Assembly (NCBI GenBank): GCA_903927945.1 | Contig: CAIYOZ010000164.1 | Location: 1 to 52,299, forward strand | Source: an uncultured Bacteroidales bacterium | GTDB taxonomy: Bacteria; Bacteroidota; Bacteroidia; Bacteroidales; Paludibacteraceae | DNA length: 52,299 nt | Direction of reading: 5' to 3' | Part shown: one piece after another, positions 1 to 52,299 of the stretch | Layout: the number at the start of each line of letters is the position of its first letter | Position numbering within the stretch: the stretch's first letter is position 1 | The notes under the pieces: generated by a model | What the model was told of the DNA's origin: nothing | Database searches by the model: none | What the model saw: the letters and a program-made list of their open reading frames with translations, nothing else | Program-made: the position numbers and the translations under genes

Positions 1-788
1 CCATGTTCATCATCGCCAATAAGCAAACGTTTTGGGTCGGCTGATAAGGTTGTTTTTCCAGTACCTGACAGTCCGAAGAAGATTGCTGTATCACCAGCTT
101 TGCCCATGTTTGCTGAGCAATGCATAGAAGCAATATTTTTTAATGGAAGAAAATAATTCATTATTGAGAACATTCCTTTTTTCATTTCGCCGCCGTACCA
201 GGTACCACCTATTACAGTCATTCTTTCTTTTAAATTGAAAGCAACGAATACTTCACTATTCATTCCTTGTTCTTTCCAGTTAGGATTGGTAGTTTTCGAA
301 CCGTTCAGGGTTACAAAATCAGGTTCACCATAGTTGGCCAAATCGAAATGAGAAGGACGGATAAACATGTTCGTTACGAAATGTGCCTGCCAGGCTACTT
401 CCATGATGAAACGAACTTTCAGGCGGGTGTCTTCGTTGGTACCGCAAAATGTATCAACTACGTACAATTTTTTAGCTTTCGACAATTGATCGGTTACCAG
501 ATCCTTACAAGCATCAAACACTTCAGGGGTTGTTGGACGATTGATCGTTCCATCCCACCAAAGGTTTTCGTTGGTCACTGCATCCTGAACAAAGAACTTG
601 TCTTTAGGAGAACGACCGGTAAACTTACCTGTGAAAACTGCAACTGCACCTGTGTCAGTCAAAATACCTTTTTCAAAACCTTCATTTGCAGGATTCATTT
701 CATCCTGAAATAATACCTCGTAAGAAGGATTGTGTACGATTTCGAAATTACCCGAAATGCCGTACTTGCTTAAATCCAAATTTGCCAT
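1..788 (-). CDS. pckA: Phosphoenolpyruvate carboxykinase (ATP), N-terminal part, cut by window edge
   Basis: The minus-strand frame starts with ATG at 788 ([11 protein letters not shown]) and stays open to the window edge, giving the first 262 residues of a protein normally about 530-540 long. It catalyses ATP-dependent interconversion of oxaloacetate and phosphoenolpyruvate in the cytoplasm, for gluconeogenesis or fermentative CO2 fixation. Visible signatures are the substrate-binding [10 protein letters not shown] segment near residues 54-63, the PEPCK region around [12 protein letters not shown], and the kinase-1a P-loop GLSGTGKT at 239-246 followed by LSADPKR and GDDEH. The P-loop and the organism type identify the ATP form. 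A Bacteroides-type promoter lies 70-100 nt upstream. The gene is transcribed away from everything else here and looks like housekeeping. Confidence 0.97.
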
Positions 789-855
789 TTTCTTTAAATT
801 AATTTGTCTTATGTTGTTTTTAATCTCTTTCCTGACTAAGCCTAGTATCACGCTA

Positions 856-887
856 CAAAAATACGATAAATTTTGTAAGTGAGGAAA
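856..887 (-). promoter_or_regulatory. Bacteroides-type promoter of pckA
   Basis: On the minus strand the -7 box TATTTTTG (856-863) fits TAnnTTTG. A TTTC (884-887), one base off the TTTG -33 box, precedes it at a 20-nt spacing. It would give a leader of about 60 nt before the pckA ATG at 788. Confidence 0.65.
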
Positions 888-933
888 CAATTAAAGAAAT
901 TTTTCTTTAATTAAAGCAAAATACTTTCTTTTT

Positions 934-965
934 GAAGGAGTAAGAGGGAAGGAGTAAGAGGGAAG
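934..965. repeat. 14-bp direct tandem repeat, about 2.3 copies
   Basis: The unit GAAGGAGTAAGAGG occurs exactly at 934-947 and 948-961, with a third partial GAAG at 962-965. It is a small tandem duplication upstream of the pckA promoter with no evident function. Confidence 0.8.
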
Positions 966-1237
966 CAAAAATAAAGAGCCGTCCAATCAAAAATGAAGTA
1001 AGCCTTTGGACAGGAATATCCCCCATCTGTCTGCTCCATTTGAATTAATGTCCTGAAAACCTTACATGACCTTTCTTATCTTCTCCATTTACTGAATATT
1101 TTTTCCCATTTCCACCCTGTACTCAACTTGCAATACCTAAGAAATTTTAGTACGACTGAAACATTCAATTGAAAACAGTTGGAATGACCTACCTGTACCA
1201 ACCCTAATGCCAAGGGTATGGAACGCAAATGAATCAA

Positions 1238-1343
1238 AAGTTCATCGACAGTTAGTTCTTATTTAGATGTCTTATACATATAATAACCTATTAATGATAT
1301 AAGACATCTATGAGACATCTATAAGTAAACTAAGAGTGAACTA
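1238..1343. repeat. Palindromic 11-bp-unit intergenic element, copy A
   Basis: On the right arm four consecutive 11-mers end in CTA: 1300-1310, 1311-1321, 1322-1332 and 1333-1343. The left arm holds complementary units (TAGATGTCTTA at 1264-1274 and a relative at 1253-1263), so 12 bp AGATGTCTTATA/TATAAGACATCT pair perfectly around an AT-rich core containing ACCTATTA. The outer left arm is shifted by small indels. The layout matches copies B and C although the arm sequences are different. Confidence 0.75.
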
Positions 1344-1470
1344 AGGTATACCTCATGTCCTTTCCACTCTTTATCCATTAGCTTTGTATTTGTAAATGAC
1401 TCCGAAGAGTGTTGTTTGTTTGTGTCACAAGTTAGGAAAGCTCAAACCTTCCAGATATCAATTGATACCA

Positions 1471-1508
1471 ATTTTATAAGAATACCCAAACCATCATTCT
1501 TATAAAAT
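1471..1508. repeat. Perfect 13-bp inverted repeat
   Basis: ATTTTATAAGAAT (1471-1483) and ATTCTTATAAAAT (1496-1508) are exact reverse complements with a 12-nt spacer. The repeat lies 40 nt before a candidate -7 box, so it could be an operator or a hairpin. No run of T follows it to make it a convincing terminator. Confidence 0.6.
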
Positions 1509-1547
1509 TATGTCAATTTTAATTAATGATAATCCATGCAAATGAAT

Positions 1548-1555
1548 TATATTTG
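1548..1555 (+). promoter_or_regulatory. Candidate -7 box upstream of the lipoprotein gene
   Basis: TATATTTG fits TAnnTTTG, but no TTTG is seen at the usual -33 spacing. It would leave a leader of about 190 nt before the ATG at 1753. Confidence 0.35.
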
Positions 1556-1752
1556 CAGGGTTAACCTATAATTCTAAGGCAAATGAGTACCGGTTGGTTT
1601 AACGATTGATGATAACTAATCAACCAATTAATTTAATCGAGTTCCCAAGATTATGCTGGGGGAAAGTGGACGTTTAAAATTGTTCGGATGATTATGCCAA
1701 CCGGGAAGATACCGTTCAACGAAACATAACATAAAATGAAAGAATCATAAAA

Positions 1753-2787
1753 ATGAAAAAGAATTTATTACTCTATTTTACGATAGTTCTGTTAAGCTCA
1801 TGTTCTACTAGAATCACGACATCGTTAATAAAAAAGGAAAAGCCGCAATCGGGAAATATAACTGTCCTGGTATATGAAAAAAACGATACGTTGCCCACTG
1901 CTTTCGAGAAACTTGGAACTGTTAGAGTTATTAGTCTCGGTTTAGATCCTAAGAGTTATTATCATGCATTTGGAGCTGCGAAATCGGAAGCAAGGAAAGC
2001 AGGTGGGAATGCAATTCAGGTATTGAAACTTCAAAAGCCAAATAATTGGAATAATGCATACAGTTTAACCGCAAGTGTTCTTAAAATTGATACAAGTCTT
2101 ATCCATTTACCGGTTAAACCATTGGCAGCACCTGATGTTGTAAAGATGAATGATTCACATTGGCGTTTTGCCATAGATGGTGGTTATTCATCCGGTTTGG
2201 GCAAAGATGGTTCAACTGTTGACAGTCGTAATAAAACCTATAATAACCCGATGAATTCCGGTTTAAATGTTGGTGCAGAGATAAATTATTTCGTTTTTAA
2301 GGGTCAACTTGGAATAGGAATAAATTATGAGAATGTAACTTCACAGAATAGTTCGAGTGTTGTAACTTACTCAAGTCCGGGACAGATACTTTCAAAAAAT
2401 AATATGAGTGATAACTTAAACATCCAGTATATTGGTCCAATGTATACTTCTGTAGTAAGACAAATAAATCATAATCAGGTAATAAATGCCTTTATTTTTA
2501 ATGTTGGTATGGGAAATCTTACTTACACTGACAACAAAAGAGTGGACTTGATGAATTACAAAATAACCGGTTCAACACTTGGTGCGTATTATTCTATTGG
2601 TTTTGACCATTTCATTTCCAAAAATATGGCACTTGGTATAAAGTTATCTTACATAGAAGGTTTGTTGATGAATTATAATGAATTTGATGGAAATACCACC
2701 ACACATGTACAACTTGACAATTACAGCTACCTGAGTTTAAATCATGTAAATATAACTGTTGGATTGCGATTTAACAGTTCGAAATAG
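1753..2787 (+). CDS. Lipoprotein with predicted outer-membrane beta-barrel tail, unknown function
   Basis: The 344-residue product starts with a lipoprotein signal peptide with lipobox LSSC (Cys17). Residues about 25-120 form a small domain with a GAAKSEARKAGGNAIQV stretch, of the kind seen in several poorly characterised Bacteroidota lipoproteins. From about residue 135 the sequence alternates polar and apolar residues with many Gly, Asn and Tyr (for example GGYSSGLG, NVGMGNLTY, GAYYSIGF), as in an eight-to-ten-strand barrel, and ends in GLRFNSSK. A lipid anchor followed by a barrel is an odd combination. It stands alone, about 340 bases before the XRE operon, with a long leader. No specific family is recognised; export to the cell envelope is the only firm inference. 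Confidence 0.8.
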   Translation: MKKNLLLYFTIVLLSSCSTRITTSLIKKEKPQSGNITVLVYEKNDTLPTAFEKLGTVRVISLGLDPKSYYHAFGAAKSEARKAGGNAIQVLKLQKPNNWNNAYSLTASVLKIDTSLIHLPVKPLAAPDVVKMNDSHWRFAIDGGYSSGLGKDGSTVDSRNKTYNNPMNSGLNVGAEINYFVFKGQLGIGINYENVTSQNSSSVVTYSSPGQILSKNNMSDNLNIQYIGPMYTSVVRQINHNQVINAFIFNVGMGNLTYTDNKRVDLMNYKITGSTLGAYYSIGFDHFISKNMALGIKLSYIEGLLMNYNEFDGNTTTHVQLDNYSYLSLNHVNITVGLRFNSSK

Positions 2788-2791
2788 CTGA

Positions 2792-3082
2792 AAATTAGCG
2801 GTTAATTCCATAGAATCGAATGAAAATTGCTACGCTACGGCGAACGGAGACATACTGTTTGGAAAGCAACTGTTTCCGAATCAGGGTCGAACATTATCAA
2901 ATCATATCGTATCTGAGTTATCGGATATTTATCGAATCGAACCGACTGAAATCGTATCATTGTCAATAGGAGCTATGATGAACACGAATCCTAATCGATT
3001 GATGTATAATAAAGTTACGGGAGTGATTTTAGAGATAGGAATTAGAGAATTATTGAAACATTTGAGTTACATATTTGTTTAG
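2792..3082 (+). other. Open frame without proper start, possible gene remnant
   Basis: A 96-codon frame is open from just after a TGA at 2789-2791 to TAG at 3080-3082. The translation contains protein-like stretches (GDILFGKQLFPNQG; EPTEIVSLSIGAMM). No ATG occurs before residue 66, and the 3' end overlaps the -33 box of the next operon. It may be the tail of a decayed gene or a chance opening. No family was recognised. Otherwise the 2788-3073 gap holds nothing evident. Confidence 0.25.
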
Positions 3083-3105
3083 TACTGTAAATATATCTAT
3101 TTTTG
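3074..3105 (+). promoter_or_regulatory. Bacteroides-type promoter of the XRE-ImmA-PIN operon
   Basis: TTTG (3074-3077), exactly 20 nt, then TATTTTTG (3098-3105): a full match to the Bacteroides consensus. It predicts transcription from about 3112, so translation must begin at the ATG at 3126 and not at the upstream in-frame ATG at 3075. Confidence 0.85.
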
Positions 3106-3125
3106 TAACACAAAATAAAATCAGT

Positions 3126-3476
3126 ATGGAAACGAATATTATAGTTGGAAGGAATATTAAAGCTATAAGAGAAAAAATGGGTTATACCCAAGAAGTGTTA
3201 GCCGATTATTTAGGCATCACCAGAGAGGAAGTCAGTTATTATGAAAATGGCAACCGAACAGTTCCAAGCAAAATTATCACTAAGATTGCCGGGTTATTTG
3301 CCATCGATGAATTTGATCTGTTTGAAGAGGACGATGTTCTGTCAAAGATCAATCTGGCATTGGCATTTAGGGCAGATCACCTGAATGGAGAGGATTTAAA
3401 AACCATAGCAAGCTTTAAGAGTATTGCCATGAATTATTTAAAAATGAATAAGACTTTGAGAAGTAGTTATGAATAA
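3126..3476 (+). CDS. XRE-family HTH repressor
   Basis: A 116-residue DNA-binding protein. Residues 5-62 form a Cro/C1-type helix-turn-helix (VGRNIKAIREKMGYTQEVLA, then LGITREEVSYYENGNRTVP) with the typical Q and E/YENG signatures. The C-terminal 50 residues are helical and acidic (FEEDD) and probably mediate dimerisation or contact with the peptidase. The start at 3126 was chosen because the promoter box ends at 3105. The gene overlaps the following metallopeptidase gene by 8 nt, indicating translational coupling. By analogy with ImmR/ImmA pairs it is expected to repress its own operon and to be inactivated through the adjacent peptidase; that role is inference. Confidence 0.92.
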   Translation: METNIIVGRNIKAIREKMGYTQEVLADYLGITREEVSYYENGNRTVPSKIITKIAGLFAIDEFDLFEEDDVLSKINLALAFRADHLNGEDLKTIASFKSIAMNYLKMNKTLRSSYE

Positions 3477-4215
3477 GTTAGTCATCGAGAAATATTCAAA
3501 TAGTTTCAGGACACAAAACGGAATAGGATCGAGAGATCCCATTCGTTTAAAAAGTCTGTTATCTCAACTGAACGTGATTACTATTTTCAGACCATTGAGG
3601 GAAAATATTTCGGGAATGGCTATAAAAGTAAATGATGGGGTCGAGGAGGTAAGGTTCATGCTCATAAATAGCGATCACAATATCGGGAAACAAAATTTTA
3701 CAATTTGTCACGAGATGTATCATCTTTTTGTACAAAAGGATTTTACGTCCATTCATTGTATTACCGGACAATTTAAGAAAGATTCAGGAGAAGAATATAT
3801 TGCCGATGTATTTGCATCCATTTTATTATTACCCGAGGAAGGAGTTAAAAGTTTAATTCCAGAGAAGGAATTAGCAAAAGACAAGATATCATTAAAGACG
3901 ATTTTAAAGATTGAGCATTTTTTCACTTGTTCCAGATCTGCGTTGTTATACAGACTTAAGGAACTTCAACTGATTACTTCAACCGGCTATGATAAATACT
4001 GCCAGGATGTAAAATGGTCTGCTGTCAAATATGGCTATAGTACTGATTTATACGAATCAGGGAATAGCAATTTAGTAATCGGAAATTATGGTGAACTTGC
4101 ACGTGAACTGTTCGAAAAGGAATTAATTTCAGAGACCCATTATATTTCTTTATTAAAGGAGTTAGGAATGAATGGTGAATCATTGGAGAAAATCATCAAT
4201 GGTGAAGAAGAATAG
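3469..4215 (+). CDS. ImmA/IrrE-family metallopeptidase
   Basis: A 248-residue protein with the zinc-peptidase motif HEMYH (His81, Glu82, His85), followed about 30 residues later by an EEYIADVFASILLLP segment that carries the third ligand and the family's A-x-x-F-A-x-x-L-L-x-P pattern. The family cleaves XRE-type repressors, as ImmA does for ImmR in ICEBs1 or IrrE/PprI for DdrO in Deinococcus. The adjacent overlapping XRE gene is the obvious substrate candidate. Residues 1-60 contain a short helical lead-in and the C-terminal 90 residues are a helical extension. The frame overlaps the next gene by 17 nt, so the three genes form one transcript. Its trigger signal is not visible. Confidence 0.93.
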   Translation: MNKLVIEKYSNSFRTQNGIGSRDPIRLKSLLSQLNVITIFRPLRENISGMAIKVNDGVEEVRFMLINSDHNIGKQNFTICHEMYHLFVQKDFTSIHCITGQFKKDSGEEYIADVFASILLLPEEGVKSLIPEKELAKDKISLKTILKIEHFFTCSRSALLYRLKELQLITSTGYDKYCQDVKWSAVKYGYSTDLYESGNSNLVIGNYGELARELFEKELISETHYISLLKELGMNGESLEKIINGEEE

Positions 4216-4729
4216 GATCATATTAATTGACGCAGATGTGGTTTCGCACTTCATAACTGGAGGTGAAATTTACATGTTGCCCTCTATTTTTCCGTATAAG
4301 ATGAAAATTCTTGATAAGGTGTATGATGAATTGGAAAATTTTAAAAGTAAAAAAACACAAATAGACAATCTGGTAAATCAGAGGATTCTTGAAATAATGC
4401 CTTTTCCTGATGAGAATTCCGAAATTAGGAAAGAATACTTTTGGATCAAGAAACAAATGTTTAAAGGAGATGGCGAAAGTGCAACCCTTGCTGTTACAAG
4501 ATATTCACATGATATTGTTGGAAGTAGCAATTTAAGGGATATAAAAAGCTATTGCCTAATGCATTCTATCGATTATTTAACAACAATGGATTTCTTATGT
4601 AGAGCTTTAGAAACAGGAAGAATGGATTTAGCCAGATGTAATAATTTCATTTCAAGTGTTGTAAATTCAGGAAGTAAATTACCTGTTAAAAGTATGGAAG
4701 AATATGCTTGCAGAGAAGTAAATCTGTAA
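4199..4729 (+). CDS. PIN-like nuclease, third gene of the XRE-ImmA operon
   Basis: A 176-residue protein from the ATG at 4199; an ATG at 4172 in the same frame would lie deeper in the upstream gene. Acidic residues are spaced as in PIN ribonucleases: Asp11 and Asp13 in ILIDADV after a beta strand, a Glu near 44 (YDELENF), Glu93 in GDGESATLAVT (compare GEA-A-ALA of VapC toxins), Asp114 in SSNLRDI, and Asp131 in TTMDFLCRAL. PIN toxins cut tRNA, rRNA or mRNA. With no VapB-like antitoxin present, control by the upstream XRE repressor and its peptidase is the likely arrangement. A terminator follows 31 nt after the stop. The fold call rests on the motif pattern only. Confidence 0.75.
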   Translation: MVKKNRIILIDADVVSHFITGGEIYMLPSIFPYKMKILDKVYDELENFKSKKTQIDNLVNQRILEIMPFPDENSEIRKEYFWIKKQMFKGDGESATLAVTRYSHDIVGSSNLRDIKSYCLMHSIDYLTTMDFLCRALETGRMDLARCNNFISSVVNSGSKLPVKSMEEYACREVNL

Positions 4730-4760
4730 TTAGAAAGAAAGGATATTGAATCAGTGCATA

Positions 4761-4796
4761 ATAGAAAATGGTGGGTAAATACTTACCATTTTCTAT
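4761..4796 (+). terminator. Rho-independent terminator of the XRE-ImmA-PIN operon
   Basis: ATAGAAAATGGT (4761-4772) pairs perfectly with ACCATTTTCTAT (4785-4796) around a 12-nt loop, with TTTTA directly after it. It separates the operon from the GH2 promoter 65 nt downstream. Confidence 0.85.
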
Positions 4797-4860
4797 TTTA
4801 GTGTCAATCAAACACATCACATCAAATAAACATATTACCCCCAAACTGTATACATTTGGC

Positions 4861-4892
4861 TTTGTATACCAACAAAATAAACCTTATTTTTG
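4861..4892 (+). promoter_or_regulatory. Bacteroides-type promoter of the GH2 gene
   Basis: TTTG (4861-4864), 20 nt, TATTTTTG (4885-4892): a full consensus match. It shows that the GH2 gene is transcribed by itself and starts at ATG 4924, since an in-frame ATG at 4768 lies upstream of the promoter. Confidence 0.85.
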
Positions 4893-4923
4893 CATCGATT
4901 ATTTTAAACAAAAATCAACTTAT

Positions 4924-7425
4924 ATGAAAAAGCTCAACTTGGTGTTTATCATGCTTGCCTTTTGTAGTTTCACGTTTGCGGTCAAGGAAGTTCGTAATGT
5001 GCAATCTTTCAATCAAGGCTGGAAATTTACGTTAGCCGACAGTACAATGAATGCCTCTTCAACGGGATACAACGATAACTCGTGGCGTACACTTAATCTG
5101 CCCCACGACTGGAGCATTGAATCTGATTTTAGTAAGGATTATCCGGCAACACCAGGAGGTGGAGCATTGCCCGGAGGGATAGGCTGGTACCGTAAATCGT
5201 TTACCGTGGATAAAGCCAATAAGGGTAAACATGTGTATATTGACTTCGACGGCGTGTACCGGAACAGTGAGGTATGGATTAACGGGACTTCGGTGGGGAA
5301 ACGTCCGTACGGGTATATTTCTTTCCGCTATGAACTGACTCCGTATATCAAGTTCGGTGAAAATAACGAGATTGCTGTGAAGGTGGACAATTCGAAACAA
5401 CCCAACTCCAGGTGGTATTCGGGTTCGGGTATCTTTCGCAACGTATGGCTTTCGATCCTGGATCAGGTGCATGTGGATTTGTGGGGAACGTATGTAACGA
5501 CCCCAAACGTCAATGCCGATAGTGCCGAAGTGGCGATACAAACGACGATACACAATGATGCCAAGTATTTAAGAACTATCCTGGTGGAACAATTGCTTTA
5601 CGATGCCGATGGAAAACTTGTCACCAAAACAAGAGGTTCGCTGTATGTTAATATCGGAATGTCCCATCAATACCTTCAAAAGCTCATCGTGAAAAAGCCA
5701 GTGTTGTGGGATATCGACCATCCGTATTTGTATAAACTGGTTACCAAGACTTATTATTTTGGCAGCCTGACGGATGAGTATGTTACTTCGGTGGGTATTC
5801 GTTCGTTTACGTTCGATGTGACGAAAGGATTTTTCCTGAACGGAAAACATGTAAAGATTAATGGAGTGTGCAATCACCACGATTTGGGTGCATTGGGTGC
5901 TGCGGTAAACGCCCGGGCGATAGAACGCCAGTTGCAAATACTGAAAGCGATGGGTTGTAACGGTATCCGCACTTCCCACAATCCGCCTGCTCCCGAATTA
6001 CTGGATTTGTGTGACAAAATGGGCTTTATCGTGATGGATGAAGCGTTTGATATGTGGTTGCAACATAAAACAAAGTATGATTATTCATTGGACTTCCCCG
6101 AATGGCATGTACGCGACCTGACCGATATGATTACCCGCGACAGGAACCACCCTTCCATTTTTATCTGGAGTATCGGAAACGAAGTACCTGAACAATGGGG
6201 AAATGCCAAGACGGAAGATATGGATTTGCAACAAGCCAATATCCTGATGAATAAAAAGAAAGAAATCGCTCAGGATGAAGTCAGTCAGGGTGGTTTGAGC
6301 AAAAACGCCTTGCTTACCCGCCATTTGGTGGATGTCACCAAGGCAGCTGATCCGACCCGTCCCGTTTCGGCAGCATGTAATGTGACCGATGACAACAATA
6401 ACCTGTTCAAATCGGAAGCACTGGATTTAATCGGATTCAATTATCACGAAAAAGAATTTCAGGCTATTACCGGTCATTTTCCGAAGACTCCGTTCTTTGT
6501 CAGTGAATCGGTTTCGGCCTTACAAACGCGTGGATTTTACATGATGCCTTCGGACAGTATGAATATCTGGCCTGAACGTTGGGATAAACCTTTCAGCAAT
6601 CCGTTGCAGAAATGTTCGGCTTATGATAACTGCCATGCTCCCTGGGGATCGACCCACGAAGCTACCTGGAAACTGGTCAAGAAATACGATCACGTGGCGG
6701 GACAATTTATCTGGACCGGGTTTGATTACCTGGGCGAACCGACACCGTATTGGTGGCCATCGCGCAGTTCATATTTCGGGATCATTGACCTGGCAGGATT
6801 CCCCAAGGATGTGTATTACATGTATCAAAGCGAATGGACGACAAAGGACGTGTTGTATATCTTCCCACACTGGAACTGGAAGGCAGGGCAGACCGTCGAT
6901 GTATGGGCGTATTACAACAATGCCGATGAAGTGGAACTATACCTGAACGGACAGTCGCTTGGAATACGCAGTAAAGCAGGAGATGACCTGCATGTCATGT
7001 GGCGCGTAGAGTACGCTCCCGGTACGCTGAAGGCTGTTTCACGCAAGAATGGTAAAGAAGTACTGTCCAGAGAAATTAAGACCGCCGGCGAGCCAGTAAG
7101 TATTCGCTTGAAGGCTGACCGCCCCACTGTTGCTGCTGATGGGAAAGATCTATCCTATGTGAGCGTCGAATTGCTGGATAAGGATGGAAATGCTTCCCCG
7201 GTAGCCGATCAGCTGGTGAAATTCAGCGTGGAGGGACCGGGTGCCGTTGTGGGTACCGATAATGGTGATCAGAACGATCATGTCTCGCTCAAGAAACCCG
7301 AACGTCACTTGTTTTATGGGAAGTGCCTGGCCATTGTCCAGAGTACATTCGTTGGTGGGAATATCGTGCTGAAGGCTTCGGTGGAAGGCTTGCCGGTACA
7401 GGGAATAACGATTGTGAGTAAATAA
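4924..7425 (+). CDS. GH2 beta-galactosidase-like glycoside hydrolase, secreted
   Basis: An 833-residue protein with signal peptide MKKLNLVFIMLAFCSFTFA. Order of domains: N-terminal sugar-binding jelly roll (about 25-200, with YDGVYRNSEVWING-like GH2 core and RWYSGSGIFRNVWL), immunoglobulin-like domain (about 205-310), TIM barrel (about 315-600), then C-terminal domains of the DUF4982 and Ig-like type. The acid/base is Glu420 in SIGNEVPEQ and the probable nucleophile is Glu528 in FVSESVS. GNGIRTSHNPPAPELLDLCD-type GH2 signature is present. In xyloglucan loci this family removes beta-1,2-galactose from the side chains, probably in the periplasm. It has its own promoter, is convergent with the GH5 operon, and shares a hairpin-rich 330-base gap with it. 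Beta-glucuronidase activity cannot be excluded. Confidence 0.88.
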   Translation: MKKLNLVFIMLAFCSFTFAVKEVRNVQSFNQGWKFTLADSTMNASSTGYNDNSWRTLNLPHDWSIESDFSKDYPATPGGGALPGGIGWYRKSFTVDKANKGKHVYIDFDGVYRNSEVWINGTSVGKRPYGYISFRYELTPYIKFGENNEIAVKVDNSKQPNSRWYSGSGIFRNVWLSILDQVHVDLWGTYVTTPNVNADSAEVAIQTTIHNDAKYLRTILVEQLLYDADGKLVTKTRGSLYVNIGMSHQYLQKLIVKKPVLWDIDHPYLYKLVTKTYYFGSLTDEYVTSVGIRSFTFDVTKGFFLNGKHVKINGVCNHHDLGALGAAVNARAIERQLQILKAMGCNGIRTSHNPPAPELLDLCDKMGFIVMDEAFDMWLQHKTKYDYSLDFPEWHVRDLTDMITRDRNHPSIFIWSIGNEVPEQWGNAKTEDMDLQQANILMNKKKEIAQDEVSQGGLSKNALLTRHLVDVTKAADPTRPVSAACNVTDDNNNLFKSEALDLIGFNYHEKEFQAITGHFPKTPFFVSESVSALQTRGFYMMPSDSMNIWPERWDKPFSNPLQKCSAYDNCHAPWGSTHEATWKLVKKYDHVAGQFIWTGFDYLGEPTPYWWPSRSSYFGIIDLAGFPKDVYYMYQSEWTTKDVLYIFPHWNWKAGQTVDVWAYYNNADEVELYLNGQSLGIRSKAGDDLHVMWRVEYAPGTLKAVSRKNGKEVLSREIKTAGEPVSIRLKADRPTVAADGKDLSYVSVELLDKDGNASPVADQLVKFSVEGPGAVVGTDNGDQNDHVSLKKPERHLFYGKCLAIVQSTFVGGNIVLKASVEGLPVQGITIVSK

Positions 7426-7484
7426 AATTAAGAGCTAAAAACCTTGAGGGAAAATCAATCAGTTCCGGGTGTTACGTTTCTGCC

Positions 7485-7529
7485 TTATTACCGGCCCTGT
7501 CGCGAATAGCGACGGGGTCGTGGTAATAA
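7485..7529. repeat. Dispersed hairpin repeat, copy 1
   Basis: Outer arms TTATTACC/GGTAATAA and inner arms CCCTGTCGC/GCGACGGGG enclose the loop GAATA. A second copy with the same TACCGRCCC-GTCG and GACGGG-TCGTGGT blocks lies at 24773-24811, so this is an interspersed repeat rather than only a terminator. Confidence 0.75.
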
Positions 7530-7535
7530 TTACGA

Positions 7536-7567
7536 ATCCCCTGATAAAACTGTATTTATCAGGGGAT
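7536..7567. terminator. Bidirectional terminator hairpin between GH2 and GH5
   Basis: ATCCCCTGATAAA (7536-7548) pairs with TTTATCAGGGGAT (7555-7567) around a 6-nt loop, followed by CTTTCC on the plus strand. Placement between convergent genes suits termination of both. Confidence 0.75.
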
Positions 7568-7758
7568 CTTTCCATAAAAAAACTAACAACTTTTCATTTC
7601 TATAAAAACTACGCAAACTAAACGCCTACTAATCAATAGCGATAGGTGTAAATGTAGCACTTATGCTATGCTCATTCAATGAAGACTCAACGCTTCGAAT
7701 AAGATAGAAGCATTCCATCCGCTCTGCTGCCATTTCCCGGGTTATCAATGCCAATGCT

Positions 7759-9450
7759 TTACAATCCGTTTGCACCTTGTATCAGGGCATTTAAGTTTTG
7801 CTGATCCAGTACCGTATTCTTCGTTCTATCGATTAATCCACCCGTATCCCAGAAAAAGGGTAACATTCCATTTGCAATTGCTTGTTTTACAATATATTTG
7901 TGGTAATACGCCCTTGACGCTAAATGAAGAGTTAATGCATCACCGGTTAAATTATCACGGCGCATGGCACCAAATTCACCCATTATAACCGGTATCCCCT
8001 TATTAACAAACTGTATCTTCATCATGTTGAAATAGGAATCAACAGTACTTTCTTCACCCCACGTGGGATTATGAGCTGTATCGGTTGTGGAGTGATAGTT
8101 TGCACCCCAGTAGTAGAACATATTGCCCCAGCTGGCATCGGCAGTCATACCACAAAAATTCCAGGGTGTATAGTAATGTATTTCAGCCATTAATTTATTC
8201 GCTATGTTGTCCGTAGGCATACCGGTCATGAGTTTATTTGTGGTAACAATATCGGTTGAGGGCCCCTGTACGACTAATGTACGATACGCATTTTTACCAC
8301 CTGTAGAGCGCACTGCATTGATAAAGGTTTGATGATACGACATCAATACGGTCATTTGTTCCGCTGTGGTGACAGCCGGTTCATTGGCACTGGCAAACAG
8401 GACATGTTCATCAAAATCACGCATCGTTACGGCAATTTGCTCCCAATAGGCTTTTTGTTTCGCATTGACCGCTACCTGTTTGGCTACCGTACAGTTGCTC
8501 TCGAGCCAGCCGTCATCCCAGTGGATATTAAGGATCACATACATATCGTTATCAACACAGTATTGTACTACTTGTTTAACCCTTGCCAGCCAACCGGGTT
8601 TTATGATCAGCGTGGCTTGATCCGCATATTGATCCCAGGAGCAGGGTAAACGAATGGCATTAAAGCCGCTTTGTTTTATTGCTTTAATCAGGTCATTGGT
8701 GATCATTGGATTTCCCCAAGCAGTTTCTCCTCCGGTAGCCTCCAGGGTATTGCCGATATTAATACCCATTTTGATTTTTTCAGCAAGTTGCACAGCTGTA
8801 CTGCTCATGCCGGTGGCATCGGGAGCGATGTAAAGATCTTTTCCTGCTTGAGTTACAGTGACTGTATCTTTCTCATTTCCGATGGTATAAATGATTAATC
8901 CGGTACGGGTAGCCACCTGGTTGTTTTCTGCAATGGTATAAGCTTGTTGAGTTTTGTCAACAGACACCGATTTCAACTTAATCCAATCGTTATTAGAGGC
9001 GAAAGTGAATGTGGTATCTGATGATTGGGTAGTGAGGTCTATTTCACCACCAACGGTTGACATTGTAAATTTATTCTGACTTAAAATGATATACTGAGAT
9101 GTTTTTTGGGTAACGGTTACCTCTTTTTTCAGCGATCCGGCAGTAAATGTTATCACAGCCTTACGTATGGATGGAGTCTTGTTTTGGCTTACCGATATTT
9201 TTATCTGGGCATTCCCTTTGGTTCCGGAAGTTGTGGAAAGTGTGCACCATGTATCAGAAACAGCAGCACTCCAATCCGAACTTGTTCCAAGCATCAGGAT
9301 ATTGTTATTGGCAGCTCCTGTAAATGTTATTTCCTGAAAAGACAAATCAATCTGAGGTTCAGGAGAAGTATCATTTTTGCACGAATAGCACACAAACATA
9401 ATCGCGATGGATGATACTAAAAGAATAATAAGTTTTGAAATTCGGATCAT
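7759..9450 (-). CDS. BACON-GH5 endoglucanase lipoprotein, likely endo-xyloglucanase
   Basis: A 563-residue surface lipoprotein: lipobox ending at the Cys of CYSCKN near residue 25, two tandem BACON domains (about 40-117 and 120-203, with SSDWSAAVSDTWCTLS and NNDWIKLK cores ending in VTVTQ), and a GH5 TIM barrel (about 215-560). Catalytic residues are acid/base Glu357 in SANEPAV and nucleophile Glu492 in IMGEFGAM. The KMGINIGNTLE start of the barrel is typical of GH5_4, the subfamily of surface endo-xyloglucanases in Bacteroides, which also carry a BACON domain. It would cut the glucan backbone outside the cell so that SusCD can import fragments. It is the last gene of the minus arm. Subfamily assignment is from motif memory, not a search. 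Confidence 0.9.
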   Translation of the reverse strand: MIRISKLIILLVSSIAIMFVCYSCKNDTSPEPQIDLSFQEITFTGAANNNILMLGTSSDWSAAVSDTWCTLSTTSGTKGNAQIKISVSQNKTPSIRKAVITFTAGSLKKEVTVTQKTSQYIILSQNKFTMSTVGGEIDLTTQSSDTTFTFASNNDWIKLKSVSVDKTQQAYTIAENNQVATRTGLIIYTIGNEKDTVTVTQAGKDLYIAPDATGMSSTAVQLAEKIKMGINIGNTLEATGGETAWGNPMITNDLIKAIKQSGFNAIRLPCSWDQYADQATLIIKPGWLARVKQVVQYCVDNDMYVILNIHWDDGWLESNCTVAKQVAVNAKQKAYWEQIAVTMRDFDEHVLFASANEPAVTTAEQMTVLMSYHQTFINAVRSTGGKNAYRTLVVQGPSTDIVTTNKLMTGMPTDNIANKLMAEIHYYTPWNFCGMTADASWGNMFYYWGANYHSTTDTAHNPTWGEESTVDSYFNMMKIQFVNKGIPVIMGEFGAMRRDNLTGDALTLHLASRAYYHKYIVKQAIANGMLPFFWDTGGLIDRTKNTVLDQQNLNALIQGANGL

Positions 9451-9517
9451 TTTATTGAATCTTTGAATTATGTGTAGAGATTATCATGAAATGTCAGTTA
9501 TCCAACAAGTAATGTGT

Positions 9518-9994
9518 TTAGAACTTTGAAAAACCGGCATTTAGTTCATCCAATTTTTTCTTCTGGTTATCTGTCAATTTTACTCTCTTAAGTGCCTGAT
9601 TATATTGCTGTACTTGCGATCCCCATTGCATCGTTACTTGCATATATTTTTTATCTTTTGTCAGTGCGGGGTTTTGCTTTTCTTTATCAGTGTATTGCTT
9701 GAGCATTCTCAACGAACTTTCAAAGTAGACTAAGAGTTTCTCGCTTTCGTCCATCTGGCTTGTTTTTCTCATCAATGCAGCATTGAATCTATCCATTTCG
9801 GATTTATATTCATCCGAAGAGGTAAAAGTAGAGTCGTTAACTGCTTTTGTGCTCAATTCATCTCCTTTTTCGGATACATCTTCTATTTTCTTTATCTGTT
9901 CAACTTTCTTTTGTCCTTTCGAGCAACCGAAAACAACAAAACAACAAACTACCAGTATAAAAAGAGATTGCCTTTTAATAATTACTTTTTCCAT
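9518..9994 (-). CDS. Small lipoprotein of unknown function inside the PUL
   Basis: The 158-residue product has a lipoprotein signal peptide (lipobox VFGCS, Cys24) followed by a charged, almost wholly helical chain rich in Lys, Glu and Gln (KKVEQIKKIEDVSEKGDEL; QYNQALKRVKLTDNQKKKLDELNAGF) likely to form a coiled coil or helical bundle. No carbohydrate-binding or enzymatic motif was seen. It sits between the glycan-binding lipoprotein and the GH5 gene on the same strand, 68 and 67 nt from each, and is preceded by an internal hairpin terminator, so it may be expressed at a lower level. It is not a usual PUL component. Confidence 0.8.
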   Translation of the reverse strand: MEKVIIKRQSLFILVVCCFVVFGCSKGQKKVEQIKKIEDVSEKGDELSTKAVNDSTFTSSDEYKSEMDRFNAALMRKTSQMDESEKLLVYFESSLRMLKQYTDKEKQNPALTKDKKYMQVTMQWGSQVQQYNQALKRVKLTDNQKKKLDELNAGFSKF

Positions 9995-10011
9995 AATAGA
10001 AATAAAATGAA

Positions 10012-10050
10012 AAGAGATTACCGCCGACAGTTTGTTTACGGTAATCTCTT
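10012..10050 (-). terminator. Internal hairpin after the glycan-binding lipoprotein gene
   Basis: AAGAGATTACCG (10012-10023) and CGGTAATCTCTT (10039-10050) are perfect complements. On the minus strand the stem is followed by TTTTCATTTTATTT. It probably attenuates the PUL transcript after SusC-SusD-SGBP and reduces expression of the two distal genes. Confidence 0.7.
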
Positions 10051-10062
10051 AACGGGTTTTTG

Positions 10063-12003
10063 TTATTGAGCAACTTTCCAGAAGAATGATAAAACTTCAT
10101 TTTTGGAACCTCCCGGGGCCGACAATGAAGCATCGACAGATCCAAGACTCATGCCATCTGTATCTATAGTACTAAGAGAAGTACCTGATACCAGGTCAAG
10201 AAGCCATTCATCGGTGGCAAGAGGTGTTGAGAAGTATTTACCCATTGCATCGTTGATAGGTAACCAATTTGCCGGGCTCCCGATGAAACTAACAAGCGGG
10301 AAGTCAAATGTCAGTGATGGAATCGTTGGATCGATAATTACTTTACCGGTAACTGTATAACCTGCTTTTGCCAATGTACCATCTGCATTGTACACATCCT
10401 GTGTTAATGTAGCAATGACTTCTGATCCACTCGCACTCGCTGCAAATGAAAGGCTTGCACTCGCTGCAATAGCACTGGTAGCTGCAGTCCATACCCATCC
10501 ATTCGAAGTATAATCGGTTCCAAAAGTAGTCGGTTTTGTCCATCCGCCTGCACCAGCAAAGTCAGTCCAGTCAACAAACCTGCCCAGGTCCATTTTGAAA
10601 GTTTTTCCAACGAGGGCCGTTTTAAATGGTTTCAGCGGATCAGATGCAGTGGCGATTTGCGGAATCAAATGATAAACCATGTATTGGGGTGAAACAGGAT
10701 CCCGTACACCGACCCACATTCCTGAAATAGCTCCAGTTGGTGATTTTTCAATGCTTGTGATACGCCATTGATTTTTTGAGCTGGTGGCTAACGTCACCCA
10801 TCCACCGGAAATTACAAAGTTAGGTGTAATACCGGTAAAGGTATAATATCCCTTATCATCCAATGTATACGTACCTTTTGTCGAAATACCCATTGGATCA
10901 ACATAAACAACTGTATTATCTGCTGAGTTCATTGAAAGTGAGAAATTTGCATAACTGGCAGCAATGCTGGAACTAAATCCAGTCCAACTTGGATAAGCAT
11001 CTGCCGTTGTCCAGCTAGAGTTCATGGATGAGCCATCAAGGTTTGCCCAATTGAATGGAGTACTTGGTGAAAGAACCCATTTTATTGTAGTACTTGTATT
11101 TTGTGAGATAGAGTTCTGCCAGTCTGCAGGTAATGTTGGCGTTGGTTCTACACCAACATAAGTGGTAGAATAATCTTTAGAAACATAATTATAAACATCC
11201 CACCAAGGTCCCTGAGCAGGGTCGGTACGCATAACTGCAATAATCAATCGACTTGAAGTAAGCTCCAGAATTTTAATGTTGGTACTCCAGTTGGTAACTT
11301 CAGAGATTTTTGTTGCAATTCTAAGAATCGAAACATCGTTTGTAGTCAGTGTATGGTTGATTATATCCAAAAAGTAGGATCCACTGGTGGTTGCACCGGT
11401 CTCATTTGGTTTTACTACGTTTAGATGAGGACCATTCATTAAATCAAAAGTCATGGTTCCACTTAAATCGGAAGCTGTTGCTCCTATATTGCCGTTGCCC
11501 GGATCCCAGTTAATTTTGAAGCTCTCAAATCCCTGAGCAACGGTCGGATCAGCATAAGACATAAAACCGGCAGCATAGCCATATTTCCCATTATCAGGTA
11601 CCCATGTCTTCGATTTGCCAACGCCCCCCGAAAGATCAGTCCACAATGGATCGTTCACATAAGAGAGATTTGTTGTGGTAATGTTTATCTTAAAGGTGTC
11701 AGCCTGAACTAATCCACCAGCGCATTCCACACCGTAAATAAAGTTGTATTTACCTGGAAAAGCAATTCTGACGGTGTCAATTACCTTTGTTGACCGGCCT
11801 AGTGGAGTAATCCATTGGGGAGTCAATCCTGACGTTAAACTCTTCAAAACAATCTTATTTGGATCCTGTGCATCTGGAATGATGGAGTACTTCAGCACGC
11901 TCTTGTCTAATACGGTGCCCAATTTATATGCATCGGGAGTACAAGCTGTAAAAAGCATCGACAATCCGAGGAATGCAAATAATATTTTAAATTTATTTTT
12001 CAT
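10063..12003 (-). CDS. Surface glycan-binding lipoprotein (SusE/F-position, SGBP-B type)
   Basis: A 646-residue lipoprotein (lipobox FTACT, Cys21) directly downstream of susD, the usual place of the second surface glycan-binding protein. No hydrolase motif is visible. The N-terminal third resembles PKD/Ig-like repeats (VIDTVRIAFPGKYNFIYGVECAGG), followed by Trp- and Asn-rich beta domains (WTDLSGG, WWDVYNYVS, GWVWTAATS) suited to stacking on glucans. It would be anchored on the cell surface and help to capture xyloglucan for the SusCD transporter. The gene is 26 nt from susD and followed by an internal terminator. Sequence of these proteins is poorly conserved, so the call rests mainly on position, lipidation and composition. 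Confidence 0.85.
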   Translation of the reverse strand: MKNKFKILFAFLGLSMLFTACTPDAYKLGTVLDKSVLKYSIIPDAQDPNKIVLKSLTSGLTPQWITPLGRSTKVIDTVRIAFPGKYNFIYGVECAGGLVQADTFKINITTTNLSYVNDPLWTDLSGGVGKSKTWVPDNGKYGYAAGFMSYADPTVAQGFESFKINWDPGNGNIGATASDLSGTMTFDLMNGPHLNVVKPNETGATTSGSYFLDIINHTLTTNDVSILRIATKISEVTNWSTNIKILELTSSRLIIAVMRTDPAQGPWWDVYNYVSKDYSTTYVGVEPTPTLPADWQNSISQNTSTTIKWVLSPSTPFNWANLDGSSMNSSWTTADAYPSWTGFSSSIAASYANFSLSMNSADNTVVYVDPMGISTKGTYTLDDKGYYTFTGITPNFVISGGWVTLATSSKNQWRITSIEKSPTGAISGMWVGVRDPVSPQYMVYHLIPQIATASDPLKPFKTALVGKTFKMDLGRFVDWTDFAGAGGWTKPTTFGTDYTSNGWVWTAATSAIAASASLSFAASASGSEVIATLTQDVYNADGTLAKAGYTVTGKVIIDPTIPSLTFDFPLVSFIGSPANWLPINDAMGKYFSTPLATDEWLLDLVSGTSLSTIDTDGMSLGSVDASLSAPGGSKNEVLSFFWKVAQ

Positions 12004-12029
12004 ATCTGTATTTTTTAATGATTAATTTT

Positions 12030-13634
12030 TTACCAACCAGCATTTTGAATTAGTACGCCTGATGACAAAGTGACCTGATCGTTTGGTATTTGTTGGAAAC
12101 CGCGTGTAGTTGTGATATTTGCCTGTAATTGAGCGGCAGTTGGTGCAGTATGTCCATCATCCAGAAACGAGAGAGTCGTGTTATTGGCAATTGTTGAAGC
12201 AGCCGTTGTGACTCCCTGACGTAATAAATCCCAATAACGTATACCTTCACCTACAAATTCCAACTGACGCTCTGCCAGTATGTTTGCTTTTGTGGGTGCT
12301 ATGCCGGTTGCTACACCTGCACGAGTACGAACGGCATCCAGATAAGCCTGTGCATTTGGACTTTTTAACTCTGCAGCCATCAATAATACATCGGCATAAC
12401 GAATCGCAAAATAATCCTGGTATTGGCCAGTCATGAAAGATGTTACGATAGATACTCCATTCTTATCACACAAAGGGCTGTATTTTTTCAAGAAATAGCC
12501 GGTGTATTCACGACAACCTGCTTTGTCAGCGGGAGTATTGGCAATGCCCTCTTCCTTAATGGCCGTTATTGAAGCAAACTGACGGGAATCACCCGAGTTG
12601 AATGTGCCATATAATTTTGGATCAACTGTACAAGCCCCCCAACCATATTGATAAGGGTAATAGGAAGATCCACGAATTCCTTCCATAATCATCCATTCGT
12701 TTCCGGTAATGTTTCCATTGTAATCTTCTGTTGAAGAGTATTTGATGGAGAACACCACCTCAGGGTTGTTTTCGCCGGCATAGGTGACAGTTTTACCAAT
12801 AGAAGCTGCGGGCCATAAAGTGTTGAAATCAGGAACCAAACTGTGTCCACTTTTTGAAATGACATCTTCTACGGCAGCCAGAGCAGTAACGCCGGTTTCG
12901 CCACCTATTGCAATGGTGTTATCGCCGGTTCCATAATAACCATCGTAGAACAAATAGGCACGGGCTAATAATGACTCGGCAGCCCATTTGGTGACTCTCC
13001 CGCTAGCAACACTTGAATAGACTGCCGTAGGCAAGTTCGTAGCTGCAAACCGCAAATCGCTCATAATCTGAGCATAGGTCGCAGCTGGCGTAGCCTGAGG
13101 AACGATTGCAATGGTAGGTGTTAATACCAACGGAACTTTTTCGAACAAACGTACCAGGTCAAAGTAACAAAAAGCACGTATAAACCTGGCTTCTGCCTGG
13201 TATTGTGTTTTTAGGGCTACTGTTGAAGTATCCCATTTAACCTGCTCTAATTTACCCAACAAGACGTTACAACGAAAGATCGCCTGGTAATAATTTTTCC
13301 AGTTATTGCCATAAATTGAAACGTCTGCTGGAGAAACCGCTTTGTTAAATTCATCCATCAATTGATAAGCATAACCATCAGAAGAACCGGTACCACCGAA
13401 ACAGTTATCCGATAATACTTCTGAAGATACCGGTAATGCAGTACCACTATTCCAGATCAAATCAAGTCCATTGTAACACCCTACCAGGGCTGTATAAGCT
13501 TCAGCAGAGGTGTTATAATACGTGTTGGTTGTTTTCTTATCCGTCAGTTCGGTGGTCAGAAAATCACTGCACGAATTGAATGAGATCATTGCAAGAAGTG
13601 CAAGGGTTATTATTTTATATTTTTTCATATTCAT
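12030..13634 (-). CDS. SusD/RagB family outer-membrane lipoprotein
   Basis: A 534-residue protein with lipoprotein signal (lipobox FNSCSDFL, the usual SusD start) and helical TPR-like architecture: ADVSIYGNNWKNYYQAIFRCNVLL, LKTQYQAEARFIRAFCYFDLVRLF and ERQLEFVGEGIRYWDLLRQG are classic SusD motifs. It forms the lid of the SusC pore and binds oligosaccharides. Translation may begin at ATG 13634 or at the second ATG two codons on (13628). Only 13 nt separate it from susC, so the two are co-expressed in a fixed ratio. Confidence 0.97.
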   Translation of the reverse strand: MNMKKYKIITLALLAMISFNSCSDFLTTELTDKKTTNTYYNTSAEAYTALVGCYNGLDLIWNSGTALPVSSEVLSDNCFGGTGSSDGYAYQLMDEFNKAVSPADVSIYGNNWKNYYQAIFRCNVLLGKLEQVKWDTSTVALKTQYQAEARFIRAFCYFDLVRLFEKVPLVLTPTIAIVPQATPAATYAQIMSDLRFAATNLPTAVYSSVASGRVTKWAAESLLARAYLFYDGYYGTGDNTIAIGGETGVTALAAVEDVISKSGHSLVPDFNTLWPAASIGKTVTYAGENNPEVVFSIKYSSTEDYNGNITGNEWMIMEGIRGSSYYPYQYGWGACTVDPKLYGTFNSGDSRQFASITAIKEEGIANTPADKAGCREYTGYFLKKYSPLCDKNGVSIVTSFMTGQYQDYFAIRYADVLLMAAELKSPNAQAYLDAVRTRAGVATGIAPTKANILAERQLEFVGEGIRYWDLLRQGVTTAASTIANNTTLSFLDDGHTAPTAAQLQANITTTRGFQQIPNDQVTLSSGVLIQNAGW

Positions 13635-13647
13635 GTTTTCTTAATAA

Positions 13648-16600
13648 TTAGAATTTTATATTTACACCTACTAAGAATGTTTGAGGACGAGGATAAGTTC
13701 CTACATCAACACCCTGGCCAAACGAATAAACATTGCTTACATCCTTTCCTGCTAAACCTACCTCTGGATCCATGCCATTATATTTAGTAAAGGTAAACAG
13801 ATTTTCAACAGCTACATACAAACGGAATTGACTTAATTCTTTCCATTTAATTTGTTTGGCTAAATCATATCCAAGTGTTACATTCGAAATTCTTAAATAA
13901 CTGCCATCATGAACATAAAGATCAGAGAATTGCGCCCAGTTGGCATTGTCTTGTGTTACGCGAGGAATCGAGTTTGAAGTTCCTTCACCATGCCAACGTC
14001 CTAGAATTTCTGTTGTCCAGTTACCAATAGAATTTGCTTGGTTACGATAGGATTGAACAATTTTATTTCCGGAAACACCATTTGCATTCACCGCAAAATC
14101 GAAATCTTTGTATTTACCTGAAACACTAAAACCAAACGTGTGATGCGGATTTGGATCGCCGATATTTGTTTTATCGGCTGCTGAAATTACTCCATCACCA
14201 TTCACGTCTACATATTTCACATCGCCCGGTTGAGCATTTGGTTGAAGAGCCGTTCCGTTTTTACCTTTCCAGGCCGATACTTCTGCTTCATTCTGGAAGA
14301 TTCCGGCAGTTTTATATCCCCAGAAATACCCGATTGGATTTCCGGCAGATGCGCGGAAGAATTCGGGTGAGTTGTCATACAAAAGCCCTGTATTACCATG
14401 TATGATACCATCTGCTGTAGGGATATTATTTACTTCGTTATGATTATAAGCATACGAACCGGTAACTGAATAACTGAAGTCTTTCCCAATATTATTGTTG
14501 TATGACAATTGAAGTTCTATCCCTTTGTTGGTAACATCTCCACCATTGATATATGGATTTGTAGGAACACCAGCAGTAGCAGGCAACGGAGCTGCAACCA
14601 ACCAGTCTTTGGTTGTTTTGTCATATAAATCCAAGCTCAAATTTAAATGACTGTTCATGAACCGGGCATCAAAACCGAGATCGGATTGATACGAAGTTTC
14701 CCATTTTGTATTGGCTGTTCCAATTGATATAGGATATGCACCGGAAGTTAATGTGCTATTCGTATTCCCAAAATTATACTGAGCATTTGCCAAAGATACT
14801 AATGACAAGTAGTTAAATTTGGTGATATTATCATTCCCATTCGAACCCCAACTGGCACGCACTTTCAGAAAGTCCATCCAGTCCTTGGTTGATTCCATAA
14901 ACGATTCGTTACTGGCTACCCAGCCGGCTGATACCGAAGGGAAATAACCCCATTGTTGTCCTTGGGCAAAATTTGTTGATCCATCAGCCCTCATCACCAA
15001 AGATGCCAAATAGGTTTCTTTGTAGTTGTAGTTAATACGACCAAAGAAAGATGCTTGTGAATAAACTGCTTCCTGATTACCTGTCAAAGAGATTTCATGA
15101 GTTATAGTTTGTGCATCAGCTGCTGCACTACTGGGACTCATGGTTATCGTTGTGAGGGTTGAATTACTCAAATAAGCATTGTCAAAGTTTCCAAATACAG
15201 TAGTTCCTTTATTAGTACCACTCATACTTACGCCTTGATATCTACGAACTGAACTACCGGCCAACACATCAAACTTATGATCATTAATATTGAACAAATA
15301 ATTAATGGTATTATCCCAGTTCATAGTATAATTTTGTTTTGAACTTTGGGTAATAGCTTCGTAATTGTTATAGGCATAGATTGACAGCGCAGCATATACC
15401 GGAGTATAGCTATGATAGGCTTCAGAATAATAGTTCAATCCGAATGTCGACTTAATCTTCAAATTTTTAATGGGTTGAAGTTCAGCATATACATCGCCAA
15501 CCAATGTCTGGGATTTCGTATTGTTCTGGTTTGTATATTGCATCATGGCATAAGGATTAGCATCAATGTTATCCGTGTATCCGGGATAGGTAGGAGAATT
15601 CGAACTATTCATATAGTTTCCATTGGCATCGTACATGGCCAGTAATGGACTTACCTGTAATGCACCCCGAAGTGAATTGCTGTATTGTCCGGCATCAGAA
15701 ATACCTTTCTTGTTTATAAAAGAAAAGGTTAAATGTTGTCCGATTTTCAAAGCATCTCCATACATTCTGTGTTCTGTATTTGAGCGGAAGTTATACCGGT
15801 CGTAGTTCGATAGGTTTGTTCCTCCAATAATACCACCCTGTTGAGTATAGGATAACCCTAACGAATAATTGGAAGCTGCATTTCCACCATTAGCTGCCAG
15901 ATTGTAGTTTTGGGTTGGAACGTTGCTGGATAACATTTGGTCTAACCAGTTTGTTCCTGTTCCAAATGCTGTAATTTGAGATGGGGTGAAAATGGCTGAT
16001 TTCCCTGAATTGATAGCCGCTTCATTCTGAATCGTTGCATATTGTTGCGCATTCAGCATGTCGGTTTTACGAGCTACATTTTGGATGCCATAGTAAGCAT
16101 CAAAGGAAATCTGACCACCCTTTTTACTCACAGAAGCACCACTTTTCGTAGTGATCAAAACCACACCATTCGCACCATTGATACCATAGATAGCACACGA
16201 CGCAGCATCTTTCAATATGTCTATTGCTGCAATATCTGAATTGTTCAAATAGGTGATATCACCGGTGATCACTCCATCCACGACATACAATGGGTCAGCA
16301 TTACCAACAGTTCCAACACCACGAATGTTTACTTTAAAACCTCCTCCGGGTTGACCTGAAGTAGATGTAATGTTCACTCCCGCCGTTTGTCCTTGTAAGG
16401 CTTGCATGGCATTTGTGGTACTTAGTTTCTGTAAATCTTCGCCTTTTACAGAAACAGTTGCACCAGTTACTAATTTTTTCTTCTGAACGCCATACCCAAC
16501 TACAACAAGTTCATCCAACGAGTTTGAATTTTCGATTAAACGAATTGTTAGATGTGCACTGCTTACTTTTACTTCCTGCGTTGAGAAACCCACGTATGAG

Positions 16601-16869
16601 AACTTGAGTATTTCACCTGTTTTTACCTGAAGCGAAAAAGCTCCGTTAACGTCTGTGATAGTCCCCATCGTAGTGCCTTTGATCATGACGCTGACACCAA
16701 TAAGTGGTTCACCGTTGGTTTCTGACATTACAGTTCCAGATACTTTCCCATCGGAATTCTGGGCAGATGCCAGTCCAAAAGAACATAGCATGGCCGCGAG
16801 GATTACATACTTGTTAAAAAGGGTTTTTACTCCCTTTGTAACGCATTGAATCACGTGATTTTCATTCAT
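13648..16869 (-). CDS. SusC/RagA family TonB-dependent transporter
   Basis: A 1073-residue outer-membrane transporter. After the signal peptide comes the carboxypeptidase-regulatory-like domain (about 42-125, GKVSGTVMSETNGEPLIGVSVMI start), the TonB box region (LDELVVVGYGVQKKK), the plug (about 130-255, including PLYVVDGV) and a 22-strand barrel ending in the terminal aromatic of VGVNIKF. It imports oligosaccharides released by the surface GH5 enzyme with SusD as lid, driven by TonB. The long N-terminal MNENHVIQCVTKGVKTLFNK before the hydrophobic core is normal for this family. It is 52 nt downstream of the GH31 gene, so that enzyme leads the operon. Confidence 0.98.
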   Translation of the reverse strand: MNENHVIQCVTKGVKTLFNKYVILAAMLCSFGLASAQNSDGKVSGTVMSETNGEPLIGVSVMIKGTTMGTITDVNGAFSLQVKTGEILKFSYVGFSTQEVKVSSAHLTIRLIENSNSLDELVVVGYGVQKKKLVTGATVSVKGEDLQKLSTTNAMQALQGQTAGVNITSTSGQPGGGFKVNIRGVGTVGNADPLYVVDGVITGDITYLNNSDIAAIDILKDAASCAIYGINGANGVVLITTKSGASVSKKGGQISFDAYYGIQNVARKTDMLNAQQYATIQNEAAINSGKSAIFTPSQITAFGTGTNWLDQMLSSNVPTQNYNLAANGGNAASNYSLGLSYTQQGGIIGGTNLSNYDRYNFRSNTEHRMYGDALKIGQHLTFSFINKKGISDAGQYSNSLRGALQVSPLLAMYDANGNYMNSSNSPTYPGYTDNIDANPYAMMQYTNQNNTKSQTLVGDVYAELQPIKNLKIKSTFGLNYYSEAYHSYTPVYAALSIYAYNNYEAITQSSKQNYTMNWDNTINYLFNINDHKFDVLAGSSVRRYQGVSMSGTNKGTTVFGNFDNAYLSNSTLTTITMSPSSAAADAQTITHEISLTGNQEAVYSQASFFGRINYNYKETYLASLVMRADGSTNFAQGQQWGYFPSVSAGWVASNESFMESTKDWMDFLKVRASWGSNGNDNITKFNYLSLVSLANAQYNFGNTNSTLTSGAYPISIGTANTKWETSYQSDLGFDARFMNSHLNLSLDLYDKTTKDWLVAAPLPATAGVPTNPYINGGDVTNKGIELQLSYNNNIGKDFSYSVTGSYAYNHNEVNNIPTADGIIHGNTGLLYDNSPEFFRASAGNPIGYFWGYKTAGIFQNEAEVSAWKGKNGTALQPNAQPGDVKYVDVNGDGVISAADKTNIGDPNPHHTFGFSVSGKYKDFDFAVNANGVSGNKIVQSYRNQANSIGNWTTEILGRWHGEGTSNSIPRVTQDNANWAQFSDLYVHDGSYLRISNVTLGYDLAKQIKWKELSQFRLYVAVENLFTFTKYNGMDPEVGLAGKDVSNVYSFGQGVDVGTYPRPQTFLVGVNIKF

Positions 16870-16921
16870 AATTCATTTTCATTTAAAGTTAATAATTTGT
16901 TGTCTTTATTTAATTGTATAG

Positions 16922-19771
16922 TTATTCTAATTTAATCGTTGTTTTAGCACCGCTATAGTGAACCGTTTTAAAATTTGTCAACTGGCTGTCAATTCCAACC
17001 GGCTCTTTAGGCCCAACAAGTACAAAATGGAAGTTCCGATCCTGAACCAATCCGGCAAAAGTGCCTTTCTGATCACTTATAGTAAGGGATTTATCTTGAT
17101 TGTTGAACGTAAATTGAATCGAACTGAACGATCCTTTTTCATAATTGTAATTCACATTCTCATCTTCATACAATGTGAATGTACCATTTTTACCTGCATA
17201 AACATAAATAGTTAAATCGGTTTGTGGTTGGGTGGTGTTTTGAATCACTTGGCCAACCGGAAGAATGCTTCCGGCAGGAACATAAATCGGCATACGGTTG
17301 TAAGGCGCTGTAACGAGTTGTTTAATACCTCCCGGATTGAATTTACCATCATACAGGTTATACCAACCGTTATTTTCAGGGAAATAAACTTCACGTGAAC
17401 GGGCCTTATAGTGGTAAACCGGACAAACCATCAGGTTGCAGCCAAACATATATTGATCACTGACATTGAGTACCTTTTTATCGCTTTCAAAGTCCATCAT
17501 TAAAGGACGCATAATCGTAAAATCGTTGAAGTGGCTCATGCCGGCCAATGTATAGATATAGGGCATCAGGCGGTAACGGAGTTCGGTATAATACAACATG
17601 GCTTTATAGGCAGGATGTGTCTCCGGGGCGATATTCCACAATTCACGGTAAGGAGGCTGTCCATGTGAACGAAATAAAGGGACAAAAGCACCGAATTGAT
17701 TCCAACGTACATTTAGTTCACGCCATTCGTTAAGGTCTTCCGATCCTTCAGTGGCCTTTTCGTACCGTTTCTCGACGCAGAAACCTCCGTCGTCCATGGT
17801 CCAATACGGATTTCCCGAAATGGAGAAGTTTAATCCTGCCGATATTTGTGCCTTCATATCCTCCCAACGGGTACCGATATCTCCACTCCAAATGGCAGCA
17901 GCATATTTTTGGGAGCCGGCAAACCCGGAACGGGTAAGTAAAAATACCCGATCATTATTATTTGTTGATCGTTGACCTTCGTAAATACCTTTTGCATTCA
18001 TCAGTCCATAAGCGTTGAAGAATTCAGTCGATGAACCTGAAGCTGTTGGATTCATGAGTTTCTTACGATACTCCATGCTTGAATTTGAATTTATATCAGG
18101 TTCCGAGGCATCCATCCACCAGGCATCAAAGTGTTTGTTGTACAAGTGATCATTCATTTGTTTCCAGAATAACTCACGTGCCCCCTGGCTATAGGCATCA
18201 TAAAAAGAACCTATGTAACCATTCCCAATCCAGTCGCGAATACTGTCGGTAATTGCTTTCTTATACATCCAATCATTCCTGGCAAATCCTTTAAAATGAT
18301 TCGTGTTCTCATAGAATTTTGGCCAAACGGAAATCATGATCCTTGCAGAAGAATCGTGTACTTCCTTGACCATTGCTTCAGGATTTGGATATCGTTGTGA
18401 GTCAAATTCATGGCTTCCCCAGGCATCCTGTTTCCAGTAAGACCAATCCTGAACAATATTATCAATCGGAATCTGACGATGACGAAATTCACGTAGTGTA
18501 CTCAGCAACTCTTCCTGTGTTTTATACCGTTCCCGGCTTTGCCAAAAACCCATCGCCCATTTAGGCATAACCTGTGCTTTACCGGTAATGAATCGATAAC
18601 CGCTGACTACCTGATCCGGAGTATTCCCACGTATGAAATAATAATCAAGTTGTTTTCCCATTTCTGACCAAAGCGATAATTTGGTTTGTTCTTTCTCTGG
18701 TACCGGGCTAAGGGCTTTTAAACTAATATAGGATACTCCGCCATCAGGCATCCATTCTATTCTTAATTTGTGTTTTGTTTCTGCCTTCAGGTTGGCTGTG
18801 AATTTATAGCTGTTCGGATTCCAAGCAGTCCGCCACCGTTCTGCGACTACCAGGCTATCATCTAAATAAACTTTGGTATAACCGGCATAATACAGGATAA
18901 AGTGGAATAGTCCGCTTTCCTTGGGCTGAATTTTTCCTTCCCAGGTAATGGCAGCATTGTTAAAAGGGAAATCTTTTGGAAAGTCAGTTACAGATTCAAG
19001 ATTTTCATAATCAATTTTACTCTCTTGACGTTCCACAAAAATGTTTTTAGGATCTTTGTTGATCATATAGATAGCAGAGAGTCCACCTTGTTTTCCATTT
19101 TTATCGAATAAATTGAATTGATCCAGGTTGGCATATTCACGTGGATCGCCGAAACGGGTCAGGGAATAATTATCCCAGAGAATCCCATAGTTTTTATTGG
19201 AGACAATGAAAGGAACTGAAACCTTGGTGTTGTACTGGTATAATACTTCGTTTTTTCCCTTGTAGTTAAATTCGTCCGATTGATGTTGACCCAGACCATA
19301 AAAGGCCTCATCGGAAGGGGATTCGAAGATCTGACGGAAAGTGTAACCGGAGTGACCATCAACCTGGATGGGATTGAACGTTTTTCCTCCACCCTGTTGT
19401 TCCTGAAGAAGAATATCCCCTTTTAAATCGGTAAACCTGATTTCACCTGTTTTTAAAGAAACAATTGCTTTGGTAGTTTCGGTCTGAAGAATAATATGAT
19501 CATCTGCTTCCGTCACTTTCCAGTTTTCATTTGAAATAGGAGAGTAGGAGGCAATTAAACTGGGAACTTCGGAAAGATTTTTTGAGGGGGAAGCTATAAC
19601 ATGTATAATGTCATTGTTCACGATTTGAAGACGAATGGTATGTACTTCGTCGAGTGAAGTTTGTTTTAAAGAAATAAGGACTCCATTGGTTATTTTTTGA
19701 TAATTAGCACAGTTGCAACCGACCAATGTTGCAAAAATCAAAAATAACACCACTAACTTGTACCTGATCAT
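16922..19771 (-). CDS. GH31 alpha-xylosidase with PA14 insert, lipoprotein
   Basis: A 949-residue protein from ATG 19771 (MIRYKLVVLF, lipobox LVGCN); a longer frame starts at 19822 but would begin inside the promoter. Domains: N-terminal beta sandwich, a PA14 domain inserted at about 280-370 (ITWEGKIQPKESGLFHFILY, AERWRTAWNPN), TIM barrel to about 740, two C-terminal beta domains. The nucleophile is Asp554 in WWMDASEPD; the acid/base Asp lies in IWSGDIGTRW. A PA14 insert in GH31 is characteristic of xyloglucan-active alpha-xylosidases, which release alpha-1,6-xylose from the non-reducing end of imported oligosaccharides. It is first in the minus arm, divergent from the hybrid sensor gene, and 52 nt from susC. 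Confidence 0.93.
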   Translation of the reverse strand: MIRYKLVVLFLIFATLVGCNCANYQKITNGVLISLKQTSLDEVHTIRLQIVNNDIIHVIASPSKNLSEVPSLIASYSPISNENWKVTEADDHIILQTETTKAIVSLKTGEIRFTDLKGDILLQEQQGGGKTFNPIQVDGHSGYTFRQIFESPSDEAFYGLGQHQSDEFNYKGKNEVLYQYNTKVSVPFIVSNKNYGILWDNYSLTRFGDPREYANLDQFNLFDKNGKQGGLSAIYMINKDPKNIFVERQESKIDYENLESVTDFPKDFPFNNAAITWEGKIQPKESGLFHFILYYAGYTKVYLDDSLVVAERWRTAWNPNSYKFTANLKAETKHKLRIEWMPDGGVSYISLKALSPVPEKEQTKLSLWSEMGKQLDYYFIRGNTPDQVVSGYRFITGKAQVMPKWAMGFWQSRERYKTQEELLSTLREFRHRQIPIDNIVQDWSYWKQDAWGSHEFDSQRYPNPEAMVKEVHDSSARIMISVWPKFYENTNHFKGFARNDWMYKKAITDSIRDWIGNGYIGSFYDAYSQGARELFWKQMNDHLYNKHFDAWWMDASEPDINSNSSMEYRKKLMNPTASGSSTEFFNAYGLMNAKGIYEGQRSTNNNDRVFLLTRSGFAGSQKYAAAIWSGDIGTRWEDMKAQISAGLNFSISGNPYWTMDDGGFCVEKRYEKATEGSEDLNEWRELNVRWNQFGAFVPLFRSHGQPPYRELWNIAPETHPAYKAMLYYTELRYRLMPYIYTLAGMSHFNDFTIMRPLMMDFESDKKVLNVSDQYMFGCNLMVCPVYHYKARSREVYFPENNGWYNLYDGKFNPGGIKQLVTAPYNRMPIYVPAGSILPVGQVIQNTTQPQTDLTIYVYAGKNGTFTLYEDENVNYNYEKGSFSSIQFTFNNQDKSLTISDQKGTFAGLVQDRNFHFVLVGPKEPVGIDSQLTNFKTVHYSGAKTTIKLE

Positions 19772-19819
19772 AGTATATATCTGTTTTAGAATTGAATTTA
19801 TTCCGTATTTAAGGCTGTA

Positions 19820-19827
19820 CAAATATA
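19820..19827 (-). promoter_or_regulatory. -7 box of the minus-arm PUL operon
   Basis: On the minus strand TATATTTG (19827-19820) fits TAnnTTTG and lies 49 nt before the GH31 ATG. No TTTG is seen at the standard distance upstream, as is common for promoters needing an activator such as the adjacent hybrid sensor. Confidence 0.6.
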
Positions 19828-19966
19828 CATTCTTGAAATGTTATTAATAGGGAAGGATGTTTTTATAGTTGGTTTCATATGATAACCGATGGGGGTTAAA
19901 TGTTTTCGGATAGGGAGCCTAATGATAACTACGATCCAGATGTGGCAAAAAGAGCCAATTAATTCA

Positions 19967-19974
19967 TATATTTG
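19967..19974 (+). promoter_or_regulatory. -7 box of the hybrid sensor gene
   Basis: TATATTTG, 29 nt before ATG 20004, fits TAnnTTTG. The 232-bp gap to the divergent GH31 gene holds both promoters. No clear repeated operator was recognised in it. Confidence 0.55.
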
Positions 19975-20003
19975 TCTATTCAAAACTAATACTTTCCGTT
20001 TTT

Positions 20004-23000
20004 ATGAAAAAATACTTGCTGGCTTTTGCAATCTGCATCACCCTCGGTATTCAAGCCGAAACCTATAATTTTGCCCGGTTGGATAATACATTCGGCCTTT
20101 CCAATAACCAGATTATATGTTTTTTAAAAGATAGCCGGGGTTTTATGTGGATTGGTACAAATTTCGGGCTTAACCGGTATGATGGATATCATGTAAAGGT
20201 TTACAAGTCCATTAAGAATGACAATACCAGTTTGATATACAATTCCATTACGCGCATTCAGGAAGATAAAACTGGAAACCTGTGGATAACCGGCAACCCA
20301 GATTATAATGTGTACGATGTTCGAACTGAAAAGTTCAACCGGAAGATCTCCACCTATCTTGCTCCTCTGGGGATTCACTTTACTCCGGCAATTGTAGAAA
20401 TTGACCCGCAAAAGAATTATTATTTATATAAATCCAATGATGGTATCTATAAATATGATTTTTCAACAAAAAAATTACTCCATTTTAAGCAATCAACAGA
20501 CGTTAACACCTTAAGTCAGGGAGTCATTACCAGTATCCGGCCGGATCATGGCTTCTTCTGGGTACTTTTTCAATCGGGACTCCTAGAAAGGGTAAATGAA
20601 AAAACGAACTCAATAGATTTCCGCAATCGTTTTGTACTGGAAAATTCAGTCGGTTCCTCAATCTCTAAAAATCTCTTTATTGATTCTGAGGGATCTCCCT
20701 GGGTGTTTCCGGGTATGGGTGATAAGGGAGCTCTTTATTTTGATATGGGTAAAGGCCAATGGAAGTTTTTTGGGAATGATAAAAAAGAATTCCGTAATCA
20801 AACGGATATTTTTATATCCTCCAATTTTGTGCGTGACGTAGCACAGGATGATAGAGGCAGCATCTGGTTAGCCACCGATCATGGTGGTGTTGACATTTAT
20901 GATAAGAAAACAAATGGTATCACCGTACTTCGAAATGATCCGTTAAATCCGAACTCATTAAGTCAAAACTCTGCTATTAGCCTGTATTATGATAATACAG
21001 GGATCATGTGGGTGGGAACCTATAAAAACGGTGCCTCCTATTATCATTCAGGAATGTTTAAATTCGATAAATCGCCCTTGTTTTTTTATAATAACCCAGA
21101 TCTTGAAAACAAGGATTGTAACTCCCTTTGTGAAGATCATGCCGGAAACCTATGGATTGGCACCAATGGCAGCGGTGTGCTGAAATGGGACAAGAAGACC
21201 CAAAGTTTTAGGCTTTTCAGGAACCAAAAAGAAAATCCGGCCAGTATTTCATCCGATATAGTAATTTCAATGCTCGAAGATAAAAAAGGAACCATGTGGT
21301 TTGGAACGTACCTTGGCGGATTGAATAATTTGGTGGGTGACCGTTTCTATCGTTATGAACCGGAAATAAATAATCCGAATTCACTTTCCAATAAAAGTGT
21401 CTATGGTTTGATGGAAGACCATCAACATAATCTTTGGATTGGTACCCTCGGTGGAGGTGTGGATGAACTGGACAAATCACGAAGAATTTTCAGTCATCAT
21501 TCTTTAAACAATATGAAAGGGATGACTTCGAATTACATTCTATCCGTGTATTCCAAGGATTCATCATTGGTCTATCTGTGCACTTCCATAGGTATAAACC
21601 TGTTGAATACTGCTACAAACTCCATTACTCCGTTATTTAAAAATAATTTTCAACAGAATAAACTTTCAGAGTTAATTAGTTACAATACCTTAGTCGACAG
21701 ACGAAACCAATTGTGGATTGCTACCGACAACGGCATCAATGTTTACAACCCCGATAAAAATACCATCAATTTTATCAATAAATCCAGCGGCCTATCCAGT
21801 GATCAGGTGGTGTCGTTAGTGGAGGACAATGCTGGAAATGTTTGGGCAGGGACTCGAAATGGCATGGACTGTATCTATTGTACTACCAATTCAGTGACTC
21901 GTCAATGTGAATACTCGGTGGTGTCATTTGACGAAAATGATGGGTTGTTGAGCTCCATTTTCAACCAGAACGCAGTGTTTAAAAATAAGCAGGGTAAAAT
22001 TTTCATAGGTTGTACCAAGGGATATACCGTTTTTGATCCGCAAAAGATACTCTTCAATACTATAGTGCCACAGCCCCGTTTTACCGGTTTGCTGATCGGC
22101 AATGATGAAATACTGCCGGGTACGAAGTTTAAAAACAGAATTATCATGGATGCTTCCATTACACATAAAAATAGAATTGTATTGCATTATGACGAAAAGA
22201 ACTTTACGGTGAATTTCTCGGCATTGAGTTATATCCATCCTGAAAAGAACCGGTATCGGTATAAACTCAAGGGCTTTGACGAAGAATGGATAGATACTAA
22301 GACAGGCCCGGGATCAGCCTCTTACTCCAATCTGAATCAGGGAACCTATCAGTTAATTGTCTATGCCAGTAACAACGACAATATCTGGAGTGTCAAACCC
22401 CTCATTCTCGAAATTGTCATTCAACCACCGTTTTGGTTTAGCTGGTGGGCCTATGTTCTGTATTTTGTGCTGGTAATCATATTCTTATGGAATATAGTCA
22501 ATTACAACTTGCTGAAACAAAAACGGAAATTTGAGGATGAACAACATGTTCGGGAAGCTAAGCAGTTGCATGAAATTGATGAAATGAAATTCAGGTTCTT
22601 TACTAATATCAGCCATGAATTCAGGACTCCGCTCACGTTAATTATCAATCCTGTTGAAAAACTGCTGCATGAATCAACATCTGAAGAAGAAAAGTCTTTG
22701 CTCTCCATCATTCAACGGAATGCGTACGGGTTATTGGAACTGGTCAATCAATTGCTCGATTTTCGAAAGCTTGATGTGCAGAAAGATTCGTTAAATATCT
22801 CTGTGGGTGATGTGGTGGCTTTTATTAAAGATATCTGTTATTCCTTTACCGAATTGGCAAACCGTAAGTCGATCAATTTCTCTTTTTCAACCTCTGTGTC
22901 GGAACTGAGAATAGAATTTGATCCTGATAAGATGAGGAAGATTGTTTCAAACCTTCTTTCTAATGCGTTTAAATTCACACCCAGCCAAGGGAAAATAGAT

Positions 23001-24137
23001 GTCACTATTGGACTGATTCAACAACTGAATGAAGATAAACAGCTGTTGAAGATTACTGTCTCTGATACCGGAATAGGGATTCCTGCCAAAGATCTGGAGC
23101 AGATATTCGAACGGTTCTACCGGGTAGAGAATCCGGAGAATGGCCATCAAACCGGTACCGGGGTTGGTCTTCATATTGTAAGCGAGTATGTCAGACTGCA
23201 TCAGGGTGATATCGGCGTGGAGAGCATATTAGGGAAAGGTTCCATTTTCACGTTCACTATTCCGGCTAACCAGCATTTGCAGGCAGAAATAATCACTCAA
23301 AGTTTATCTGATAATATTATCCTTGAAGAACAGACACCCGAAGAGGAAGCAGTGATCGAAGATCATCGCAAGAAATTACCGCTCATGCTCATTGTTGATG
23401 ATAATGAAGATTTTCGCAATTTTATAGCAGCGCTCTTTACAGAAAATTACAGGATTCTCAAAGCCGAAGATGGCGAAATAGCCTATCAGATGATCCTGGA
23501 TAAAATGCCCGACCTGATTATCTGTGATGTGATGATGCCCAAAATGGATGGTTTTGAATTATGTAGGATGGTGAAACAGGATATTCGTATCTCACATATT
23601 CCCATTATTTTACTGACGGCAAAAGCCGGTGATGAAAACAAATACAAAGGCTTGGAGGCCGGAGCCGAAGATTATATTGCCAAGCCTTTTAACATGGATA
23701 TGCTTTCGCTAAAAGTCGCCCGGATCGTTGAACGACAGAAGAAAACCCGCGACCAGTTTAAAAGTAAAGTTGATATTACCACGAGTGAAGTGGCGATAAC
23801 CTCCATGGATGAGAAGTTTGTCAGGAAAGCGGTTACATTGGTGGAAACCAACATTTCAAGCAGTGAATTCCTGGTGGAGGACCTATGCCGTGAAATGGGA
23901 ATGAGCCGGGTTTATTTCTATAAAAAGATTCTTTCCCTGACGGATAAGACCCCTTCGGAATTTATCCGCTTTATCCGCTTGAAACGGGCTGCTGAATTGC
24001 TGGAAAAGAGCCAGTTGTTTGTCAATGAAGTCGCTTTTCAGGTTGGTTTCAACGATCCTAAGTATTTTCGTAAATACTTCAAGACCGAATTCGGGGTTAG
24101 CCCAAATGAATACAAGAAAAAGTTTATCGATTCATAA
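20004..24137 (+). CDS. Hybrid two-component system sensor-regulator (HTCS)
   Basis: A 1377-residue one-protein signalling system. In order: signal peptide (1-18); periplasmic two-bladed-propeller region of Reg_prop repeats (about 20-720, many W-I/V-G-T-x-x-G motifs such as GFMWIGTNFGLNRYDG); Y_Y_Y domain (about 735-800, NRYRYKLKGFDEEW); membrane helix (about 815-835); HisKA with phospho-His871 in NISHEFRTPL; HATPase with NLLSNAFKFTP and DTGIGIP; receiver with VDDNED (Asp1132 region) and phospho-Asp1175 in ICDVMMP; C-terminal AraC HTH (about 1270-1375). It binds an imported oligosaccharide in the periplasm and activates the flanking arms. All catalytic residues are intact, so it should be functional. 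Confidence 0.98.
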   Translation: MKKYLLAFAICITLGIQAETYNFARLDNTFGLSNNQIICFLKDSRGFMWIGTNFGLNRYDGYHVKVYKSIKNDNTSLIYNSITRIQEDKTGNLWITGNPDYNVYDVRTEKFNRKISTYLAPLGIHFTPAIVEIDPQKNYYLYKSNDGIYKYDFSTKKLLHFKQSTDVNTLSQGVITSIRPDHGFFWVLFQSGLLERVNEKTNSIDFRNRFVLENSVGSSISKNLFIDSEGSPWVFPGMGDKGALYFDMGKGQWKFFGNDKKEFRNQTDIFISSNFVRDVAQDDRGSIWLATDHGGVDIYDKKTNGITVLRNDPLNPNSLSQNSAISLYYDNTGIMWVGTYKNGASYYHSGMFKFDKSPLFFYNNPDLENKDCNSLCEDHAGNLWIGTNGSGVLKWDKKTQSFRLFRNQKENPASISSDIVISMLEDKKGTMWFGTYLGGLNNLVGDRFYRYEPEINNPNSLSNKSVYGLMEDHQHNLWIGTLGGGVDELDKSRRIFSHHSLNNMKGMTSNYILSVYSKDSSLVYLCTSIGINLLNTATNSITPLFKNNFQQNKLSELISYNTLVDRRNQLWIATDNGINVYNPDKNTINFINKSSGLSSDQVVSLVEDNAGNVWAGTRNGMDCIYCTTNSVTRQCEYSVVSFDENDGLLSSIFNQNAVFKNKQGKIFIGCTKGYTVFDPQKILFNTIVPQPRFTGLLIGNDEILPGTKFKNRIIMDASITHKNRIVLHYDEKNFTVNFSALSYIHPEKNRYRYKLKGFDEEWIDTKTGPGSASYSNLNQGTYQLIVYASNNDNIWSVKPLILEIVIQPPFWFSWWAYVLYFVLVIIFLWNIVNYNLLKQKRKFEDEQHVREAKQLHEIDEMKFRFFTNISHEFRTPLTLIINPVEKLLHESTSEEEKSLLSIIQRNAYGLLELVNQLLDFRKLDVQKDSLNISVGDVVAFIKDICYSFTELANRKSINFSFSTSVSELRIEFDPDKMRKIVSNLLSNAFKFTPSQGKIDVTIGLIQQLNEDKQLLKITVSDTGIGIPAKDLEQIFERFYRVENPENGHQTGTGVGLHIVSEYVRLHQGDIGVESILGKGSIFTFTIPANQHLQAEIITQSLSDNIILEEQTPEEEAVIEDHRKKLPLMLIVDDNEDFRNFIAALFTENYRILKAEDGEIAYQMILDKMPDLIICDVMMPKMDGFELCRMVKQDIRISHIPIILLTAKAGDENKYKGLEAGAEDYIAKPFNMDMLSLKVARIVERQKKTRDQFKSKVDITTSEVAITSMDEKFVRKAVTLVETNISSSEFLVEDLCREMGMSRVYFYKKILSLTDKTPSEFIRFIRLKRAAELLEKSQLFVNEVAFQVGFNDPKYFRKYFKTEFGVSPNEYKKKFIDS

Positions 24138-24404
24138 GGAGATCTAACTTTCCGTTTTCTGAGTTGTTTAATCCTGTTGTACTTCTGTTTTTTGCACTCC
24201 TGACATTTGCTTTAGGGTCTATCAATTGGGATTCGCGATTTCCAGTTCGCGGTCTTAATTCATTATCCAATACCAATTGAGATTCATGATCGTTTTTTGC
24301 AATGGAATAAATTCCATTGTTACAATATCAGTCGTTCCTATGGAACTCTTAGAAAAAAACGGGAGAGAATTGTTAGTTTAAACCCTTTTCCGGTATGATT
24401 TCTT

Positions 24405-24620
24405 CACTGCCCATTCGTTACCCAATCACTATGTGTTCTATACCGTGACTATGATAACCAAGGGATAACCAAGGGATAACCAAGGGATAACCCACATATA
24501 ACATATACTTATTTAGATATGGATTATCCCTTGGTCACTCCTGGATAATATCTGATTCAGCCATAGTTTGAATAAAAGACAGTGGCGAATAGGTAGTGAT
24601 TGGGTAGCGAATGGGCAGTG
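24405..24620. repeat. Palindromic 11-bp-unit intergenic element, copy B
   Basis: Outer arms 24405-24431 and 24594-24620 are inverted repeats with 26 of 27 positions matching. Inside, three exact CCAAGGGATAA 11-mers (24458-24468, 24469-24479, 24480-24490) face one complementary TTATCCCTTGG (24524-24534) across an AT-rich core with ATACTTATTTAGATAT. The outer arms also split into 11-mers (for example GTGATTGGGTA, GCGAATGGGCA). The design equals copies A and C, but the arms are unrelated in sequence. Confidence 0.85.
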
Positions 24621-24772
24621 GAGTGATCTAACGGAATGGAAAGGTGTCAGAAGATAGAAACAAGGAGCAGTCTGGAAAGGTGAAAGTGCAGGTCACTTTT
24701 GCTGGAAATGATGGAGGAATGAAGGACTCAATTTGGAGGCATTGAAGGGAAGACTTTATTTGGAGGGAACTT

Positions 24773-24811
24773 TTACCGACCCCGTCGAGAAAACCGACGG
24801 GTTCGTGGTGA
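24773..24811. repeat. Dispersed hairpin repeat, copy 2
   Basis: TTACC-GAC-CCCGTCG, loop AGAAAAC, CGACGGG-TTCGT-GGTGA. It shares block order and most bases with 7485-7529, while the loop differs, showing selection or copying of the stem. Confidence 0.7.
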
Positions 24812-24860
24812 GGAATTCGGAGGGGAAAAAACAATTCAACCCCCAATCAGAAACATCCTG

Positions 24861-24893
24861 TTCGGTTTACTGATTTGAAAACATCTATTTTTG
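24861..24893 (+). promoter_or_regulatory. Promoter of the plus PUL arm
   Basis: The -7 box TATTTTTG (24886-24893) is a consensus match; TTCG (24861-24864) at 21 nt is a weak -33 box. It places the start of the GH3 gene at ATG 24920, not at the in-frame ATG 24875 that lies upstream of the -7 box. Confidence 0.65.
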
Positions 24894-24919
24894 TACCGTT
24901 GACAAACTTAAACCAAATC

Positions 24920-27124
24920 ATGAAAATCACGCCACTCACTATACTACTCATCTACTTGCTGGTGCAGTTTTCTGTACATGCCCAAACGACCTATCCGTTC
25001 CAAAATACTACCCTGACTGATAATCAACGGCTCGATAACCTCTTATCCCTGATGACCCTGGACGAAAAAGTCGATGCCCTTTCCACCAACCTGGGTGTTC
25101 CGCGCCTGGGGATAAAGGATACCGGACATTCCGAAGGGTTGCACGGCATGGCGCTCGGGGGACCGGCAAACTGGGGCGATTTTAGCAACAAAACAAATCC
25201 TAAAACTTATCCGACCACCATCTTCCCGCAATCGTACGGACTGGGTGAGACATGGGATCCCGGTCTCATTCAACAGGTTGCCGGCATAGAAGCTACCGAA
25301 GTCAGGTTTTATACCCAGAACCCAATTCTGCATAAAGGCGGCATGGTGATGCGTGCCCCGAATGCCGACCTGGCTCGTGACCCGCGTTGGGGACGTACTG
25401 AAGAAAGTTACGGCGAGGATGCTTTCCTGGGTTCACGCCTGACGGTGGCATTTATTAAAGGCCTGCAAGGCGATAACCCGAAATATTGGAAATCGGCATC
25501 CCTGATGAAACATTTCATGGCTAATAGCAACGAAGATGGGCGCGACTCCTCTTCTTCCAATTTCGACGAAAGGCTTTTCAGGGAGTATTATTCCTTCCCG
25601 TTTTATAAAGGTATTACCGAAGGGGGTTCGCGGGCATTTATGGCTTCGTACAATGCCTGGAACGGTGTGCCGATGGTCATCAACCCGCTGTTGAAAAACG
25701 TGACACGCGACGAATGGGGCAATAACGGCATTATCTGTACCGATGGGGGTGCGCTGAAACTGCTGGTCGATTCGCACAAGGCTTTTAAGACATTAACCGA
25801 AGGGGCAGCCGCCATCGTAAAAGCATCGGTCGGTCAATTTTTGGACACCTTCAGGCCTTCCATTTGTGAGGCGTTAAAAACAGGATTGTTGACAGAAAAA
25901 GATATTGACAACGCCATTCGTGGTAATTTTTACGTGGCATTACGCCTGGGATTGCTGGATGTCGATCAGTCAAAAGTTCCATATGCCGGCATTGGAGTGA
26001 CCGATACCATTTCTCCCTGGACAAAACCTGAAACAAAAGCCTTTGTACGGAAGGTCACCGCAAAATCGGTGGTGCTGCTCAAGAATTCAACCGGGTTATT
26101 GCCTTTAGACATCCTTAAAATCAAATCCATCGCGGTGATCGGACCCCGTGCCAATGAAGTGCTGCTCGACTGGTACAGCGGAACACCTGCGTATGTTGTT
26201 ACTATACTGCAGGGAATCAGGAATGCGGTGGGCAAGGATGTTGTAGTCTACTATGCCCCTTCCGACGACATGGACAACGCCACGATGGCAGCTCATAAAG
26301 CCGATGTGGCCGTTGTGTGCGTAGGAAATCACCCGTACGGGACAGACGCCCGATGGATGGTTTCACCCGTACCCAGTGATGGCCGAGAAGGAGTGGATCG
26401 CAAGGCACTCACCCTGGAACAGGAGGATCTGGTAAAAGTAGTGTTGCAGGCCAATCCGAAAACAGTCATGGTTCTGGTGAGCAGTTTCCCGTTTGCCATC
26501 AACTGGTCGCAGGAACATGTGCCGGCTATTTTGCACGTTACCAACAGCAGTCAGGAATTGGGCAACGGCTTGGCGGACGTTCTCTTTGGGAAAGTTAACC
26601 CGGCGGGACGGACCACGCAAACCTGGGTAAAATGCATTACCGACCTGCCCCCGATGATGGATTACGATATCCGCCACGGCCGTACCTATCAATATTTCAA
26701 AGGCATTCCACTGTATCCGTTCGGGTTCGGATTGAGCTATACCACCTTTTCCTATTCAGGACTTAAAACATCCAAACCAAAACTTTGTGATTCCATTACG
26801 GTATCGATCAACATAAAAAACACAGGGATGCGGGATGGGGATGAGGTCGTTCAGCTTTATATATCCTTTCCGGATTCGAAAGTAGAACGCCCCATCAAAC
26901 AACTGAAAGGTTTCAAACGGGTATTTATCCCGGCAGGGGCAACCGTGAAAGTGGAAATACCCCTCAAGGCAACTGATCTGGCATATTGGAACGTTGAAAA
27001 GCATGCTTTCATCGTTGAAAAGGGGAAAGTGATACTGATGTTGGGGAGTTCATCGGAAGATAGACCCCTAACCCCTGAAGGGGGAATCAGAAAATCGTTG
27101 ATGCTTTCAGTAGCAATGAAATAA
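24920..27124 (+). CDS. GH3 beta-glycosidase (beta-glucosidase or beta-xylosidase type)
   Basis: A 734-residue secreted enzyme from ATG 24920, with signal peptide to about residue 24 (VHAQ). The N-terminal TIM barrel carries the GH3 motifs GVPRLGI, HSEGLHG, RDPRWGRTEESYGEDAFL and KHFMANSNEDGR, with nucleophile Asp275 in ICTDGGAL. An alpha/beta sandwich follows (about 390-590), and the C-terminus is a fibronectin-III-like domain (GLSYTTFSYSGL onward). The motif style is that of plant and fungal-like beta-xylosidases and beta-glucosidases of Bacteroidota. In a xyloglucan locus it would cleave backbone glucose or a terminal beta-xylose. First gene of the plus arm, followed by a hairpin-rich 155-nt gap. 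Confidence 0.9.
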   Translation: MKITPLTILLIYLLVQFSVHAQTTYPFQNTTLTDNQRLDNLLSLMTLDEKVDALSTNLGVPRLGIKDTGHSEGLHGMALGGPANWGDFSNKTNPKTYPTTIFPQSYGLGETWDPGLIQQVAGIEATEVRFYTQNPILHKGGMVMRAPNADLARDPRWGRTEESYGEDAFLGSRLTVAFIKGLQGDNPKYWKSASLMKHFMANSNEDGRDSSSSNFDERLFREYYSFPFYKGITEGGSRAFMASYNAWNGVPMVINPLLKNVTRDEWGNNGIICTDGGALKLLVDSHKAFKTLTEGAAAIVKASVGQFLDTFRPSICEALKTGLLTEKDIDNAIRGNFYVALRLGLLDVDQSKVPYAGIGVTDTISPWTKPETKAFVRKVTAKSVVLLKNSTGLLPLDILKIKSIAVIGPRANEVLLDWYSGTPAYVVTILQGIRNAVGKDVVVYYAPSDDMDNATMAAHKADVAVVCVGNHPYGTDARWMVSPVPSDGREGVDRKALTLEQEDLVKVVLQANPKTVMVLVSSFPFAINWSQEHVPAILHVTNSSQELGNGLADVLFGKVNPAGRTTQTWVKCITDLPPMMDYDIRHGRTYQYFKGIPLYPFGFGLSYTTFSYSGLKTSKPKLCDSITVSINIKNTGMRDGDEVVQLYISFPDSKVERPIKQLKGFKRVFIPAGATVKVEIPLKATDLAYWNVEKHAFIVEKGKVILMLGSSSEDRPLTPEGGIRKSLMLSVAMK

Positions 27125-27152
27125 GTAAAAGATCGGATACTAAATTTTTCTT

Positions 27153-27221
27153 GACGCTGTCAGGTGCAAGCACGCTGACAGGTCTCATTACAAACCTGAC
27201 AGCGTCGAAGACCTGTCAGCG
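27153..27221. repeat. Quartet of 11-13 bp repeats in interlocked inverted order
   Basis: Two direct copies of CGCTG[T/A]CAGGT (27155-27165, 27173-27183) are followed by two inverted copies ACCTG[A/T]CAGCG (27194-27204, 27211-27221). Perfect partners are first with third (13 bp, 27153-27165 with 27194-27206) and second with fourth (12 bp, 27173-27184 with 27210-27221), so the perfect stems cross. It lies between two PUL genes and may act as a terminator or attenuator, or be a dispersed repeat. Confidence 0.75.
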
Positions 27222-27279
27222 TTAAAAAATAAACGAAAAAATAAACGAAAACGAAAACAAATCTTAAACAGATTACACC

Positions 27280-29640
27280 ATGAAAAATCATTTATTTTCA
27301 GCCATGATGCTACTTGCCTGCACTTGCCTGCAACCGTCTATGGCGCAAGAAAAACGAATACTGGGCGAACCGGTCGATATGAGCCTTGACTTTAAGGATT
27401 TCCACAACACCTTTTTCTTTGCCGATAAGTTGGCATCGTTCGATCCGGCAACAGCCAAAGGAAAGATCAGTTGGAAACGCAGTTCACTGTATACCCGTCA
27501 GGCCTTTGATGTGAACACGATCCTACCGAAGGATTTGCCGATGCTTGACTTCCCCGGCCCTGCCTATGAACAAAACCCTGAACTGGGCTTTACAGTTGAT
27601 TTTATTACCCCCAGGACCGTCCGTATCAGGATGCTGACAACACCGGTTGTTCCGAAACCATTCGATTCACCGATGTTGGTGAAAGAACCCGGAAAGGATA
27701 CATCGTGGAAATATGCCAAAACAACAGCAGGTTACAGTTATACCAGTGCTTACGGGAAACTGCTGATTGAAGAGAATCCATTCAGGATCGTGTTGAAGGA
27801 TGCTAAAGGCAACCGTCTGACAGACACATGGCGATGGGCGGACAATGATTCGTCACAGGTGAAGATACTGCCCTTTAATTTTATCAAGAAAGGGTTGGAC
27901 AACAGCCGTGAAATAAATCCTGTTTTCTCGTTATCACCGAATGAAAAGATATTCGGTTGCGGCGAGTCGTTCACCAAACTGGACAAACGGGGTCAGAAAG
28001 TAAACCTCTATGTGACCGATCCGCAAGGACCCGAGACGGACCAGATGTACAAGCCTATACCCTTCTTTATGAGTAACCGCGGCTACGGCATGTTCATGCA
28101 TACTTCCGCTCCGGTGACCTGCGACTTTGGAAATACCTATGTGGGAGCCAACAAACTCTTTATGGGCGATGAAGCATTGGATTTGTTCGTTTTCATCGGT
28201 GAACCGAAAGATATTTTGAACGAATATACCGAAATTACCGGAAAGGCTTCCATGCCTCCACTATGGTCATTTGGAACCTGGATGAGCCGCATTACCTACT
28301 TCGAACAAAAGGAAGGATACGAAGTCGCCGCCAAATTACGGGAATATAAGATACCCTCGGATGTGATACATTTCGATACCGGATGGTTTGAAAACGACTG
28401 GCAGTGCGACTATAAATTCTCACCCTCGCGCTTCAGTAATCCTCAAAAGATGATCAATGACCTGAAAAAGGATGGCTTTCACATTTCGCTGTGGCAATTG
28501 CCCTATTTCACGCCCAAGAATAAGTATTTTACCGAAATTATCGACAAGAACCTGAATGTCAAGAACAGCAAGGGCGAGATGCCGTATGAAGATGCCGTCC
28601 TCGACTTCTCGAACCCAACTACCGTAAAATGGTATCAGGATAAACTGTCCGGATTGTTGAAAATGGGCGTGGGGGCTATCAAGGTTGACTTTGGCGAGGC
28701 AGCTCCCCTCGATGGAACCTATGCTTCCGGCCGCGGTGGGTGGTACGAACATAACCTTTACCCGTTGCGCTACAACAAGGCCGTTGCGGAAATTACCAAA
28801 GCTACCAACAACGAAAACATTATCTGGGCGCGTAGTGCGTGGGCCGGAAGCCAGCGTTATCCCCTGCACTGGGGTGGAGATGCTGCCAATAAGGATATTG
28901 CCATGGAATCGGAATTACGCGGCGGCCTGTCGTTTGGCTTGAGCGGATTCTCATTCTGGAGCCATGATATTGGAGGCTTCGTAAAAACTTCGCCCGAAAG
29001 CCTGTACCGCCGGTGGTTGCCATTCGGCTTCCTGACTTCGCATAGCCGGGCACATGGTGCACCTCCCAAGGAACCTTGGTTATACAATGAAAGTTTCGTG
29101 AAGGCTTTCCGTGAGTCGGCTGAAATGAAATACAAATTGATGCCCTATGTGTATGCCCAGGCAAAAAGCTGTACCGAAAAGGGATTGCCCATGGTGCGTG
29201 CGTTGTTTGTTGAATTCCCCAATGACCCGGGAGCCTGGACAGTGGATGATGCCTATTTGTTTGGATCGGATATTTATGTGGCACCCTTAATGGAAAACAC
29301 CAAGGGCCGACCCGTCTATTTGCCGGGCGGGAAATGGATCGATTATCAATCGGGCAAAACCTACAACCGTGGCTGGAATGATATTGAAGCAGGAGAAATC
29401 CCCTGTATCATTTTAGTTCGTGATGGGGCTGTCATCCCTCATGCCAAATTAGCCCAATCCACCGATAAAATTGACTGGTCGAACTTGGATTTAAATGTTT
29501 ATGGTGATCAACCGGTAGCCAAAGGGCTGGTGTGCCTGCCTTCGGATAATAAACTGGTGGAAGTGAAACTGACCAAAAATAGTACGGGATACCAGGTCGA
29601 TAAAGGAACAATTGCCGGAGTGAACTACCTTGTAAAATGA
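27280..29640 (+). CDS. GH31 alpha-xylosidase, YicI-like
   Basis: A 786-residue secreted enzyme (signal peptide to about residue 22, SMAQ). N-terminal beta sandwich, TIM barrel (about 320-640) and two C-terminal beta domains. The nucleophile is Asp470 in IKVDFGEAAP and the acid/base Asp534 in LHWGGDA, both in the context typical of YicI-type alpha-xylosidases (KxDFGE and HWGGD). It has no PA14 insert, unlike the other GH31 at 16922-19771, so the two probably act on different alpha-xylosides, for instance isoprimeverose-like dimers versus longer oligosaccharides. It follows the GH3 gene on the same strand after the repeat quartet. Confidence 0.92.
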   Translation: MKNHLFSAMMLLACTCLQPSMAQEKRILGEPVDMSLDFKDFHNTFFFADKLASFDPATAKGKISWKRSSLYTRQAFDVNTILPKDLPMLDFPGPAYEQNPELGFTVDFITPRTVRIRMLTTPVVPKPFDSPMLVKEPGKDTSWKYAKTTAGYSYTSAYGKLLIEENPFRIVLKDAKGNRLTDTWRWADNDSSQVKILPFNFIKKGLDNSREINPVFSLSPNEKIFGCGESFTKLDKRGQKVNLYVTDPQGPETDQMYKPIPFFMSNRGYGMFMHTSAPVTCDFGNTYVGANKLFMGDEALDLFVFIGEPKDILNEYTEITGKASMPPLWSFGTWMSRITYFEQKEGYEVAAKLREYKIPSDVIHFDTGWFENDWQCDYKFSPSRFSNPQKMINDLKKDGFHISLWQLPYFTPKNKYFTEIIDKNLNVKNSKGEMPYEDAVLDFSNPTTVKWYQDKLSGLLKMGVGAIKVDFGEAAPLDGTYASGRGGWYEHNLYPLRYNKAVAEITKATNNENIIWARSAWAGSQRYPLHWGGDAANKDIAMESELRGGLSFGLSGFSFWSHDIGGFVKTSPESLYRRWLPFGFLTSHSRAHGAPPKEPWLYNESFVKAFRESAEMKYKLMPYVYAQAKSCTEKGLPMVRALFVEFPNDPGAWTVDDAYLFGSDIYVAPLMENTKGRPVYLPGGKWIDYQSGKTYNRGWNDIEAGEIPCIILVRDGAVIPHAKLAQSTDKIDWSNLDLNVYGDQPVAKGLVCLPSDNKLVEVKLTKNSTGYQVDKGTIAGVNYLVK

Positions 29641-29725
29641 TTGATAAAAATTAAAACGCTGATGAACGCAGATTAGGCAGAATATTCGAAAAATACATAC
29701 CTAATATACCAAACTAGAATAAACT

Positions 29726-31237
29726 ATGAACAAGATTGTAATTTTAATAGTGCTCCTTTTTTTGACTTGCACTACCAAGGCTCAGTATCAAACAAGTACC
29801 AATAGTAAAGGAGCCGGGTATTATGCAAATCCCATTTTTGCAGGAGATTATCCTGATCCTAGTATCCTGCGTGATGGTGATACCTACTACATGGTTCATT
29901 CATCGTTTGAATATTATCCAGGCTTGTTAATTTGGAAATCAAAAGATTTAATCAATTGGACACCTGTGACAAGTGCCTTGCATAAATATGTCGGTTCGGT
30001 TTGGGCCCCTGATTTAGTGAAATATAAAAACAAGTATTATATCTATTTCCCTGCTAATGATAAGAATTATGTTGTATCTGCCAGTTCAATTGATGGTTCC
30101 TGGAGCGACCCGATAGAATTAAAAGTGGAAGGAATCGACCCGGGTCATGTCGTTGATGAAAATGGTAAACGTTATTTATATTTTAGCAGTGGCAGTTATG
30201 TTCCATTATCTGATGATGGACTCACAGTTGCGGGAGAACTGAAGCATACCTATAATGGATGGCAGATTCCTCGCAGCTGGACTATTGAGCTTTTTGCGTT
30301 GGAAGGTCCAAAACTCGTAAAACATGGTGATTATTATTATCTGACTGTTGCCGAAGGGGGAACAGCAGGTCCTGCCACCAGTCACATGGTAATTTCTGCC
30401 CGTTCAAAATCTCCTTTTGGCCCTTGGGAGAATTCCCCCTATAACCCCATTGTAAGAACCCAAAGCCGTTCGGAAAAATGGTGGTCGAAAGGCCATGGTA
30501 CTTTATTTGAAGATACAAAAGGAAGCTGGTGGTTGTTGTTTCACGGATATGAAAAAGACTATTCTAATATGGGACGTCAAACGCTTCTTCAACAGGTGGA
30601 GTGGACAAAAGACGGATGGTATAAAACCCCTGACAGCGTTAAAACAGATGAACCACTCAAACGACCTGTGGGAGTTGTATCAGAAGCTGCCTATTCGTTG
30701 AATGATGACTTTAGTGGGAAATCATTAAACCCGACCTGGAAATTCTTTCAGGAATACGATACAACCCGGTTTCATTTCATGGATAAGTCTTTGCTTATTA
30801 AAGGGAAAGGAAAAAACATTGGAAATTGCTCCCCCTTGTTATGCATTGCTTCAGATCATTCTTATACAGCAGAAGTAGAGATGGATATCGAAGGAAATGC
30901 CGTTGGAGGTTTAGTCCTTTTTTATAACAACAATTGTTTTACGGGAATTTTAGCGGATAGTGAGAATATCTTAGCGAATCTTCGGGGATGGCAATTCCCG
31001 ACAGAGAAAAATGTGATTAAGAAACATGTTTTCCTTAAACTAAAGAATATTGAAAGCACGGTGGATATGTATTATAGTACTGATGGCGTGAATTGGAACA
31101 AGATTGAGAGTTCGGTGGAAGTATCTTCGATGAATCATAATGCACTCAGCGGATTTTTAAGTTTGAGAATCGGCCTTTGTTCCATTGGGGAAGGAAGTGT
31201 GAAGTTTAGAAACTTCATTTACAAACCGATTAAATAA
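29726..31237 (+). CDS. GH43 alpha-L-arabinofuranosidase/beta-xylosidase
   Basis: A 503-residue secreted enzyme with signal peptide (to about 19, TKAQ). The five-bladed propeller (about 33-320) holds the three acidic residues of GH43: Asp44 in DYPDPS, Asp96 in WAPDLVKY and Glu193 in ALEGPKL. A C-terminal concanavalin-like domain (about 325-503, starting NDDFSGKSLNPTW) is typical for the beta-xylosidase-type subfamilies. In xyloglucan loci of Bacteroides, GH43 enzymes take off alpha-L-arabinofuranose from the side chains; beta-xylosidase activity is the alternative. A degraded copy of its 3' end occurs at 32918-33042, showing that a tandem paralogue once existed. Confidence 0.92.
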   Translation: MNKIVILIVLLFLTCTTKAQYQTSTNSKGAGYYANPIFAGDYPDPSILRDGDTYYMVHSSFEYYPGLLIWKSKDLINWTPVTSALHKYVGSVWAPDLVKYKNKYYIYFPANDKNYVVSASSIDGSWSDPIELKVEGIDPGHVVDENGKRYLYFSSGSYVPLSDDGLTVAGELKHTYNGWQIPRSWTIELFALEGPKLVKHGDYYYLTVAEGGTAGPATSHMVISARSKSPFGPWENSPYNPIVRTQSRSEKWWSKGHGTLFEDTKGSWWLLFHGYEKDYSNMGRQTLLQQVEWTKDGWYKTPDSVKTDEPLKRPVGVVSEAAYSLNDDFSGKSLNPTWKFFQEYDTTRFHFMDKSLLIKGKGKNIGNCSPLLCIASDHSYTAEVEMDIEGNAVGGLVLFYNNNCFTGILADSENILANLRGWQFPTEKNVIKKHVFLKLKNIESTVDMYYSTDGVNWNKIESSVEVSSMNHNALSGFLSLRIGLCSIGEGSVKFRNFIYKPIK

Positions 31238-31313
31238 ATGAGTATTGCTGAATATGCCGGACGAAATATAAAACGGATAAATAATTAAACTAAGGGTATA
31301 ATTAAAACTTAAA

Positions 31314-32903
31314 ATGAAAGCAAAACACTTTATTGCCATTCTTGGGAGCCTTTTTATAGGGTGTGTAGTGGCACAAAACGAATCTAACAATATACCAGCT
31401 TTATCGGAACGGGTAATCAGTGCTGACTATCATAAAGTGAAAGGACCCTTCAACACCATGTTCAAGGAATGCATTGGTGCAGGCCGTGCCAACGAAGGCT
31501 TGCGGGCTGACTGGCAACAACAACTGGCCTATGTCAAGAAAGAATGCGACTTCAGGTATATCCGCATGCACGGACTATTGTGTGATGATATGGGCGTGTA
31601 CAGGGAAGACAAAAACGGGAATCCCGAATATAATTACCAGTATATTGATGCTTTATTTGATTATCTCCAACGTATCGGGATAAAGCCGTTTGTGGAGTTG
31701 GGATTTATGCCTTCTGCACTGGCAAGCGGATCCCAAACCATTTTTTGGTGGAGAGGGAATGTTACCCCACCAAAAGATTATACCAAATGGGCGGATTTGA
31801 TTCGTAACCTGACTCTCCATTTTACCGAACGGTACGGATCAAATGAAGTCAAAACATGGTATTTTGAGGTTTGGAATGAACCGAATTTATCACCAGGATT
31901 TTGGAGCGGAACACAGGCAGACTATTTTAAATTGTATACCTATTCGGCGAATGCTATTAAAAGCGTTAACAAAGAGTATCGTGTAGGTGGTCCCGCTACG
32001 GCAGGTGCTGCTTGGGTTCCGGAAATGATTGACTTCTGCAGTAAGAATGCTGTTCAGCTTGATTTCATTAGCACACACACCTATGGAGTAAAGCAGGGTT
32101 ATCTGGATGAATACGGGAATTCCGGCACCGTACTGAGTAAGGACCCTATGGCTGTCAGCGGTGATATCCTGAACTCCCGGAAACAAATAGCAGGTTCCGA
32201 AATGCCTAACCTGCAGCTTCATTATACCGAATGGAGTTCCTCCTATACCCCGACGGATCCTATTCACGACAGTTATCATCAGGCTGCCTATGTGCTGCAA
32301 AAGATCAAGCAAGTGGGAAATGCCGCCAACTCAATGTCATATTGGGTATTTACCGATATATTTGAAGAAGCCGGTCCACGCTTTACACCCTTTCACGGAG
32401 GATTCGGATTGTTGAATACGGAAGGTATCAACAAACCGGCCTTTTACTCTTACAGGTTTATGAATCAGCTGGGAGATAAAGAGTTGGTAAATACCGATAG
32501 CTGTTCGTGGGCTTGTAAAAATGCACACGGCATCCAGGTATTACTCTGGGATTTCACGAATACACACCCCGGCGATTCTGTCAATAACCAGATGTACTAT
32601 ATCCGCGATTTACCGGCAAAATCGAAAGGAAAAGTAAAAGTCACTCTATCAGGCATGCCGGCTGGAATGTATACGCTGGAGATCTATCAAGTGGGTTACC
32701 GGGTTAACGATGCCTATTCCACGTACCTTTCCATGAACAAACCCGGGCAACTGACAAGACAACAGGTGTATCTGATCAAGAAACAAAATGATGGTTCACC
32801 GCTTTCAACTGAGATAATCACCGTAAAAGAGAAGACTGCATTTATAAAAGAGCTGAATTTCCGCGAAAATGATGTGTACTTTTTGAATCTGATTAAGCAA
32901 TAA
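31314..32903 (+). CDS. GH39-like beta-xylosidase
   Basis: A 529-residue protein with a short signal peptide (VVAQ at about 21). The TIM barrel shows the GH39 pattern: FRYIRMHGLLCDDMGVY, the acid/base Glu189 in EVWNEPNLSPGFW, and the nucleophile Glu306 in LHYTEWSSSY, with DFISTHTYG between. A C-terminal beta domain follows from about 400. GH39 members are mainly beta-xylosidases or alpha-L-iduronidases, and the WNEPNL-FW signature favours the former. This family is not a standard member of xyloglucan loci, so it hints at an additional beta-linked xylose on the substrate. It lies 76 nt after GH43 and is followed by the GH43 remnant. Confidence 0.9.
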   Translation: MKAKHFIAILGSLFIGCVVAQNESNNIPALSERVISADYHKVKGPFNTMFKECIGAGRANEGLRADWQQQLAYVKKECDFRYIRMHGLLCDDMGVYREDKNGNPEYNYQYIDALFDYLQRIGIKPFVELGFMPSALASGSQTIFWWRGNVTPPKDYTKWADLIRNLTLHFTERYGSNEVKTWYFEVWNEPNLSPGFWSGTQADYFKLYTYSANAIKSVNKEYRVGGPATAGAAWVPEMIDFCSKNAVQLDFISTHTYGVKQGYLDEYGNSGTVLSKDPMAVSGDILNSRKQIAGSEMPNLQLHYTEWSSSYTPTDPIHDSYHQAAYVLQKIKQVGNAANSMSYWVFTDIFEEAGPRFTPFHGGFGLLNTEGINKPAFYSYRFMNQLGDKELVNTDSCSWACKNAHGIQVLLWDFTNTHPGDSVNNQMYYIRDLPAKSKGKVKVTLSGMPAGMYTLEIYQVGYRVNDAYSTYLSMNKPGQLTRQQVYLIKKQNDGSPLSTEIITVKEKTAFIKELNFRENDVYFLNLIKQ

Positions 32904-32917
32904 GAAAAATAATTACA

Positions 32918-33042
32918 GATGAAGTTTCTTCTTCAAATCATAATGTCCTCACGGGATTTTTTAAGTTTACGACTTAGACTTTGTTCAATGGGTGATGGTA
33001 AAAGTTATTCTCAAAAACCTCCTGTATGAACCCGTAAAATAA
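32918..33042 (+). pseudogene. Remnant of a second GH43 gene (3' end)
   Basis: About 125 nt align from end to end with the last 123 nt of the intact GH43 gene (31115-31237). Shared blocks include AATCATAATG, GGATTTTT-AAGTTT, CTTTGTTC and the terminal codons for Y-x-P-V/I-K-stop (stop at 33040-33042). In protein terms EVSSSNHNVLTGFF matches EVSSMNHNALSGFL and NLLYEPVK matches NFIYKPIK. An extra T in the GGATTTTTT run and a second indel break the frame, and an in-frame TAG follows. The 5' part is gone. It is a decayed tandem paralogue. Confidence 0.85.
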
Positions 33043-33054
33043 AATAGCAGAATA

Positions 33055-33693
33055 ATGAAAAATTCATATCTCTTAGTTCTCTTGTCCATATTGTTACTGG
33101 GCAGTTGCTCCGACAAAGTACTTAGAATAGCTTGCGTTGGTGACAGTATAACCGAAGGATACGGACTTGCGGTGCAAAGCAAAACCAGTTATCCTGTCAT
33201 GCTCGATAGTATCCTTGGCTCAAAATACTCAGTGCTGAATAGCGGTAGAAGTGCCACTACACTTCAAAAGAAAGGAGATTTCCCGTATTGGATTTGTAAG
33301 GAATTCTCGAATGTCTTCGTATATAAACCGAATATCATTATTATCAAATTAGGAACAAACGACACGAAACCTCAAAACTGGCATGCTGATAAATACGAGC
33401 AGGATTATCAGGCAATGATTGATACATTTAAAACGATTTCATCGAATGCGAAAATTTATGTATGCCTGCCTGTTCCGGTATTTAAAACCAAATGGGGAAT
33501 CAATGACTCTACCGTAGTACATGGCATTATTCCTATTCTGGAAAAACTTGCCGCAAAGAATAACTTGCCGGTTATTGATTTGTATCATGGAATGATTACT
33601 CAAGGAGGTGATTTCCAGGATAGCATTCACCCAAACGAGAAAGCAGCGAAAGTGATGGCGGGACTCATTGCTGCAAAGGTTACAAAAAAATAG
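33055..33693 (+). CDS. SGNH/GDSL esterase lipoprotein
   Basis: A 212-residue lipoprotein (lipobox LLGSCSD, Cys19) of the SGNH hydrolase fold. Block I is VGDSITEGYG with Ser31, block III is KLGTNDTKP (the Asn of GTND), block V is DSIHPNE with Asp189 and His192, completing the triad. The family includes carbohydrate acetylesterases and lysophospholipases; within this locus removal of acetyl groups from xyloglucan side chains is the sensible role. The stop is 4 nt before the start of the CE20-like gene, so the two esterases are coupled. Confidence 0.88.
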   Translation: MKNSYLLVLLSILLLGSCSDKVLRIACVGDSITEGYGLAVQSKTSYPVMLDSILGSKYSVLNSGRSATTLQKKGDFPYWICKEFSNVFVYKPNIIIIKLGTNDTKPQNWHADKYEQDYQAMIDTFKTISSNAKIYVCLPVPVFKTKWGINDSTVVHGIIPILEKLAAKNNLPVIDLYHGMITQGGDFQDSIHPNEKAAKVMAGLIAAKVTKK

Positions 33694-33697
33694 ACTT

Positions 33698-35635
33698 ATG
33701 AAACTGAAATTATATATCGTATTATTTCTTTCGTTGAGTATTGCTGTTTCTGCACAAGTGTCCATTCCAAAAGTATTCAGCAGTCATATGGTCTTGCAAC
33801 GTGGCATTGAAATTCCGATTTGGGGAAAAGCCATACCGGGAACTGAGATTACGGTTCAGCTGGGCAATCAACAAGTTAAAGCAGTCGCTGGTGACTCCGG
33901 CAACTGGAAGTTGCATTTACCGGTATTCAAAGCCGGCGGACCCTATCGGCTGGTTGTTTTCGAGTCGGCAGCACCCCTGAAAAGAATGGTCTATGAGGAT
34001 GTGTTGATCGGCGATGTCTGGTTAGCATCCGGTCAATCGAATATGGAACTACAGGTTCAGCAGGCTAACAATGCAAAAACAGAAATACAAAAGGCCGATT
34101 ATCCGGAGATTCGTTTCTTCATTGTTCCCCATAAAAAAAGCGTAAAACCTGAATCCGAACTTTCAGGAGGCTCGTGGGAAGTGTGTGATTCGGCAAGCAT
34201 AAAGACTGTATCCGCCGTGGCCTATTATTTTGCGCGTAAAATACACACTGAAAAGAACGTACCGATAGGAATTTTACAGGCCACCTGGGGTGGTACCCCT
34301 GTAGAAGCCTGGACCAGCCGGGAAATGCTGTTATCATCCCCCATTACGCATCAGGTAATTCTTCAGAATGATGTGGTCACCGAAAATGACTTTCTCACCG
34401 ACAGCCTCCATCTGCTCAGGTTTTGGGATATCGTCTATAAGCCCCAAAACAATACCGATAAAACAATCAACCAGCCGTCTTATGATGATTCAACATGGCC
34501 GGATGTGACTATGCCTTCCGTACTTAAAACTTCAGGAATGACGTATTACGAAGGCATGGTTTGGCTGCGTAAATCGATAGATATTCCTGAGAGTTTCACT
34601 TCAAAGGCTATCACCTTGAATTTGGGACATCCGGAGATGAATTATTCGGTCTATTTCAACGGCAATGAGATTTGTAAGACAATCTGGAATGCAAATGCCA
34701 CTCATTCCTATTCCATCCCGGGAAAGTTTATACATCCCGGGAAAAACTTCCTCTCGGTGCGGATGGCTTATCTTTGGGGAGGTGGAGGCTTCAACCCGCC
34801 AGCAGGGGAAATGTATTTCTCCGATGGAACTACGAAACTGACTTTAGCAGGTGAATGGAAATACAGGAAGGACCTGGAACCAACACTATCTGTTATTCAC
34901 AATTATCATTATTATCCCGGCTTTTTATTCAACGCCATGATCCATCCGGTAATTCCGTATGGTTTAAAAGGATTTATATGGTACCAGGGTGAAGCGAATG
35001 ATACCTTGGCCTATAATTACCGCACCCTGTTCCCCCTGCTGATCCAGGACTGGAGGGTTCGATGGCAACAGGGTTACCTGCCTTTCCTGTATGTTCAGTT
35101 GCCAAATTATAAGAAAAGACAACCGGAACCCATGGAAAGTGACTGGGCGGAGTTGCGCGAAGCGCAAGCCATGGCATTAAACCAGCCCAATACGGGCATG
35201 GCCTGTGCTGTTGATTTGGGGGAAGCGGAAACGATCCATCCGACCAATAAACAGGAGGTAGGTTCAAGATTGGCTGTCCTGGCAGAAAAGATAGCTTACG
35301 GGGAAAATATCCTTGCTTCAGGACCTTTATTCAGCTGCTATAAAATAGAAGGCAATCAGGTCAGGATATTCTTTTCAGACACTGGATCCGGATTGAAGAC
35401 TACCGACAATTCAGCACCGAGAACCTTTACAATTGCAGGGGCAGATAAGAAGTTTTACAATGCCACGGCATTCATTCAACACAATGAAATCATTGTAAGT
35501 TCGTACAAAGTGCCAAATCCTGTAGCTGTGCGCTATGCCTGGAGCGATAATCCGGATTGTAACCTGATCAATTTAGAAGGATTTCCGGTAGTTCCATTTC
35601 GTACGGATAGTTGGAAAGGAGTCACAGAAAAATAA
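33698..35635 (+). CDS. CE20-like acetylesterase with inserted jelly roll (SASA-type)
   Basis: A 645-residue secreted protein from ATG 33698 (MKLKLYIVLF, cleavage after VSAQ). An SGNH hydrolase domain is split: the first half carries the nucleophile Ser114 in ASGQSNME, the second half carries WYQGEAND and the Asp-x-x-His-like GEAETIHPTNK segment. Between them (about 260-390) lies a beta jelly roll (WPDVTMPS, WLRKSIDIP, YSVYFNGNEI). This split SGNH with inserted jelly roll is the layout of xyloglucan acetylesterases of family CE20, and annotation pipelines call it sialate O-acetylesterase. The family name is from recollection of the architecture; a profile search would settle it. Confidence 0.85.
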   Translation: MKLKLYIVLFLSLSIAVSAQVSIPKVFSSHMVLQRGIEIPIWGKAIPGTEITVQLGNQQVKAVAGDSGNWKLHLPVFKAGGPYRLVVFESAAPLKRMVYEDVLIGDVWLASGQSNMELQVQQANNAKTEIQKADYPEIRFFIVPHKKSVKPESELSGGSWEVCDSASIKTVSAVAYYFARKIHTEKNVPIGILQATWGGTPVEAWTSREMLLSSPITHQVILQNDVVTENDFLTDSLHLLRFWDIVYKPQNNTDKTINQPSYDDSTWPDVTMPSVLKTSGMTYYEGMVWLRKSIDIPESFTSKAITLNLGHPEMNYSVYFNGNEICKTIWNANATHSYSIPGKFIHPGKNFLSVRMAYLWGGGGFNPPAGEMYFSDGTTKLTLAGEWKYRKDLEPTLSVIHNYHYYPGFLFNAMIHPVIPYGLKGFIWYQGEANDTLAYNYRTLFPLLIQDWRVRWQQGYLPFLYVQLPNYKKRQPEPMESDWAELREAQAMALNQPNTGMACAVDLGEAETIHPTNKQEVGSRLAVLAEKIAYGENILASGPLFSCYKIEGNQVRIFFSDTGSGLKTTDNSAPRTFTIAGADKKFYNATAFIQHNEIIVSSYKVPNPVAVRYAWSDNPDCNLINLEGFPVVPFRTDSWKGVTEK

Positions 35636-35727
35636 TTGGAATCTTTTAAAATGGACTCAATCCAACAAGTGATGCAAATCAATTAGGAACCAGATAAATT
35701 GATGGTGTAATTTTTAATGTTAATTCG

Positions 35728-35735
35728 TATATTTG
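35728..35735 (+). promoter_or_regulatory. -7 box before the GH95 gene
   Basis: TATATTTG matches TAnnTTTG, 110 nt before ATG 35845. No -33 TTTG occurs at the normal spacing. The 209-bp gap suggests that GH95-GH3 has its own promoter. Confidence 0.5.
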
Positions 35736-35844
35736 CATCAATTATACGAAAGAGGATCAATACACCGTGAAGACTTTATACTCAATATCTCTCACGTTAT
35801 AGCATTTTATTTAAAACCTACGAATCAAATCTTATTATCGAAAA

Positions 35845-38292
35845 ATGAAGAAAGTCGTATTGGCAGCCACCTGTTTCACCTTCTTTTTTGGAAGCATTAT
35901 CCATGCCCAATCCGACCATGTCCTCTGGTACAATCAACCGGCCACTTATTTTGAGGAGAGCCTTGTACTTGGAAATGGGAGAATGGGAGCATCGGTATTC
36001 GGTGGCTTGGACTCAGACAAGATATTCCTGAATGATGCCACTTTGTGGTCGGGCGAACCGGTCAATGCCAATATGTCCCCGGAAGCGTATAAAAATCTTC
36101 CAGCCATTAGGGAAGCATTGAAAAATGAAGACTACCAATTGGCCGATCAACTTAACCGCAAGCTCCAGGGAATCAATTCCAACACCTATGAACCTCTCGG
36201 GACACTCTATCTCAATTTCAAACACCCCGGAACCCCACAGAAGTATTACCGTGAACTAGATATTGCGAATGCCATTTCAACGGTGAAATATGAAGTTGAT
36301 GGAGTGAAATATACCCGGGAATATTTTGTATCCCACCCCGATCATGTGATGATCATCAAGCTCACAAGCAGTAAGAAAGGAACATTGAATTTTGAGTTGA
36401 AATTTAATAGCCTGTTGAAATATAAAGTATTGTTGACAGATAAAACTCTTAAGGTAAAAGGAAATGCCCCGGTATCGGATTTTCCGGGTAATGGCACCAA
36501 TGCTGTTGTGTTTGATGAAAACAGGGGAACCCGCTTTTCAACCTATGCAAAAATCAAAAACAATGATGGAAAAGTGACTGCGACTGACAGCACGTTGGTC
36601 CTTACCAACGGAACAGAAGCTGTTATTATCGTGTCTGTTGCAACCAGTTTCAATGGCTTTGATAAAAATCCATCCACGAATGGCTTAGACGATGAAAAGA
36701 TAGCGTCCGATCAATTGGCTCATGCTTTTACAGAGTCCTTTAAAAAATTGAAAAGTTGTCATCTGAAAGATTATCAAACCTATTTTAACCGAGTTAATTT
36801 AAGTTTAGGGACAACAACAGCTCCTGATATCCCCACCAATGAACGATTAATACGATATGCCGAAGGGAAAGAGGATAAAAATCTGGAAATACTCTATTTC
36901 CAGTATGGACGTTACCTGTTGATCAGCAGCTCCAGGACACCGGGTGTTCCGGCTAATTTGCAGGGAATCTGGAACCCGTATATCCATCCACCCTGGGGTA
37001 GTGAATACACCACAAACATCAATACAGAGGAAAATTATTGGCTTGCAGAAAATACCAACCTTTCTGAAATGCATCTTCCGTTGTTAGGTTTTATTAAAAA
37101 CCTGTCCATAACCGGGAAAATTACAGCCAAAACTTTTTATGGAGTGAATGGATGGGCAGAATGTCAGAATACGGATATCTGGGCTATGAGCAATCCGGTG
37201 GGCAATTTTGGAAAGGAAGATCCTGTCTGGGCATGTTGGAACATGGGTGGCACCTGGTTGAGTACACATTTGTGGGAACACTTTTTATTTACCCAGGATA
37301 TGAACTTCCTGAAAAACGAAGCCTATACTATTATGCGTGGTGCAGCACAATTTTGTATCGAATGGATGGTAGAGGATAAAGAGGGAAAACTGATTACTTC
37401 ACCCTCTACTTCACCCGAGAATAAATTTATCTCTCCTTCGGGTTATCAGGGAGCCACATTTTACGGTGGAACAGCCGATCTTGCCATGATTCGTTCATGC
37501 CTGATGCAAGTCATCGAAGCCTCAAAACTTCTGAATGTAGATGCTGAGTTCCGGTTAAAGGCGGAAAGTGCCTTGGCCCGGATGCATCCTTATAAAATTG
37601 GGCGAAAGGGTAATCTGCAGGAATGGTATTTCGATTGGGAGGACCAGGATCCCCAACACCGCCATCAATCCCATTTGTTCGGATTATTCCCTGGTCATGA
37701 GATAACACCCGAAACAACACCTTATTTAGCCAATGCCTGCCGTAAAACGTTGGAAATAAAAGGGGACGAAACGACAGGATGGTCCAAAGGTTGGCGTATC
37801 AATCTTTGGGCACGGCTGAGTGATGGAAACCATGCTTATAAGATGTACCGGGAATTATTGAAATATGTTGACCCCGATAGTGTAAAAACAAGCACCCATA
37901 GAGGAGGAGGTACATATCCCAACTTGTTTGATGCTCATCCCCCTTTTCAAATTGATGGTAACTTTGGTGGAGCTGCGGCGGTTGCAGAAATGTTATTACA
38001 AAGCCATTCGGGCTATCTGGATATATTACCAGCTTTACCCGATGCCTGGAGTACCGGTCATTTTGCCGGATTAAAAGTGCGTGGTGGTGGAGCGGTATCG
38101 GCATGGTGGGAACAAGGCGTTTTAAAGAAACTGATCCTTAAAGCCAATGTACCTAATCAGTTCATACTAAAAATACCAAAAGGCTGGAATCAAAGTAGTT
38201 TAGCTCAACTGAAATCTAAATTCATTCTGAATCAGAATGGAAAACTAATTATAACATTAAAAACAAATCAATCAATCACACTACAACAATGA
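35845..38292 (+). CDS. GH95 alpha-L-fucosidase (or alpha-L-galactosidase)
   Basis: An 815-residue secreted enzyme (signal peptide to about 21, IHAQ). N-terminal super-sandwich domain, (alpha/alpha)6 barrel, C-terminal beta domain. GH95 landmarks are [13 protein letters not shown] near the start, [11 protein letters not shown] with Asn391 and Asn393, TSPENKF with the acid Glu525, and QIDGNFGG with the Asp704 that pairs with the Asn residues in the inverting mechanism. Spacing between these residues agrees with the well-studied fucosidases. It would remove alpha-1,2-fucose from fucogalactoxyloglucan side chains. Its stop codon overlaps the GH3 start (ATGA). Confidence 0.94.
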
Positions 38293-40490
38293 AAAAATTA
38301 AAAACATTCTTATCATGCCTACTGGTGGTAGGACTTCAGGTGAATGCACAATCCGCTAGGCCCGTTTATTTAGACCCTTCAGAACCCATTGAAAAGCGGG
38401 TGGAAGATGCCTTGTCAAGGATAACTTTAAAAGAAAAAGTGGATATGTGCCATGCTCAATCCAAGTTCAGCGCCAAGGGAGTAGCCCGCCTGGGTATTCC
38501 CGAAGTATGGACTGATGATGGCCCCCACGGTATCCGCGAAGAGGTGTTTTGGGATGAATGGAGCGGTGCCAAATGGACGAATGATTCGTGTACCGCCTTC
38601 CCTGCCTTGACTTGCCTGGCAGCTACCTTTAATCCGGATGTGGCATTGCTTTATGGCAAATCAGTCGGCGAAGAGGCGCGCTATCGGAATAAAACTGTCC
38701 TGTTAGGCCCCGGAGTGAATATATACAGGACCCCTATGAATGGCCGGAATTTTGAATATATGGGAGAAGATCCTTACCTTTCATCCCGCATGGTGGTGCC
38801 TTATATCCAGGGAGTCCAACAAAACGGAGTGGCGGCGTGCGTCAAGCATTTTGCATTGAACAACCAGGAATACATGCGCGACCATATCAATGTTAATATA
38901 TCAGACAGGGCATTGTATGAAATTTATCTTCCGGCTTTCAAGGCTGCTGTTCAAGAAGGAAAAGCCTGGTCGATCATGGGATCCTATAATGAACTTCGCG
39001 GACAACATTGCTGTCATAATGATTTATTGTTGAATCAAATCCTGAAAACGGAATGGAAATTTGACGGAGTGGTGATCAGTGATTGGGGAGGGGTTCATGA
39101 CTCCGATCAGGCTGTACAAAACGGACTTGATCTTGAAATGGGAACGTCTACCGATGGATTGACCAACAATGGTGGAGTAGCCTATGCTGATTATTATTTG
39201 GCAAACCCTTTCCTAAAAGGTATTGAATTGGGAAAATATACTGTCGATCAACTAAACAGCAAAGTCACCCGCATACTCCGGTTGATCTTCCGCTCTACGA
39301 TGAGTAAAGACCGTCCTTTTGGCAGGTTCGTATCTCCTGAACATTCAGCGGCAGCCTTGAAAATTGCTGAAGAAGGAATCGTTCTGTTGAAAAATAACAG
39401 GCAATTACTTCCTGTCACTGTGGGTAAATACAAAAAAATTGCGGTGATCGGCGAGAATGCTACACGGAGCGTTACCCTTGGCGGTGGCTCTTCTTCCCTA
39501 AAGGTGCAATATGAAGTAACTCCCCTGGAAGGATTAATCGCGAAGTACGGGAAAGAAAACATAGTATACAGTCGTGGATATGCTTCGGAAAGGTCTTCAA
39601 AGAAAAAAGCGAAACAACTCATAGTGCCGAGTGATTCTTTAATAAATGCTGCCGTTGAAACGGCTAAAAATGCCGATGTGGTCGTGTATTTCGGGGGCTT
39701 GAATAAAAATCCCAATCAGGATAGCGAAGGGAGTGATCGTAAATCATACGAATTGCCTTATGGACAGGATAAACTAATTACGGCCTTATTGAAGGCTAAT
39801 AAAAATCTGGTAGTAATGCTGGTAAGCGGCAACGCCGTTGCCATGCCTTGGGTGAATGAAGTGCCCGTCATCCTGCAGACCTGGTATCTGGGTTCGGAAG
39901 CAGGAAATGCCATCGCCGGCGTTCTCTCGGGAGAAGTCAATCCATCGGGGAAACTGCCATTCTCATTCCCTAAGAAGCTCGATGACAATGGCGCTATTTC
40001 TTTTGGTAAAGAATCTTTTCCGGGTGACAGTATCAATGAATATTATAAGGAAGATATCCTTGTAGGATACCGTTGGTTCGATACAAAAAAAATTGCTCCA
40101 TTGTTTGCGTTTGGTTACGGATTGTCCTATACCTCTTTTGAATATGGCAAGATTACAACCGATAAAAAATCATACAACCCTGACGAAACCATCAAGGTAT
40201 CCTTTATACTGAAAAACACCGGTATGAAAGACGGAGCTGAAGCTGTGCAGGTCTATGCCTCCCAGGCTCATGCATCAGTCATACGTCCGGCAAAAGAGTT
40301 GAAAGCATTTAAAAAAGTATTCCTGAAAACAGGAGAATCAGTAACCGTAGAGTTGGAAATAAAAGTACAGGACCTGGCCTTCTTTAATGAAGTGACCCAT
40401 GCCTGGTCGGTAGAGCCAGGGGAATTTATTCTACGCAATGCTGCTTCCTCGGCTGAAGTAAAGAGCAATGTGAGTATTAAAGTACTCTAG
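38289..40490 (+). CDS. GH3 beta-glucosidase
   Basis: A 733-residue secreted enzyme (signal to about 20, VNAQ), translated from the ATGA overlap with the GH95 gene. Barrel motifs: [46 protein letters not shown], and nucleophile Asp265 in VISDWGG. The sandwich domain carries the probable acid/base Glu in [13 protein letters not shown], and the C-terminus is a fibronectin-III-like domain ([12 protein letters not shown]). The sequence is of the classical beta-glucosidase type, suited to degrade the glucan backbone after removal of xylose. A clear terminator follows. Confidence 0.94.
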
Positions 40491-40522
40491 GGAAGAAACA
40501 ATCCTGTTTGCTCATATTCTAA

Positions 40523-40559
40523 GAAACTGCCTGTCAACTCATTGTTAACGGGCGGTTTC
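40523..40559. terminator. Terminator at the end of the PUL
   Basis: GAAACTGCCTGTCAAC pairs (with a few mismatches) with GTTAACGGGCGGTTTC around TCATT, followed by ATTTTTATTT on the plus strand. It ends the plus arm and faces a convergent small gene. Confidence 0.85.
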
Positions 40560-40617
40560 ATTTTTATTTAAATTTGCACATGTGTATTGCCAAAACTTTA
40601 GATTATCCTTGCTATTG

Positions 40618-41043
40618 TTAATAATCAATAGAGTAATCGAAAATCACTGCAAACAGCAACGGTAACATAATGATAATGGATATTATTAAAGGCTTCCAGA
40701 TTTTCTTTTTGCGATGATAATCGCTATGTGGAATACATAATGTATACACTTTTTGCGAAAGAATAAGGCCTCCGGCCAGGTTCAACAAAAATGCGAGCAA
40801 TATAATCGGTTTTTCTGGAATGAAAATGATAACGATGGTGAGTATTGTATAGACTACGGAACCAGATAATATCAGGTAAGCTGTTTTTCGTTTGCCCATG
40901 TTGCATAATGTATGCATTAATAGAGTAGCTCCATAAATAGGAGTAAACAGCACCGAGAATGCCAGTATCGCTTTCTTTGAATAAAGTTGCAACTTGCAAT
41001 CAATGGATCTGATCTCCTCACTGTTACTTTCCCTCAATTCCAT
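40618..41043 (-). CDS. Small multi-pass membrane protein, unknown function
   Basis: A 141-residue protein with about four hydrophobic segments (roughly 27-48, 56-76, 78-96 and 116-137), interrupted by basic loops (NMGKRKTAY and DYHRKKKIW). The first 22 residues are charged and likely cytoplasmic. No family signature is recognised. It has no partner gene on its strand, and its start faces a 500-bp non-coding region. It is convergent with the GH3 gene. Confidence 0.7.
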   Translation of the reverse strand: MELRESNSEEIRSIDCKLQLYSKKAILAFSVLFTPIYGATLLMHTLCNMGKRKTAYLILSGSVVYTILTIVIIFIPEKPIILLAFLLNLAGGLILSQKVYTLCIPHSDYHRKKKIWKPLIISIIIMLPLLFAVIFDYSIDY

Positions 41044-41362
41044 AATTCAGTAGTTGTTGGTTACAGACGTTTTTTGTCTTAATATTCTGATAAAAGTAAC
41101 AAGCATAATTGAACGGTTAAACAACTTGCTTTATGCAAGACGGTCAAAGGATACTTTTGTAATAACCGCTTTCTTAACAGTTCAACTGCCAGGCTAAAAA
41201 TATAAGAGACTGCAAATATACCAAAAATTTAATAATATGTGTGTGTTTAAGTTGATAAATCTTTATAAAAAAAGCAATGTGAGATTTATTATTTCACCTT
41301 ACTGACTGATATTTAATGTCTAAGAATTCGAATGATTATGAAAGATTTATTGGATTATTTTG

Positions 41363-41454
41363 GGAAACGCTTTTGTATGTAAGCTGCTTCACCCACAAAT
41401 AGCGAAGTCCCATTGAGAGTTTTATTTTATACTATTTAAAGAAAACGCTTTTGT
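41363..41454. repeat. Paired 14-bp motif, possible operator
   Basis: GGAAACGCTTTTGT (41363-41376) and GAAAACGCTTTTGT (41441-41454) differ at one base and lie 78 bp apart in direct orientation. The AAA-CGC-TTT centre is near-palindromic, like operators for LacI-type regulators. No regulator gene is in the neighbourhood. Confidence 0.45.
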
Positions 41455-41492
41455 GTCCTTTGGACGATAAAAGGTTTATTCTGCAGAAAATA

Positions 41493-41526
41493 AAAGAGGT
41501 AGTTGTTCGATTACAACCACCTCTTT
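41493..41526 (-). terminator. Terminator after the GH38 gene
   Basis: AAAGAGGTAGTTGT (41493-41506) pairs with ACAACCACCTCTTT (41513-41526) at 13 of 14 positions. On the minus strand it is followed by TATTTTCTG. It lies 22 nt after the GH38 stop. Confidence 0.85.
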
Positions 41527-41547
41527 CTTATCTAAAAACTTTGGAAC

Positions 41548-44500
41548 TTATTTCCATGTCCTAAGGTTGAAATCCTGGTTTCCCTTGAAATTATCATACA
41601 ACGGTTGCAGCGGAGCAGCTGTTTCTGAATTTGGTTTTGCCAGGGTTATTGCCAGTACTTTTATTTTCTTGTTATCGGGCAACGTCAGTGTTTTGGCACC
41701 TTCAGGAATGGTGATTTCGTATTTATAGAGGTAGCAATACTGGTATGCCTCATTTCTCGAAGGGTACCCATTGTGAATATGAGAAGCGAACCAGGCGATA
41801 TTATCAGTTTTCACATAGGGTTTTTGCATTTCCACTACCGAGTTTCGATCGCGGCTTAATATCCGGTTGTAGAATTGTCCGACTTTGCCGGTCCACTGTT
41901 GAATAGAAAGAGAGGTCAAATGTCCATCGACTGTAAAGTTTCCATTAGTATCCTCACTGGAAGCTGCCAGGACATAAAGTTTTGAATAATTTCCGGTCGG
42001 CAGGGCAATGGTTTGTCCGTTACAAGTCACAGCATTGTTTTCACCATCGGTTTTGTGCTTCACTGCAAAATGTATATCTTCACTTTCAATCACATCCGGA
42101 AGCAACTCGGCAGGGATAGAACGGTTATCATCGAAATTCCCATCATCCCGGTTGTCATCAAAGCTCATTACATCGGCGTTATAGGGCAACTCCACGGGAG
42201 CCTGGTCCATGACTTTGTACCCGTTTGCAGGGGCCTGAAGTTTCACGGCAAAACTTCGAATGGTGTAGTGGCTCAAGTCGAAGGTCAGGGCATCATTGCT
42301 TGATTGGACAGTTCCAATTTTCTTTTCCTGTCCGTTTACTTCATAAGCTTCAACAACTCTGGCAGGGAAAGTGAGTCTGACACTCTTCAGGTCTTTGCCG
42401 GTAAGTTCATTGACCCTCACCAGGAAATAATCGCCCTGTTCCATTTTTTTGAAGGCCATCAACCCAGCCTGGGGGGTATTGATGTTTAGCATGGAGAACG
42501 AAGTTCCCAGTTCTCCGGCATGTTTCGGAGCTTCGAATGCCATCAATGGCTGGTTGAAGAATCTGGCTTGCCAGGGAGATTCGGCTTTCTGCCAGTCACC
42601 ACTATGACCATACACGGCATATTTCACGTCGTGAATACCCCAATCCTGAGTACTCTGATAGATAAATTCACTGTGGAAGGCTGTTGCTTTGGGGGTATAT
42701 AGCAAGGTGAGTCGCAGGGTATTATTATCCGGTTTATCGGAACCATACTTGCAGTCCTCCAGGATGGAAACGCCGTATTTCCCACTTTTATCAGTCAGAT
42801 CGAACCATTCCTTCGAGGGCACTTCAAACTTCTTCGCATTGTTGGTAGACCTCGAAATCGTGCCTACTCCAAGGTTATAGGTGGCATTTTCATTGGAGAC
42901 TGTCAAGGGGAAAGGAGCTTTCAGACTTACTTCGCGTGATTGCCAGTCAATCTTGTTGGTCACTTCCAATCGCTTTCCGGCATCACCCGCCGACAAGCTG
43001 AAGAGTTGGGTGATTTCCGAGTTTTGTCCTTTACGTTTCACCTGCAAGGTAACCCGGACAGGTCCTTTCTCAATCACAGAGAGTTCAGCCTCATGATTCA
43101 TAGAGTCAAAGGCTGGCTTTTGACGGTCTTTCCAGTCCATGTTCCAGGCAGGCCATTGTTCAGGTTGTTCCTGTTGAAATTCAAGCCCGGCGGGTTTAGA
43201 AAAGATCTCTTTCGAAGCCTTTTTGTCGAATAGACTCTCGATATCTCCGTTGGATGCAAACCTTACTTTGTAGTATTCATTTTCAAGGGTGTTGTTTGTC
43301 GCTGAGAGAGTAGAAACTTTATTGATTTGCTCAGTTTCCCTAACATCATAGACTGCCATTCCAACAGAAGGCACCTTGGCACGGAAGATGATAGTCATCT
43401 TATTGCCTTTCCCTGCAGTGACCTGAGAAGGAGTTTCTATCCCGTTCGAATCAAAAACAGCAACCGAAGCCGGTAAAATAGGATAATCCAATTCAGCAGT
43501 GACGATATCATCGCGGTTTCTGGCTACCGGGTTATACACTACAATCGCTTTGCCCGCTGTTTGCGTATTGAGTTTTCCAACCACACCGTTTATTCCGTTT
43601 TTCAATACCTCTGCAAAACCATTGGCGGCAATAAATTCATCATTCCAGGCATATTCATAGGCCTTGGGAATTGACGTTCCGGGCAGGATATCATGAAACT
43701 GGCTGCCCATTACCAGGTCCCAGGCTTTATTTAGTTTGACCTGTGGATAGGTTGTCCCACCAAGCCAATTTGCCATGACCGAAGCCTGTTCTGCGGACTG
43801 GGCCATTAATTCATTTTTGCGGTTCAACCGTTTCATATAGGCTTGCGAGGTCATGGAGCCTGCACTGTGTTCGATAAGTAACAAATCCCCCGAATAGACC
43901 GGAAGCTTCTTTCGGATGGCAGGTGTAATATCCTTGTACATCTGATCGGAGGAGGTCAGCAGTACCCTGAAATTGCTGTCTTTGTTTCCAAGGCTTGCCT
44001 CCACCCGTTTCACATCATTTTCCCGCGGAGCACCTCCTTCGTCACCCACTCCGTAATAGCGGTAATCGAAAGCATACCCGGTCTTCTGTTGATCCTTGTC
44101 AAGCCTTTTGATCCAGGAAGTATCTTTATCCAGACGGGTTTCGACATATCCGGAATAATCGGTAGCATTCAAAGCAGCAATGATTCCTTTTCCATCGGGA
44201 CCGTTCCACACACCCACGTTGAAGGGCACTCCAACTGCTGAATGCCAGGTAAGTTTCTGAGTGGAGAATCCTAACAGGCCGCAATGATTGAATATGGTAG
44301 GCAGATTACACAAAAACCCAAAACAATCGGGAAGCATATAATCGAGGCTCTCCTTGCCAAACTCCTGTTGGAAAAAGCTGTTCCCATAGAGTATCTGACG
44401 GATGAGCGATTCGGAAGAACTAATATTCACTTCTCCTTCGTCGACTGAAGAACCTGAAACACACCAGCGACCCTGATGGACATACTCCTGGACTTTCTTA

Positions 44501-44793
44501 TACAATTCAGGATAATACTCCTTCATCATGGCATACCTGCGCGAACCGGTGAAGTTGAACACATAATCGGGATACTTTTCGAACAACCGGAAGTTTTCGG
44601 TCATGGTTTTCAGGATATGTTCATTGATGGTGGTCGGATAATCCCAGTTCCACTCCGTGTCGAGATGGGCATAACCAACAGTGTACAATAAGCGGTCCTT
44701 TGTAATATCGTACTTCTCCGGCTTGGATTGTGCATTGGTAAATTGCATTAGGGTAGACACTAAAAGTGCCGTGATGAATGTTGATTTTTTCAT
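41548..44793 (-). CDS. GH38 alpha-mannosidase
   Basis: A 1081-residue secreted protein (signal to about 22, TNAQ). The N-terminal beta/alpha barrel shows the zinc-binding AHLDTEWNW (His43, Asp45) and the nucleophile Asp156 in LPDCFGF, with QFHDILPGTSI (another zinc-ligand region) around residue 370. A three-helix bundle and C-terminal beta domains of GH38 follow to about 860. The last 200 residues (DGENNAVTCNGQTIALPTGN onward) are an added beta-rich domain. It would release alpha-linked mannose from N-glycan or yeast-type mannan. Its neighbours are GH37 and GH31, not mannan genes. A 9-bp minisatellite fills the 242-bp gap upstream. Confidence 0.95.
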   Translation of the reverse strand: MKKSTFITALLVSTLMQFTNAQSKPEKYDITKDRLLYTVGYAHLDTEWNWDYPTTINEHILKTMTENFRLFEKYPDYVFNFTGSRRYAMMKEYYPELYKKVQEYVHQGRWCVSGSSVDEGEVNISSSESLIRQILYGNSFFQQEFGKESLDYMLPDCFGFLCNLPTIFNHCGLLGFSTQKLTWHSAVGVPFNVGVWNGPDGKGIIAALNATDYSGYVETRLDKDTSWIKRLDKDQQKTGYAFDYRYYGVGDEGGAPRENDVKRVEASLGNKDSNFRVLLTSSDQMYKDITPAIRKKLPVYSGDLLLIEHSAGSMTSQAYMKRLNRKNELMAQSAEQASVMANWLGGTTYPQVKLNKAWDLVMGSQFHDILPGTSIPKAYEYAWNDEFIAANGFAEVLKNGINGVVGKLNTQTAGKAIVVYNPVARNRDDIVTAELDYPILPASVAVFDSNGIETPSQVTAGKGNKMTIIFRAKVPSVGMAVYDVRETEQINKVSTLSATNNTLENEYYKVRFASNGDIESLFDKKASKEIFSKPAGLEFQQEQPEQWPAWNMDWKDRQKPAFDSMNHEAELSVIEKGPVRVTLQVKRKGQNSEITQLFSLSAGDAGKRLEVTNKIDWQSREVSLKAPFPLTVSNENATYNLGVGTISRSTNNAKKFEVPSKEWFDLTDKSGKYGVSILEDCKYGSDKPDNNTLRLTLLYTPKATAFHSEFIYQSTQDWGIHDVKYAVYGHSGDWQKAESPWQARFFNQPLMAFEAPKHAGELGTSFSMLNINTPQAGLMAFKKMEQGDYFLVRVNELTGKDLKSVRLTFPARVVEAYEVNGQEKKIGTVQSSNDALTFDLSHYTIRSFAVKLQAPANGYKVMDQAPVELPYNADVMSFDDNRDDGNFDDNRSIPAELLPDVIESEDIHFAVKHKTDGENNAVTCNGQTIALPTGNYSKLYVLAASSEDTNGNFTVDGHLTSLSIQQWTGKVGQFYNRILSRDRNSVVEMQKPYVKTDNIAWFASHIHNGYPSRNEAYQYCYLYKYEITIPEGAKTLTLPDNKKIKVLAITLAKPNSETAAPLQPLYDNFKGNQDFNLRTWK

Positions 44794-44863
44794 GAAATTC
44801 AGTGTCTGTTATTAAATTCTTATAGATTAAAAAAAATGTGTAAATGGAATGCGGGGAATATGT

Positions 44864-45025
44864 TTCTTCAAACTCTTCAAACTCTCCAAACTCTCCAAAC
44901 CCTTCAAACCCTTCAAACCCTTCAAACCCCAAACCTTTCAAACTCTTTAAACTCTTCCAACACGGAACACGGAACACGGAACCTTGAACGCTGAACTCTT
45001 CAAACCTGTCAAACTCTTCAAACTT
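44864..45025. repeat. 9-bp minisatellite with 7-bp interruption
   Basis: About ten degenerate copies of TTCAAACTC/TTCAAACCC (44864-44955) are followed by 7-bp copies of ACACGGA (about 44960-44982) and then further TTCAAAC units to 45025. It lies between the GH37 stop and the GH38 start. A long frame across it encodes only FEGFEGFEE-type repeats and is not believed to be a gene. Confidence 0.85.
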
Positions 45026-45035
45026 TAAAACCGGT

Positions 45036-46613
45036 TTACTTGCCATATAAGGCCATTAATTTTAGCAGGACACCGTTAGTCCATCCAAAGCCATCCTGGC
45101 CCGAATATTCCCCTCCTCCGGCCTCCAGGGTGGTGTTTTCCACATTATATTTCTCCATCAATTTACCGGTACGTTTATACACATCCCGGTTCAGTTTTAT
45201 CCAACGAGTTGCAATCTCCCGGGCTGTCGACTTCTTACCGTAATTTTCCATTCCTTTTACAGCCATCCACTCCAGGGGTGCCCATCCATTCGGTGCATCC
45301 CATTGTTGCCCGGTATTCCTAAGGGTGGTTACAACACCGCCGTTTTTTAGAAACTTTCTGTTCAGTGTACTTTCTATTTCAGTTGCCTGTGCAGGGGAAG
45401 CAATGTTGAAAAACAAAGGGGTTATGCCGGCAGCGGTATATTCCGATGATTGCAGTCGCCTGGCAAAATTATAATCTACATACCACTTGCCTTTTTCATT
45501 CCAGCAATAGGTATTGATTGCAGCTTTCCGGACATTCGACTTTTGTAAATAAAAGTTGTAGTTGCCTGTATTTCCGGTTATTTTGTAGGCATGGGCTAAT
45601 GTCAGTTCAAGTTGGTACAATAGTCCATTCAAATCAACCGGTATAATATCTGTGGTTTTGATCGTGCTTATGTTCTTTCCATCAGCAAACCAGCGACTGC
45701 TGAAATCCCACCCACTTTCGGCACCGCTACGTAAATTACGACACATAGAAGCAAAGAAATCAGGATTATTGATATGATCAGGCTCTCGTGATTCTTTCAG
45801 AGCTAACAAGTAATCTTCCCGGTAACTTTCCTGCCTTGGAATACTATCCTGATCGTAATACCGGTTTAAGATGGAGCTATTAGGCATGATAACCAAATGT
45901 TTGGTCGGTGCAGTTTTATCCATCCAATAATCATATTCTTTTTGGAGCGAATTCAGGTATTCCCGATAGACTGCATTACCTTTCTTATCAGCCAGCAGTT
46001 GAATCATCAGGCTAAAGAATGGCGGTTGTGAACGCGACAGATAATAAGACCGGTTTCCATTGGGAATATGGCCATATCTTTGAATCAGAAAGGAGAAATT
46101 ACGGATCATGTTCTCTATCATTTCCCATTCTCCGCTTTGAGCCAGACCCAACATGGTAAAGTAACTGTCCCAGTAGTAAATCTCGCGAAACCTGCCACCT
46201 GGAACGATATACGGATTGGGTAACGGTAATAATGAGCTTCGACTAATTGTTTTGTCAGGTTCATGCTTCAATACTTTCCAAAGCCTGTTGATATGATTTT
46301 CCAGCGTTTCGGATGTATCGGTTTGATAATCTGTAGGAGAATCAAATGGTACCAAAAAGTTCTCGAATACAAATTTCACAAGTGCTTTCTTTGAAACAGA
46401 ATCTTTTCTCAATAACCTGTAGCTATTTATGATCTCATCAGGATTCCTTTTGGATGTACAATCCACAAACGTCTTGCTATCCGGGAAAACGGGTTGTAAC
46501 TGTACATCCGTGAACAACCTGCCATAAATCTTATCGGGCGGTAAAGTCGACAATTGGGATATTGCCGAAAGACTTAACAAAAGAATACAACTTAAGAATA
46601 ATAGTCTTTTCAT
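45036..46613 (-). CDS. GH37 trehalase-family protein
   Basis: A 525-residue secreted protein with signal peptide (to about 19). It shows both trehalase signatures, PGGRFREIYYWDSYF (about 138-152) and QWDAPNGWAPLEW (about 440), the catalytic acid Asp in AESGWDFSSRW and the base Glu in LEAGGGEYSGQDGFGW, all in the (alpha/alpha)6 fold. Activity on alpha,alpha-trehalose giving two glucose is expected, in the periplasm. It follows GH31 (173-nt gap) and precedes GH38 on the same strand, suggesting a shared catabolic role that cannot be named. Confidence 0.95.
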   Translation of the reverse strand: MKRLLFLSCILLLSLSAISQLSTLPPDKIYGRLFTDVQLQPVFPDSKTFVDCTSKRNPDEIINSYRLLRKDSVSKKALVKFVFENFLVPFDSPTDYQTDTSETLENHINRLWKVLKHEPDKTISRSSLLPLPNPYIVPGGRFREIYYWDSYFTMLGLAQSGEWEMIENMIRNFSFLIQRYGHIPNGNRSYYLSRSQPPFFSLMIQLLADKKGNAVYREYLNSLQKEYDYWMDKTAPTKHLVIMPNSSILNRYYDQDSIPRQESYREDYLLALKESREPDHINNPDFFASMCRNLRSGAESGWDFSSRWFADGKNISTIKTTDIIPVDLNGLLYQLELTLAHAYKITGNTGNYNFYLQKSNVRKAAINTYCWNEKGKWYVDYNFARRLQSSEYTAAGITPLFFNIASPAQATEIESTLNRKFLKNGGVVTTLRNTGQQWDAPNGWAPLEWMAVKGMENYGKKSTAREIATRWIKLNRDVYKRTGKLMEKYNVENTTLEAGGGEYSGQDGFGWTNGVLLKLMALYGK

Positions 46614-46687
46614 GATCCAGGTTTTAAGTTCAAATGAAATAGAATATTTACTAATCTTATGTCAATTTTTTTTTAGTTAGTATAGTT

Positions 46688-46745
46688 GTGAGGCTTGGCG
46701 TCTTAGTGGCAAGAAAATAATAGCCACTAAAACGCTAAGCTTCAC
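46688..46745. repeat. Long imperfect hairpin between GH31 and GH37
   Basis: GTGAGGCTTGGCGTCTTAGT (46688-46707, continuing GGCA) pairs with the segment 46722-46745 (AGCCACTAAAACGC...TTCAC) at about 20 of 24 positions. The CGTTTTAGTGGC-like words are a kind of repeat often found between genes in Bacteroidota. It may reduce readthrough within the operon. Confidence 0.65.
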
Positions 46746-46786
46746 AAAGGGTGAAATGAATCAAAAAACAGAACAAACTAACAGAA

Positions 46787-49372
46787 CTATGGCTCCAAAT
46801 ACTGCCTGCAGGTTGCAACAATATGCTTATTCACATGGGTATTGTTGATGGTATCTCCAACCTGGCTGTAATTGAGCTTAAAACTGCTTATCAAGGAATT
46901 AAAATCAGCAGGATCATAGTTGATACGAACTGCCAGTTGATTCGTGGCAGAAATCATCTCGGGAATAGGTGCAAAATCAGCCCAATTATTTTTAAGTAAC
47001 GAAACCGCTTTTTTTAACCTGTTCATTTTACCAATCACCCCGTTAATATCGACCATCTGGGTAGGATATTGAACAGTGATTATGTTCTTCTGACTGCAAT
47101 CAACCTGATGGGCCCTTATCTGAACCGTAAGTTTATTGCCCGTATAGCTCCAGGTATTTTCTTTATTTTCTGTATTATATTCCAGTTTTACACCATTTAA
47201 AGCTATTGATAATGGGATAACAGAACCATACAGATCCACTTCCAGGTTTCTTTTCATTTTCATTTCCGGGAAAGAACCTTCCCGTGGAAGAACTGTCAGT
47301 TTATAATTTCCATCCAGCTCTTTTACCGATTGAATGGTGGTAAATGTATAGCCGGTCTTCTGATAATCTTCGTTATCACCGGCATCTTCGTATAATTTGG
47401 TGGTAAAATTACCGGCTGCAAAAACCTTTAATAGTAGGTCAGAGCTGTTTTGTTGCAGATTCTTGGCGTTAGTACTCATCGGAATGATGGTACCTGCTTT
47501 TACATAGACAGGATATTCATTGAGCAAGAACTTTCGTTCCACAGTTTGCCCGCCTTTCAATAAGGTTCCCGAACTCCATTCATACCAATCGGCACCTTTC
47601 GGCAACCATACATTCACCGTGGAAATATCGTTCACTGCAGGAGCTGTTACAGGCATAATCAGCAAATCATCCCCAAACATATATTCAGTTTTGAATGCAT
47701 AGGCTTCTTCGTTTTCGGGATAATCGTAATACATAGGCCGGCAAAGTGAAATGCCGGTATCATACGTCTTTCTCGCCATGGTGTAAATGTAGGGCGCCAG
47801 GTCATACCTCAGTTGAATGGCCTGTTGCAAGGCTTCAAAGTATTCTCCCGTAAAATTCCAGACTTCCTTGTTTAAGCGGGCATCCTTAGATGAATGGGTA
47901 CGAAAGATCGGACTAAATACTCCGTACTGCATCCAGCGGGTATACATTTCGGGATCTAATTTCTTCTGATCTTCCGGAACTCTCTCAAACTGATGGCCTC
48001 CCAGGTCATGGCTCCAATAACCATACAATACGTTTGATGAAGTGGAAGTAAAATAAGGTTGAAATTCCAATGACTTCCATGAAATGAAGGAATCACCCGA
48101 AAAACCGATTTCATACCGGTGATTTCCCAACCCACCCCAGCGATGATACAGCATGGGGCGCTGCTTTCCTTGTCTTTCCATCTCCGTAAAGAAGCAATAA
48201 TTCAACCACCAGGTGTTACTTAATCCCGGAATCTTTTTTGAATCGGGCCATTGTTGCCAATCCAGCCACCAGAAGCTTACCCCTTTATCTTGCATGGGAT
48301 TCAGGACAATGTTGAACAGGTTATTCATGAATTTTTTATCAGCAGCCTCAAAAGGAATGTTTTTATGACCGACAGTATCAAATTGCATGGCTTTAGCAAA
48401 TTCAAAGTACTTCTCTTCGTAGGGAGCAATACCCGAAGCAGGATGAAGATTAAGGGTTGTCTTGAAGTTATTTTCCTTGATCCATCCTAAAAATTGATCA
48501 GGATCGGGGAACAAGGCTTTATTCCAGGTATATCCTGTCCAACCGATGGGTTGTCCGAATTCATCTTTATGAGCGGATTTACCGGAAGCCAATCCATCGG
48601 TTAAATGCCAGTCCATATCGATCACCAACACATCCAGCGGTATATTGTATTGCTTAAAATTCTTTACCAGGTCCCGTAATTCTGCATCCGAATAATTCCA
48701 GTAACGTGACCACCAATATCCGAAAGCATACTTTGGAGGTAATGGTATTTTTCCTGAGATCGTGGTGAATTCCGAAAGAATTGTTTTATAATTCAATCCA
48801 TAACCCATAAAATACCAATCAATTTCTGAGTTCTTACGTTCCTTCACCCAACTCCAGTCGCTGTTGTCGAAAAGGAAGTTATTGGTATCATCAATCAGGT
48901 ACCATCCGTCACGGGAGATAAGCCCCGGCTCAAATTCTTTGGGTGCTTTCTCATCAACATGAGTATCACCATTCAAGCCGTCCAATGTCCGGAATGTCCC
49001 TTTTAGGTTACCCGTGTTTTTTTGACCCGGTTTCCAGATCAATGGCTTCTTTTTATTTTCAGTATAGGTAATTTGCAGGTTATCGGCAGTAAATTTCCCC
49101 GAGCCCGTTAAATACTTTATTTCCATATTGGGTGATTTCAGAATCATCCACTTGCCTTGTTGTTTTTTTACAAACGTCTGTTTTGGCTCGTCCCGGTTGA
49201 TCACCACAAACGAACGGCTATCCACAAATTTACCCGTTGAATCATATTCCAACCGTACAATATGGGGGGTGAGCAAGGTAAAACGTGCATTCCCAACGAC
49301 AGTTGAATTGTTCTGAGCTGAAATACCGAGAAATACAAATGAGTAAAGTACAAATATCAAAAGCTTTTTCAT
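46787..49372 (-). CDS. GH31 alpha-glucosidase-like enzyme
   Basis: An 861-residue secreted enzyme (signal to about 19, ISAQ). Beta-sandwich N-terminus (SFVVINRDEPKQTF, FRTLDGLNGDTHVDE), TIM barrel with YAFGYWWSRYWNYSD, nucleophile Asp371 in FWWLDWQQW and acid/base Asp427 in GFSGDSFISW, C-terminal beta domains (PMSTNAKNLQQN onward) and a helical tail. The WLDWQQW motif and short inserts separate it from the two xyloglucan GH31 enzymes in this window and place it with alpha-glucosidase-type members. The exact substrate is open. The GH97 remnant lies directly upstream. Confidence 0.9.
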   Translation of the reverse strand: MKKLLIFVLYSFVFLGISAQNNSTVVGNARFTLLTPHIVRLEYDSTGKFVDSRSFVVINRDEPKQTFVKKQQGKWMILKSPNMEIKYLTGSGKFTADNLQITYTENKKKPLIWKPGQKNTGNLKGTFRTLDGLNGDTHVDEKAPKEFEPGLISRDGWYLIDDTNNFLFDNSDWSWVKERKNSEIDWYFMGYGLNYKTILSEFTTISGKIPLPPKYAFGYWWSRYWNYSDAELRDLVKNFKQYNIPLDVLVIDMDWHLTDGLASGKSAHKDEFGQPIGWTGYTWNKALFPDPDQFLGWIKENNFKTTLNLHPASGIAPYEEKYFEFAKAMQFDTVGHKNIPFEAADKKFMNNLFNIVLNPMQDKGVSFWWLDWQQWPDSKKIPGLSNTWWLNYCFFTEMERQGKQRPMLYHRWGGLGNHRYEIGFSGDSFISWKSLEFQPYFTSTSSNVLYGYWSHDLGGHQFERVPEDQKKLDPEMYTRWMQYGVFSPIFRTHSSKDARLNKEVWNFTGEYFEALQQAIQLRYDLAPYIYTMARKTYDTGISLCRPMYYDYPENEEAYAFKTEYMFGDDLLIMPVTAPAVNDISTVNVWLPKGADWYEWSSGTLLKGGQTVERKFLLNEYPVYVKAGTIIPMSTNAKNLQQNSSDLLLKVFAAGNFTTKLYEDAGDNEDYQKTGYTFTTIQSVKELDGNYKLTVLPREGSFPEMKMKRNLEVDLYGSVIPLSIALNGVKLEYNTENKENTWSYTGNKLTVQIRAHQVDCSQKNIITVQYPTQMVDINGVIGKMNRLKKAVSLLKNNWADFAPIPEMISATNQLAVRINYDPADFNSLISSFKLNYSQVGDTINNTHVNKHIVATCRQYLEP

Positions 49373-49412
49373 TATACTATAATTTATAGTTGTTTGAATA
49401 TTTATTTCTTCT

Positions 49413-49721
49413 TCAATTCCAGGACAAACCCTCCTGTGCCGTATAAAACGGAATTATGATATTGTCACTCCATCTGGCATCCATCATGATCCGTTCAAAA
49501 CCAAAACGTTTAGCAAAATTAATATAATATTTGTAACTTGCTGTATTAACTCCTCATTTAAAGTGCACATTAAATAAATTAATTTTTATAATCCATTCAT
49601 CCGTCCATTTTCCGGGATGTACCCACGACACATCCTTGAGCTTAAAGGGGTCTGCCAGTTTATAAACCATGTCATTCATCCCCTTTCACAGCCCTCTCTT
49701 TTCCGTATCCTGTCCATAGCT
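49413..49721 (-). pseudogene. GH97 pseudogene fragment
   Basis: On the minus strand one frame reads KGMNDMVYKLADPFKLKD, then VSWVHPGK, and after an in-frame stop GVNTASYKYYINFAKRFGFE, then RIMMDARWSDN. This matches the GH97 core (VYLLNEP-KI-D-SWIKPGK...GINTETYKYYIDFA-..GIEYVILDEGW). In-frame stops occur at 49686-49688, 49554-49556 and 49413-49415, and the sequence ends shortly after the DARWSD part. No intact GH97 gene is in the window. It is a relic of an alpha-glucosidase or alpha-galactosidase gene that once stood in this cluster. Confidence 0.85.
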
Positions 49722-49746
49722 TTCTTTATGCTTAACTTTACTTGAG

Positions 49747-49975
49747 CCAATGTTCAACCAATGTTCTGCCATAGTTCAACCAATGTTCAGCCAATCTGGT
49801 GGAATAGATATCATATAGATACCATATAGATACGATATATTTAAATAGGTATATCGTATCTAAATTAAAATTAAATTAGAACTGACTCAGATCTGAAATA
49901 TGGCAATGGGAACATATTGGCTGAACATTGGTTGAACTATGGCAGAAGTATGGCTAAGCTATGGTTAAACTGTGG
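49747..49975. repeat. Palindromic 11-bp-unit intergenic element, copy C
   Basis: The left arm has five 11-mer phases (CCAATGTTCAA, CCAATGTTCTG, CCATAGTTCAA, CCAATGTTCAG, CCAAT; 49747-49795) and the right arm their complements (49916-49975), with a perfect 32-bp inverted repeat (49764-49795 with 49916-49947). Inside are three 11-mers ATAGATAYCAT-like (49804-49836), then a core with TTTAAATAGGTATAT whose complement reads ATACCTATTTAAA, close to the cores of copies A and B. Confidence 0.9.
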
Positions 49976-50036
49976 ACTCACTAAGGTAAGCCATAAAACG
50001 GAGTTAAACCTGACAAGGGAGCTCCTACTTTTAAAC

Positions 50037-52299
50037 CTACTGCTTTGCCTGGATACAATCCCGGAGGTAATTCGGGTCTTCGTCCGGGGTACGCATTCCG
50101 GCCACTTCCAATGCTTTCAGGACAAATACATTCCAGGAGAAGACCCGGGTACTGGGCCACCAGCAGCCAGGGATCGAAAGGTCATAAGGCAGGAACTCAT
50201 GGCTGAGGGGTTCATCCGGATTCAGGGTGATTTCTGTAGTCAGGCGATCTTTGATACGTTTTTCAGCCGGTTTCCATCCGTGCTTCAACCCGGCGATATA
50301 CCCGCAAACCTCTTCGCGCATCCAGCTTCCGGCGTTGTAGTAAACACCGTTATCCCAAAACAGGTTGGCAGAGAAAGGTTTGTTATTTTGGGTGAAATAG
50401 AGATTCCTGGCATGAAATATCAGGGGCGAGTAACCATTTTTAGAGGGGACTTTATCCAGGGTGTTGTTCACCATTTCCGAGGTCAGGATGGGTTGATTGA
50501 ACAGCCACAGGGAAACAAATTCCGGTAAGAGGGAATTGAAGGTAATGACGTAAGTGAAATCGCGATTGTCGAGCAGATAGCCCCTTCGTTTATCGTAAAA
50601 TGCCCGGTAAGCAGCGTTGGCTTTTTCGATCAGGTCGTTTTCAACAGGCATTCCCAGTTCCTGTGCTACGCGCAATGTCACCGCATACATTCCCTGGTTG
50701 ACCGACAAGGCGGAGGTCCGGTTCGGATATTCCACACAATCATTCTGACCTAAGACGAACCTTGCACTGCAAATGCCACTCCCTGAGGAGTCAAGTTCAT
50801 GGATCATATACCGGTAGGCTTTGGTGATTTTATCCATGGGAGGTGGCGTTCCATAGAGCCTTTTATTGACCAGGGCAAACCACAGGAATTCAAGCGTAGC
50901 TTCATTTCCTTTCAATTCCTTGCTTCCCATATCGGGGGTAATGATGGTGCCAATGGTTCCTGCCTCATTTTGGGTGGCAGCCCATTCGTTGAAGATTTTC
51001 TCACTGCTTTCACGGTCGTAGGTACCCATTATGCTCCAGAACGAGTCGCGGTTGTACATATCGGGGGCATAATTGATGCTGGGTACGCTCAACGGGGCAA
51101 AGTTAGCAGGACCATGAATCCACATCAGCATTTGATAGCAGGAGTACAGGCATTTTTCTTCGATAGTCCCTTTGAACCTCAATCCATCGGCTAAATATAC
51201 CTGCGAAGCCAGGCGCACATCGTGCAGGGTGGGTTTACCCGGTGCTGCAAAGATAAATGTCCGTTTGATAGTCAAGACACCAGCCTGAAGTGGATGATAA
51301 GGCACCAGATTCGCGACTGATTGAATGACTTCCAGGTCTTTTATTTCCAATCGGTAAGGTTCTCCGTGTTTCAGCCCCGAGGCAGCTATCAACAGATTGG
51401 TGATACCCCCTTCGGTATTAGCCAGGAAAACAGTTTCTTCCATTGGAGTCCACTGGGTAGCTGAGGACGAAATATTGGTTTGATAATGGAAACCCTGCAC
51501 CTCGTTGTTGGAAGTACCCTCATTTTTCCAGAGCCTGAGGGAGATGGGGAAAGCGGAACGGTGTTTGAAACGAACAGTATAATATCCATCGGGTAAATGA
51601 TAGGGTAAACGGAAACCTGCCATATCAGCTTTGGCTTTGGTTCCACTTATACTAACTATTCCATTTTCATTTGTGAGTATAGCTCCATTGTAAGACTTCC
51701 AATTAATGGTTTCCGGAGTTTTATATAGAATATCTTTTACCGGGTGATGAAAATCAGACAACTCACCAAAGGTCAGTTTGACAAAGTTATTGCCATCCTT
51801 ACGATCGTCCGCAGACGCTATCCGAAAGAGGTTTGCATCGCATATTTCCTCTATTGCCCGAAAGCCAACACCTCCAGGTGAAGGACGCCGACGGATATTA
51901 CGTGTCCACAGGTTGCGGTTACCGGCATCGGTGAGCAATCCTACTGCCAGCGTATCGCATAGCATATACCCTGCAGCCGGATAAGTTTCATGAGCGACTC
52001 CCCCTTTATTGTCAGCATTATCGAAACTCCAGAACCGGGTTGGGGTTTCTTTTAACGACAAACAGGTATTTACAGAATAATAGAGCATCGACATATTGGT
52101 TTGCTTCAATTCAATCCGCTTTTCAAGGACTTGATGGTTGATGATTTCATAAACAACCGAAATATGCAAATCGGTTTCAAGCCGGGGTAGATTGACAATA
52201 CCGGAGAGTATCATGCCCTTTTCGTTTATCATGGCAGAAGTTGCTTTCCAGTTTGTTACTTCTTCACGAATGGAATAATCTTCGTTTTCAACAACAATA
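50037..52299 (-). CDS. Incomplete (alpha/alpha)6-type glycosidase-like protein, 5' end beyond window
   Basis: The frame stays open through the right edge: upstream of the internal ATG at 52232 the codons read IVVENEDYSIREEVTNWKATSA without a stop, so the 731 residues are only the C-terminal portion. Residues about 190-310 (numbering from that ATG) form a beta-sandwich, probably carbohydrate-binding (LPDGYYTVRFKHRS, YRLEIKDLEV). From about 350 the chain is helical with aromatic and acidic patches (YNRDSFWSIMGTYDRESSE, NQGMYAVTLRVAQELGM, FWDNGVYYNAGSWMREEVCGY) as in six-hairpin glycosidases. No family was recognised. It precedes element C and the GH97 relic on the same strand. Confidence 0.75.
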   Translation of the reverse strand, partial: IVVENEDYSIREEVTNWKATSAMINEKGMILSGIVNLPRLETDLHISVVYEIINHQVLEKRIELKQTNMSMLYYSVNTCLSLKETPTRFWSFDNADNKGGVAHETYPAAGYMLCDTLAVGLLTDAGNRNLWTRNIRRRPSPGGVGFRAIEEICDANLFRIASADDRKDGNNFVKLTFGELSDFHHPVKDILYKTPETINWKSYNGAILTNENGIVSISGTKAKADMAGFRLPYHLPDGYYTVRFKHRSAFPISLRLWKNEGTSNNEVQGFHYQTNISSSATQWTPMEETVFLANTEGGITNLLIAASGLKHGEPYRLEIKDLEVIQSVANLVPYHPLQAGVLTIKRTFIFAAPGKPTLHDVRLASQVYLADGLRFKGTIEEKCLYSCYQMLMWIHGPANFAPLSVPSINYAPDMYNRDSFWSIMGTYDRESSEKIFNEWAATQNEAGTIGTIITPDMGSKELKGNEATLEFLWFALVNKRLYGTPPPMDKITKAYRYMIHELDSSGSGICSARFVLGQNDCVEYPNRTSALSVNQGMYAVTLRVAQELGMPVENDLIEKANAAYRAFYDKRRGYLLDNRDFTYVITFNSLLPEFVSLWLFNQPILTSEMVNNTLDKVPSKNGYSPLIFHARNLYFTQNNKPFSANLFWDNGVYYNAGSWMREEVCGYIAGLKHGWKPAEKRIKDRLTTEITLNPDEPLSHEFLPYDLSIPGCWWPSTRVFSWNVFVLKALEVAGMRTPDEDPNYLRDCIQAKQ

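Follow-up and report, generated by a model that had tools for sequence, protein, structure and literature searches.

The 52,299-nt stretch of DNA analysed here (the window), contig C164 of the source genome G000, a 4.47-Mb MAG in 450 contigs, carries three copies of a dispersed element. Its 11-bp units form inner arrays that mirror each other across a dyad core, and often a further set of 11-bp units makes up outer arms. Such elements are abundant in a small clade of uncultured species, taken to be Bacteroidales. The family is real, nearly clade-limited and unusual, and its architecture is new within the known palindromic, foldback-like interspersed elements. Our preferred account, to which we give about an even chance, is that these are clade-limited, foldback/MITE-like, non-coding interspersed palindromic elements whose arms would be copied at the DNA level and in which newer elements may nest in older ones; their mobility we infer from sequence comparison. 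Interspersed repeats are usually found by similarity. In this family the sequence changes but the architecture persists, often at the same locus, so most members escape a similarity search.

A preliminary description had reported three intergenic sites with one mirrored architecture, and the sequence, TRF and arm complementarity confirm it. At 49747-49975 inward 11-bp units lead to an AT-rich core, from which complementary 11-bp units run outward, as had been described. The parts of copies C, B and A are:

49747-49798, plus strand: left outer arm of copy C, ATGTTCAACCA-type 11-bp units (TRF period 11, 4.5 copies at 49747-49795)
49804-49839, plus strand: left inner array of copy C, ATACCATATAG-type 11-bp units (TRF period 11, 3.3 copies)
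49840-49849, no strand: dyad core of copy C, TTTAAATAGG, between arms 49824-49839 and 49850-49865, which are 94% complementary
49850-49865, minus strand: right inner arm of copy C, complementing the innermost left units
49913-49969, minus strand: right outer arm of copy C, 11-bp units complementing the left outer arm
24397-24438, plus strand: left outer arm of copy B, 42 nt, 83% complementary to 24587-24628, best stretch 29/33
24453-24492, plus strand: left inner array of copy B, 3.6 units of GATAACCAAGG (TRF period 11, 100% match)
24508-24517, no strand: dyad core of copy B, CTTATTTAGA, read from the sequence
24518-24549, minus strand: right inner array of copy B (24513-24549 is 76% complementary to 24465-24501)
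24587-24628, minus strand: right outer arm of copy B, from its complementarity to the left outer arm
1264-1285, plus strand: left arm of copy A, 22 nt, 82% complementary to 1289-1310, weak by shuffle (40/500)
1285-1296, no strand: dyad core of copy A, AACCTATTAATG, read from the sequence
1298-1325, minus strand: right array of copy A, 2.5 units of TATAAGACATC (TRF period 11)

The outer arms of copy C (49742-49798 and 49913-49969) are 81% complementary, and their best stretch, 49763-49795 against 49916-49948, matches at 32 of 33 positions, in agreement with the perfect 32-bp inverted repeat claimed earlier. On the right side of copy B, TRF also finds period 11 at 24585-24615 (2.8 copies). By eye, the cores conform to a 10-bp near-palindrome, YCTAWWTAGG (TTTAAATAGG in C, CTTATTTAGA in B and CCTATTAATG in A), a better form than the one first given; the claim of a dyad core is supported. 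Cores resembling that of copy B occur in the related genome G007 (TTTATATAAA, TTTACATAGA and TTTATATAGA at loci L249, L254 and L257). Pfam places GH31 and GH3 genes in the vicinity of the copies, together with a hybrid two-component regulator. The left neighbour of copy B, at 24289-24347 of the window, holds the palindrome AATGGAATAAATTCCATT, matches seven places in the related genome G005 and may be a separate repeat family.

Each copy was compared with 500 dinucleotide shuffles, with period-11 similarity scored out of 33 and inverted repeats out of 22. The period-11 scores of copies A, B and C (26, 30 and 26) were reached by 0/500 shuffles in all three cases, and a score of at least 25 appeared in 0/30 shuffles of the whole window. 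Inverted-repeat scores of 21 for B and 22 for C were likewise reached by 0/500 shuffles; 40/500 shuffles reached the score of 18 for A, so its palindrome is weak, and the mirrored arms claimed for all three sites are strong at B and C only. Chance, an assembly artefact or plain minisatellites might be entertained for a MAG of 450 contigs that also contains period-7 and period-8 arrays. Against this stand the shuffle results, a palindromy specific to period 11 and the occurrence of same-locus elements in separately assembled relatives; since the shuffles and the common loci already refute chance and artefact, we consider this explanation extremely improbable.

Many more copies exist in G000, so the refuting outcome named in the preliminary description, a lack of further copies, does not hold. 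They were studied in a sample of 61 stretches (0.57 Mb including the window), and copy numbers per genome are known through pattern counts and sample densities. The sample is biased, 13 of the first 20 contigs having been picked for BLAST hits and 40 others by contig number in steps of about 10, and parts of it are masked as N (17,815 in the 40 numbered contigs, and all of L024). Of its 19 period-11 arrays, 17 are matched by an inverted partner (no more than 200 bp away, at least 15 of 18 positions matching), and both partnerless arrays lie at contig ends (L075, L089). Partners accompany 4/16 arrays of period 7, 2/18 of period 8, 1/8 of period 9 and 0/1 of period 12; among longer periods the counts are 1/13 for 16, 2/9 for 21 and 0/9 for 24. 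A simple minisatellite is ruled out by palindromy tied to this one period. The 40 number-chosen G000 contigs yielded 8 sites at the cut used for the 19 arrays, and G005 yielded 17 in 447 kb at cut 24. A two-unit TTACATA pattern has 21 exact matches in G000 and none for the reversed control, or 96 versus 23 when two mismatches are allowed. A similarity search with copy C found one strong partner in its own genome.

The contig-end elements are at L075:19-77 and L089:14132-14187; palindromes at contig ends may break assembly. One-way arrays of periods 7, 8 and 9, for example of AACCAATT and CTATTAA types, are also numerous in G000 and G005, in G000 mostly lacking inverted partners:

44857-45024 of the window: one-way period 7/8/9 array
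L012:1536-1796: one-way period 7/8/9 array
L018:5058-5321: one-way period 7/8/9 array
L074:3649-3950: one-way period 7/8/9 array

The two zones of the element obey different rules. Inner arrays were analysed in 47 centred elements (24 from G000, 16 from G005 and 7 from G007; 9 of 56 were dropped, their dyads judged wrong or weak). Identity within an arm was 0.69 at lag 11 and 0.26-0.34 at lags 9, 10, 12 and 13. Mirror-register complementarity at offsets 16-49 from the dyad was 0.626, versus 0.622 when shifted by one unit (p = 0.80). Beside the dyad (offset 5-27) register pairing was 0.768 against 0.613 and 0.706 one unit out, the dyad having been fitted to maximise this pairing. Away from the dyad, in-register pairing is thus no better than shifted pairing, and what is mirrored in the inner arrays is a phased row of one unit rather than a base-by-base stem. 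The phase itself is nearly constant: the GGGTT-to-AACCC distance is 20 bp in 16 of 19 elements with both motifs (31, 31 and 11 in the others), the TTACATA-to-TATGTAA distance is 10 bp in 12 of 14 (21 and 21 in the others), and most departures amount to one unit.

Outer arms, by comparison, pair strictly. In 25 hand-listed elements (24 from G000, one from G005) the best 33-bp pair matched at a median of 30/33 positions; when the arms were offset by 11 or 22, the better offset reached a median of 21, the arm pair being the best of many and so favoured over the shifted values. Outer arms of different copies have a median identity of 48%, and the earlier statement that arms are alike within copies and unlike between them is accordingly sound. 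Poor outer arms (21-24 of 33) occur in 5 of the 25, and TTCGTGG arms are so strongly periodic that a one-unit shift matches nearly as well (up to 30/33). Mismatches were typed in 20 of the 25 arm pairs, with the strand set by eye; over 660 positions, 28 of 49 are transversions, 15 are transitions compatible with wobble pairing on the chosen strand and 6 are the opposite-strand transitions.

These data bear on a role as a structured RNA, in which selection would act on a transcript of the element folded into a long hairpin, each unit making up one A-form turn. Such a role would accommodate the strict pairing of outer arms, the large folding energies (which any palindrome has), the better register pairing beside the dyad, itself chosen to maximise it, and the excess of wobble-compatible changes on a strand chosen by the analyst. 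It would not predict that inner arrays farther out gain nothing from in-register pairing over a one-unit shift, that most outer mismatches are transversions, or that elements often occupy divergent gaps, and Rfam gave no match at gathering score within the window. The proposal that RNA structure accounts for the arms is therefore disfavoured, and we regard it as quite unlikely. We also reject an intrinsic terminator, on gene context and because copies A, B and C have no terminator-like site (a GC-rich stem with a T run after it) around them.

In G000, elements of one type are found inside those of another. The TTACATA inner cassette starts with GA(C/T) before an RTTACATA-like unit, ends with TTTAT or similar, and measures 113-132 bp depending on the cut (121 in 7 of the 14 copies kept; L044, L064 and the second L028 row were left out, their ends being wrong). 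Outer arms of CCTTTG, CTTAGTAA or TTCGTGG type surround it, the junctions (GAC...TTTAT) are consistent, and the CCTTTG and CTTAGTAA arms usually adjoin it at CTTTA and TAAAG. This nesting is the best evidence that elements may be assembled from modules or inserted into one another. TTTA flanks the cassette on both sides in 7 of the 14 copies, which is compatible with a target-site duplication or with part of a palindrome. None of 20 palindromes in the sampled G000 sequence was an empty outer palindrome, and relatives, whose gaps are otherwise diverged, showed no empty site that was clean and bore a target duplication.

Sister species show how the family changes in place. At five of the five loci where an element in G000 could be followed by both flanks to a gap in G005, G005 has an element as well:

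L080 in G000, L184 in G005
L061 in G000, L187 in G005
L016 in G000, L189 in G005 (counted by eye: period score 20, cut 22)
L009 in G000, L195 in G005 (matched across two separate sequence pieces; outside the strict gap table)
copy C in G000, L234 in G005

Elements are also present in both genomes at L013/L192, where one flank is common and the other, on the right, is about 9 kb distant in G005. The unit sequences differ in every G000/G005 locus pair. At L080/L184 the core AGGTYTACCTATC is kept, with GGGTTGCGTTA units in G000 versus GGGTTCATTGA in G005; the copy C locus has GGGGGTTGGCT units in G005 and AGGGTTCAGTT units in G007, where one flank was traced. In G063 no element lies beside the same gene, but the other neighbour differs. 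Locus L249 of G007 aligns by sequence with copy B (67% over 416 bp, reaching 38 bp past the left and 146 bp past the right outer arm), and has a similar core, changed units and outer arms each 11 bp shorter. G007 has no elements at the L009 and L080 loci.

Among other syntenic gaps, one (window 7424-7772) has an element in G005 only, and 18 have an element in neither genome by the cut. The resulting table (5, 0, 1, 18) gives a Fisher p of 1.4e-4, and the strict cut (3, 1, 1, 18) a p of 0.009. With only G000 gaps of at least 250 bp (5, 0, 1, 2) the excess is non-significant (p = 0.11), so gap length may explain part of the sharing. Synteny with G005 is broken at copy A and at the second flank of copy B, which are therefore not comparable there. 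Loci shared between sisters with other units lend support to the earlier idea that arms are rewritten together, and suggest mobile or self-rewriting DNA as opposed to an ordinary gene-control hairpin.

Gene context raises a different possibility. No element of 29 has its midpoint in an ORF of at least 90 aa, and the 24 with both neighbours lie in 9 divergent, 13 tandem and 2 convergent gaps; the 206 gaps overall comprise 17 divergent, 167 tandem and 22 convergent (6.0, 27.6 and 4.0 of 37.6 kb). The divergent bias also fits a regulatory role, and to that extent it speaks against mobile elements. The elements might be cis-acting arrays on which a head-to-tail oligomerising DNA-binding protein coats both arms from the dyad and regulates or insulates the flanking genes, its specificity drifting between species and the sites following. 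OmpR/PhoB-type regulators form head-to-tail oligomers on 7-bp motifs with 4-bp spacers. PhoB/PhoP-type operators have 7-bp direct-repeat motifs and a 4-bp spacer, giving an 11-bp step; they are described as dimer sites, whereas an arm of the present elements has up to about six units, inverted about a core and differing in sequence (PMC4832192). The nearly fixed dyad phase and the five common loci speak for a binding array. Conserved and variable positions within units are clustered (7-versus-4 contrast 0.255, 0.222 when permuted, p = 3e-4, over 102 non-independent arrays), but that effect is small. Unit sequences vary widely inside one genome, sisters would be expected to have the regulator's motif in common, and the strict pairing of the best outer arms is not needed by a one-sided binding row. 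A protein-binding array is nonetheless a serious rival to mobile elements, and one that we hold to be possible if somewhat unlikely.

The family is narrowly distributed. RGGGTTN5RGGGTTN5RGGGTT matches 48 times in G000, 217 in G005 and 220 in G007, and not at all in the other 45 same-genus genomes; the reversed GGGTT control has no matches in these three and one in G002. A one-gene tree of 22 genomes needs a single change to account for the three (support 56/74; 55% of bootstrap trees), and their clustering is weakly supported. Across 393 genomes of the order, the three-unit GGGTT pattern matches five, G000 and four with 1-4 matches each, of which G304 and G315 have equally many control matches. 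The three-unit TTACATA pattern matches 2 of the 393, G000 and G308, and the two-unit pattern 2 of 60, G000 and G035. The G035 site (L113:10725-10840) lies outside the three-species clade and looks like a mirrored array, of TTACATATATG units, so the clade limit is not absolute. A three-unit pattern also matched seven contigs of other named records. Core-region matches to A, B and C are each dispersed in G007, and those to A and B in G005 too; the copy A region 1249-1353 matches 17 times in G005 and 7 times in G007. One element was searched against each type of replicon, that at L012 against phages and copy C against plasmids, and neither matched.

The G308 match is a one-way array that resembles plasmid iterons: G308 belongs to another family, and its site (L270:1500-1616) consists of about ten 11-bp TATGTAATGAT units in one direction beside GATACAA-type repeats. 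A different repeat in G007, at L236:120-360 and near the 3' end of L264, ends in an inverted pair, TTCTACTTTAC...GTAAAGTAGAA, and has TAGTTCACA repeats inside; it is apparently not phased at 11 bp.

If the elements are mobile, a candidate source of activity is a RAYT (REP-associated tyrosine transposase) acting on REPIN-like elements. A Y1_Tnp (PF01797) search gave six hits in G000 and found genes in 9 of 10 genomes, and we take the proteins encoded on C375, C234 and C355 of G000 to be RAYT-like from their Y1_Tnp matches and characteristic motifs. Three closely similar RAYT-like proteins of G000 with an MTNHMHMIVG motif are encoded at L028:2974-3405, L283:1542-3158 and L284:1545-2075, the L283 copy being fused in frame with another ORF. 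An 11-bp element lies within 1.5 kb of two of the three genes (L028, L284), but the L283 and L284 copies are flanked by a different palindrome, of GGGATTTGTAATCC type by eye, and three other Y1 loci (L280-L282) have no element. Moreover, Y1 genes are also present in relatives without GGGTT elements, and the arms lack a common REP sequence (between-copy median 0.48, 25 elements). Mobilisation by a RAYT seems unlikely, and the Y1_Tnp search of 10 genomes tied no transposase to the elements.

For the foldback-like elements that we favour, we propose that arms would stay complementary through DNA-level copying, by template switching or by conversion between arms, and that whole units would slip within an arm. 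Transposition or ectopic conversion could disperse the elements, and younger copies might enter or overwrite resident palindromes, so that the same gaps are reused. The 11-bp step would reflect the footprint of a bound protein, which may be the mobilising enzyme itself, arranged as two inverted head-to-tail rows outward from the dyad. Replication template switching is described as making and repairing inverted repeats (PMC8794818) and as homogenising their arms (PMC8604942), and PMC3315005 provides background to such a mechanism. Homology-driven conversion alone is opposed by the copy C locus, which holds visibly different types in different species.

A bolder formulation, which we put forward as doubtful, is that the heritable traits are the locus, the dyad and the 11-bp phase, not the sequence: units would be overwritten genome-wide in a species-specific way, by nesting and arm-to-arm copying or by a co-evolving row-forming protein, with positions kept. 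In the literature searched, as far as its accessible text goes, no bacterial element inheriting locus, dyad and phase in place of sequence turned up, and the 11-bp mirrored family is absent among the titles and abstract beginnings listed by a full-text search, mostly of papers outside subscription. As a natural test system, the family lends itself to the study of template copying from arm to arm, of how stable palindromes are in bacteria and of how mobile DNA reuses intergenic sites.

Known systems share parts of this architecture. Porphyromonas gingivalis belongs to the same bacterial order as the host of the elements. Its BrickBuilt MITE is likewise intergenic, with spacerless tandem units whose number varies at loci shared between strains; it has a 23-nt unit and a conserved leader and tail, whereas the elements here have mirrored 11-bp units and no conserved outer ends (PMC4596501). 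Of the features of a MITE of the BrickBuilt kind, neither terminal inverted repeats conserved between copies nor a 23-nt unit is found. REPs and REPINs are also extragenic inverted repeats in many copies, non-autonomous and predicted to form hairpins, but have a conserved REP sequence and a RAYT, whereas our elements have no common arm sequence and at most a putative link to a RAYT (PMC3116915). REPs are described as insertion hot spots, and insertion sequences that target REP palindromes offer a precedent for entry into resident palindromes of the kind proposed for the nested cassettes; those insertion sequences carry a transposase gene, whereas the cassette is non-coding (PMC1525189). In form the elements resemble Foldback and Galileo of Drosophila, which have long inverted arms of tandem repeats with repeat number changing within arms, as the elements here do. 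The repetitive TIRs of Galileo evolve through the gain and loss of tandem copies and may attract conversion; foldback arms are proposed to attract recombination or conversion, and their repeats to act as extra transposase sites (PMC3573991). The tandem repeat of Galileo is about 210 bp, against 11-bp units here, and the present elements are bacterial, roughly 100-330 bp long, and built around a core dyad with nested cassettes (PMC3573991).
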